From assembly GCA_938010045.1 (NCBI GenBank), contig CALLFZ010000042.1, positions 1 to 40,579 on the forward strand: DNA of 40,579 nucleotides. Reading direction: 5' to 3'. Under the pieces are notes generated by a model that was not told where the DNA came from, did no database searches, and was given only the letters and a program-made list of their open reading frames with translations. This document shows, one piece after another, positions 1 to 40,579 of this stretch (positions within the stretch are counted from its first letter, which is position 1; every line of letters begins with the position of its first letter). Position numbers and translations under genes: made by a program. The DNA is from an uncultured bacterium. Its GTDB lineage: Bacteria > Verrucomicrobiota > Kiritimatiellia > PWTM01.

Positions 1-118
1 GGATGTAGGCCTCGCGTTCTTCGGGGCCGAAGGGTCGGTCGAGGGAGGTACCGACGGCGCGGTTGTAGCAGTGGTGCCAGGTATCCCGGTCGGCGGGCTT
101 GATTCTTGGCCTTCTCAT
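1..118 (-). CDS. REP-associated tyrosine transposase (RAYT, Y1_Tnp/IS200-like), N-terminal fragment cut by window edge
   Basis: Reading leftward from the ATG at 118, the frame stays open to the window edge and gives about 39 residues, beginning MRRPRIKPADRDTWHHCYNR. This resembles the conserved start of RAYT and IS200-like Y1 transposases (basic start, then a W-H-x-x-N-R type segment). The catalytic HUH and Tyr motifs would lie outside the window. An AGGAG sequence stands about 8 nt upstream of the ATG. RAYTs are single-copy Y1 transposases associated with REP hairpins carrying a GTAG tetranucleotide at the base. The next 600 bp contain such hairpins and many short repeats, which supports the call. 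The identification rests on the N-terminus only. Confidence 0.7.
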   Translation of the reverse strand, partial: MRRPRIKPADRDTWHHCYNRAVGTSLDRPFGPEEREAYI

Positions 119-225
119 GGCGGCGTCTCCTATGCGGGGCCATGGACCCCGTCACGGAACAGAAGGCGAGGGCGTCTGAAATTTCCGCGGCCAGGCCGGG
201 TGATTTTTCGTCATGGCGTCATGGC

Positions 226-706
226 GACAGGCACCTCTCTGGGCGCAGGCATGGGGGCAGTCATGGGGACAGGCACAACACCGGGCATTGGAGCTTAAAG
301 AGCTCGCCGTGGGGGGCTGGTGGGGACAGGCACACGCCAGCCCATAGCCGCCGCTGATGGGGACAGGCACACGCGGGATCCAACGGCCGCTGTAGTTCCG
401 CCGGTCCTCCGGCGGAAGAGTTGGGCGAGAAAGCTCCGGCGGCAGAGCGCCGGAGCTACAGCAGAGCGCCGGAGCTACAGGGCAAGGATGGGGACAGGCA
501 CGCGCGGGAGGCACGCGCGGGATCCAACGGCCGCGGGCATGTGGGGACAGGCAGTACTCTGAACGCAGGGGCCAGGTGCCTGTCCCCAGGGGGACACGGG
601 AAACAACGCGGCCTACAAGCGTTGGCTGAGCGTGGCGGTCGGAGCCTGATTTCTCGAGCCAGCGCCTGTCCCCGGTTTTCAATTGGCTCCGATTGGGGAC
701 ATGCAC
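226..706. repeat. Cluster of nine GGGGACAGGCAC-type 12-mers (left end)
   Basis: Copies on the plus strand are at about 223-234 (variant), 265-276, 322-333, 359-370, 490-501 and 543-554 (last base G). Copies in the opposite orientation are at 576-587 and 662-673 (variant), and a one-mismatch plus-strand copy is at 695-706. Several share the extension ACGCGGGATCCAACGG. The same 12-mer recurs at the right end of the window. These are probably mobile REP-like units tied to the adjacent RAYT. The stretch 707-1067 holds no repeat and no gene that I recognise; its long open frames look like high-GC artefacts. Confidence 0.75.
386..461. repeat. 76-bp REP-like double hairpin; inverted copy at 40504-40579
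   Basis: The unit has two hairpins. The first is TTCCGCCGG-TCCT-CCGGCGGAA, preceded by CTGTAG. The second is GCTCCGGCG-GCAGAG-CGCCGGAGC, followed by CTACAG. A GTAG/CTAC tetranucleotide at the hairpin foot is the hallmark of REP elements recognised by RAYTs. By eye the right-end copy matches at 73 of 76 positions in opposite orientation. Part of the second hairpin is repeated immediately downstream (to about 480). Confidence 0.85.
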
Positions 707-1067
707 AGAAAACGATCCGATCCGCAGCGCAATCGGCTCAGGCTCGGGAAAGATCGGCGCCCTCGCGGACTGACCTTTTCGACGCGGCCGAGGGACGACG
801 TCTCTCCCAGCCGACTCGCCCTGTATGCAGCGCGGGCTTCGGGCGTGCGGTGCCCAGCGACGCGCGGCACCGCTTGCGTTGGCCTCGAATCGCCGCGCAG
901 GGGGCACCCATTTGTGCGCGGGAGCGGCGAGCTCGGGTCCACACGACCTCTTCGCATGGCGCGCCAGCCGAAGTGGAGACCATGCGGCCGTTCCGTGCGG
1001 GCGCCGCGGCACAGGATCGCCCGCCCCGCCCGCCCACGCTCGCTCGTCGTTGCACACAGCGACCAGG

Positions 1068-1096
1068 TTGCCCCCCGGCAGTTCGCCGAGTAGATT
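1068..1096 (+). promoter_or_regulatory. Possible promoter for the his-trp cluster
   Basis: TTGCCC (1068-1073), a 17-bp spacer and TAGATT (1091-1096) form an acceptable sigma70-type pair in a short AT-richer patch. Transcription would start near 1103, about 85 bp before the hairpin at 1189 and 130 bp before hisF. It is only a sequence match. Confidence 0.25.
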
Positions 1097-1188
1097 AATT
1101 GTATGAAGACAGCGCGGCGCCATTGGTGGCCGGCGTGGCGGGCTTTCGGGCCGGCCCCGGTGCATCCTTGACGCGCGCTGGCGCGGTC

Positions 1189-1223
1189 AAACCCCGGGGC
1201 GGCCCCGGGGTTTCGCGTTTTTT
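1189..1223 (+). terminator. Perfect GC-rich hairpin with T6 tract just before hisF
   Basis: The arms AAACCCCGGGG (1189-1199) and CCCCGGGGTTT (1203-1213) pair perfectly around a CGG loop, followed by CGCG and six T residues (1218-1223). This is the layout of an intrinsic terminator reading toward hisF, only 10 bp before its ATG. It could end transcription arriving from the repeat region or act as an attenuator in a hisF leader. No His- or Trp-rich leader peptide is visible, so classical attenuation is not supported. Confidence 0.6.
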
Positions 1224-1233
1224 GGAATCGGCG

Positions 1234-1995
1234 ATGCTGGCCAAACGGATCATACCGTGCCTCGACGTGAATGCCGGACGCGTCGTGAAGGGCGTCCGGT
1301 TCGTCGAGCTGCGCGACGCGGGCGATCCCGTGGACTGCGCTCGCGCCTACGAGGCGCAGGGGGCGGACGAACTCACGTTCCTCGACATCACTGCCTCGCA
1401 CGAACAGCGCGACACCATCGTCCATGTCGTGCGCGAGGTCGCGCGCCACGTCTTCATGCCGCTCACGGTGGGCGGCGGCATCCGTTCGATCCGCGACATC
1501 CGCCGTCTCCTGCAGGCGGGCGCCGACAAGGTCTCGCTCAATACCGCGGCGGTCGCGCGACCGGAGCTGATCACCGAGGGCGCCGAGCGGTTTGGCCGTC
1601 AGTGCATCGTGCTGGCGATTGACGCGCGCCGGTGTGAGTCGGGCCGCGGTTGGGAGGTCGTCACCCATGGCGGACGCCGCCGCACGGGTCTCGATGCGGT
1701 CGCCTGGGCGCGCGAGGGGGTCGAACGCGGCGCGGGCGAAATCCTCCTCACCAGCATGGACCGCGATGGCACCACCGCCGGCTACGACCTCGAACTCACG
1801 CGCACCATCGCCGATGCGGTGTCCGTGCCGGTCATCGCCTCTGGCGGCGCGGGCCGGCCGGAGCACCTCATTGAGGCGGTCACGCTCGGCCACGCGGATG
1901 CGGTTCTGGCGGCCTCCATCTTTCATTTCGGACAGTACTCGATCGCGGAGGTCAAACGCGCGATGCGCGCCGCGGGCCTCGAAGTGCGACTGTGA
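1234..1995 (+). CDS. hisF: Imidazole glycerol phosphate synthase, cyclase subunit HisF
   Basis: HisF closes the imidazole ring of imidazole glycerol phosphate, using ammonia made by its glutaminase partner HisH and releasing AICAR; this is step 5 of histidine biosynthesis in the cytosol. The 253-residue product has the usual length and starts [13 protein letters not shown]. The two catalytic aspartates are visible at Asp11 (CLDVN) and Asp130 (VLAID). The phosphate-binding VGGGIR motif is at about 79-84, and a second glycine-rich motif (ASGGAG) lies near the C-terminus. The open frame extends upstream, but this ATG fits the family start and is preceded by GGAA. No hisH is present here. hisI follows after 16 bp, so the two are probably co-transcribed. 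Confidence 0.97.
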
Positions 1996-2011
1996 CGGGA
2001 ACCTGAGACGC

Positions 2012-2431
2012 ATGAGCATGACGAACGAATTGGAAGAGGGGCGAACGCTGCGGCTGGATTTTTCCAAATTGGCCGCGGCCGCGAAGTGCGGGGGGCTCTT
2101 GCCGGTCGCCGTACAACACGCGGAGACGAACGAGGTGCTGCTGGTCGCCTACACGAACGAAACCGCCTTCCGCCGCGCTCTCGAGACGAACCGACTGATT
2201 TTGTGGAGCACCTCCCGCCATGAGCTCTGGGAGAAGGGCGCAACCTCGGGCGAGACATTCGACCTCGTCGAGGTGCGGGTGAACTGCGAGCAGAATTCGC
2301 TGCTCTATCGCGTCCGGCCGCGCCGCGGCGGCATTTGCCACACCCGCAATTCCGCGGGGCGGCCGCGAACCACCTGTTTTTACCGACGTCTCAACCCCGC
2401 GACGGGCGAACTGGAGAACCTCGATCCATGA
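2012..2431 (+). CDS. hisI: Phosphoribosyl-AMP cyclohydrolase HisI (no HisE domain)
   Basis: This enzyme hydrolyses the adenine ring of phosphoribosyl-AMP, step 3 of histidine synthesis. The 139-residue protein is the stand-alone cyclohydrolase without a fused HisE pyrophosphohydrolase. The core runs from GLLPVAVQ (about 28-35) through the ELWEKGATSG motif (71-80). The zinc cysteines are kept: Cys92, Cys109 (ICHT) and Cys122 (TTCF). The metal-binding DxDxD of well-studied HisI is here N-C-E-Q-N (91-95), so all three aspartates are replaced. I believe related sequences from this lineage share this, but that is from memory. An ATG two codons downstream (2018) is an alternative start. The stop overlaps the trpE start as ATGA. 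Confidence 0.92.
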   Translation: MSMTNELEEGRTLRLDFSKLAAAAKCGGLLPVAVQHAETNEVLLVAYTNETAFRRALETNRLILWSTSRHELWEKGATSGETFDLVEVRVNCEQNSLLYRVRPRRGGICHTRNSAGRPRTTCFYRRLNPATGELENLDP

Positions 2432-3981
2432 GCGACCTCGGTCCGACGCTGTGCGGCGGTTGGAAGCTCCACCCGGGTCTGCGCGAGTTCCGCGAACGCG
2501 CCGCGCGCGGCACGGTCGTGCCGGTGTGGGTGGAACTGCTGGCGGATGAGGAGACGCCGCTCTCGGCCTACGCGCGCGTGCGAGAGGTGCTGCGCCGGCG
2601 CGACCATGCCTCGCACACGTTCCTGCTCGAAAGCGTCGAGGGTGGTGAGCGAGTTGGCCGATACTCCTTCATCGGCGGCGCGCCGCGCGCAATCGTGCGC
2701 GCGTGGGGCCGTCGGATCCGCGTGCAGCATCCCGACGGCTCCACCGTGGAGCTGCCCGAGGGCGATCCGCTCGACGCGCTGCGCGGTCTGATGGCCCGCC
2801 ACCGCCCCGTCGGCGACCCGGCTCTGCCGCCGTTCATCGGCGGCGCAGTCGGTTTCCTTGGCTATGACCTGATCCGTGTCTTCGAGCCGCGGGTACCCGT
2901 GCGCGAGGATCGCGCGCTCGCCGCGCCGGACATGGTCTTCATGATCACGGACGCGCTGCTGGTCTTCGACCGCGCGCGCCATAGTCTCCGCATCCTCGCG
3001 AACGCCTGGACCGCCGACGGTGCCGACCGCGCGTACGAACAGGCCGCCGCGACGATCGAGTCGCTCGCGGTCGCGTTGCAGGCGACCGGTTCGAAGCGCC
3101 TGAGCGACGTCGCCGCGGCGACGTCGCCGCCGGAGCCCCGTTCGACCATGAGCCGCGCCGAATTCGAGGCGGCCGTGCGCTGCGCGCAGGAGCACATTCG
3201 CGCGGGCGACATCATTCAGGTGGTCCTGTCGCAACGCTTCGAGACCGACTTCACGGGCGATTCGCTCGATGTGTACCGCGCGCTGCGCTGGATCAATCCG
3301 TCGCCCTACATGTTTCTGCTCGATCTCGGCAGCAGCGCGATGGTCGGCAGTTCGCCCGAGGTGCACGTGCGCTGCATGGGTGGCCGTGCAACGATCCGCC
3401 CGATCGCCGGCACCCGCCCGCGCGCGGCGACGCCCGAAGACGACGCCCGCCTGGAACGCGAACTGCTGGCCGATCCGAAAGAGCGCGCCGAGCACATCAT
3501 GCTCGTGGATCTCGCGCGCAATGACCTCGGCCGCGTCTGCGTGCCCGGCTCGGTCGCGGTGCCCGAGCTGATGACGATCGAGCGGTACAGCCATGTGATG
3601 CACATCGTCTCGGACGTCGTCGGGCGGCTTTCGCCCGACCGCGACGCCTACGACCTCATGCGCGCGACGTTCCCGGCCGGCACGGTGACCGGTGCGCCGA
3701 AGATTCGCGCGATGGAGATCATCGCCGACCTCGAACGCTCGCGCCGCGGCCCCTATGCCGGCGCAGTGGGCTATTTCGGCTTCGACGGCAATCTCGATTC
3801 ATGCATCACGATCCGCACCATCATCCTCGACGAGGGCCGCGCGTACGTGCAGGCTGGCGCGGGCATCGTGGCGGACTCGGATCCCAGCCGCGAATACGAG
3901 GAAACGCGCAACAAGGCGCGCGCGATGCTCCACGCGCTTGCCCTCGCGCACCAGTTGGCCGCCCGGGAGGCGCCGCGATGA
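2428..3981 (+). CDS. trpE: Anthranilate synthase component I TrpE
   Basis: With TrpG, TrpE converts chorismate plus glutamine-derived ammonia to anthranilate, the first committed step of tryptophan synthesis. The 517-residue length is typical. The N-terminal LLES motif (66-69) is the tryptophan feedback-binding element, so allosteric inhibition by Trp is expected. The C-terminal chorismate-binding domain shows [15 protein letters not shown], the DLARNDLGR segment, [11 protein letters not shown] and [10 protein letters not shown], the standard active-site landmarks that also separate TrpE from PabB. Translation starts inside the hisI stop (ATGA) and ends inside the trpG start (ATGA), indicating tight coupling within a mixed His/Trp operon. 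Confidence 0.96.
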
Positions 3982-4568
3982 TCTTGGTCATTGACAACTA
4001 CGATTCGTTCACCTGGAACCTTGTGCAGTATCTCGCCGAGCTGGGCGCCGAACCGTGCGTGGTGCGCAACGACCAGATTGACCTCGCCGGCATCGAAGCG
4101 CGGGCACCGGAACGGCTCATCATCAGCCCCGGTCCTGGCTCGCCCAACGAGGCCGGCATCTCGTGCGACGCGATCCGCGCTCTGAGCGGTCGCGTGCCGA
4201 TTCTCGGCGTGTGCCTCGGTCACCAGTGCATCGGCCAGGTGTTCGGCGGCCGGATCGTGCGCGCCGCCCGGCTCATGCACGGCAAGACCTCGTGGATCCA
4301 CCACCGCGGCGACGGGATCCTCGCGGGCCTGCCCCAGCCGTTCGAGGCGACCCGATACCACTCGCTGCTGATCGAGCGCGCCTCGCTGCCCGAGTGTCTG
4401 CGCCTCACCGGCTGGACCGAGGAGGACGAGGTCATGGCTGTGGAGCACGTCGAATGGCCCATCTACGGCGTACAATTCCATCCGGAATCGATCCTCACGC
4501 GCGAAGGGCGCCAGATTCTGCGCAACTTCCTCCTCGTGCCGGCCCCGCGCGCGCGGACACGGACGTGA
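3978..4568 (+). CDS. trpG: Anthranilate synthase glutamine amidotransferase TrpG (possibly also PabA)
   Basis: This class I glutamine amidotransferase supplies ammonia to TrpE. The 196-residue protein begins [14 protein letters not shown], as usual. It carries the oxyanion motif [10 protein letters not shown] (51-60), the nucleophile Cys79 in GVCLGHQ, and the His168/Glu170 pair in QFHPES. Many bacteria use one protein for both TrpG and PabA; nothing here decides between them, but the 4-bp overlap with trpE points to the Trp role. No trpD, trpC, trpF or trpB follows. trpA lies about 16 kb away, so the pathway is split in this genome. Confidence 0.95.
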
Positions 4569-4576
4569 GGTTGACC

Positions 4577-4987
4577 ATGGTGCCGATCACCGTCACGTAT
4601 CTCGGCGATCTGCGGTGTGAGCTCGTTCATGGACCATCCGGTACGCGAATCGAAACCGACGCGCCGGCCGACCATCAGGGCCGCGGGAGGCGGTTCTCCC
4701 CGACCGACCTCGTCGCCGCGGCGCTGGGGGCTTGCATGATGACCATAGTCGGCATTCACGCGCGGGGGCGCGGGTGGGATCTCGCGGGCATGCGTGCCGA
4801 CGTGATGAAGATCATGGCTGGGCCTCCGCGCCGGATCGCGCGTATCGAGGTTCGCCTGCACATGCCGATGGCGCTCGCGCCGGCCGATCGGATGGAGGTG
4901 GAACAGCTGGCGCGGACCTGCCCCGTCGCCCGAAGCCTGCATCCGGATCTGGAGGCCGACATCCGGTTCGAGTGGCCCTCGGCCTGA
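4577..4987 (+). CDS. OsmC/Ohr-family peroxiredoxin-like protein
   Basis: A 136-residue OsmC-fold protein. The family reduces organic hydroperoxides with two conserved cysteines, both present here: Cys53 in ALGACMMT at the start of the long central helix, and Cys115 in RTCPVARSL. The FSPTDLVAAALG segment before the first Cys is the classic family signature. It lies 8 bp after trpG on the same strand and is probably the last gene of the his-trp operon. Physiological substrate and thiol partner cannot be read from sequence. The TTG at 4571 is an alternative start, but the ATG fits better. Confidence 0.85.
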   Translation: MVPITVTYLGDLRCELVHGPSGTRIETDAPADHQGRGRRFSPTDLVAAALGACMMTIVGIHARGRGWDLAGMRADVMKIMAGPPRRIARIEVRLHMPMALAPADRMEVEQLARTCPVARSLHPDLEADIRFEWPSA

Positions 4988-5006
4988 CGCGGCCGTCCGT
5001 TGCTGC

Positions 5007-6539
5007 TCAGCGATTCACCGACGCCGGCCGCCGCACGGCATAGAGCCGCCGCATGGTCGCGACATAGAGCCGGCCGTCCGCCGCCGCGGGGGTGCCCCAG
5101 ATCGCGCTGTCGAGCCGCGTGTCCCCCAGCCGGCGGCCCTCACGATCGGCCGACCATGCGTACAGAACGCCGCGGTGGGTGCCGACATAGACGCGGTTGT
5201 CCGCCACCAACGGCGAGCCGGACACCTCACCCTCAAGCTCGCGCACCCACACGCCCGCCCCAGTCTCGGTGTCCACGGCGTGAAGCCGGCCGCTGCTGTC
5301 GGGCACGAACACCAGTCCGTCGTGCACCGCGGGCGTCGAGAGGCAATGCCGAACCAGCGCATACCGCCAACGCTCGCGCAGCCGCACCTCGTCGCCGTCC
5401 GTCTCAACCTCAATCCGCACCAGCCACGCCTCACGCTTGCCCCACCAGCGGTCGCCGCCGACAGTCACAAAGATCGCTCCCTCCGCCCACACTGGCATGC
5501 CGTGGATGGTCGAGGGACCACCTGCTTCGCGCCGACCGTTCCATTCGCACGCGTGGTCTTTCACGGTGCCCGGATCAAGGTCCAGTCGCGCTCGGCATCG
5601 CAGCGGAACGGGCGGCGCCTCCGGCGCCCGAGCCAGCGCGTCGAACACATACACGACCGCATCCGCCCCGCCCAAGATCAGCCGGCGCCGACCGCCGATC
5701 TCCGCGAGCGCCGGCGAGGACCACTGGCAATGGACAATGCGCGGACCTATCCGTTCCGCATCCTGCGCGAGGAGTCGGCCGGTCCGCGCATCCACGGCGA
5801 TCAGCGTTGCCGCGTCGGGATGGCGGATGCGGCGGTGCGTGTTGTCCACGCCGTTGCAGGTGTTCAGATAGGCGATCCCATCAGCCAGCAGCACAGAGGC
5901 ATGCCCCGAATCATGCGTGTAGATGCCCGGCGACTCCTTGAGGTCGAGCCGCCAGATCACGTCGGCATCCAGCTCGCCGAGCGGAATGGGCGTCTCGCCC
6001 TCGGGCGTGAACAGCGCCGACTCATCGAGGACGGGTCCGTCGTTGCCGTTGGCGAGACCGCGCACATCGAGGCAGAGCAATTCGCCGCGGTTGTCGAGCA
6101 CCCAGAGCCGGTCGCCCTCCACCGTGGGCGGAGAACAGAGGCCTGCGCCGGGCCAGTCGAGGTACACATCGCCAGTGCGTTTCGGCACCACGAGCTGCCA
6201 CACGAGCCGTCCGTCCGCCGCATCGAAACACATCAGTACGCCGCGGTCTCCCGTCCGTCGCGGGTCGCGCGGCCTTCGATTGTTCGTGCCGATGTACACC
6301 CGGCCGTCCGCGATGACCGGCGAGCCGTACGTCTCGTGACCCAGCTCGGCGGTCCAGATGACCTCCTCCGCCGAGTCGGGGCGGAACGCGGCCGGGAGGT
6401 TCGTCGCCGGCGAGACCATGTTTCTCGTCCACCGCTCGCCCCACTGTGCCGCCCCGGCCATGATCCGGCACGCGATCATCACGATCGCGGCGAGCGCGAC
6501 GCAGCGCACGTTGTTCGGACCACGCGCGAGAGGTTTCAC
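5007..6539 (-). CDS. Secreted PQQ-like beta-propeller repeat protein
   Basis: A 510-residue protein with an N-terminal signal sequence (basic KPLARGPNNVR, then hydrophobic VALAAIVMIA) followed by repeated propeller blades. The blades show GSPVIADGRVYIGT, SPPTVEGDRLWVLD, VSGSPLVADNRVYVGT and GTPAAADGRLYVAT, the typical quinoprotein/BamB-like repeats. It should be periplasmic or exported. Such propellers without known catalytic residues are abundant in PVC bacteria and their function is mostly unknown; a PQQ cofactor is not proven. I chose the GTG at 6539 because it overlaps the gcvT stop (GTGA), implying translational coupling, and because it gives a proper signal peptide. A similar gene lies at 38504-39865. 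Confidence 0.8.
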   Translation of the reverse strand: MKPLARGPNNVRCVALAAIVMIACRIMAGAAQWGERWTRNMVSPATNLPAAFRPDSAEEVIWTAELGHETYGSPVIADGRVYIGTNNRRPRDPRRTGDRGVLMCFDAADGRLVWQLVVPKRTGDVYLDWPGAGLCSPPTVEGDRLWVLDNRGELLCLDVRGLANGNDGPVLDESALFTPEGETPIPLGELDADVIWRLDLKESPGIYTHDSGHASVLLADGIAYLNTCNGVDNTHRRIRHPDAATLIAVDARTGRLLAQDAERIGPRIVHCQWSSPALAEIGGRRRLILGGADAVVYVFDALARAPEAPPVPLRCRARLDLDPGTVKDHACEWNGRREAGGPSTIHGMPVWAEGAIFVTVGGDRWWGKREAWLVRIEVETDGDEVRLRERWRYALVRHCLSTPAVHDGLVFVPDSSGRLHAVDTETGAGVWVRELEGEVSGSPLVADNRVYVGTHRGVLYAWSADREGRRLGDTRLDSAIWGTPAAADGRLYVATMRRLYAVRRPASVNR

Positions 6540-7636
6540 GCGATGGCTCCGGGCGGCTGCGAAGCGCGCGCGGTACCGGCGGTCCAGAACGGCAGGGAAA
6601 CGACTGTCGCGGTCAACCGCGCTCGACCGACCTCCAGCTCCAGCCGCACACCCTCGCGCGCAAGCTCGGCGTCCAGGTAGGCCAGCGCAACCGCCACGCC
6701 GAGGCTGGGCGCATACGCGCCGCTCGTCACTTCGCCGACCGCCCGCCCGTCCCACAGCGCGACGGCCCCGCCCCGAGCGGCGCGCCGCCCCTCGAGTCGC
6801 AGGCCCGCCAAGTAGCGCGCGCAGCCCCGCTCCAGATCGCGCCGCACCGCCGCGCCGCCGATGAACTCCTTGCCGATGTCCACGAACGCGCCACGCGCCG
6901 CCGCCACGGGCGTTCGCTCAACCGAGAGCTCATGGCCGTAGAGCGGGTACCCCATCTCCAGCCGCAGCGTGTCGCGTGCGCCAAGTCCCGCCGGCGTCGC
7001 GCCCGCGGCCACCAGGCGCCGCCAGAGCGCGAGTGCGATCTCCGCCGGCCCATAGACCTCGTAGCCCCACTCGCCCGTGTACCCGGTGCGGCTGATGACC
7101 AACGTGTGCCCCTCCCACTCGGTCTCGGCGAGCCGAAAGTATGTCAAGGGCGGCACCGGCCGGCCGAGGGCCTCGCCGAGCACCCACCACGAACGGGGGC
7201 CCTGAACGTCAAGTTTGCCGAGCTCATCGGAGCGATCCTGCAACCGGGTGCCCGGCGAGACGTGGGCGCGAATCCATTCGAAATCTGAGGCCCGCGTGCC
7301 CGCATTCACGATCAGCCAGAAGCGATCGGGGCCGAAGCGGTAGCACGTCAGATCATCGAGCACACCGCCATCGTCCCGCAGAAGGTAACCGTAGCGGCAT
7401 TGCCCCACCGCCAGCGTCCCGACCCGCATCGTCAGAAGCCGTTCGAGATCGGCCTCGGCGGTCGGACCCGACAATTCGAACTCCCCCATATGGCAAGTGT
7501 CGAACACCGTGCAGGCCGTCCGGGTTCGTGCGTGCTCGGAGAGGATGCCCTCGTACTGCACCGGCATCTCCCAGCCGGCAAAGTCCACCATCCGCGCGCC
7601 CAGCGCGCGATGTTCGTCATATAGGGGCGTACGCAT
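6536..7636 (-). CDS. gcvT: Glycine cleavage system T protein (aminomethyltransferase)
   Basis: GcvT transfers the methylene group from the H-protein-bound aminomethyl intermediate to tetrahydrofolate and releases ammonia. The 366-residue protein has the normal length and starts MRTPLYDEHRALGARMVDFAGWEMPVQY from the second residue on as in the family. The folate-site segment LIVNAGTRASDFEWI carries the catalytic aspartate, and DTLRLEMGYPLYGHEL is the second signature. The frame is open further upstream, but this ATG matches the family N-terminus. A TATACT hexamer sits 6 nt before it, so the mRNA may be leaderless. No gcvH or gcvP is in the window. A beta-propeller gene overlaps its 3' end. Confidence 0.93.
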   Translation of the reverse strand: MRTPLYDEHRALGARMVDFAGWEMPVQYEGILSEHARTRTACTVFDTCHMGEFELSGPTAEADLERLLTMRVGTLAVGQCRYGYLLRDDGGVLDDLTCYRFGPDRFWLIVNAGTRASDFEWIRAHVSPGTRLQDRSDELGKLDVQGPRSWWVLGEALGRPVPPLTYFRLAETEWEGHTLVISRTGYTGEWGYEVYGPAEIALALWRRLVAAGATPAGLGARDTLRLEMGYPLYGHELSVERTPVAAARGAFVDIGKEFIGGAAVRRDLERGCARYLAGLRLEGRRAARGGAVALWDGRAVGEVTSGAYAPSLGVAVALAYLDAELAREGVRLELEVGRARLTATVVSLPFWTAGTARASQPPGAIA

Positions 7637-7642
7637 GTATCC

Positions 7643-7648
7643 AGTATA
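7643..7648 (-). promoter_or_regulatory. -10 element of gcvT, leaderless type
   Basis: On the minus strand, TATACT is followed by GGATAC and then the gcvT ATG. Transcription would begin at or next to the start codon. No convincing -35 is seen (TTCGCG at an 18-bp spacer is weak). No Shine-Dalgarno sequence lies between it and the ATG. Confidence 0.55.
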
Positions 7649-7688
7649 TCGGCCGGCCCACCCGCTCGCGAAACGAACGGTGTGTGCC

Positions 7689-8675
7689 TTACAGGTCAAG
7701 ACCGAGCGATTTGAGCCGCCAGTAGTCGCGGGTCCATTTCTCGCGGACTTCGACATGCAACGCAACGCGCACCGGCCGCTCGTACAGCGCCTGCAGTTCC
7801 GCTTCCGACGCCCGCCGAACGGCGCGCAGCATCCGCCCCTTTTCGCCGATCACGATCGGTTTCTGGCTGCTCCGCTCAACCCAGATGTCCGCATACACCT
7901 CGAGCGCGCCGTCGGCGCCGTCCCGGAGGTCCGTCACCGTCACCGCCACCCGGTGCGGCAGCTCGTCGCGCAATCGGTGGATCAGTTTCTCGCGAATGAC
8001 GTCGGCCAGAAAGAGCTTCTGCGGGAAATCCGTGAGCACATCGGGCGGAAAGAGCGGTGGCCCCTCCGGCAACCGCTCGAACAGAAGCTCGAGAAGGCGG
8101 TCGAGTCCGTCGCCCGTCACGGCCGAGCACTCCACCCAGGCCGGCGGCGGAGGAGGCGGCGTGCGCTCTGCGGCGGCCCGCGCCCACGCGGCGCGGAGTT
8201 CCTCGCCGTGGCGAATGCCCAGATCGCTCTTGTTCAACGCAATCACGACCGGCGGTGCGGGCGGCTCGAGCGCGGCCAACCGCCGCATCCACCCCTCATC
8301 CTCCTCGCGCGGCGGCAGCGAGCCGTCCACGACCAGCAACACAACATCCGCCCCCTCGGCCGACTTGCGCGCCGTACGGTTGATCCACCGCCCGAGCTCC
8401 GACTCCGCCTTCAGCACCCCGGGCGTGTCGGTCAGCACGATCTGGCCGCGTTCGTCCGTTCGGATCGCCCGTATGCGGTGCCAGGTGGTCTGCGCCACCG
8501 GACTGACGATCGTCACCTTCTCCCCCACCAGCGAGTTCACGAGCGAAGACTTGCCAACGTTCGCGCGGCCGACCACCGCGACCACGCCCGACCGCATCGG
8601 GCTGGCCCGCGGTGCGGGGTTGGCGCGGTCCGTGGCAGGCACCGGCGGGTTGGTCGCGTCCTCTGCTTCCATCAT
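7689..8675 (-). CDS. era: GTPase Era
   Basis: Era is an essential GTPase that binds 16S rRNA and helps mature the 30S subunit. The GTPase domain shows G1 GRANVGKS (36-43), the QTT switch I threonines, G3 DTPG (83-86) and G4 NKSD (148-151). The C-terminal KH RNA-binding domain contains PIVIGEKGRMLRAV with the GxxG loop. At 328 residues it has a longer N-terminus than most Era proteins: about 26 Pro/Ala-rich residues precede MRSGVVAVVGRANVGKS, so translation may begin at that internal Met. The chosen ATG lies 2 nt after the rhomboid stop. gcvT follows after 52 bp but seems to have its own promoter. Confidence 0.93.
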   Translation of the reverse strand: MMEAEDATNPPVPATDRANPAPRASPMRSGVVAVVGRANVGKSSLVNSLVGEKVTIVSPVAQTTWHRIRAIRTDERGQIVLTDTPGVLKAESELGRWINRTARKSAEGADVVLLVVDGSLPPREEDEGWMRRLAALEPPAPPVVIALNKSDLGIRHGEELRAAWARAAAERTPPPPPPAWVECSAVTGDGLDRLLELLFERLPEGPPLFPPDVLTDFPQKLFLADVIREKLIHRLRDELPHRVAVTVTDLRDGADGALEVYADIWVERSSQKPIVIGEKGRMLRAVRRASEAELQALYERPVRVALHVEVREKWTRDYWRLKSLGLDL

Positions 8676-8677
8676 GG

Positions 8678-9505
8678 TCAACGCTCCCAGCCGCGCAGCC
8701 GACGGCTAGCGGTATCCAGCAGTTCCCGCTCCCGTCGCGTCAGCGAATCGAGCCCCTCGCGGGCCACTTTGTCCAGAATGCGATCAATGTCGTCCGCCGC
8801 GGGGCCGTTCGCGTCGAAGTCCGCCGCCGAGGCGCCGCGCCGGCGGCCCCCTCCCCACCATTCGCGGATGGCATCACCGAGGCCGCCCGCCGGGTGGGTG
8901 ACCGTTCGCGCATAGACTGCGCCCGCCACCGCACCGGCCAAGTGGGCCGAATGCGCGACCCCACCTTGGAAGCCCTGCATCAAATAGAGCAGTTCGAGCA
9001 GCATGATCCCGAGCACCATCGCCCAGGCCGGCAAGGTGAAGAACGGCAGCAACAACAGCATCATCGGCCGACGCGGGTACAGCGTCGCAAACGCCGCCAT
9101 GACGCCGAACACCGCGCCCGAGGCGCCCAGGCACGGATGCCGGTCGATCAGCACATAGCCCAACCCGCCCAGCACCCCGCTGCCGATGTAGAGGATGGCA
9201 AACCGGAACCGCCCCAGCGTCTGCGCCACGTCCGGCCCCAACAGCGCGAGCGCGATCATGTTCATCAGCAGGTGGCCGATCCCGCCGTGCAAAAACGGGT
9301 AGGTGAATGGCTGCCAGATTCGCCCGCTACGTATCCCCGCGCGCGACAATGCCAGCTCCCGCAGCAGCCACCGGCCGCCGCCCGCGTTCCAGGCCACCGT
9401 CTGCACTACATACGCGACGACCGTCGCGATGAGGAACCACCATACGATCCGGGCGCGGTCGCGCTCCCAGTGCCAAGCCCGGTCGAACTGGTTCACAAAT
9501 CTCAT
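8678..9505 (-). CDS. Rhomboid-family intramembrane serine protease
   Basis: An inner-membrane protein of about 275 residues with six or so hydrophobic segments. The catalytic dyad of rhomboids is visible: Ser129 in LGASGAVFG and His188 in AHSAHLAGAVAG. The HLLMNMIAL helix also fits the family. The cytosolic C-terminal tail (DDIDRILDKVAREGLDSLTR) resembles the short module often attached to bacterial rhomboids of this type. I chose MRFVNQFD as start; an ATG at 9517 and a GTG at 9529 are in frame and possible. It is followed by era after 2 nt. Its substrate is unknown. Confidence 0.88.
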   Translation of the reverse strand: MRFVNQFDRAWHWERDRARIVWWFLIATVVAYVVQTVAWNAGGGRWLLRELALSRAGIRSGRIWQPFTYPFLHGGIGHLLMNMIALALLGPDVAQTLGRFRFAILYIGSGVLGGLGYVLIDRHPCLGASGAVFGVMAAFATLYPRRPMMLLLLPFFTLPAWAMVLGIMLLELLYLMQGFQGGVAHSAHLAGAVAGAVYARTVTHPAGGLGDAIREWWGGGRRRGASAADFDANGPAADDIDRILDKVAREGLDSLTRRERELLDTASRRLRGWER

Positions 9506-9547
9506 CCTACCCGCCATGGCGCGCCGCACCGAACAGAAGGCCGCCGG

Positions 9548-9575
9548 TTGCGGCCGGCTCGCGCCGCCCTAAAAT
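9548..9575 (+). promoter_or_regulatory. Promoter of the DUF2062 gene, leaderless type
   Basis: TTGCGG (9548-9553), a 16-bp spacer and TAAAAT (9570-9575) form a good sigma70-like pair. Only 7 nt (ACCACCG) separate the -10 from the ATG at 9583, so the transcript should start at or near the start codon. The same -35 (TTGCGG) is used before trpA. Confidence 0.6.
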
Positions 9576-9582
9576 ACCACCG

Positions 9583-10134
9583 ATGCCGACTCGACGTCCC
9601 AGGGAACGACGGACCTGGCGCGATACACTGCGCTATCTGTTGCTCCAGCGCGACACGCCGGACAGCATCGCGCTGGGCGTCGCGCTCGGCACCTTCGTCG
9701 CCATGACACCGACCCTCGGCGTCCAGATCATCCTCGCACTCGCCGCCGCGTGGTTGCTTCAGGCGAACCGGCTGGCCGTACTGCCGCCCCTGGCGATCAC
9801 CAACGCCTTCACCGCCGGCCCGATCTACGGCTTCGAATGCTGGCTCGGGTCCCAACTGATGCCCCATACACGCTCCGCGGAAATGCTCGAGCGCTGGGCT
9901 CATCTCCGCGAGCTGATCGCGCGCCGCGATTTCCACGCCTACCTCGATCACTGGCGCGACCTGGCCAGAATCGGATGGGACCTCTGGCTGGCCATGTGGA
10001 TCGGCAGCCTCATCATCGGCGGAGCGATGGCGGTGGCCGCCTACTGGGCCACCCTCGGCATCGTGCGCGCCCACCGACGCCGCCGCGCGGAACGGCGACG
10101 CGTCTCCCCCTCCGCCGCCCCCACGCCCTCCTGA
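9583..10134 (+). CDS. DUF2062 membrane protein
   Basis: A 183-residue protein with a basic N-terminus and the DUF2062 core: LRYLLLQRDTPDSIALGVALGTFVAMTPTLG, a hydrophobic hairpin, then LAITNAFTAGPIYG and a further C-terminal membrane segment (LWLAMWIGSLIIGGAM). DUF2062 proteins are small inner-membrane proteins of unknown biochemical role, sometimes found fused to or beside glycosyltransferases. Here it is divergent from the rhomboid-era operon, with its own promoter and no Shine-Dalgarno sequence. The C-terminus is rich in Arg, Pro and Ser. Confidence 0.82.
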   Translation: MPTRRPRERRTWRDTLRYLLLQRDTPDSIALGVALGTFVAMTPTLGVQIILALAAAWLLQANRLAVLPPLAITNAFTAGPIYGFECWLGSQLMPHTRSAEMLERWAHLRELIARRDFHAYLDHWRDLARIGWDLWLAMWIGSLIIGGAMAVAAYWATLGIVRAHRRRRAERRRVSPSAAPTPS

Positions 10135-10141
10135 TGCCGCG

Positions 10142-10363
10142 TCAACCGCCCGCCCGCGCCATGCGCGCCTTGAGCTTCGCCGGATGCCGCAACAACCGTC
10201 GGATCGTCGGCGCGTCCAACTTCGCCGCTGTCTCCTCCGGCACTCCGAGGGCCACCAAACGCCGTCGCTGCACCCGCTCGCGCCGCCGCCGCTCCGCCGG
10301 CGATTTCTTCGGACGATAGCGGTTCTTGTTCCGGATCATTCGCTGAGTCAAATTCTTGGCCAT
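10142..10363 (-). CDS. Small, highly basic protein of unknown function
   Basis: A 73-residue protein beginning MAKNLTQRMIRNKNRYRPKK. More than a third of its residues are Arg or Lys, which suggests nucleic-acid or ribosome association, but I recognise no domain. The middle is a run of basic residues (SPAERRRRERVQRRR). The second half (GVPEETAAKLDAPTIRRLLRH) could form a helical hairpin. Support for a real gene: a clear GAGGTG Shine-Dalgarno before the ATG, a well-formed promoter 44-72 bp upstream, and a strongly biased composition unlike neighbouring shadow frames. It ends 7 bp from the convergent DUF2062 gene. Confidence 0.7.
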   Translation of the reverse strand: MAKNLTQRMIRNKNRYRPKKSPAERRRRERVQRRRLVALGVPEETAAKLDAPTIRRLLRHPAKLKARMARAGG

Positions 10364-10406
10364 CTCAACACCTCAACTGTTCTGCGCCGTACGGCGTGAA
10401 AAGCCT

Positions 10407-10435
10407 TTTCTACCGGCCCGCACGACCTGCGTCAA
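10407..10435 (-). promoter_or_regulatory. Promoter of the small basic protein gene
   Basis: On the minus strand, TTGACG (10435-10430), a 17-bp spacer and TAGAAA (10412-10407) make one of the best sigma70-type matches in the window. It gives a leader of roughly 35-40 nt containing the GAGGTG ribosome-binding site. Confidence 0.6.
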
Positions 10436-10557
10436 TCCCAACCACCTCGCAATATCCGTGGCAACGGTACCCGGCCAGTGCCCGTCCTCGCCGGCCATGG
10501 GGTCGGCCCCCCGGCGCGGCCGATGCTATCCCATCGTTGGACAGCGGAACGCTTGCC

Positions 10558-10576
10558 GCGTCCAAGCCTTGGACGC
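10558..10576. repeat. Perfect 19-bp palindrome with 9-bp arms
   Basis: GCGTCCAAGCCTTGGACGC has arms GCGTCCAAG/CTTGGACGC around a single C. It lies in the gene-free stretch 10436-10759 between two divergent promoters. It has no T-tract, so it could be a protein-binding site or an RNA hairpin. Apart from this and a second inverted repeat (TCCAACT/AGTTGGA near 10691-10713), I see nothing in that stretch. Confidence 0.6.
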
Positions 10577-10759
10577 ACCGCACCGCCGATCTGTGAGCCG
10601 TCGGCCGCCCGGCCGATGATCCCTCACCGGCCAGGCCGACCTTTGCCCTCACGCCCTTGTTTCGTGCACAGCCTCTCGTCGGCCCCGCGTCCAACTCTAC
10701 GCCGCAGTTGGATGTGGTCGTTTGTGGACGCAGTGAAGACCGTTGTACAAGAGTGCAAG

Positions 10760-10788
10760 TTGACAATAGGTTCCGCCGGGCGTAGTGG
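10760..10788 (+). promoter_or_regulatory. Promoter of the PilZ-like/pilus ATPase pair, leaderless type
   Basis: A perfect TTGACA (10760-10765), a 17-bp spacer and TAGTGG (10783-10788) lead to an in-frame GTG at 10795, only 6 nt beyond the -10. The -10 is weak in its last two bases, but the -35 and spacing are ideal. Confidence 0.5.
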
Positions 10789-10794
10789 TTGTAC

Positions 10795-11148
10795 GTGGAT
10801 CAAGTGGATTCGATTGCCAGCTCCGAGATTTTGGTTTGTTGGGGGCCTGAGGAGACGTCTCAGGATCGCCGTTTGTTTCGTTGCTGCCCCCTCGGCATCC
10901 AACTCTACACGCGACGCCAGTTGGCGCTATTCAAGATCCTATCGTTGGATCTCTGCCTGCCGTCGGACTCGGGCGGCGAGGAGCGCACGACGTGTGAGGG
11001 GATCGTTGTGCACAGCGCCTACGACGCGCGCCGCGGGCTTCACCGGATCTGGGTTCTGTTCACTCGGATTCCCGAAGATTTCCGTCGGCGGCTTCAGTGC
11101 TGGTCGAAGGAAGCCGGCACCCAATGCCCTCACTGCATGAACTACTGA
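10795..11148 (+). CDS. Small PilZ-like domain protein with C-terminal CPHC motif, upstream of the pilus ATPase
   Basis: A protein of about 117 residues (GTG start at 10795; TTG at 10789 possible). The middle reads as a PilZ-like beta-barrel: LFRCCPLGIQLYTRRQLALFKILSLDLCLP, then CEGIVVHS and RIWVLFTRIPEDFRRRLQCW. The canonical c-di-GMP ligands RxxxR and D/NxSxxG are missing or degenerate, so this would be a non-binding PilZ relative. The tail ends CPHCMNY, a possible metal-binding Cys-x-His-Cys-type site. It overlaps the following PilT/PilU-type gene by 25 bp, implying coupled translation and a role in pilus retraction or motility. The PilZ assignment is by eye and should be treated as tentative. 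Confidence 0.55.
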   Translation: MDQVDSIASSEILVCWGPEETSQDRRLFRCCPLGIQLYTRRQLALFKILSLDLCLPSDSGGEERTTCEGIVVHSAYDARRGLHRIWVLFTRIPEDFRRRLQCWSKEAGTQCPHCMNY

Positions 11149-12215
11149 GGATCGCCGTCGCGCGCGGTGCCTCGGATGTGCATCTGGTTGCCGAGCGCCC
11201 GCCGACGCTGCGCATTGCCCAGGAGCTGGTGCCCGCCACGCCCGAGCCCATCTCCGCGGAGCAGGTTGCCGCGAACGCCGACGCGCTACTGCCGCCCCAC
11301 CTGCGCGAGCGATTTCACACGCAGCGCGAGGCCGACTTTTCCTATATCGAGCCGGGCGTCGGCCGCTTTCGCGTGAACATCTTCCTCGCGACCGGGACCT
11401 ATGCGATCTCGTTTCGCCATGTGAAGGACCGGGTGCCGTCGTTCGAGGAGCTGCACCTGCCGCCCCAGATTCAGGGCCTTGCGATGTTCCCGCGCGGCAT
11501 CGTGCTGGCGGCCGGCACGACCGGCTGCGGTAAGTCGACGACGCTGGCCGCGATCATCGAGCACATCAACACCCACCTCGTCCGGCGGATCATCACGATT
11601 GAGGACCCGATCGAATACATCTTTCACCCGAAATGTTCGATCATCTCGCAGCGCGAAGTGGGCATCGACACGCAGTCGTTCCACGCGGCGCTGAAGCACG
11701 TCCTCCGGCAGGACCCCGATGTGATCATGATCGGGGAAATGCGCGATGCGGAAAGCTTCGTCGCGGCGCTCTCGGCGGCCCAGACCGGCCACCTCGTGCT
11801 CAGCACGCTCCACACCGGCACCGCCGCGCAGGCGATTCCGCGCATCCTCGACTTCTTTCCGGCCAGCGAGCGCGACTCGATCCGCATGGCGCTGGCGGAC
11901 AATCTGCGGGCCGTCTTCTGCCAGCGTCTCGTGCCGTCCACGGATGGGGGCGTCCGCCCCGCGGTCGAAATCCTCATCGCGACCCCGACTGTTCGAAAAC
12001 TGATCGAGCAAAACCGCCTCGACAAGCTCTCCGCGGCGATCGAGACCGGCACCGAGGACGGCATGCAGACGTTCAACCAGTCGCTGTACGCGATGATTCG
12101 GGCCGGCGAAGTGACCGAGGAGGTCGCGATGCGTTACGCGAGTAATCCCGAGGCGCTGCGCATGAACCTGAAGGGCGTGTTCCTCGACGAGGCCCGTCGC
12201 ATCCTGACCAGTTGA
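11124..12215 (+). CDS. Type IV pilus retraction ATPase, PilT/PilU family
   Basis: A 363-residue hexameric secretion-type ATPase that powers pilus retraction at the cytoplasmic membrane. It shows the N-terminal PAS-like domain (SDVHLVAERPPTLRI), Walker A GTTGCGKST (131-139, with Thr and Cys where GPTGSGKST is usual), the Asp-box around ITIEDPIEY, Walker B DPDVIMIGEMRD (about 197-208) and the His-box TGHLVLSTLHTGTAAQA. The C-terminus (DGMQTFNQSLYAMIRAGEVTEEVA, then PEALRMNLKG) looks more like PilU than PilT. The ATG lies inside the preceding PilZ-like gene. On the other strand, an open frame runs through the last 930 bp. Confidence 0.93.
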   Translation: MPSLHELLRIAVARGASDVHLVAERPPTLRIAQELVPATPEPISAEQVAANADALLPPHLRERFHTQREADFSYIEPGVGRFRVNIFLATGTYAISFRHVKDRVPSFEELHLPPQIQGLAMFPRGIVLAAGTTGCGKSTTLAAIIEHINTHLVRRIITIEDPIEYIFHPKCSIISQREVGIDTQSFHAALKHVLRQDPDVIMIGEMRDAESFVAALSAAQTGHLVLSTLHTGTAAQAIPRILDFFPASERDSIRMALADNLRAVFCQRLVPSTDGGVRPAVEILIATPTVRKLIEQNRLDKLSAAIETGTEDGMQTFNQSLYAMIRAGEVTEEVAMRYASNPEALRMNLKGVFLDEARRILTS

Positions 12216-13745
12216 GGTCGGCCGCTCGTTCGACCGGCCGCCTTCGCCGGTCGCCATGACTCCGCGCACATCCTTCTTCTTGGCCGTCTCGATGGCCGCG
12301 CGCAGCCGCGGATCGTCGAGGTCGAGTCGGTAGAGCACCTGGTTGTAATCGTAGCGCGGTATCGCAAACCGCGCCCCGGAGAACGTCTCCGCGAACGTTC
12401 CTTCGAAATTGATGTAGCGCCCGCCCGCCTCATCGAGAAACGCGTGATGCACGGGGTTGTAGAACGAATAGTCTGGGTGCGTCGCGATCTTCACCGCCCA
12501 GCGCCACGGCCCCGTCGGATCGGCCGCCTCCGCGTACCACACCTCGCCGAGGAACGAGTCGGTGCCTCCGTGTTCGACGAAGACCATGACCCAGCAGCGA
12601 CGATGCGGATTCCATCGCACCGAGCCGGCATGGGGTTCGATGAGTCGGCCGCCCGCATCCCGAATTTGGAAGCGCGCGGCGGCTTCCGGCAGCTCGCCGC
12701 GCCGGAGGGCCTCGCGCTCGGAGCGGGCGCTTGCGGGTTCGCCCTCGCGATGCCAGCCCCACCGGCCGTCGCGGAACGCGAAACCTTCGTACGCGACCGA
12801 ATTCGTGACCGCCTCGAACCGCGCCGCCACCCGCACCACCGGGAACGGCTGACAGAACAGCACGTGATCGCCCGCGATGGTCGCTTGCCCGGCCGGATGC
12901 CGCCATGCCGCCGAACGTTCGTATTCGAACAACGGCCGCAGATGTCCCGCCGCCTCGTCCCATTCGGCCACACCGTGCCCGAGCCGCTGCTCGAGGCTCT
13001 TCATGCGCGCGTAGTGCACGACGAGCCGTTCGGCGCCGCGCTCATCGCGGACGCTGCAGGCGCCATCCACCCACACCATGCCTTCCCCGAAGTCGGGAGC
13101 CATGGGCCGTACAAACCCGCGGTCGTCCTCGAAGTAGCGCAGGGTGGCGCCGATGTCCTCCACGGGAGCGCCGGGCGCGGGCAGCTCGGAGACCGCGCCG
13201 GTGGTGCGGAAGTTGCCCAGCGGATGAGCGGCGCGCAATGTGTCGCCCCAAAACCAATGCACGCGGCCGCGGTGTACGACCGCCTGCACTGAATCCTGCC
13301 CCACCACCCCGCCCCGCACCGGCGGTTCGGCCGCCGGTACGGGGTAGCCGAGGATCTGTGAATCGCGGTAGCGGCCCGCCCCGGTGATTCGCGCGATCCG
13401 TTCGGCGATGTTTGTGCGCACGAGCCGCACCTCCGCGCGCCCACCCGCGGAAACCTCAACGGCGCTCCCCTCCATCCCGAAGCCGTCGCGCGGAGCAAGG
13501 TAGCCCGGACTACGAATGAAGACAAAGACCCGCCCCTCCATGAGACCGGGCTCGTCGAACGCCACGCGGCCCGCGTTGTCCGTCCAGTACCGGATGCTAT
13601 GCACCGTGCGCAGCTCCACGAGCGGAACACCGCGGCCGGTGCCGGCGTCCAGAACGCGGATCTCGAACGGCCGCGATGCTCCCCCCGCCGCGCCCGCGAC
13701 CGCGAACATCGCCGCGATCAAAGCCAGCCGTGATCGCGGTACCAC
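11286..13745 (-). CDS. Secreted glycosidase-like beta-propeller protein; frame lacks a stop and runs antisense into the pilus ATPase gene
   Basis: The recognisable protein runs from 13745 to about 12250: a signal peptide (MVPRSRLALIAAMFAVAGAAGGAS), a carboxypeptidase-regulatory-like domain (to about 115), then a propeller-like region with HWFWGDT (163-169), GMVWVDGACSVRD, ARFQIRDAGGRLIEPHAGSVRWNPH and NYVDYNQVLYRLDLDDPRL-like blades (exact tail YDYNQVLYRLDLDDPRL near 480). It resembles secreted proteins of PVC bacteria of GH43/DUF4185-like fold; the substrate is unknown. No stop codon occurs in frame until 11286, so the last 310 codons are antisense to the convergent ATPase gene. Either the tail is real, or the stop was lost or mis-sequenced. 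The GTG start overlaps the epimerase stop by 28 bp. Confidence 0.65.
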   Translation of the reverse strand: MVPRSRLALIAAMFAVAGAAGGASRPFEIRVLDAGTGRGVPLVELRTVHSIRYWTDNAGRVAFDEPGLMEGRVFVFIRSPGYLAPRDGFGMEGSAVEVSAGGRAEVRLVRTNIAERIARITGAGRYRDSQILGYPVPAAEPPVRGGVVGQDSVQAVVHRGRVHWFWGDTLRAAHPLGNFRTTGAVSELPAPGAPVEDIGATLRYFEDDRGFVRPMAPDFGEGMVWVDGACSVRDERGAERLVVHYARMKSLEQRLGHGVAEWDEAAGHLRPLFEYERSAAWRHPAGQATIAGDHVLFCQPFPVVRVAARFEAVTNSVAYEGFAFRDGRWGWHREGEPASARSEREALRRGELPEAAARFQIRDAGGRLIEPHAGSVRWNPHRRCWVMVFVEHGGTDSFLGEVWYAEAADPTGPWRWAVKIATHPDYSFYNPVHHAFLDEAGGRYINFEGTFAETFSGARFAIPRYDYNQVLYRLDLDDPRLRAAIETAKKKDVRGVMATGEGGRSNERPTSTGQDATGLVEEHALQVHAQRLGITRVTHRDLLGHFAGPNHRVQRLVERLHAVLGAGLDRRGELVEAVLLDQFSNSRGRDEDFDRGADAPIRGRHETLAEDGPQIVRQRHADRVALAGRKEVEDARNRLRGGAGVERAEHEVAGLGRRERRDEAFRIAHFPDHDHIGVLPEDVLQRRVERLRVDAHFALRDDRTFRVKDVFDRVLNRDDPPDEVGVDVLDDRGQRRRLTAAGRAGRQHDAAREHRKALNLGRQVQLLERRHPVLHMAKRDRIGPGREEDVHAKAADARLDIGKVGLALRVKSLAQVGRQ
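12231..12253 (+). terminator. GC-rich hairpin after the pilus ATPase gene
   Basis: CGACCGGC (12231-12238) and GCCGGTCG (12246-12253) pair perfectly around a 7-nt loop, 15 bp after the ATPase stop codon. There is no T-tract, so factor-independent termination is uncertain. The hairpin also lies inside the open convergent frame. Confidence 0.4.
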
Positions 13746-14713
13746 TTCGTGATGTCCTCCACCTCCTCGCGAAACGACCGCGCGGGCCGGAAGCCCAGAT
13801 CGCGCGCGGCCTTCGAGGCGTCGAAGTGCCGGTTCTTTGCGAAGAAGTCCACGCGGCGGCGGAAGATCGGCGGCGGAATGCGCAGCGGCGTGCAAATCGC
13901 TTCGCAGAGACTGCCGAGCCATTGGAGCGGCTTCAACGGCAGCCGTAGATGCGGCGGCGGCACGCCGAGCACCTCGGCAATCGTGCGGGCCATCTCGTCG
14001 AGCGGCACCGCGCGCTCGCCCGCAATGATGTAGACCTCGCCGTTCAGGTCGTCGCGCGCCATCGCGAGCTGAAACGCGCGGCTCAAATCGCGGACGTCCA
14101 CGAAATGCACGTGTTGGCACGGCCCCACGTAGAAGAACCGGCGACGCGCAATCATTCGAAACATCTTCAGGTTCCGCGTGTCGCCCGGCCCGTAGATCAT
14201 CGCGGGACGAATCACCACACCGCGCATGCGTCCGGAGCGGAAGTACTCGAGCGCGATGAGTTCGCCCTGGAGCTTTGAACGTTGGTAGGCATCGCCGGGA
14301 TTGAAGGGAGACTCCTCCGTGCCCGGCGGGTGGCGGACATCGCCGAGCACGCCGACGGTCGAACAGTGGATGAACCGTCGGACTCCCGCCTCGATCGAAG
14401 CGTCGAGCATGCGCCGCGTGCCCTCGGCATTGATCTCGTGATAGACCCGCTCCGGGAAGCCCGCCTGGCGATAGAGCGCGGCGATGTGATAGACCCGTGT
14501 GCACCCGTCTACGGCGCGGCGCAGCGAATCGAAGTCGCGCAGGTCCGCCTCGACGATCGGCACGCCTAGCCGCTCGAGATCGCCCGCGCGCCGCCGGTCG
14601 CGCACCATCGCCCGCACCGGGACTCCCTGCGCGACGAGATCCGCGGTGAGCACGCCGCCCACATAGCCGCCAGCCCCCGTCACCAACGTGAGTTCGCCGC
14701 TCGACTCCGCCAT
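13718..14713 (-). CDS. NAD(P)-dependent epimerase/dehydratase (extended SDR)
   Basis: A 331-residue extended short-chain dehydrogenase. The Rossmann motif is TGAGGYVGG (about 11-19), with the downstream ADLRD and HIAALY segments. The catalytic SDR triad is present as the Ser in HCSTVGVLG and YxxxK in YQRSKLQGE. The RPAMIYGPGD motif is typical of NAD-dependent sugar epimerases, dihydroflavonol-reductase-like and 3-beta-HSD-like enzymes. The substrate cannot be told; its position between a glycosidase-like gene and a xylanase suggests nucleotide-sugar or aldehyde chemistry, but that is weak. A strong GGAGG sits 9 nt before the ATG. The frame is open upstream, but this start fits the family. Confidence 0.85.
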   Translation of the reverse strand: MAESSGELTLVTGAGGYVGGVLTADLVAQGVPVRAMVRDRRRAGDLERLGVPIVEADLRDFDSLRRAVDGCTRVYHIAALYRQAGFPERVYHEINAEGTRRMLDASIEAGVRRFIHCSTVGVLGDVRHPPGTEESPFNPGDAYQRSKLQGELIALEYFRSGRMRGVVIRPAMIYGPGDTRNLKMFRMIARRRFFYVGPCQHVHFVDVRDLSRAFQLAMARDDLNGEVYIIAGERAVPLDEMARTIAEVLGVPPPHLRLPLKPLQWLGSLCEAICTPLRIPPPIFRRRVDFFAKNRHFDASKAARDLGFRPARSFREEVEDITKWYRDHGWL

Positions 14714-14793
14714 TCGCCACCTCCGTCGCCGCCGCGCCATCCGCCGCGGACGCGCCGCCTCAGTCTCCCCCCGACGGCGAATACCCGCAAGCA

Positions 14794-16638
14794 TCAACGC
14801 GGCGGGAGCCCCAGAACGACCGTCGTTTCTACGACCGCGGGTCCACGGAGGGGAATCTCCACCCCCGACTCCGCGGACGCCTCGTCCGCCGTCACGCGGA
14901 TTCGGTGCACGCCGCGCCACGCGCGTACGCGCACGGTGCCGGTCGAGTCGGTCCGCTCGGCCGCCTCGGTCCACCACTCGCCTCGAATCAGCCGCATCAA
15001 CCGCTCGTAGACAGGTTTCGGAGTCATGTCCTCTCTCAGCCAGCCAGCCGGCGCGAGCTTCCATGCCCGGCGGTCGCTGAAATCCCACCACGTGATCGCC
15101 TCGACCGCGGGGTGACTGAACAGCACGCGGTAGACCTGCTCCACGTACTCCGCCTGTGCCGCCTCGCCCTCCGGCGTCGTCGGCCATTCGCCAGGCTCGT
15201 ACCGCTCCTTGTTGGGCACGCCCGGCCGTCGCTGGCCGCTGACGACGGTCATCTCCGTGAAGTGAATCGGACGGTCAAACACCGCGAACCTCTCCGTCAC
15301 CGCCCATACTCGCTCCAGCGGCCATGGCCCGCCGTGCATGTGCGACTGGATGCCGATCGCATCGGGCAACGCGTTCGATACCGCGAGCATCTGCAGCAGC
15401 CGTTCGTTGCGCGCGCTGATGTCAAAATCGTTGTAGAGGAGCACGACGCCCGGCGGGGCCACCTCGCGCGCCCATCGCAACGCCGTCATCACCGGCCGCA
15501 CCGCTCCATCCCGGCGCACCCAGTCGCCGATGCCAGTGCCGATGTGCCGGGGCCCAGTCGCCGCGTGCACCTCGTTCCAGACATCCCAGTATCGAACCCA
15601 ACGCGCATACTGGGGAATCAATGTCTTCACGCGGGCCTCCAGAAGCGGGATCGTCGCGTCGGCCGTCGTCGGCGCCCACCGCGGCCATACCTCGTGCCAG
15701 CAAATCGGATGCCCCTTCGCTGCAAGCCCATGCTCGGCGCACCAGCGCGCCATCGCCTCGAGCTTGGCCTCGTTCGGCTGCCCCGGCGCGGGCTCGTAGG
15801 CGCCCCAGTAGAACGGCAGCGTGGCATAGTTCAGCAGCGCGACAAACCTGCGTTGATACTCGAGCTGCCACGGCGCCCGACTGGCGGGATCCAGCAGAAA
15901 GATGTTGCACCCGAACAGAAACGCATGCCGTTGCTGACGGACCTCGACGCGCGCGCCACGCACCGGCCGGCCGTCGCGATCGCGCACCCGGATCACCAGC
16001 TCACACTGCCTTACGCGGCGCGTCCGCTCGGCCACCGACTCAGGCCGCACCGACGCCGCCGCGGCGCCAAGTCGCGGATCCGGGCCCAGGTTCTCCACTC
16101 GCAGATCGGCCATCTGCATCTCACCGGGTTGAAATCCCGCCTGCACCCGCACCGAGAGTTCCCCCGCCCTCCACGCGCGGTCCAATGTCTGAGTCACCGC
16201 ATGGCGTTGCCATGAGGGGAACCACTCGGCCGCTACGTCCGTCACCCACGTCCACGGCTCACCGGTCTGCTCCACGATCACACGCACTCGGTTGGTCGTT
16301 GGAGACCGGGCCAGAAAACTCAACGCGATCCGGTCGCCCGGCGCCCACGCGATCCCGAGGGGCTGCGCCAGCTGGAGTTTGTAGAACGGCTCAGTCGCGC
16401 GATGGACGCGAATCCGCAGGCCGGGTTCGCCACCCGGACCCGGCGCGCGCTCGACCGTCCATCGAGCGTCATTCGGCAACGGCACGGCCGACCACGTGGG
16501 ATCCACGGCCATGTCCGCCGCCGCGGCGGTCGCGAAGGTCCAGATGGCCACCGCGAGCTGGATGGCCGCCCGCCACACCCCCCTGACAGCCGACAGCCCA
16601 CCCTGCCCCATCGCCTCAATCCTGATCATCGTCGTCAT
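14794..16638 (-). CDS. Secreted GH10 endo-1,4-beta-xylanase
   Basis: A 614-residue exported enzyme for cleaving xylan backbones. The order is: signal peptide (hydrophobic AIQLAVAIWTFATAAAA, about 25-41), a CBM4/9-like jelly-roll carbohydrate-binding domain (about 45-185), a short carboxypeptidase-regulatory-like strand set (LVIRVRDRDGRPVRGARVEV), and the GH10 barrel from about 239. The acid/base Glu356 is in YWDVWNEVHA and the nucleophile Glu462 in IHFTEMTV. KGHPICWH and ITWWDFSDR are further GH10 landmarks. A C-terminal beta-rich tail follows. The first nine codons match the 3' end of the upstream sulfatase gene (see the 37-bp repeat), so the ancestral start may be the internal ATG at 16611. 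Confidence 0.9.
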   Translation of the reverse strand: MTTMIRIEAMGQGGLSAVRGVWRAAIQLAVAIWTFATAAAADMAVDPTWSAVPLPNDARWTVERAPGPGGEPGLRIRVHRATEPFYKLQLAQPLGIAWAPGDRIALSFLARSPTTNRVRVIVEQTGEPWTWVTDVAAEWFPSWQRHAVTQTLDRAWRAGELSVRVQAGFQPGEMQMADLRVENLGPDPRLGAAAASVRPESVAERTRRVRQCELVIRVRDRDGRPVRGARVEVRQQRHAFLFGCNIFLLDPASRAPWQLEYQRRFVALLNYATLPFYWGAYEPAPGQPNEAKLEAMARWCAEHGLAAKGHPICWHEVWPRWAPTTADATIPLLEARVKTLIPQYARWVRYWDVWNEVHAATGPRHIGTGIGDWVRRDGAVRPVMTALRWAREVAPPGVVLLYNDFDISARNERLLQMLAVSNALPDAIGIQSHMHGGPWPLERVWAVTERFAVFDRPIHFTEMTVVSGQRRPGVPNKERYEPGEWPTTPEGEAAQAEYVEQVYRVLFSHPAVEAITWWDFSDRRAWKLAPAGWLREDMTPKPVYERLMRLIRGEWWTEAAERTDSTGTVRVRAWRGVHRIRVTADEASAESGVEIPLRGPAVVETTVVLGLPPR

Positions 16639-16648
16639 GGTTGTGCAC
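16612..16648. repeat. 37-bp direct repeat, copy A (xylanase start)
   Basis: This stretch covers the xylanase start codon and first codons. It matches 16683-16719 at 32 of 37 positions in the same orientation; the mismatches are scattered. The copies are 71 bp apart. Confidence 0.8.
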
Positions 16649-16682
16649 CTTCATTCCTCCATCGGTGGTTCTCGTCTGATCA

Positions 16683-16719
16683 CGCCTCAATCCCGCTCAT
16701 CGTCGTCATTGTCGTGCGC
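16683..16719. repeat. 37-bp direct repeat, copy B (sulfatase end)
   Basis: This copy encodes the last residues of the sulfatase (HDNDDDERD and stop). The same DNA read in another frame gives MTTMIRIEA at the xylanase start, so one copy probably arose from the other by local duplication. Confidence 0.8.
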
Positions 16720-18267
16720 AGCTCGGATCCGTCGGCCATCTCGGACGGATTGGACGGGCCGCGGTGGCATCGGCCCCTGGCCTCCGTTGGCCGCCCACTC
16801 AGCGTCAGCCCGCAGGGTCGTATCGCGAAGCGCCGGATCCGCCGCGGCCTCCCCCAGCTCGATCAGCGCCCGCCCCAACGCGCGGAGCACCTCGGCCGCG
16901 CCCGGCACGTTCACGAGGTTCCGCAGTTCATCCGGCTCCGACACCGTATCGAACAACCAGGGGCCGTCGCTCACCGAGAGCACCAGCTTCCAGCGGCCGT
17001 CCGTCGCCGCGATCCAGACCGGCGTCTCGTCCGGTGTCCTCGACGAGCCACGGAGGTACACCACACGTCGCCACCCCGGTGGCTCGCGACCACCGGAGCG
17101 AAGTAGCGCGGAGGCGTCGCGGCCATTCATCGAAGGCTCCGCGGGGAGGCCCAGCAGCCCCAGCAGCGTCGGCGCGAAGTCCGTGGTCGTGAGCGCCTGC
17201 GTCACGACCGCGCCGGCCGGTAGTACCCCGGGCGCGCGCAGCACGAAGGGAACCCCGGCGGCGGTCTCGAACGGCACCCCCTTGTTGTGCCGCCCGTGTT
17301 CACCGCACAAATCGCCGTGGTCCGAGGTGAACACAACCAGCGTATCGTCGAGCCGGCCGTCTCGCTCTAGCTGGGCCAGCAGCCGCCCGATATTGTCGTC
17401 CACGCACTTCACCATTCCGCCGTATCGCGCCATCGCCTCGCCCGACCACCGGCGCCCCGGCACTGGCGGCGCCCAACGCGGCGTCGGTGCCGGCGGATCC
17501 CACGACGGCGGCGGCCGAATCACGGATGGATCGAACATCGTGTCGTAGGGCGCCCGCACCGTGTTCGGGCCGTGCGGATCCGGATAGCTCACCATCACGC
17601 AGAACGGCCGCGCGCGGTCCGTCGAAAGGATCTCCAGCGCGCGATCGGTCAGAACATCAGTCGTGTAGCTGCGCTCATCGGCGCCCTCGAGGCTGGGCGT
17701 CGGCTCTCCGCTCCGGTTCCGTGTCTTCACCCGCGGCCCCTCGGGTCCGTCCTCGAGCACCTTCCAGTGTCCCCGGTTGTACATGTAGCGGTTGTCCTCG
17801 AACCCGAACTTGCGCTTCGGTGCCCAACCCGGTTTCGCTTCACCGTCCAGATGCCACTTGCCGAGATACGCGGTGCGCCAGCCCTGCCGCCGCAGGACCT
17901 CCGCGAACGTAACCGCGTCGTCCCGCATCGGCAGATCGTTTCGCGGCACGCCAGTTTGATGCGGCGGCCGTCCGGTGAGAAACGACGCTCGCGAGGGCGA
18001 GCACACCGGCGTCGCCGCGTACATCCGCGTACACCGCACACCCTCGCGCGCCAATCGGTCAATGTTCGGCGTCGGCACCTCGAACTCGGGTCCCCACAAC
18101 CTCGCCTGCGGCGGCGGCAGGAGCGCGCGATAACATCCGAGCGTCCGGTCATTGTGCTCGTCCGTGTGCACAATCAGTACGTTCCGCGTTCCCGCGGCCC
18201 CGCGAGCCCCGGCCGCGGCCATCAGCAGAGATATGGCGAGCGCCCGTCCGACCCCCGATGCGATCAT
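16687..18267 (-). CDS. Secreted formylglycine-dependent sulfatase
   Basis: A 526-residue alkaline-phosphatase-fold sulfatase with a signal peptide (about 1-26). The active-site signature is CSPSRASFLTGR, where Cys89 would be oxidised to formylglycine by an anaerobic or FGE-type maturase not present here. Metal-site segments are visible at HTDEHND (34-40) and TSDHGDLCGEHG. YLGKWHLDG is a second family signature. It lies directly upstream of the GH10 xylanase (48 bp gap), so the pair may act on a sulfated polysaccharide. The substrate class cannot be told by eye. A GGGAGAA Shine-Dalgarno and an upstream promoter support the start. Confidence 0.92.
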   Translation of the reverse strand: MIASGVGRALAISLLMAAAGARGAAGTRNVLIVHTDEHNDRTLGCYRALLPPPQARLWGPEFEVPTPNIDRLAREGVRCTRMYAATPVCSPSRASFLTGRPPHQTGVPRNDLPMRDDAVTFAEVLRRQGWRTAYLGKWHLDGEAKPGWAPKRKFGFEDNRYMYNRGHWKVLEDGPEGPRVKTRNRSGEPTPSLEGADERSYTTDVLTDRALEILSTDRARPFCVMVSYPDPHGPNTVRAPYDTMFDPSVIRPPPSWDPPAPTPRWAPPVPGRRWSGEAMARYGGMVKCVDDNIGRLLAQLERDGRLDDTLVVFTSDHGDLCGEHGRHNKGVPFETAAGVPFVLRAPGVLPAGAVVTQALTTTDFAPTLLGLLGLPAEPSMNGRDASALLRSGGREPPGWRRVVYLRGSSRTPDETPVWIAATDGRWKLVLSVSDGPWLFDTVSEPDELRNLVNVPGAAEVLRALGRALIELGEAAADPALRDTTLRADAEWAANGGQGPMPPRPVQSVRDGRRIRAAHDNDDDERD

Positions 18268-18307
18268 GTGTTCGGTTCTCCCTGTGCGTCCGCGTTCGGA
18301 CGGACGT

Positions 18308-18335
18308 AAAATAATTAAACGCGCCTCCGCCTCAA
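18308..18335 (-). promoter_or_regulatory. Promoter of the sulfatase-xylanase pair
   Basis: On the minus strand, TTGAGG (18335-18330), a 16-bp spacer and TATTTT (18313-18308) lie in an AT-rich patch. The leader is about 35 nt and carries GGGAGAA before the ATG. Confidence 0.5.
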
Positions 18336-18458
18336 AGATTGTCCGGGATGGTCATGCGGGCGGTCCCATTCGTGGGCGGCGGCCGCCCGCGCTCTCATGC
18401 ACAAACGAATGCGCGAAGGCCGCTGGTCTCGTAACTGCGGATGTCGTAACTGAGGAGC

Positions 18459-20526
18459 ATGAAAAACGGAATCATGCCGGCCTCCTCATGTGATTCGCGC
18501 ATTCCCCTGCTCTGGCCGCCGATGCTTGCCGCGGCCAGTCCGCGCTTCGGCTAGAGGGATCTTATCCGGCGGCTCTGGGATCTCAACCTTCCGACGGAAC
18601 CGCCCGCCCAAGCGAACGCTGTGCGCAAGGGTCAAGCTGGGACCGCGCCAGCCAGTACGATGTCGCCGCCGACCGCGACATCGCCGGAACCGCGAACAGG
18701 GACGGGACCCGCATCATTCGACCAGAGGGAGACGACCTCGTTCGGGCGGAAATGGAGGGGCCCGGATGCATCTGGCGCATCGGGTCCGCGAGGCTCGGTC
18801 TCGGGCACGTACGGCGAGTGCTGGACGGCGAAATCGTGACCGACACGCCCTTCACTAACTGGGTTACCGGTCACCACGCGTCCTTCGATGTTCTCACCCT
18901 CGCGTACACCGCGGCGCGCGGTCATCATCTCTAGTATCCGATTCCCTACCAGCGCTCCGACAAGGTCCTGGCCGCGACGAATTGGGCCCAGTACGACCAC
19001 GTCACGTATTCGACCTTCCCGCCGGTCACCGAGGTGCCGACGTTTCGTGCGAACCTCGACGACACGGCCCGTCAGGCGTTCACAGAGGCGAATCGCGTGC
19101 TCGGCCGCACGCTCGCCGAGGACCCGCCGCGTCCGCCCGAGACCACCGTGCTCGAAACGCAACTGGTCATCGCCGCCGGGGCGCGCGCGTCGGCGCTCCG
19201 GCTGGCGGGGTCGCGGCCCATCGTTGAACTGCGGGTTTTCGCGGAGGCCCACAGCGCGGACGACGAGGCCGCCGCCTTCCGGCAGCTGGTGCGGCGCGCG
19301 CGGTGGGACGACGGCCCGACCCCGGCGGTGGAGACCCCGCTGGGCGATTTCTCTGGCTCTGCGCCAAGCCGCCACCCGTTCCGCACGTGGGCGGCCGCGA
19401 TGACCCCTGAGTGGATGATCGCACAGTGGCCCATGCCCGTTTCGCGGTCCGTGGAATTCGAGATCGCCAACGAAGGACCCCACGGAGCGCACCGTGCGGA
19501 TGCGCGTGGCCCTCGTCCCCGAGACACGTCCCGCCGGTCGGTTCCTGCGCTTCCACGCCGCCGGGCATCACGGCATCCCGCCACCCCGGGCCGACCGCCA
19601 TCCGGACTGGCCGTTCCTGATCGTGGAGGGCCGCAGACGGTTTTGCGGTCTTTGCTGCATTGTCTGGAACCCCATTCCAGGCCCATATGAACCGGCGAAG
19701 CGCGGTGATGCGTGGTGGGGCGAGGGCGATCAGAAATTCTTCGTGGACGGCGAGAAGTTCCCCTCGACCGTCGGCACGGGGACGCAGGAGTACTTCGGTT
19801 GCGCATGGGGCTGTCCGGACCGGTTTGAGTGCCCGTTCCATGCGCCAACTGTCACCCAAGGTAATGCGGGGCATCAGTCCCTTGTGCGATGGCCGGTGGC
19901 GGACAACGTGCCGTTGCAACGCCGCTTCGAAGGATGTCTCGAAACGTACTTCCCGGACGATCGGTCCACGCGTTCCGCCGCCACCATGTTCTGGGACCTG
20001 GCGCCCGGCGGCCGCCATCCGATCCGCCTCCCCGCGGTCCGCGAGCGCCACGGCGTCTTCGTTCGGCCACCCCTCCGGGCGGCGGGACACCCCGTCCTGG
20101 CGCCACCACGGCACGGGCAGGTTCGAACGCAGACCATGCAAGCGCGCGACGGCGGCCCATGGGCCGGGGTTGACCATCTTGGGTGGACCGGCGGACAGCC
20201 CAGCGATCGCATCGAGAACGAGGTTCGCGCGCCCACGGCGGGACGCCACCGTTGGGCGGTCCCACTGACCAACGCCAGCGACTCCGCGATCGTTCGGGGC
20301 GATCTCGACGGCACACCGTGCTCGCCGCCGGTGGATCTCGATCATCTCAATGTGATCCGCACGGCGCGGTGCGATCGAGGTGAACCCGAGTGGGGCACGA
20401 AGCCGCGTCGTCTTGGCGTGGCCATCGTGGGTGCGAATCCCAAGGCCAGCCCGGCATACATGTTCGGACACGATGTTCGGACACGATGAGATTCTGCTGA
20501 CGCCCCTCGCCGGCGGCGCCCGCTGA
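18459..20526 (+). pseudogene. Decayed GH172 (DUF2961) glycosidase gene
   Basis: Fragments in different frames follow the DUF2961/GH172 order. They are RDLIRRLWDLNLPTEPPA, SWDRASQYDVAADRD, AEMEGPGCIWRIGSAR, YPIPYQRSDKV, DWPFLIVEGRRRFCG, then WWGEGDQKFFVDGEKFPST, GTGTQEYFGCAWG, RWPVADNVP and FWDLAPGGRHP, and a C-terminal sandwich ending IVGANPKASPAYMFGHD. Lesions are a TAG at 18552-18554, a frameshift near 18633, a TAG at 18932-18934, an extra C in a C-run near 19477-19481, and a 13-bp tandem duplication at 20460-20485. Without that duplication the frame would close at the TGA at 20524-20526. GH172 includes difructose-dianhydride and arabinofuranosidase enzymes. It is divergent from the sulfatase, fitting a former polysaccharide locus. 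Confidence 0.88.
20460..20485. repeat. 13-bp tandem duplication inside the pseudogene
   Basis: ATGTTCGGACACG occurs twice in a row (20460-20472 and 20473-20485). Removing one copy restores the reading YMFGHDEILLTPLAGGAR and stop, the expected family C-terminus. Confidence 0.85.
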
Positions 20527-20545
20527 ACCCGCGGATACCGTCGCG

Positions 20546-20574
20546 TTGCGGCGCTCTCGCGCGGGAGGCATACT
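20546..20574 (+). promoter_or_regulatory. Promoter of trpA, leaderless type
   Basis: TTGCGG (20546-20551), a 17-bp spacer and CATACT (20569-20574) stand 7 nt before the trpA ATG. GGGAGG in the spacer is too far upstream (about 14 nt) to be an ideal Shine-Dalgarno. It gives trpA-ruvX-truA its own transcription, separate from the pseudogene. Confidence 0.55.
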
Positions 20575-20581
20575 GGCGCGC

Positions 20582-21403
20582 ATGAGCGATCGGTTGCGCG
20601 CCCTGTTCGACCGTCTCCGTGCGAACAACCGGGCGGCCTTCATCACCTATATCGCCGCGGGGGATCCGACGCCCGCCCGCACGGCGGACTACGTGCGCGA
20701 ACTGGTCGCGCACGGAGCGGACATCGTCGAGCTGGGCCTCGCGTTTTCCGACCCTCTGGCCGACGGACCCGTAAACGCCGCGGCGGCCGAGCGAGCGCTG
20801 CGCGCCGGCGCGACGCTGCCGGTCGTTCTGGACCTGGTCCGGTCTATCCGCCGCACGCTCGACATCCCGATCGTGCTCTATTCCTACCTCAACCCCCTGC
20901 TCGCACCGGGGTTTGGGCGGGCGATGCGGCGCATCTCGGCGGCAGGTGTGGACGGTGTGCTCATCCTCGATCTGCCAGCCGATGAGGCCGCTCCCTACCT
21001 GCCCGATCTGCGGCGTGCGGGCGTGGCGCCGATCTTTCTTGTGGCGCCAACCAGCACCGACGAACGCATGCGGCGGATCGCGCGCGCGGCCGACGGGTTC
21101 GTGTACTGTGTGTCGCGGACCGGCGTCACCGGCGCGCGACGCACATGGTCGGCCGACGCGCGCGTTGTCCTGCGCCGCATGCGCCGCCACACCGCCCTGC
21201 CGCTCGCGCTCGGCTTCGGTATCTCCTCGCCCGACCAGGCCACCGAGGCGGCTCGCTGGGCCGACGCCGTCGTCGTCGGCAGCGCTTTGGTCGAACGCCT
21301 CGCTCGCATGGAACGCGGGGAAGAGGCGCCCGGCGCAGTGTGGGCCTGGGTGGGGGCCATGGCCGACGCCATCCACTCCGCCCGCCGTTCCTCGCCGCCG
21401 TGA
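20582..21403 (+). CDS. trpA: Tryptophan synthase alpha subunit TrpA
   Basis: TrpA cleaves indole-3-glycerol phosphate to indole and glyceraldehyde 3-phosphate, passing indole to TrpB. The 273-residue barrel starts with a short basic segment, then FITYIAAGDPTP. The catalytic Glu is in VELGLAFSDP and the catalytic Asp in DPLADGPV. The phosphate-binding GFGISSPDQA and the VVVGSALVE end of the barrel are present. IVLYSYLNPLL replaces the more common MTYYNPI. There is no trpB beside it, and trpE/trpG lie 16 kb away. The stop overlaps the ruvX start (GTGA). Confidence 0.95.
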   Translation: MSDRLRALFDRLRANNRAAFITYIAAGDPTPARTADYVRELVAHGADIVELGLAFSDPLADGPVNAAAAERALRAGATLPVVLDLVRSIRRTLDIPIVLYSYLNPLLAPGFGRAMRRISAAGVDGVLILDLPADEAAPYLPDLRRAGVAPIFLVAPTSTDERMRRIARAADGFVYCVSRTGVTGARRTWSADARVVLRRMRRHTALPLALGFGISSPDQATEAARWADAVVVGSALVERLARMERGEEAPGAVWAWVGAMADAIHSARRSSPP

Positions 21404-21852
21404 GCCGCGTTCTGGGCCTCGATCCTGGCGAGCGGCGTGTCGGCGTGGCCATCTCCGACGAGTCCGCCACGATCGCCTTTCCGTTCGCGGTGCTCGATGC
21501 GACGCCGCTCGAACAGCTCGCGGATGCACTGCGGCGTTGCTGCAACGAAAACAACGTCGCCCGAATTGTCGTGGGACTGCCGGTCCGCACAGACGGCGTC
21601 GAGGGCGAAGCGGCTCAGCGCGCCCGCGCGTTTGCCCGCTGGGCCGGCGAGGTCACCCAACGGCCGGTCGAGCTCTGGGACGAGCGCTTCACCACGCTCA
21701 CCGCCGAACAAACACTCATCGAAGCCGGGGTACGACGGCGCGACCGACGCGGAGTGGTGGACAAACTGGCGGCGCAGATCCTGCTACAGCACTACCTCGA
21801 TGCGCGATGTCCCCCGCCCGCGTCCGCTCCCGCGGCCAGCGAGGAGGACTGA
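21400..21852 (+). CDS. ruvX: Putative Holliday junction resolvase RuvX/YqgF (16S rRNA processing)
   Basis: A 150-residue RNase H-fold nuclease. The N-terminal motif RVLGLDPGERRVGVAISD carries the first catalytic acidic residue. IVVGLPVRTDG is the conserved middle motif, and VELWDERFTTLTA the third acidic segment. VDKLAAQILLQHYLD forms the C-terminal helix with the last Asp. YqgF proteins act in pre-16S rRNA processing and may resolve branched DNA. The GTG start overlaps the trpA stop, and truA follows after 6 bp, giving an operon. Confidence 0.93.
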   Translation: MSRVLGLDPGERRVGVAISDESATIAFPFAVLDATPLEQLADALRRCCNENNVARIVVGLPVRTDGVEGEAAQRARAFARWAGEVTQRPVELWDERFTTLTAEQTLIEAGVRRRDRRGVVDKLAAQILLQHYLDARCPPPASAPAASEED

Positions 21853-21858
21853 CGGGCC

Positions 21859-22704
21859 GTGCCGCCGGATCCCGTTCGCCCGTTTCGCGTGGCCTGTGCG
21901 GCCACGGACACTCCGCAGCGCTACCTCGCGGTCCTCGCCTACGATGGCACTGACTTCTGTGGCTGGCAGATCCAGGCCCACGGCCGCTCGGTGCAAGGCG
22001 AATTCGAACGAGCGATCGAACAGCTCACCGGCCACCGCGTGCGCGCACACGCCAGCGGCCGCACCGACGCGGGCGTCCACGCGCGGTGCCAGCCGGTGCA
22101 CTTTGACCTGCCGGTTCGGCCCGAGCCTGCGCGCCTGCACGTAGGGCTGAATGCCGTGTTGCCGCCGGATGTGCGGGTGCTGTCGCTGCGCAGCGTCGGC
22201 AGGGGGTTTCACGCTCGTTACAGTTGCATCGAAAAGGAGTACCGCTATTTCATCGACAACGCGCCCGTGCCCGATCCGGTTGCGCGCCGGCATCGCACGT
22301 GGGAACGCGCACCGTTGGACATCGCCGCGATGCGCGAGGCGGCCGCCCGCCTTCTCGGCCGCCATGACTTCGCGGCGTTCGCCGCCAACCCGAACCGCGA
22401 GATCAGCGGCACGGTGCGCGACCTCCGCCGCCTGGACGTACGCCGACGCGGTTCGACGGTGGAGATGATCGCGGTCGCGGACGGTTTCCTCTATCGAATG
22501 GTTCGCAGCCTCGCCGGCTTCTTGATTCGCGTCGGGCGCGGCGAGCTCGCCCCGGCGGCGGCCCGGGACATCCTCGCTGCTCGCGTCCGCACCGCCCGCG
22601 TCCCCACTGCGCCCCCTCAGGGGCTGTTCCTGTGGCGCGTCCGTTATCCGCCGGCGGCGTTTCGTGCAGATGCGGCGCCACGTTCCGGCGGCGACGGACG
22701 CTGA
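21859..22704 (+). CDS. truA: tRNA pseudouridine(38-40) synthase TruA
   Basis: TruA isomerises uridines 38-40 in the tRNA anticodon arm. The 281-residue protein has the N-terminal RYLAVLAYDGTDFCGWQ strand, the catalytic Asp70 in ASGRTDAGVHA, VLPPDVRVL, FHARYSCIEKEYRY and FLYRMVRSLAG, all standard. The GTG start has GAGGAGG about 12 nt upstream. The first 19 residues precede the conserved core, so a slightly later start is possible. Its 3' end overlaps the convergent PAP2 gene by 61 bp. Confidence 0.94.
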   Translation: MPPDPVRPFRVACAATDTPQRYLAVLAYDGTDFCGWQIQAHGRSVQGEFERAIEQLTGHRVRAHASGRTDAGVHARCQPVHFDLPVRPEPARLHVGLNAVLPPDVRVLSLRSVGRGFHARYSCIEKEYRYFIDNAPVPDPVARRHRTWERAPLDIAAMREAAARLLGRHDFAAFAANPNREISGTVRDLRRLDVRRRGSTVEMIAVADGFLYRMVRSLAGFLIRVGRGELAPAAARDILAARVRTARVPTAPPQGLFLWRVRYPPAAFRADAAPRSGGDGR

Positions 22705-23966
22705 CGCGCCGGCTTCGCGGGGATCGCGAGTCGCCCCCGCACGCCCTCCATCGAAATGGCCCACGGCGCGGCGCGCGGCGCGTCGAACGCGAGCCACCCG
22801 CCCGGCATCTCCACCGCCACCTCGCGCACCCACGACGTGGGCACAGACACGGCCAAATCCACCGATAAATCCGTGAACCAGCCCATTCGTTCCAATCCGA
22901 ACACGAGGTCGCCATCTCCACCCCCCCAGCGACGCACGAGGCGGCTGTGAAACATTCCGAATCCCTCCGCCCGCCCCCTCGCAACCAGGTTGGAGCCCGG
23001 ATGTAGACGCAACGACACCTCGGCCGCGGGCAACCGCAGCGCGAGGCGGGTCGCATCCGGCGGCGCCGAAGGCGCGACATGCTCGAACTCTGAATAGTAC
23101 GGCGTCGCGAGCAGGGCGGCGCCGGCCACACCTGCGCCCACCGCCCCCCACGCCAGCTGCGCCCCGCGACCCAGACGCCACGGCGCGTCCGCGGACGGCG
23201 GCCGGTCCTCGCGGCCAGGCACGTTGAGAGCAAAGTAATACAGCAGCACGTTCGACAGGTGCGCAATGACGCCCGAGGCCAGCACGTCCGATGCGAAATG
23301 CGACCCCGTGATGATCCGCCCGATTCCAAGGGCGGTGCCGCCGACGAGCGCGATCCCCAGCGCCGCAGCCGCGCGACGAGGGTATCGCCGCTTCCAGATC
23401 AGCCAAAAGCACGTCAGCGCGTAGCCGGCCGAACTGTGTCCGCAGGGAAACGACTTGCCCCGCCCCGGCGTCCCCGGCTCCGCGACATCCTGATAGGCCC
23501 AGCCGCCCCCGAACTCGCGAACGTGCAGCGGCCGCGGCCGTCCCCAGAAATTCTTGAAGCCGACGTTGACGATCAGACCCGGCCCGATCGCGTACGCGAG
23601 CAGCACGAAGACCGCGGCTCGTCGCCGCGCGCGCCAGGACGGTCGCCGCCCCGCGGCCAGCAGCACCGCGACGCAACCGGCGGCCACCAGCGCCACCAGC
23701 CAACCTGCCCCCTTGTAGAGCCCGCGCCAGACCGGCGCGAGATCGCGGGGACGCGGAAAGCTTCCGCCATGAAACAACGCTGCGATTCGAAGGTCCAGAT
23801 CGGTGCCGACGAAGAGCGCGGCGCCCGCGATGCTGATCGCGGCCAGTGCCGCCAGTTCGGGCATCCACTGCGAGCGATACCGCCAAGGCCCCGGAATGGA
23901 TACCGCCGACGCAGGGGTCATCTCGATCCGCCCACCCTCGCCCCCATCCGCCGCCCGACCGTCCAT
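22644..23966 (-). CDS. PAP2-family membrane phosphatase with extra C-terminal domain
   Basis: A 440-residue inner-membrane protein. Residues about 35-250 form the PAP2 phosphatase with several membrane helices and the three active-site motifs: KNFWGRPRP (138-146), FPCGHSSAG (173-181, with Cys where PSGH has Ser) and GRIITGSHFASD (216-227). Such enzymes dephosphorylate lipid phosphates, for example undecaprenyl-PP, phosphatidylglycerol-P or lipid A. After another membrane segment (about 265-285) comes a soluble beta-rich domain of roughly 130 residues (LRLPAAEVSLRLHPGSN, GDGDLVFGLERMGWF) that I do not recognise and that is absent from simple PAP2 proteins. The start is 1 nt after the nadB stop; an ATG at 23921 is an alternative. 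Confidence 0.85.
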   Translation of the reverse strand: MDGRAADGGEGGRIEMTPASAVSIPGPWRYRSQWMPELAALAAISIAGAALFVGTDLDLRIAALFHGGSFPRPRDLAPVWRGLYKGAGWLVALVAAGCVAVLLAAGRRPSWRARRRAAVFVLLAYAIGPGLIVNVGFKNFWGRPRPLHVREFGGGWAYQDVAEPGTPGRGKSFPCGHSSAGYALTCFWLIWKRRYPRRAAAALGIALVGGTALGIGRIITGSHFASDVLASGVIAHLSNVLLYYFALNVPGREDRPPSADAPWRLGRGAQLAWGAVGAGVAGAALLATPYYSEFEHVAPSAPPDATRLALRLPAAEVSLRLHPGSNLVARGRAEGFGMFHSRLVRRWGGGDGDLVFGLERMGWFTDLSVDLAVSVPTSWVREVAVEMPGGWLAFDAPRAAPWAISMEGVRGRLAIPAKPARQRPSPPERGAASARNAAGG

Positions 23967-23967
23967 C

Positions 23968-25608
23968 TCAGCCCCAGCTCTCCGGAAGGTCGTGAATTGG
24001 ACCGCCCGGCGGATCGCGAATCACCGTGTCGGCGCCCGGCGTGGCCGGATCGGCCCAAGGGTAGTCCAGCGAATAGTGCAAACCGCGGCTCTCGCGCCGC
24101 TCGCGCGCCGAGCGGATGATCAATTCCGCGACCGCGGCGAGGTTGCGCAGCTCGAGCACGTCGCTGGTGACGAGATACTGCTTGTAGTACTGGCGGATCT
24201 CGAGCCGCAGATTGCGAATGCGACGCGCCGCGCGTTCGAGCCGTTTGTTCGTGCGCACGATGCCCACGTAGTCCCACATGCAGGTGCGCACCTCGTTCCA
24301 GTTATGTTCAACGACGACCGCCTCGTCGCTCGGCACCGCGTCGCCAATTTTCCAATCTGGAATCGCGACAGGTGGCGGCCGCCCCGCCGTGCGCATCTCC
24401 TCGCGGATCACGGCCGCGCAGTTGTAGGCGCACACCACCGCCTCGAGCAGCGAGTTGCTCGCCAACCGATTGGCGCCGTGTAACCCCGTGCACGCGACCT
24501 CGCCGACCGCGTAGAGGTTCGGCAACGCCGTGCGTCCCGCGGTGTCGGTCTCGATACCGCCACAGCAATAGTGCGCAGCCGGGACCACAGGAATGCGGTC
24601 GCGCGCCATGTCGAGCCCGAGCTTCAGGCAGCGCGCGTAAATGTTCGGAAATCGATTGATCAGGAACTCGGCGGGCTGGTGGGTGATATCGAGCCACACG
24701 CACGGGTCGCCGCGCGTTTTCATCTCGTGGTCAATTGCGCGCGCCACAATGTCGCGCGGCGCCAGCTCGGCGCGCGGATCATAGCGTGGCATGAAACGTT
24801 CGCCGGCGCCATTGAGCAAGACCGCCCCCTCGCCGCGCACCGCCTCGCTGATCAGAAACGACTTCGCCTCCGGATGGTAGAGGCAGGTGGGATGAAACTG
24901 AATGAACTCCATGTTCCGGATGGGCAACCCCACGCGCCATCCCAGCGCAATGCCGTCGCCGGTCGCGACGTCCGGATTGGTCGTGTAGAGGTAGACCTTG
25001 CCCGCCCCACCGGTTGCGAGAACCGTCCAGCCCGCGCGCACCGCCCGGATCTCGCCGCTCTGGCGGTCCAGAAAGTAGGCGCCCACGCACCGATCGGGCC
25101 CTGGAGCGCCGAGCCAGCCGGTCGGCACCAGATCAATCGCCATCCAGTGCGGGCACAACCGCACATTTGACCGCGAGGCCACTGCCGCCAACAGGGTCTC
25201 GATGAGCTCGCGCCCTGTGATGTCGCCCGCGTGCAGGACGCGTCGGCGCGAGTGTCCGCCCTCGCGCCCAAGATCATATTCCTCGCCGTGTCCCTCGCGC
25301 CGCTCAAACCGGATGCCGAGCCGCTCGAGTTCGCGGATGCGCGCCGGACCCGCCCCCACGATCTCCCAGACCGCCGACTCGCGGCACAGCCCCGCACCGG
25401 CCGCCAGCGTGTCGCGGACGTGCGCCTCAATGCTGTCGTCGGGCGCGACGGCGGCCGCGATGCCGCCCTGCGCATAGTTCGTGTTGCTCTCCCACGCCTC
25501 TCGCTTGGTCGCCACCAGCACCCGCGCCTCGTCGGCGAGGTGATACGCCGTCAGCAGACCCGCCAGCCCGCTGCCGATCACCAGCACATCGCACTCCACC
25601 GTCTCCAT
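23968..25608 (-). CDS. nadB: L-aspartate oxidase NadB
   Basis: NadB oxidises L-aspartate to iminoaspartate with FAD, the first step of de novo NAD synthesis. The 546-residue protein has the FAD-binding GSGLAGL (12-18), the ESNTNYAQGGIAAAV segment, HTRRRV-type ring (SRRRVLHAGDITG), QFHPTCLYHP, EAVRGEGAVLLN and GLHGANRLASNSLLEAVV, all characteristic of the succinate-dehydrogenase/aspartate-oxidase flavoprotein family. The usual C-terminal helical domain follows. No nadA or nadC is in the window. The ATG is preceded at 6 nt by TATAGT, so it may be translated from a leaderless mRNA. The PAP2 gene follows immediately. Confidence 0.95.
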   Translation of the reverse strand: METVECDVLVIGSGLAGLLTAYHLADEARVLVATKREAWESNTNYAQGGIAAAVAPDDSIEAHVRDTLAAGAGLCRESAVWEIVGAGPARIRELERLGIRFERREGHGEEYDLGREGGHSRRRVLHAGDITGRELIETLLAAVASRSNVRLCPHWMAIDLVPTGWLGAPGPDRCVGAYFLDRQSGEIRAVRAGWTVLATGGAGKVYLYTTNPDVATGDGIALGWRVGLPIRNMEFIQFHPTCLYHPEAKSFLISEAVRGEGAVLLNGAGERFMPRYDPRAELAPRDIVARAIDHEMKTRGDPCVWLDITHQPAEFLINRFPNIYARCLKLGLDMARDRIPVVPAAHYCCGGIETDTAGRTALPNLYAVGEVACTGLHGANRLASNSLLEAVVCAYNCAAVIREEMRTAGRPPPVAIPDWKIGDAVPSDEAVVVEHNWNEVRTCMWDYVGIVRTNKRLERAARRIRNLRLEIRQYYKQYLVTSDVLELRNLAAVAELIIRSARERRESRGLHYSLDYPWADPATPGADTVIRDPPGGPIHDLPESWG

Positions 25609-25614
25609 GCGTCC

Positions 25615-25620
25615 ACTATA
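25615..25620 (-). promoter_or_regulatory. -10 element of nadB, leaderless type
   Basis: On the minus strand, TATAGT, GGACGC and the nadB ATG follow one another. The hexamer contains the TAG stop codon of the upstream methyltransferase gene. The arrangement is nearly identical to that at gcvT (TATACT-GGATAC-ATG). No clear -35 is seen. Confidence 0.55.
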
Positions 25621-26863
25621 CGGGGCCGTACCTCTCGAAGCCACTGGCGGCCGCCGAGCGATCCGGCGGGCCGCCCAGCTCGAATTCGAGGACACGACAC
25701 TCGACCGGACCATGGAACACGGTCCACCGCCGCGCGAGCCGCAAACCGATTCGTCGCGACATTCGCAGGTGGCCGGAGATCACCACCGCGCGCCCGCCGT
25801 CCGCCCGCGCGCGCAGAAACCGCCCGATCGCCGCATGGGTGACCGCCACCTCCTCCTCCCCGCCGCCGATCCGCATCCCCCACGCCGGATTCAACACATA
25901 CCAGGCACCCCGACCCGCCGGCGGCGTGTCCGCGAGCTCCGCCACCGCCAGCCGGATCGCGTCCTCAACCCCGGCCGCCCGCGCATTCGCCCGCGCCGCC
26001 GCCACCGCCGCTCCGTCCACGTCCGCCGCGACGATCGGCACCCCAACTGGCCGCTCCTCCGCTGCCGCACGGCGCCGGCGATCCTCCCACGCGTCCGCGT
26101 CGAAACCGCGAAGGTTCATGAACGCGAAGGAACGGCGCAGGACGCCTGGCGCGCGACGCGCCGCGATCCACGCCGCTTCAATCGCGATCGTACCGCTGCC
26201 ACACATCGGATTGGCCAAGGGCGCCTGCCCCCGCCAACCCGCCCCCAGCAGCACGCCCGCCGCGAGCGTCTCGCGCAGAGGCGCGGCGACCGCACGACGA
26301 CGATAGCCGCGGAACGACAGCGGCACCCCGCTGGTGTCGAGAAATAGCCGGCAGCGCGACGCCACCCAATGCACAACGACAACCGCGCCGTGGGGCTTCG
26401 ATGTGCTGTCCGGTCGCCGCCCGAGCCGCGAGCGCATCCGGTCCGCGATCGCATCCTTCGTGCGCAGGGCCGCGGCGCGTTCGCTCATCCCCGCACCCGA
26501 GGACGCCGCGCGGACCATGAACGGCCGGTCCGTACGCAGCACGTCCTCCCACGCGAGGCCCTTCACCCCGCGATACAGATCCGCCTCCGATCCTGCTTCG
26601 AACTCGCCCCACAACCACAACACGCGGTGCGCGGTCCGCAACCTCAGGTTCAGCTCTTCACAGTCCGCAAGCGTGCCCCGACTCTCGACGCACGTCTCCT
26701 CCACCACCACCGCCGCACGGCCCACCGCGCGCAGCTCGTCCGCCAGCACCGGCGCCAGACCCCGCGCACAGGTCACGGCGAGGGCCGCGACACCCGCCCG
26801 CCCGGCGTCCCCGCTTGACCCGGCCGCGGCCGGTTCCGTATTGTGCGAACGATGCGCGTTCAT
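25616..26863 (-). CDS. THUMP-domain class I SAM-dependent RNA methyltransferase (RlmL/UPF0020-like)
   Basis: A 415-residue RNA methyltransferase. The N-terminal region (LAVTCARGLAPVLADELRAVG) and the following THUMP domain bind RNA. RLFLDTSGVPLSFRGYR leads into the UPF0020 Rossmann-fold domain, with NPMCGSGTIAIEAAWIA as the family signature and ADVDGAAVAAARANARAAGV as the SAM-binding acidic loop. The catalytic NPPY/NPPWG-type motif appears as NPAWGMRIG, with Ala in the third position. Likely target is a guanosine N2 of 23S rRNA, as for RlmL, but this is inferred. The ATG at 26863 overlaps the divergent TPR gene start by 12 bp; a GTG near 26783 would start directly at the conserved core. Confidence 0.88.
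   Translation of the reverse strand: MNAHRSHNTEPAAAGSSGDAGRAGVAALAVTCARGLAPVLADELRAVGRAAVVVEETCVESRGTLADCEELNLRLRTAHRVLWLWGEFEAGSEADLYRGVKGLAWEDVLRTDRPFMVRAASSGAGMSERAAALRTKDAIADRMRSRLGRRPDSTSKPHGAVVVVHWVASRCRLFLDTSGVPLSFRGYRRRAVAAPLRETLAAGVLLGAGWRGQAPLANPMCGSGTIAIEAAWIAARRAPGVLRRSFAFMNLRGFDADAWEDRRRRAAAEERPVGVPIVAADVDGAAVAAARANARAAGVEDAIRLAVAELADTPPAGRGAWYVLNPAWGMRIGGGEEEVAVTHAAIGRFLRARADGGRAVVISGHLRMSRRIGLRLARRWTVFHGPVECRVLEFELGGPPDRSAAASGFERYGPV
26815..26844 (+). promoter_or_regulatory. Promoter of the BamD-like/LptE operon, leaderless type
   Basis: TTGACC (26815-26820), an 18-bp spacer and TATTGT (26839-26844) stand 7 nt before the ATG at 26852. The promoter lies inside the 5' part of the divergent methyltransferase gene. 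Confidence 0.6.
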
Positions 26864-27961
26864 TCTTCCATCCTGGCGAGATGGGCCGTCCTCGTCGGCC
26901 TCGCGGCTCGCGCCGCGCCAGAGACGGCCCCGCAAATCCCGCTGCGGACGCCGTTTCCCAACGCTCCAGTGTACGGCCCACGGGCCGCTGACCCAACCGG
27001 CTCTGAGCGGCCGGCGCCGCCCGATCCCGCGGCCTCGCTGGCCGCCGGGCGCGACCCCCGCCCCTACGTCGAGCAGCAGCGGCGGGAAAGCTGGCTGTCC
27101 TCGCTCTTTCTTCGGCCCGCCCACGCCGATCCGTCCAACCAACTCGCCTACGCAAGGTCGCTGCGCAACTCCGGCCGTTTGCGCGGCGCCGCCCGCGCCT
27201 ACCGCGCGCTCGTGAACACCTGGCCCGCCGCGCCGGAGGCCGTCGCCGCGCAGCTCGAGCTCGCCCGCCTTCTCGAGGAACGCGGCCTCTGGGAGGACGC
27301 CTTCGACGCCTATCAGCAACTCATCTCGCGCTACGCCGGCCGGTTCGATTTCAACGAGGTCATCACGCGGCAGGTCAACCTTGCCGACCGCATAGCCGAC
27401 CGGCGCTCGTTGCGCTGGCTGTTCGGCGGCTTCTCGACCCCGGAACGCGCGCTGCCGCTCTACACCCAAATCCTCACCAACGCCCCGAACAGATCCGACG
27501 CGCCCGCCGTCGCGTTGAAACTCGGCCGGATCCACGAGCAGAACGGAGACCTCACCGAGGCCATCGCCGCCTACGCGGAGGTCCGCATCCGCTACCCCGA
27601 CTCGCCCGAGGCCGAGGAGGCCGCTGCGCGGCGGATTGAGTGTCTTCTGCGGCTCGCCCAGCGCGCTCCGAACCACACGGCCGTCCTCGACGAAGCCTGG
27701 AGCTCGATCCGCGACTTCCTTGCGCGCTATCCGCAATCCACGCAGACGCCTCACATCCGGCGGCGCGGTGAGGAGGTCGCCGAACGCCGCGCCCGCATCG
27801 CGTTCGAGTCCGCCCGCCTGTATGATAAGCCGAGGTACTCGAACGACGTGATCCGCACCGCCTACGAACGCTTTCTCTCCCAGTTCCCCGACTCCACCTG
27901 GGCGCCTGTCGCGCGCCGGCGCATCGCCGAACTGGGCGGCGGCCGGGAGCCCCAGCCATGA
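26852..27961 (+). CDS. Exported TPR protein, BamD-like (outer-membrane assembly type)
   Basis: A 369-residue protein with a signal-like N-terminus (MRVHSSILARWAVLVGLAARA) and no lipobox Cys, unlike true BamD. After a Pro-rich linker (about 25-65) comes a run of TPR-type helical repeats, with segments such as LAYARSLRNSGRLRGAARAY, LARLLEERGLWEDAFDAYQQL, ALKLGRIHEQNGDLTEAIAAY and AYERFLSQFPDSTWAPVARRR. These resemble YfiO/BamD and tol-pal TPR proteins. The ATGA overlap with the LptE-like gene suggests that the two work together in envelope biogenesis. GTG at 26843 is an alternative start. Confidence 0.78.
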   Translation: MRVHSSILARWAVLVGLAARAAPETAPQIPLRTPFPNAPVYGPRAADPTGSERPAPPDPAASLAAGRDPRPYVEQQRRESWLSSLFLRPAHADPSNQLAYARSLRNSGRLRGAARAYRALVNTWPAAPEAVAAQLELARLLEERGLWEDAFDAYQQLISRYAGRFDFNEVITRQVNLADRIADRRSLRWLFGGFSTPERALPLYTQILTNAPNRSDAPAVALKLGRIHEQNGDLTEAIAAYAEVRIRYPDSPEAEEAAARRIECLLRLAQRAPNHTAVLDEAWSSIRDFLARYPQSTQTPHIRRRGEEVAERRARIAFESARLYDKPRYSNDVIRTAYERFLSQFPDSTWAPVARRRIAELGGGREPQP

Positions 27962-28491
27962 CCCATCGAACCGCCGTCCTCTTCGCCCTCCGCACGCTCG
28001 GCGCAATGCTCGCGTTGTTCCTCGCGCTGCCCGGCTGCGCCGGATACCGCCTCGGATCCTCGCTGCCGGGCAATGTGCGCCGCCTCCACGTGCCGATGTT
28101 CGAGAACCGCAGCCCTGAACCGCTGATTGAGGCCGATCTCACGCGCGAGGTGGTCAATGCGATCCAGCGCGACGCCACCTTCACGGTCGTCCGCCCCGAT
28201 CAGCCCGCCGACGCGGTCCTGCGCGTTATCATCCAGCAATTCGTGCTCGCGCCCGTCGGGTACGTCAGCGGCCGCCATGGCCGCGCCGACACCTACCGGC
28301 TCTCCATCATCGCCTCGTTCACGCTGACCGACGCCGCCACCGGCCGCGTCCTGGCGCAGCACGCGCGCGTCCATGGGCATACCATTGCGCCGCTCGTCGG
28401 GGATTTGACCTCAAGCAAACTGGCCGCACTGCCCGCCGCCGCCCAGGAGCTGGCGCGGGACATCGTCGACAAAATCACCGAGTCGTGGTGA
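27958..28491 (+). CDS. lptE: LPS-assembly lipoprotein LptE-like
   Basis: A 177-residue lipoprotein with the lipobox LPGC (24-27), so Cys27 would be lipidated. The mature start CAGYRLGSSLPGNVRRLHVPMFENRS is the classic LptE pattern, followed by EPLIEADLTREVVNAIQRD, a conserved helix of the family. LptE plugs the LptD translocon that delivers lipopolysaccharide to the outer leaflet, so its presence implies a diderm LPS-bearing cell. It overlaps the TPR gene by 4 bp. The convergent rpsT ends 41 bp further on; no clear T-tailed terminator lies between. Confidence 0.85.
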   Translation: MTHRTAVLFALRTLGAMLALFLALPGCAGYRLGSSLPGNVRRLHVPMFENRSPEPLIEADLTREVVNAIQRDATFTVVRPDQPADAVLRVIIQQFVLAPVGYVSGRHGRADTYRLSIIASFTLTDAATGRVLAQHARVHGHTIAPLVGDLTSSKLAALPAAAQELARDIVDKITESW

Positions 28492-28532
28492 CGGAACGAA
28501 GGGGCCACCGCGGCGCGGCGCAGCGTGGGAGC

Positions 28533-28868
28533 CTACACCGCCGCCGGCCCGGAACTCGACGCGGCGGGTTCGGCCGAGGCCGACGCGCCCGCCGCACCTG
28601 CGGCGGACGGCAGCGTGGCGAGGCGGCGGGCCATGCGCGACTTCCGACGGTTCGCGTTATTGCGGGCGATCACGCCCTTCTTCACCGCCTTGTCGAGCGC
28701 CGACATGTAGCGACGGTAGGCCTCGCGCGCGTCCTCGGACCGTCCGGCGGCGACGGCCGCCAGGACCGCCTTGCCCAGGTGTTTCAGGTGCGTGCGCACC
28801 GCCCGGTTGCGCCGCCGCGCCTTCTCCGCCTGCCGCGCCCGTTTCGCGGCGCTCTTAATGTTCGGCAT
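28533..28868 (-). CDS. rpsT: 30S ribosomal protein S20
   Basis: S20 binds 16S rRNA early in small-subunit assembly. The first 85 or so residues are typical: MPNIKSAAKRARQAEKARRRN, the KHLGKAVLAAV helix, and DKAVKKGVIARNNANRRKSRM. At 111 residues it is longer than the usual 85-90 because of a C-terminal tail of about 25 Ala, Ser and Pro residues, probably disordered. A GGAAGAGA Shine-Dalgarno precedes the ATG. It is monocistronic, with a good promoter and a leader of about 84 nt, long enough for translational autoregulation as known for S20 in E. coli; this is inference. Confidence 0.95.
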   Translation of the reverse strand: MPNIKSAAKRARQAEKARRRNRAVRTHLKHLGKAVLAAVAAGRSEDAREAYRRYMSALDKAVKKGVIARNNANRRKSRMARRLATLPSAAGAAGASASAEPAASSSGPAAV

Positions 28869-28958
28869 GGATGTCTCTTCCCCGCAATCCCGGTCACGCG
28901 TCGCGCGGGCGGCGCCACCCTCAATGTGGGCCGCCCTGCCGCGTCAGAACCGCGCGCC

Positions 28959-28986
28959 ATGATAGCGGCGCGCGCGACGCTGTCAA
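28959..28986 (-). promoter_or_regulatory. Strong promoter of rpsT
   Basis: On the minus strand, a perfect TTGACA (28986-28981), a 16-bp spacer and TATCAT (28964-28959) fit the sigma70 consensus closely, as expected for a ribosomal protein gene. Confidence 0.7.
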
Positions 28987-29014
28987 CGCGATCCATCTCG
29001 CCCCACCGCCCCAT

Positions 29015-29680
29015 ATGCGCGCGTTCAAATTCCTGATCGGCCTATTGCTGGCGCCGGTCGCCGCGGTGACGGTGCAATCGTTGGCGGGGCTGCTCGCCGA
29101 TCTGGCCCGCACGCCGGGCGCGCGCTCCGCCGTCGCGGCGCTGGTCGCGGGCGCGATGCTCGGCGCCGTTGCGCGCGCCGCCCTCCGCCACACCCCGCGC
29201 CTTGACATCCTTGTCCACGAGATGACGCACGTCGTATGGACCTGGCTGTTCGGCGGCCGCGCCTCGCGCCTTCGCGTGGGCCGCAGCGGCGGCAGCGTCC
29301 AGGTCACGCGCGACAACATCTGGGTTTCGCTGGCGCCCTACTTCTTCCCGCTCACCACCGTCGCGCTGCTCGCGGTGTGGGGGTCTGCCCGGCTCGTGTT
29401 CGGAAACGTCGGAGCGCAGTGGATCTGGCTGACGCTGCTCGGCGCCTCGTGGGGGGCCCACACAATCGGCGTCGTGCATCTGCTCCGCGTCCGCCAGCCC
29501 GACCTCGAGCCGCACGGCCGCCTGTGTTCTCTGACGCTGATCGTGACCGTGAATCTGTTCGGCGCAGGCCTGGCGCTCGCCATCGTCGGCAACGAGGGTG
29601 CCGCGGGATGGTTTTTCCGTTGGGTGCGGGAGCTGACCCTCGCCCTCCGGGCGCTGCTCGACGTTTGGGGTCTCGGCTGA
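29015..29680 (+). CDS. M50-like membrane metalloprotease
   Basis: A 221-residue membrane protein with about five hydrophobic segments. LVHEMTHVVWTWLFGG carries HExxH (His68, Glu69, His72), the zinc site of the M50 family, placed early and followed by RASRLRVGRSGGSVQVTRDN, as in the short M50B-like group. The conserved late motif is less clear: ASWGAHTIGVVHLLRVRQPDLEPHG may supply the third ligand. Close relatives are intramembrane proteases or their inactive kin; the substrate is unknown. The frame is open upstream, but this ATG precedes the first membrane segment. No Shine-Dalgarno or promoter was found for it. Confidence 0.75.
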   Translation: MRAFKFLIGLLLAPVAAVTVQSLAGLLADLARTPGARSAVAALVAGAMLGAVARAALRHTPRLDILVHEMTHVVWTWLFGGRASRLRVGRSGGSVQVTRDNIWVSLAPYFFPLTTVALLAVWGSARLVFGNVGAQWIWLTLLGASWGAHTIGVVHLLRVRQPDLEPHGRLCSLTLIVTVNLFGAGLALAIVGNEGAAGWFFRWVRELTLALRALLDVWGLG

Positions 29681-29706
29681 GCGGCGCGCGCGGTCCGCGG
29701 CGCCGC
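29681..29706. terminator. All-GC hairpin between convergent genes
   Basis: GCGGCGC and GCGCCGC enclose CGCGG-T-CCGCG with one bulged G, filling the 28-bp gap between the convergent protease and GH109-like genes. The position suggests bidirectional termination, but there is no T-tract on either side. Confidence 0.4.
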
Positions 29707-29708
29707 GA

Positions 29709-31058
29709 TCAGCCGCCCACGATCGGCAGCGGCGGCGTGCGCTCCCATACACCCCGCGTGAAATCCGGCACCTCGACCGGCTCTCCACCGCGCGCCACCG
29801 AGCGCTCGCTCAAGGGTGCGATGGCGCTCCACCCCGCCGCATCATAGACACTTTGGTCCAGCGGCTCCCCGTTCCGCAGACACCAGATCGTCCGCCAGTC
29901 CATCACGAAGTCCATGCCGCCGTGCCCGCCCACGCGTTTCGCCTCCTCCCCGACCCGCACCCAGAGCGGGTGGGCGTACTTCGTCTGGTACTCCTTCAGC
30001 GCCTCGCCTTGGATCCATCGGTGCGCATCCGGCTCCAAGGCCAGCCGTGGCGGATAGTCAGCGAAGCACCCCTTCGTGCCGCTGATCAGGTTGATCCGAC
30101 TGTAGGGGCGCGGGCTGGTCGTGTCGTGCTGCACCATGATCGTACGGCCGCGCGCTGTGCGGATGATCGTCGTGTTCATGTCGCCCAGCGCATACCGCGA
30201 CCGCCGCCGCCAGTCGTCCGGCGGAAAGTGCGATTCCGCCCACAGCGTGAGCCCGCGCTCCATCGAGCTCATCGAGACCAGCCGTTCGAACCGGTCGCCG
30301 CGATGGATCCCCATGTACTGCGCAATCGGGCCCAGTCCGTGCGTCGGGTACAGGTTACCGTTGCGGCGGATCGATTCCTGCAGCCGCCAGAACCGATGGT
30401 ACCCCTGCATTTTGGACGCGCGCAGATCATGGATGTAGGCCGCTTCGCCGTGGATCAGTTCGCCGAGCAACCCCTCGCGGCACATGCGCAGCACCATCAG
30501 CTCAGTCGGCCCATAGCAGCAGTTTTCGAGCATCATGCAGTGCCGCTGAGTGGCCTCTGCGGTCTCCACGAGCTGCCAACACTCCTCCAGCGTCACCGCC
30601 GCCGGCACCTCGACCAGCGCATGCTTGCCCTCCAGCATCGCCCGCACCGAGATCGGCGTATGCAGCCTCCACGGCGTGCAATTGTACACGACATCCACGT
30701 TCGGATCCCCGCACAGCCCGTGCCACGCCTCCTCCGAACCGGTGTACTCCTTCGCCTTCGGCCGTTGCTTCGTCTCAAGCTGCTTCTGCGCCGCCGCCAC
30801 TCGCTCCGGCTCCACATCGCATAGCGCCGTAATCTCTACGCCCTCGATCGCCAGAAGCCTCGGAATCGCGCCGCTCCCCCGCGAGCCCAAACCCACCAAC
30901 CCGATCCGCACTCTCTCCATCGGCGGCGTCTTGAGATCCATCACCGTTTTTCTCGCCGCCCGACTCGCAGCACCCTGACTCGCCGCCGCCACCAGCGCGC
31001 CCGCACCAACCGCCACCCGGAAAAACTCGCGCCGCCCAACCACTGGAGTCGCGCTCAT
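29709..31058 (-). CDS. Tat-exported Gfo/Idh/MocA oxidoreductase, GH109-like (alpha-N-acetylgalactosaminidase type)
   Basis: A 449-residue protein with a twin-arginine signal (GRREFFRVAVGAGALVAAA), so it should be exported folded with its NAD cofactor. The Rossmann motif is GLVGLGSRGSGA (53-64). The NLYPTHGLGPIAQYMGIHRGD segment (from about 235) and SMSSMERGL match the GH109 family, which cleaves glycosides by an NAD-dependent oxidation-elimination mechanism. GH109 members include alpha-N-acetylgalactosaminidases, but specificity varies. GGAGGAAGGG before the ATG and a good upstream promoter support the start. It stands alone, convergent to the M50-like gene. Confidence 0.82.
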   Translation of the reverse strand: MSATPVVGRREFFRVAVGAGALVAAASQGAASRAARKTVMDLKTPPMERVRIGLVGLGSRGSGAIPRLLAIEGVEITALCDVEPERVAAAQKQLETKQRPKAKEYTGSEEAWHGLCGDPNVDVVYNCTPWRLHTPISVRAMLEGKHALVEVPAAVTLEECWQLVETAEATQRHCMMLENCCYGPTELMVLRMCREGLLGELIHGEAAYIHDLRASKMQGYHRFWRLQESIRRNGNLYPTHGLGPIAQYMGIHRGDRFERLVSMSSMERGLTLWAESHFPPDDWRRRSRYALGDMNTTIIRTARGRTIMVQHDTTSPRPYSRINLISGTKGCFADYPPRLALEPDAHRWIQGEALKEYQTKYAHPLWVRVGEEAKRVGGHGGMDFVMDWRTIWCLRNGEPLDQSVYDAAGWSAIAPLSERSVARGGEPVEVPDFTRGVWERTPPLPIVGG

Positions 31059-31114
31059 GGCCTTCCCTTCCTCCGTTCGATGCCGCTGAGCGTACCCGCC
31101 CAGCGCCAACGGAG

Positions 31115-31143
31115 AAACTACAAACAGTTTAAAATGTCGTCAA
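31115..31143 (-). promoter_or_regulatory. Promoter of the GH109-like gene
   Basis: On the minus strand, TTGACG (31143-31138), a 17-bp spacer and TAGTTT (31120-31115) lie in an AT-richer patch. The leader is about 50 nt. Confidence 0.55.
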
Positions 31144-31201
31144 TTGAGTCGATACACCACACTTCCCCACACTCGAACCCGCTGGGGGCACCCTTCCATG
31201 G

Positions 31202-31226
31202 CATCGCAGCAATTCTCGCTGCGATG
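31202..31226. repeat. 9-bp-arm hairpin in the 31059-31530 intergenic region
   Basis: CATCGCAGC and GCTGCGATG pair perfectly around a 7-nt loop. CATCGCAGC occurs again at about 31452-31460. The rest of this 470-bp stretch shows no gene that I can support; no clear promoter for the DUF1080 gene was found in it. Confidence 0.5.
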
Positions 31227-31530
31227 AGGAAGATGGTCGCCCGGACCTCCCCTCGGCGTCGCCCTTGCCCGGCCGCTCCGTCCGGTGAAATCCAGCCATC
31301 GCCTCTCCCAGGACAACGCCCATGGCCCTCGTAACCTCGCATGTGGGATGAAGCCACGAAATCCGACGCGCCCACACCGACAGGTGCATGCCGGCACGGC
31401 GAACGTCCTGCGAAGATCCTGGTTGTGCCCACCCGCCGAAGTCGGCGATCGCATCGCAGCGGTCTTGCGTTTCTGACCAAGGTCCGCCACGCTGAAGGTC
31501 ATGGTTCCTTCGAAAAAAGGAGTCTGCCAC

Positions 31531-32163
31531 ATGAAACAGCTGCTGCTCGCCGTCTACGTTGCCGCCCTGCCATGGATCGCCCCGGCGCAAGGGGAGTGGA
31601 AAACACTATTCAACGGCCAGAACCTGGACGGCTGGATGTCCTCGGAGGGAGGCACGCCGAGCGCGAACTGGACGGTCGAGGACGGAACGTTGAAACGTAC
31701 GGGGCGCGCCGGCTACATCTGGACCCGCGAACGCTTCGGCGACTTCGAGCTCGAACTCGAATACCAGACCGAGGGCAACAGCGGTGTCTTCGTCCGCACG
31801 GACAATCCCCGCGATCCCGTGCAGACCGGCATCGAAGTGCAGATCCACACGCCCGGCGGGCCCGATAAGCACAGCGTTGGCGCCGTGTACGACCTGCAGG
31901 CCCCAGCGACGAACGCCGCCAAGCCGGGATGGAATCGCCTTCGCATCGTCGCGCGTGGCAGTCGCATTCAGGTCGAGCTCAACGGCGAGGCCATCGTGGA
32001 TATGGACCTTGACCGCTGGACCACGGCCGGTCTCAACCCAGACGGCTCGAAGAACAAGTACAAGCGTGCGCTAAAGGACTTTTCGCGCGTGGGCCATATC
32101 GGATTCCAGGACCACGGCGCGACGGTCGCGTTCCGCAACATCCGCCTCCGCGAGCTGAAGTAG
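31531..32163 (+). CDS. Secreted DUF1080 (3-keto-disaccharide hydrolase-like) protein
   Basis: A 210-residue exported protein with a signal peptide (MKQLLLAVYVAALPWIAPAQG) and a single DUF1080 concanavalin-like domain. Family motifs are WKTLFNGQNLDGW, WTVEDGTLKRTG, FELELEYQTEGNSGVFVRT, GIEVQIHTPG, WNRLRIVARGSRIQVELNG and GHIGFQDHGATVAFRNIRLREL. DUF1080 proteins are very abundant in PVC bacteria and include 3-keto-glycoside hydrolases, consistent with the oxidative glycoside cleavage suggested by the GH109-like neighbour, though the two are divergently placed. AAAGGAG precedes the chosen ATG at 8 nt; an upstream in-frame ATG at 31501 is less likely. Confidence 0.9.
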   Translation: MKQLLLAVYVAALPWIAPAQGEWKTLFNGQNLDGWMSSEGGTPSANWTVEDGTLKRTGRAGYIWTRERFGDFELELEYQTEGNSGVFVRTDNPRDPVQTGIEVQIHTPGGPDKHSVGAVYDLQAPATNAAKPGWNRLRIVARGSRIQVELNGEAIVDMDLDRWTTAGLNPDGSKNKYKRALKDFSRVGHIGFQDHGATVAFRNIRLRELK

Positions 32164-32179
32164 GTCAGGCGGGTTGGCC

Positions 32180-32461
32180 ATGGTGATCGGACTGCTCACC
32201 GCCCGGATCAGCCTCCCGGAGTCGCACTCGCTCAAGGACAAGCGCTCCGCGCTGCGCAGCCTGAAAGACCGGCTCGTCGCGCACATGAACGTCAGCGTCG
32301 CGGAAATCGGCGACCAGGACCTGTGGCAGTCGGCCGAGATGGCCTTCGTCACCGTCGCCGCAACGCGCGACGTCGTGGAACGCCGGCTGGCAGAGGTACG
32401 CAATTTCCTCTCCTCGACGCCTCGATGGGTACTGCTGGACACCGAGACGCAGATGCTGTGA
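32180..32461 (+). CDS. DUF503 (YlxP-like) small protein
   Basis: A 93-residue protein with the DUF503 pattern: MVIGLLTARISLPESHSLKDKRSALRSLKDRL, NVSVAEIGDQDLWQSAEMAFVTVA and a C-terminal beta strand. The family (YlxP in Bacillus, often near nusA-infB-rbfA) has a ferredoxin-like fold and no firmly known function. Here it lies 16 bp after the DUF1080 gene with no translation genes beside it. A weak GG-rich ribosome site precedes the ATG; TTG at 32174 is possible. Confidence 0.85.
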   Translation: MVIGLLTARISLPESHSLKDKRSALRSLKDRLVAHMNVSVAEIGDQDLWQSAEMAFVTVAATRDVVERRLAEVRNFLSSTPRWVLLDTETQML

Positions 32462-32523
32462 GCGCCGCGCCGCCCCATCCGGGGACCCTCCGCACCGCCG
32501 GCCGCACCCCCGCGGCTGAGGCG

Positions 32524-33288
32524 ATGAGCACAACCTCAGGCGCGAGCGTGATGCGGCGGCTCAACCGCCGCGTGCTCGTGCTGGGCGCGCTCACGGCGGC
32601 GGTGCGCTGGGAGGAACGCTCGGCTACCCGCAGATCTCGCGCGGCGCCGCCCCCTGGCTCGATTGCCTCTACATGACGGTCATCACCGTCACGACAATCG
32701 GCTACGGGGAAATCCTCGATCCGGCAGCCTATGGGCCAGCCGTGCGGCCTTCAGTATGCTGATCGCGGTCACCGGCATCGGGATCATCACCGATGCGATG
32801 TCCAGCGTGACCTCGTTCGCGGTGGATGGCGAACTGAGGGCGCTGTGGCGGAGGCGCACCATGCAGAGCCATCTGAACTCTCTACGGGATCACTACCTGA
32901 TCGCCGGCTGGGGCACACCGGCGCCCGCCATCGCGCGCGAGCTACGCCGCACCGGCCGCGAGCTGGTCGCGATTCTCCCGGCGGATGCGCTCAATGCCGC
33001 GGCCGCGGCCGCGCGGGACGGCGCGGAGACCATCGTCACCGGCGACCCCAGCGACGACGAACGCCTGCTCGAGGCGGGCATTGAACAGGCCATCGGCGTC
33101 TTCGCCGATCCTTGGGCGAAGTGCCGGCCGCTGTCCGACGAAGCTCACTGGTGCTCGCGATCCGGCGCGGAGAGGAATGGCAGTTCAATCCCCCCGCCGA
33201 CACGGAGCTGCGCACCGGCGAGATCGTCGTGCTGACGACCACGCCCGAGGATCTCGCGGCATGGCGGCGCGAGCTTCAGGGCGTCTGA
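32524..33288 (+). pseudogene. Broken potassium channel gene (Kch/TrkA-type)
   Basis: Pieces of a two-helix K+ channel with RCK domains are seen in shifting frames. RRLNRRVLVLGALTAAV is the first helix; then, after a frameshift near 32600, comes YPQISRGAAPWLDCLYMTVITVTTIGYGE with the selectivity filter TTIGYG. After another shift near 32740 comes AFSMLIAVTGIGIITDAMSS and the NAD-binding HYLIAGWGTPAPAIARELRRTGREL. At about 33115 the RCK_N domain stops abruptly and the next frame gives only the end of TrkA_C (LVLAIRRGEEWQFNPPADTEL to RRELQGV), so a large internal part is deleted. The remnant overlaps the convergent sugar isomerase gene end by 13 bp. Confidence 0.85.
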
Positions 33289-34316
33289 TACCGTTTCAGA
33301 TACTCAAGGAACGCGCGGGCCGTTCGGTCGAGGTTTTCGACACTGCCACCGCCCTCCAGCACCTCGCACATTTCATACACGACCCAGCCGCGATACCCGA
33401 TCGACCGCAGCGCCTTGAAAAAACGGTCGTAGTCAATGACACCGCGCGGGTGATTCACCGGCACCGCCCTCATCACCGGCGTCGTGGGAACGTAGTGCGT
33501 GTACTCGGCCGCATAAATGAAGCGCGGGTGGCGGACGTACTGGGCAACGATCGTGTTCACGATCCAGGGGCGCATCGTCTGCACCGCCGACTCGATCTCC
33601 TCGGGGGTCAGCCCCTGAAGCGTCGGCGCCCAGGCGTCGAAGGTGGCCATCACGTTCGGCAGGTTCACCTCCGACAGCAGCCATGCCATCTGATCATGAT
33701 GGATCGCGATGTCATGGTGGTTCTGCACCGCAAGCGTGACGCCATACTTCGCCGCCTCGCGCCCGGCCAGTTTGAGACCCTCTACGACCATGCCGTACTG
33801 ACGGTCGTACAAGATGCCCGGCCGCTCGTAGGCGGTGAACACACGAACCATGTCCGTCCCCAGATCGCGCGCCAGTTTCGCGAGCTCGCCGACATACAGC
33901 GCCTGCTGTTCGACGTTCGGAATCCCCGCCTTGTCGGCGCCCGCGGTGAAGTCGGTGTAGCCGGCGAGGCCGACGAGCGTCAGCCCCAGTTCCTCGATCC
34001 GGCGCCGCAGCCGCGCCCGCGCCTCCGCGTCGTAGTCCAATGGAGAGACGTGCGGACGCTTCGCGACCAACAGCACCCCCTCGTAGCCGAGCTCTTTCGC
34101 CTTCACGAGAAATTCGTCCACGGAGAGCAACGTGTGCCCGCGCCAGATGCCCGCATAGCTGATCGAGTGCAGACACGGGCGGAACCGCGTGTCCGCGGGA
34201 TTGCCCGACGGCGGCGGCGGCGCCGCCGATACGGTCCGCGCAACAATGGCAAGCGCCATGGATAGTCCCACCCATGATGTTCCGCCACTCATGTTCGCGC
34301 GATGGGAAATGTTCAT
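33276..34316 (-). CDS. Exported sugar phosphate isomerase/epimerase-like TIM barrel (AP endonuclease 2 family)
   Basis: A 346-residue protein with a signal peptide (MNISHRANMSGG to TVSAAPPP) and a xylose-isomerase-like barrel. Metal and substrate segments are visible: ELGYEGVLLVAKRPH, GLTLVGLAGYTDF, DMVRVFTAYERPG, YGVTLAVQNHHDIAIHHDQM, VMATFDAWAPTLQG and WVVYEMCEVLEGGGSVENLD. Exported members are common in PVC bacteria, frequently with Gfo/Idh and DUF1080 genes, and may act on oxidised sugars. I chose the ATG at 34316 for its GGAG at 9 nt and signal peptide; 34349 and 34292 are alternatives. Confidence 0.82.
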   Translation of the reverse strand: MNISHRANMSGGTSWVGLSMALAIVARTVSAAPPPPSGNPADTRFRPCLHSISYAGIWRGHTLLSVDEFLVKAKELGYEGVLLVAKRPHVSPLDYDAEARARLRRRIEELGLTLVGLAGYTDFTAGADKAGIPNVEQQALYVGELAKLARDLGTDMVRVFTAYERPGILYDRQYGMVVEGLKLAGREAAKYGVTLAVQNHHDIAIHHDQMAWLLSEVNLPNVMATFDAWAPTLQGLTPEEIESAVQTMRPWIVNTIVAQYVRHPRFIYAAEYTHYVPTTPVMRAVPVNHPRGVIDYDRFFKALRSIGYRGWVVYEMCEVLEGGGSVENLDRTARAFLEYLKRYQTP

Positions 34317-34368
34317 CTTGCTCGTCTCCGGGTCCGTCGGACCGGCCATCGATCCGACGTGACACTTC

Positions 34369-34396
34369 AGTGTACGCTGTCAGGCGTCGGGCGCAA
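34369..34396 (-). promoter_or_regulatory. Promoter of the sugar isomerase-like gene
   Basis: On the minus strand, TTGCGC (34396-34391), a 16-bp spacer and TACACT (34374-34369) fall in the gap after the endonuclease III gene. The -10 overlaps a small inverted repeat, ACACTGAAGTGT (34362-34373), which could be an operator. Confidence 0.5.
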
Positions 34397-34418
34397 ACCC
34401 ATGCACGATCGGCCGGTG

Positions 34419-35120
34419 TCAGCCCGCGCTGGAACGCGCGCGGGCCGCGGTGACGGCGCGGACGGAGGGACAGATCTCGGCCAGTGGGCACTGCCCGCAG
34501 CGCGGCCGAACCGCACGGCACACTTCGCGGCCTAACCGGATGAGGTTCAAATGCAGCTCGCCCGCGCGTCGCTGTGGAACGTGCGCTGCGATCCACTGCT
34601 GCGCCGCCGCCGCCGAAGCGCCGGAGCCCACCCAACCGAGGCGCCGGGCAAGCCGGTGGACGTGGGTGTCCACGGGGCACACGTCACGGCCAAATCCGAA
34701 CAACAGGACGCACGCCGCTGTCTTGGAGCCCACGCCCGGCAAGGCCGTGAGCAGCTTCATCGCTGGCTCGGTGGACATCTGCCTCAGGGGCGCCAGCGTC
34801 GGTCGGCCGAACTGCTCCGCCAACGCGTGGAGGATCCCCCGGATGCGCGCCGCCTTGACGTGGGCCAAACCGCTCTCGCGGATCGCGGCCGCGATCGCGT
34901 CGTGCGGCACGTGAACCGTATCGGCCCAGCGCGGGAACTGCCGACGCAGCTCGCGGAACGCCCGGTGAGCGGTCCGCTCGGTCGTGTGCTGCGAGAGCAC
35001 CGTGCCAATCAAAACGTCAAGCGGCGCATGCCGCGGCGCGACCGGCCGACCGTACCGTCGCCGGAGCCGGTCGGCAACGACGCGCACCCTCGCCCGGCCG
35101 TCGCGGCGCGTCGCGCTCAT
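34419..35120 (-). CDS. nth: Endonuclease III (Nth) DNA glycosylase/AP lyase
   Basis: Nth removes oxidised pyrimidines and nicks abasic sites in base-excision repair. The 233-residue protein has the helix-hairpin-helix LPGVGSKTAACVL with catalytic Lys133, the catalytic Asp151 in VDTHVHRLARRLG, and a C-x6-C-x2-C-x5-C [4Fe-4S] cluster site at Cys201, 208, 211 and 217. The early VLIGTVLSQHTTE matches the family, with H-T-T where Q-T/A-T is common. Its ATG overlaps the stop of the DUF362 gene, so it is the second gene of a two-gene operon. The C-terminal tail after the cluster is short and Ala/Arg-rich. Confidence 0.92.
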   Translation of the reverse strand: MSATRRDGRARVRVVADRLRRRYGRPVAPRHAPLDVLIGTVLSQHTTERTAHRAFRELRRQFPRWADTVHVPHDAIAAAIRESGLAHVKAARIRGILHALAEQFGRPTLAPLRQMSTEPAMKLLTALPGVGSKTAACVLLFGFGRDVCPVDTHVHRLARRLGWVGSGASAAAAQQWIAAHVPQRRAGELHLNLIRLGREVCRAVRPRCGQCPLAEICPSVRAVTAARARSSAG

Positions 35121-36391
35121 CGGATCCCCCTCCGCCGCCGCTCCGGCGCTTCGCGCATCGCGGTCCATAGCACCCTGAGCGCGCTGCGCCAATGACGGCC
35201 GCGCCGCACCCACGGCCAGGCCGGTTCGGGCCCCACATCCACCCAGCCGTCTGCGTCCAGATCGTCCGGCGGAATCGCCCGCGCCTCCCAGTTCGCGAAC
35301 AACCGCCCCCACTCGCTGTGCAGCGCGGCCTCGATCTTCTCCCGATGCCGCGGATACCAGAAAAAATCATGGTAGAGAACGCTCGCCAGATACGACCATG
35401 GAGCGAGCGGACTTCTCAGCGACCATGCGAGCGGACCACGCAGCCGACCCCAGTAGATCGCATGCTGCATCCGCGCCGCAAAGGTCATCCGGCCATATGG
35501 CCCTTCGAACTGCCAGCGCTCGCCGGCGACATCGTCGTCGCCCACGATCCGAATCTCTCGCGGATCGCCGCACCCCAACCGCGCCTCGTGGGCCAGCCGC
35601 ACATACTTGAGGTCCCTCAATGGATCGAACCCCATGAGCCGCGCCGCGACCGCGTCAATTGCGACCATATCGGCCGAGGCCAGCAGCACGTTCTTGATGT
35701 GCGGCGTCATGCATCTCGGTCCCGGGCCGTCACCCGCAAACGTGCCGTCCATGACCGCGAACAAGCCGCTGTGAATGTGTCGTTGAATCTGGAGCAGGTC
35801 CACCAGCGTTTCGTGGATCACCGGATGGGTCCAGTGGCGGTGCTCGTTCAGCAACCCGCCAAACGCGTTCTTCATCGCCCCCGTGGTCGTGGTGAACACG
35901 TGGGTCTTCACGGTGGGCAGGTGCACGATGTTGGCACCGAGGAACCGCCGCGGAATGTGAAAGCCGTCCGGGTAGACGCGGTTCAACGCGAGAAACCGGT
36001 CCGCGAGTCCGCCCACCGCCTCACGAATGTGCACCCACTCGGTCTCGGGATCGTACAAATGCACGTTGCCCACACGATGGGCCTCGACGACGGGCAGGTG
36101 ACGGTTCTCCTGCTCCCCGAGCCGCGCGTCAATCACCACCGTTCGATTGTGGCAGGCCCAGAGCCGCTCGACCGGATGACCGAACCGGCGCAGCGCTCGA
36201 ATGACACCGTCGAGCTGCCAAGGCGTCGTGGAGCAGGCAGGGAAAAAGTAGTGCCAACTGATGTTGACCTTCAGCGCCGTATCGCGGCCCGCCGGCAACA
36301 CCTCGCGCGCTCCGGCCAGTTCCATCACGCGACGGATGTCCCGCAGCACAGTGGCCGGCGACGTCCGAACCACGGCAACAACGGAGCTCAT
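35117..36391 (-). CDS. DUF362 domain protein
   Basis: A 424-residue protein with the DUF362 domain: VVAVVRTSPATVLRDIRRVMELAG, then ALKVNISWHYFFPACSTTPW, ANIVHLPTVKTHVFTTTTGAMKNAFGGLLNEHRHW, LFAVMDGTFAGDGPGPR and LASADMVAIDAVAARLMGF. The lysine-bearing PTVKTHVFTTTTGAMKN segment is the family core. DUF362 is of unknown function and is frequently linked to iron-sulfur or ferredoxin genes; no ferredoxin Cys motif is present in this protein. The C-terminal 120 residues (from about 305) are rich in Trp, Tyr and Arg and may contact a membrane. It has a 4-bp overlap with nth and a probable leaderless start. Confidence 0.8.
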   Translation of the reverse strand: MSSVVAVVRTSPATVLRDIRRVMELAGAREVLPAGRDTALKVNISWHYFFPACSTTPWQLDGVIRALRRFGHPVERLWACHNRTVVIDARLGEQENRHLPVVEAHRVGNVHLYDPETEWVHIREAVGGLADRFLALNRVYPDGFHIPRRFLGANIVHLPTVKTHVFTTTTGAMKNAFGGLLNEHRHWTHPVIHETLVDLLQIQRHIHSGLFAVMDGTFAGDGPGPRCMTPHIKNVLLASADMVAIDAVAARLMGFDPLRDLKYVRLAHEARLGCGDPREIRIVGDDDVAGERWQFEGPYGRMTFAARMQHAIYWGRLRGPLAWSLRSPLAPWSYLASVLYHDFFWYPRHREKIEAALHSEWGRLFANWEARAIPPDDLDADGWVDVGPEPAWPWVRRGRHWRSALRVLWTAMREAPERRRRGIR

Positions 36392-36398
36392 GGGCGGG

Positions 36399-36404
36399 AT
36401 TCTA
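36399..36404 (-). promoter_or_regulatory. -10 element of the DUF362-nth operon, leaderless type
   Basis: On the minus strand, TAGAAT is followed by CCCGCCC and the ATG at 36391, a 7-nt gap without a Shine-Dalgarno. No convincing -35 is seen. Confidence 0.5.
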
Positions 36405-36478
36405 GCCGGCCGGCCGGCCGTTGCACGAGCATGCACAGGCTGAAGTGCGCGGCGCGTCACGCGCCAGTTGAACCATCC

Positions 36479-36527
36479 GCAAACAGTGAGCAAACGGATT
36501 GCAAACCCACCGCAACCAGAATTTAAA
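36479..36527 (+). promoter_or_regulatory. Four 11-bp-spaced direct repeats (Pho-box-like) and -10 of the porin-phoU operon
   Basis: GCAAAC occurs at 36479, 36490 and 36501, and GCAACC at 36512, an exact 11-bp period. TTTAAA (36522-36527) follows as a candidate -10, with TTGCAA (36499-36504) at a 17-bp spacer as a possible weak -35 inside the array. PhoB/PhoP-type regulators bind tandem direct repeats with an 11-bp period just upstream of the -10. With phoU in the operon, phosphate control is the natural reading. The hexamer itself differs from the E. coli box. The leader from here to the ATG is about 100 nt. Confidence 0.6.
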
Positions 36528-36633
36528 TCTGCAGTGCGTCCCCGGGCCGACCGAATGGCCGTGGGTGCAACGGCATGGCCACCGTGACCGGATCGCGGGG
36601 CCGGTTTCGGGTCGGGGCGACGGGAGCGAGAGG

Positions 36634-37737
36634 ATGAACCACCGAACGATCGTGGTCGCGGCGTTCGCGGTCGGTACCGCCGCCCGCGCCGCCTGGTATG
36701 AAGAGATGAAAGCCTCGGCCGATGTTCGATACCGATTCGAGTACATTGACGAGGAAGGCAAGGACTCGCGAGAGCGCGACCGCATTCGCGCGCGGCTGGA
36801 GGTGACGGCGCCGGTCAATAAGGAGGTCACCCTCGGGCTGCGGCTCACGACCTCGGAAGAGGCCAACGGAGAAGGCGATCCGCTGTCGGGCAACACAACG
36901 CTCTCTAACCTCGGGACCAAAAAGGGAATCTTCTTCGATCTCGCCTACGTGGAATGGACGCCCGCGGTGGTGCCCGGCCTCGGGGTGGTCGCGGGAAAAA
37001 TGAGCAATCCCTTCATCTGCGTCGGAGACTACCTCTGGGACCATGACTACACGCCGGAGGGCATCGCGGCGCGATGGAGTCTCGGCGACGAATGGAAGGT
37101 CCGCGCCGCCGCCGCCTATCACTGGATCCAGGAGCGCCCCGCGGACGATGACTCCATGATGCTCGGCGGCCAACTCGCGCTCGTCGCGCCGGTGGCCGAC
37201 AACGCGTCGCTGACCCTCGGCGGCAGCCTGTTCGGCTTCACGGAAATGGAGGGCCGTCCAGTGCTGGACTGGAAGGATCAGAACCGCACCCTCGGCAACC
37301 ACACCCGGGCGCGCATCGTCGACTCGCAGACCAACCAGGTATACGCGACCGGCTTCACCACGGCGGAGGGATTCGCCTCGCTGGGACTGGATGTGGGTGT
37401 GCCCGTGGTGCTGTTCGGATCGGCGGCCGTGAATACCGATGCCGACGACGACAACACCGGATGGATGGCCGGCATCAAGGTCGGTAGACTCTCGAAGCCC
37501 GGCTCGGTGCAGTTCAGCTACGACTATCGCCGCCTCGAAGCCGACGTGAGCCCCGGCGCGTTCACCGACTCCGACTCGTTCGGCGGCGGAACGGACGCCC
37601 AGGGTCACAAGTTCCAGGTCGCGGTGCAGGCGCTCAAGAACGTGCAGGCGGCGGTCACATATTTCCACGACGAGAAGCATCTGGACGATCCCCGCGACTA
37701 TCATCGCCTTCAGGTGGATTTCATGGCAAGGTTCTGA
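36634..37737 (+). CDS. Putative outer-membrane porin
   Basis: A 367-residue exported protein with a short signal peptide (MNHRTIVVAAFAVGTAARA). The mature part is a series of amphipathic strands with alternating residues (KASADVRYRFEYIDEEGKD, IRARLEVTAPVNKEVTLGLRLTTSEEAN, FDLAYVEWTPAVVPGLGVVAGKMSNPF) and ends in the C-terminal pattern HRLQVDFMARF, with a final Phe as required for outer-membrane beta-barrels. It resembles the putative-porin family that includes short-chain barrels of PVC bacteria. phoU follows 37 bp downstream and a Pho-box-like array lies upstream, so a phosphate-starvation porin, functionally like PhoE or OprP, is a reasonable inference. Confidence 0.8.
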   Translation: MNHRTIVVAAFAVGTAARAAWYEEMKASADVRYRFEYIDEEGKDSRERDRIRARLEVTAPVNKEVTLGLRLTTSEEANGEGDPLSGNTTLSNLGTKKGIFFDLAYVEWTPAVVPGLGVVAGKMSNPFICVGDYLWDHDYTPEGIAARWSLGDEWKVRAAAAYHWIQERPADDDSMMLGGQLALVAPVADNASLTLGGSLFGFTEMEGRPVLDWKDQNRTLGNHTRARIVDSQTNQVYATGFTTAEGFASLGLDVGVPVVLFGSAAVNTDADDDNTGWMAGIKVGRLSKPGSVQFSYDYRRLEADVSPGAFTDSDSFGGGTDAQGHKFQVAVQALKNVQAAVTYFHDEKHLDDPRDYHRLQVDFMARF

Positions 37738-37774
37738 TCCGTCGGCGGACGGCCGGCGGCGGAGGTGCGTGACG

Positions 37775-38458
37775 ATGTCAGTGCATCTGCAGCGCGAGAC
37801 GAACCAGTTGAAGCAGCGGATCTTGGCCATGTGCGCGCGCGCGGAGCGTGCGGTGCAGGAGGCGGTGCAATCCCTCGCCGACCGCGATGTGGAGCGAGCG
37901 CAACGGCTAATCGAGGAGGACGACGTCCTCGACCGATTCGAGGTCGAAATTGAAGAGGAGTGCCTGAAAGTCCTCGCGCTGTACCAGCCGGTGGCGACGG
38001 ATTTGCGCTTCATTATCGCAGTGATGCGCCTCAGCGGCGATCTCGAGCGCATCGGCGACCTCGCCGTCCATATCGCAGAGCGCGTCATCGAGATCTGCCG
38101 TGAGCCGCCGGCCGGCCCGCCCGTGGAGTTCCGCCCGCTCGCAAGCCGCACCATCACGATGCTCCGCGAGAGCATTGACTCACTCATCGAACTGGACAGC
38201 GCGAAGGCCGCCCACGTGATCCGGTCGGACGACGAGGTGGACGCGGAGAACCGCGAAGTCGTGGATCAAATCAAGGCGAGAATCCGAGCCCATCCGGAGA
38301 ACCTCGATGTGGATCTGAACCTGATGGGCATCGCCCGGCACTTCGAGCGCATCGCCGACCACGCCGTCAACATCGCCGAGGACGTGATCTACCTGCTGGA
38401 AGGACGCATCGTGCGCCACGCCGATCTGGACGGCCGCACGGCCGGCGGTTCCCGCTGA
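37775..38458 (+). CDS. phoU: Phosphate signalling protein PhoU
   Basis: PhoU represses the Pho regulon through the PstSCAB transporter and the PhoR kinase. The 227-residue protein is the usual two three-helix bundles. The first metal-binding repeat is RFEVEIEEECLKVLALYQPVATDLRFI with DLERIGDLAVHIAE (about 54-102); the second is NREVVDQIKARI and HFERIADHAVNIAEDVIYLLEG. GGAGG stands 9 nt before the chosen ATG (GTG at 37769 is too close to it). No pst or phoBR genes are in the window, so the usual partners must be elsewhere. It is probably co-transcribed with the porin. Confidence 0.95.
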   Translation: MSVHLQRETNQLKQRILAMCARAERAVQEAVQSLADRDVERAQRLIEEDDVLDRFEVEIEEECLKVLALYQPVATDLRFIIAVMRLSGDLERIGDLAVHIAERVIEICREPPAGPPVEFRPLASRTITMLRESIDSLIELDSAKAAHVIRSDDEVDAENREVVDQIKARIRAHPENLDVDLNLMGIARHFERIADHAVNIAEDVIYLLEGRIVRHADLDGRTAGGSR

Positions 38459-38503
38459 CAGTCCACGGAAGAACCTCCGCTCCAGCGCGCCGCCGCATCA
38501 GGG

Positions 38504-39865
38504 TTAGGATGTCGGCGCCAACCGCACGTGGCGGCACTGCAGCTCGTCGTGATGCCGAAGGAAAAGACGGCCGTCGAACAGCACGGGATGTGCCCAGGCG
38601 TCGCGCGTACGCTCGGGAGCCAGACGAAACCACCCGCGAACACGGAACTCCGAACCGGTCGGTTCCACAAGCCACACCTCCCCCGTTTCCGACACGATGA
38701 TGAGGCGACCGTCCGCCCAGATCGGCGCACCGCGCGCCCAGTCCCGCGCCTCATATCGCACGCCGCCGGCTAAGAGATCCAACGACACCCAGCGCCTCGG
38801 ATCGCGGTAAAAGGAGGCGAACAATTCGTTGCCCACGACGACTCCGCCATGCTGGCCGGTGTCGAGGGGGCTGCGCCACAGGTCCTCCGCGAAGAACCGC
38901 CCGCCCTCCTCGCGCATCCGAACCATCCGGCCGCCCTCGCCATCGGGTCCCGTAACGAACACCGCATCACGCCAGGCGAGCGGCGTGCTGGCGAGCACCT
39001 CGTACCGCGTGGGCAGAGCGCGGGTCCACAGCAGCTCACCGGTGTCGGCGTCAACCCCGAACGCATGCCGGCTAGAACAGTTCACCGCGACACGGCGTGC
39101 CCCCACTCGCATCAGGATCGGAGACGAATAGCCCGCCGCATCAGTCTCTCCAGCCGGTTCCGCCACCCGCTCGTGATTCGGCAAGGTCGAAGGACCGAGC
39201 CGCAGCGGCTCCGAGGCCCACACGGTCGAGCCGTCGCGCAGGTCGAGCGCCGCCATCAGCGCACGGGCGCCGCCCGCCGTCACCAACACGCGCCCGCCAT
39301 CCACCAGCACGCACTCGCTGATCGCCCACCGGATGTTCGGCGCCTCGAACCGCTCCAGCACATTCACCGCCCACAGTTCGCGTCCGTCCCGCATGTCGTA
39401 CGCGGCGCAGCGTCCGTGCGCATTCATGTGGACGACACGGTCGCCCGCAACCGCGCATGAGGCGCGCGCGCCCGGATACGGACCGCGCCACGAGGCGCCA
39501 TTCGTCGCCTGCCAGAGGCGCCGCCCGTCCAGATCGAACGAGTGGATGACCAGTGCCTCGCCGATGTCGCCGGTGACGAAGAGCCGTTCGCGCGCGATCA
39601 CCGGCGACGACCATCCTCGTCCCAGTCCCTTCACGGTCCACACCAACGGTGGCCCTCCCTCCGGCCATTCCTTGACCAAGCCGGACTCCCGCGAAATTCC
39701 ATCCCTGAACGGCCCTCGCCACTGCGGCCACCCCGGCTCGTGCGATCCGATCAGTTCCGCGGCCGCCAGTCGAGCTCCGCACACAAGCCACAGCAACCCC
39801 CGTCCAACGCCCCACGGAAACAGATGGCCCATTTCAAATGTCTTTTGCCAGGTTCGGTAGCTCAT
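38504..39865 (-). CDS. Secreted PQQ-like beta-propeller repeat protein (second copy of type)
   Basis: A 453-residue exported propeller. The N-terminus has a signal-like stretch (MGHLFPWGVGRGLLWLVCGARLAAA from residue 12), then WPQWRGPFRDGISRESGLVKEWPEGGPPLVW, a start motif very common in PVC secreted quinoprotein-like proteins. Blades follow: SSPVIARERLFVTGD, ARASCAVAGDRVVHMNAHGRCAAYD, ASTPLAWRDAVFVTG, GAPIWADGRLIIVSETGEVW. It is related in type to 5007-6539 but not a recent duplicate. I chose the ATG at 39865 for its CAGGAGG at 8 nt; ATG at 39832 would also give a signal peptide. Function unknown; likely periplasmic. Confidence 0.82.
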   Translation of the reverse strand: MSYRTWQKTFEMGHLFPWGVGRGLLWLVCGARLAAAELIGSHEPGWPQWRGPFRDGISRESGLVKEWPEGGPPLVWTVKGLGRGWSSPVIARERLFVTGDIGEALVIHSFDLDGRRLWQATNGASWRGPYPGARASCAVAGDRVVHMNAHGRCAAYDMRDGRELWAVNVLERFEAPNIRWAISECVLVDGGRVLVTAGGARALMAALDLRDGSTVWASEPLRLGPSTLPNHERVAEPAGETDAAGYSSPILMRVGARRVAVNCSSRHAFGVDADTGELLWTRALPTRYEVLASTPLAWRDAVFVTGPDGEGGRMVRMREEGGRFFAEDLWRSPLDTGQHGGVVVGNELFASFYRDPRRWVSLDLLAGGVRYEARDWARGAPIWADGRLIIVSETGEVWLVEPTGSEFRVRGWFRLAPERTRDAWAHPVLFDGRLFLRHHDELQCRHVRLAPTS

Positions 39866-40107
39866 CGTCCGGCCTCCTGGAATATCGACACCGCCCGCCG
39901 GCACGATCCCGCCCACGGCCGTTCGCGCCGCGCACCGGCGCGAATGTGCCGTGGCGACGGGGCCACGACAAGCCCAATGTTCCCGCCTCCACCGGTGCGA
40001 GCCGCGCGTATGCTCCCGCGAAGCCCTCCGCACCCAGCCGATTACGTCGTGGAGTGTTTCGAGGGGTGCGATGAGGGGTGTGCATGGGGGTGGAGTGCAC
40101 GTATGCC
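39866..40107. other. Intergenic stretch without recognisable gene
   Basis: Between the beta-propeller start and the right-end repeats I see only high-GC sequence. A GATATT about 10-20 bp before the propeller Shine-Dalgarno could be a -10, but no -35 pairs with it. Open frames here show no family features. Confidence 0.4.
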
Positions 40108-40164
40108 CCTTCTGCCTGTCCCCAATCGAATAGCTCCCTGTAGCTCCGGCGCTCTGCCGCCGGA
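40108..40164. repeat. 57-bp direct repeat, copy 1 (12-mer plus hairpin)
   Basis: CCTTCTGCCTGTCCCC is followed by AATCGAATAGCTCC and the GCTCCGGCGCTCTGCCGCCGGA hairpin (split here to stay brief). It is identical by eye to 40474-40530. The two copies diverge right after the hairpin. Confidence 0.85.
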
Positions 40165-40489
40165 ACCTCCCCGCCCAAATCTTCGGTTGCAATTGCGCTC
40201 GCGCCTAAGCTCGTGTCTGCGCTCGTGCCTGTCCCCAATCGATGCGCTCGTGCCTGTCCCCAATCGAGGACGGTGGACCGGGCACAGGCACCTGACAACC
40301 CGCCCCCCTGGCAACCCCAGGGGCCCCAATGGGGACAGGCACCAGACAAGGAGTCACAGTAGATTGAAAGCGAGATTGTTTCGTCGTCTGCGCATGTGCC
40401 CGCCCAAGTGCCTGTCCCCAATCGCACGCGGTGCCGCGGACCGGGGAGGACCGGGGACAGGCACCCGACGGCGCCTTCTGCCTGTCCCC
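40112..40489. repeat. Cluster of eight GTGCCTGTCCCC-type 12-mers (right end)
   Basis: Reverse-orientation copies are at 40112-40123 and 40478-40489 (first base C), 40225-40236, 40250-40261 and 40408-40419. Plus-orientation GGGGACAGGCAC copies are at 40280-40291 (one mismatch), 40331-40342 and 40453-40464. Most reverse copies continue as AATCG. The pair 40408/40453 forms a long inverted repeat around 33 bp. Confidence 0.8.
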
Positions 40490-40530
40490 AATCGAATAGC
40501 TCCCTGTAGCTCCGGCGCTCTGCCGCCGGA
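40474..40530. repeat. 57-bp direct repeat, copy 2
   Basis: This is identical to 40108-40164 and runs directly into the 76-bp element that ends the window. Confidence 0.85.
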
Positions 40531-40579
40531 GCTTTCTCCCCCATATCTTCCGCCGGAGGACCGGCGGAACTACAGCGGC
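40504..40579. repeat. 76-bp REP-like double hairpin; inverted copy of 386-461
   Basis: Read on the minus strand it matches the left-end element except for three positions in the linker between the two hairpins. It ends exactly at the window edge, so its full extent is unknown. Confidence 0.85.

Follow-up and report, generated by a model that had tools for sequence, protein, structure and literature searches.

In the genome of an uncultured bacterium of the class Kiritimatiellia (Verrucomicrobiota), the hexamer GCAAAC is repeated at an 11-bp period upstream of a porin gene that is followed by phoU. Its homologues with names in public records also put the genome among Kiritimatiellia / Verrucomicrobiota. 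This raises the question if the array is a Pho box, i.e., the operator of a PhoB-type response regulator, and how far its spelling extends beyond this genome. In a first-pass annotation made from the DNA letters, the array was read as a likely Pho box and its hexamer was suggested to be the binding motif of the phylum. Here, the array was analyzed in its window (the whole stretch of DNA under study, 40,579 nucleotides), in the 3.2-Mb genome and in related genomes.

The repeat array and its neighboring genes

The array is located in an intergenic region of 242 bp between a divergent DUF362 gene and the porin gene. GCAAAC at 36479, 36490 and 36501 and GCAACC at 36512 were found with the bases reported in the first-pass annotation and at exact 11-bp steps, and TTGAAC at 36468-36473 was recognized as a further unit in the same register. 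The array thereby holds two or more direct-repeat units at an 11-bp period, namely four to five. Four units are also present at this place of the porin promoter in a sister species (G001, locus L006). The features of the region are as follows:

35117-36391, minus strand: DUF362 gene, divergent, bounding the intergenic region (Pfam PF04015, E = 1.2e-20)
36468-36473, plus strand: repeat unit TTGAAC, imperfect, upstream and in register, preceding the best site of the class-trained model
36479-36484, plus strand: repeat unit GCAAAC (putative Pho-box unit), best-scoring site in 521 kb of the own genome
36490-36495, plus strand: repeat unit GCAAAC (putative Pho-box unit), from sequence reading and class-model score
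36501-36506, plus strand: repeat unit GCAAAC, promoter-proximal in the preferred register, with CAGAAT exactly 10 bp further on
36512-36517, plus strand: GCAACC, fourth unit of the first-pass annotation, inside the 10 bp that separate the third GCAAAC from the preferred -10
36517-36522, plus strand: CAGAAT, preferred -10 hexamer, at the class-wide spacing of 10 bp from the third GCAAAC
36522-36527, plus strand: TTTAAA, earlier proposed -10, less favored, at distances of 15 bp from the third unit and 4 bp from GCAACC
36634-37737, plus strand: porin gene of the Porin_5 family, 367 aa (Pfam PF16930, E = 4e-31)
37775-38458, plus strand: phoU, second gene in the operon (PF01895, E = 2.8e-44; TIGR02135 phoU_full, 205 bits, cut-off 130)

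The profile matches to Porin_5 and to both phoU models agree with the earlier reading of the downstream genes as an outer-membrane barrel and PhoU. In relatives, phoR is encoded just upstream of the porin gene (e.g., G002, G004, G043, and G019) and phoU, pstS or pstB just downstream of it. The DUF362 gene is not thought to be a target, as the orientation of the array and the -10 face the porin gene. Porin homologues of Gammaproteobacteria, used as control, carry no 11-bp signal upstream and essentially no CTGTCAT boxes, which shows that Pho control is not general to the porin family.

At the contig ends, positions 223-706 and 40112-40489 of the window are densely packed with GGGGACAGGCAC on either strand, with 17 matches against an expectation of 0.4, and an 80-bp direct repeat is present at 40105 and 40471. 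This dispersed repeat may have broken the assembly.

Regarding the chance level, the pattern (GCAAMC-N5)x2-GCAAMC, at most two mismatches being allowed, matches the window only at the array (mean of dinucleotide shuffles 0.01), and with up to one mismatch the array is the sole GCAANC triple in the 3.2-Mb genome, the reversed control giving none. When the 242-bp intergenic region was resampled and any hexamer was allowed, with up to one mismatch per copy, a four-copy array of 11-bp period turned up in 0.03% of the resampled sequences, and one of any period from 8 to 14 bp in 0.3%.

A class-wide motif from related genomes

A tandem three-unit model was fitted to the 230-bp stretches preceding porin and phoB homologues, separately for every period between 7 and 16. 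The training set comprised 52 upstream regions of Kiritimatiellia relatives, with the genus of the window left out. De novo, period 11 reached 215 bits vs. at most 68 bits for the other periods, and mononucleotide-shuffled regions gave 14-30 bits. The consensus unit of the period-11 model is nCTaAc, with C at 0.73 in the first core position, T at 0.71 and A at 0.21 in the second, A at 0.56 and C at 0.31 in the third, A at 0.74 in the fourth, and C at 0.53 and T at 0.25 in the fifth; roughly a third of the 52 regions are without a convincing array. GCAAAC shows one core difference from the commonest class spelling, and the A at this position is the second-commonest base. Single arrays of two congeners, G002 and G003, contain both CAAAC and CTAAC units, which suggests that these are spellings of one unit. 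By these sequence comparisons, GCAAAC is a local spelling of a Kiritimatiellia motif nCTAAC/nCTCAC with 11-bp period.

A plain weight matrix was used for these searches, as the filters of covariance models proved too insensitive for a short degenerate motif: a model without structure (R1, 27 sites) returned no matches, not even at loci with established arrays. For three congeners, the porin promoters were aligned with MAFFT, but the alignment broke the register of the array and was uninformative.

Related sites in the own genome

The background for the own genome was a sample of 521 kb of the 3.2 Mb, Pho loci included, i.e., about 1.04 million positions. Scored with the class model, from which the own genus was held out, the array ranks first among these positions with 23.0 bits, and the promoters of phoU2-pst1, phoBR and pst2 reach 19.7, 19.0 and 16.7 bits, respectively. 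Compared with random 300-bp windows, all four are within the top 0.07%. The upstream region of the second Porin_5 gene of the genome (contig C18) scores only 7.0 bits. The three further sites all proceed in 11-bp steps:

Contig C9, 9719-9762: phoU2-pst1 array TTAAC-TTGAC-CTAAC-TTGAC
Contig C36, 117247-117290, minus strand: phoBR array CCAAAC-GCTCAC-CTAAAC-GGTGAC
Contig C4, 43094-43126, minus strand: pst2 array CTTAC-CTAAC-GGAAC

The sites are degenerate, with units spelled differently from the class consensus, and no strict CTMAY triple was found in the own genome. As expected of a regulon motif, the same 11-bp motif family is common to the other phosphate promoters, preceding phoBR and both pst operons, so that the earlier expectation of arrays before other phosphate genes was borne out.

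The pst1 operon is headed by a second PhoU (L041:9849-10940, same coordinates on C9; PhoU domain at residues 10-217), which carries a C-terminal fusion to an arsenate-reductase/low-molecular-weight-phosphatase-like domain (ArsC-type, residues 228-333, below the family cut-off). Further downstream in this operon, a tandem pair of pstB-like ATPase genes is encoded (L041:13770-15283, C9), a doubling that is also seen in several relatives. Many high motif scores fall into an AT-rich island of the otherwise 68% GC genome (L206:3780-5740, about 117780-119740 of C26), perhaps a foreign insertion.

Promoter geometry and register of the array

Across 36 sites, the mean -10 score peaks only at 10 bp past the last unit (z = 4.0), while an offset of 15 bp yields z = 1.2. 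A Pho box lies 10 bp upstream of the -10 and replaces the -35 element, and this arrangement was found class-wide and, via CAGAAT, at the array. In the sister species G001 (L006), the last of the four units, TCAAC, is followed after 10 bp by CAGAAT as well. At the own phoBR and pst1 promoters, the 10-bp spacing, judged by eye, is less clear.

Given the class-wide spacing rule, CAGAAT is taken as the -10, and the register preferred from the sequence is TTGAAC plus three GCAAAC units, 10 bp, and CAGAAT. In the first-pass annotation the same kind of operator was read in another register, with four GCAAMC units ending just before TTTAAA as -10. GCAACC is exactly in phase, and TTTAAA is AT-rich and near a -10 in sequence. 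However, the -10 signal lies at 10 bp past the last unit, not at 4 or 15 bp, and CAGAAT fits this rule and recurs in G001, so that the earlier register is the less likely variant of the Pho box. GCAACC falls into the spacer and is possibly an accidental or an overlapping weak unit. TTTAAA as -10 does not follow the spacing rule and is less likely than CAGAAT.

Distribution in the class and in the phylum

Among 58 relatives, 48 exact CTMAY triples were found vs. 10 in the reversed control. For 30 of these matches the loci were retrieved, and 19 precede phosphate-linked genes: a porin gene in nine cases, pstS/pstC in five, phoB in two, a Na/Pi symporter gene in two (identified by eye from the translation), and phoU2-pst in one. 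Related arrays precede pstS in G003, G004 and G008, and phoB in G001. Before the porin gene, arrays were found in the genus, the family and the class, so that the conservation on which the first-pass annotation had made its reading depend is observed, and the motif is kept before orthologous genes of related genomes for both the porin and the phoB upstream regions. The relaxed pattern CWMAY x3 gave a weak excess in nine family members (14 matches vs. 6 in the control).

In 289 genomes across the phylum, class members account for about 70 strict matches vs. 16 in controls, whereas genomes outside the class show about 48 vs. 41 reversed controls, i.e., no overall excess. The strict motif is thus a class-level motif. 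GCAAAC as motif of the phylum was dropped, as the strict class motif is no more frequent than its reversed control outside the class, and the hexamer proved to be a variant of the class consensus nCTAAC/nCTCAC. A few genomes outside the class (G174, G205, and G211) may share the strict motif.

Some arrays are placed before genes of other kinds. In G008 (L230, C76:6787-6824), the gene of an ABC-transporter ATPase has a strong array of four units (CTCAC, CTAAC, CTCAT, CTAAC) in front of it and is a candidate new member of the Pho regulon. In G022 (L214) and G024 (L236), arrays lie before genes for small predicted outer-membrane proteins that resemble each other (type YxDGDxQLW), the gene starting about 600 bp and about 100 bp downstream of the array, respectively; these are candidates for further regulon members. 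A relaxed-pattern match in G001 (L244) is not followed by a phosphate gene and may be due to chance.

The regulator and the proposed mechanism

In a profile search, two Trans_reg_C regulators were found in the own genome, one of PhoB type and the other on contig C26. The genes phoB and phoR are adjacent on C36, forming a cognate pair; the DNA-binding domain of PhoB is encoded within L043:12475-13161 on the minus strand. The best NCBIfam models are PhoB for the regulator and the PnpS/PhoR types for the kinase, with 233.8 of 296.2 bits and 302.7 of 334.2 bits, respectively; as these scores are below the equivalog cut-offs, the two names are based on the best-matching models, the adjacency of the genes and the regulon. 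Aligned with E. coli PhoB, the own PhoB shows 41% identity. In the E. coli complex, Arg201 makes a bond to a guanine (PMC3973317); the aligned residue is Asn in the own PhoB and Gly, Asn or Ser in relatives, and the absence of this Arg would fit a motif without TGTCA.

Taken together, the array is very probably a Pho box (probability about 0.9), i.e., the predicted tandem operator of the own PhoB-type regulator in a local spelling of the class-wide box. This is the kind of element that had been proposed for it, and it is supported by the motif family at phoBR and both pst operons and by the conservation before the porin gene in the class. Under phosphate shortage, the PhoR-type kinase would phosphorylate PhoB, whose dimers would bind the 11-bp repeats head-to-tail on one face of the DNA, TTGAAC and the three GCAAAC units offering up to four monomer sites. 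Bound PhoB would then replace the missing -35 and recruit sigma-70 polymerase to CAGAAT 10 bp downstream, and transcription of porin-phoU would rise, providing an outer-membrane phosphate channel together with the feedback protein PhoU. Binding of PhoB to the array, its activation by phosphate shortage and the phosphate role of the porin are predictions from the DNA.

An operator of another OmpR-family regulator that binds 11-bp direct repeats, with a coincidental phosphate context, is very improbable: head-to-tail binding to tandem repeats is common to OmpR/PhoB types such as PmrA (PMC3973317), and the genome encodes the further Trans_reg_C protein on C26, but arrays of the same motif family stand before the own phoBR and the two pst operons, and before phosphate genes of other class members. 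A repeat due to chance or strand slippage, with no role in regulation, is still less credible, as short units, a GC-rich region and a spelling unique in the genome are set against an expectation of about 0.01 per window and 0.0003-0.003 per intergenic region and against a model from other genera only that puts its best site on the array, in register.

As a Pho box the array is ordinary in kind, while the nCTAAC/nCTCAC motif itself appears undescribed. Among the open-access papers listed in searches on Pho boxes or PhoB in other phyla, none describes Pho regulation of Kiritimatiellia, which is weak evidence of absence. It can be suggested, tentatively and at somewhat less than even odds, that Kiritimatiellia have a Pho-box code of their own (nCTAAC/nCTCAC, 11 bp) with Arg201 absent, which is drifting towards CAAAC in the genus of the window and which controls a Porin_5 phosphate channel beside phoU or pstS. 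If true, the Porin_5 protein would constitute a new phosphate-porin family, and this uncharacterized family is by prediction tied to phosphate uptake. The analysis provides a Pho-box motif, derived by computation, for a class whose members are mostly represented by metagenome-assembled genomes, and with this motif the Pho regulons of uncultured Kiritimatiellia become predictable. It also provides a test case for the joint change of PhoB recognition and operator.

Comparison with known Pho systems

PhoE and OprP are outer-membrane phosphate porins induced by phosphate shortage. The Porin_5 protein is likewise an outer-membrane channel, for which the Pho-induced role is only predicted, and it differs from them in belonging to Pfam Porin_5; searched by sequence against solved structures, its profile gave no match even at E = 1.

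The E. coli Pho box is built of direct repeats in tandem with an 11-bp period and lies 10 bp from the -10 (PMC1906773, PMC4415409), and both the period and the distance are the same here. In analogy to E. coli, a PhoB-PhoR pair is present and the predicted regulon encompasses pst, phoBR, phoU and a porin. All Pho-box features examined at the sequence level were found at the array except the E. coli consensus: as already seen in the first-pass annotation, the hexamer is unlike CTGTCAT, the unit being GCAAAC (core CAAAC) at the array and nCTAAC in the class (core CTAAC or CTCAC), and the own PhoB has Asn in place of Arg201. As the Pho-box consensus differs between species (PMC4415409), this mismatch is compatible with the status of a Pho box.

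The Pho box of cyanobacterial SphR is CTTAACCT, with 8 bp plus a 3-bp linker and at least three units (PMC1906773). It shares with the Kiritimatiellia box the 11-bp period, the number of at least three units and a core, (T)TAAC, close to nCTAAC; however, it belongs to another phylum, and the Kiritimatiellia box shows frequent CTCAC and CAAAC units and a porin-phoU target. The PhoP box of Bacillus subtilis is of the TTAACA type, and the tandem 11-bp period and the TAAC core are common to both, although its regulator is that of a Firmicute.
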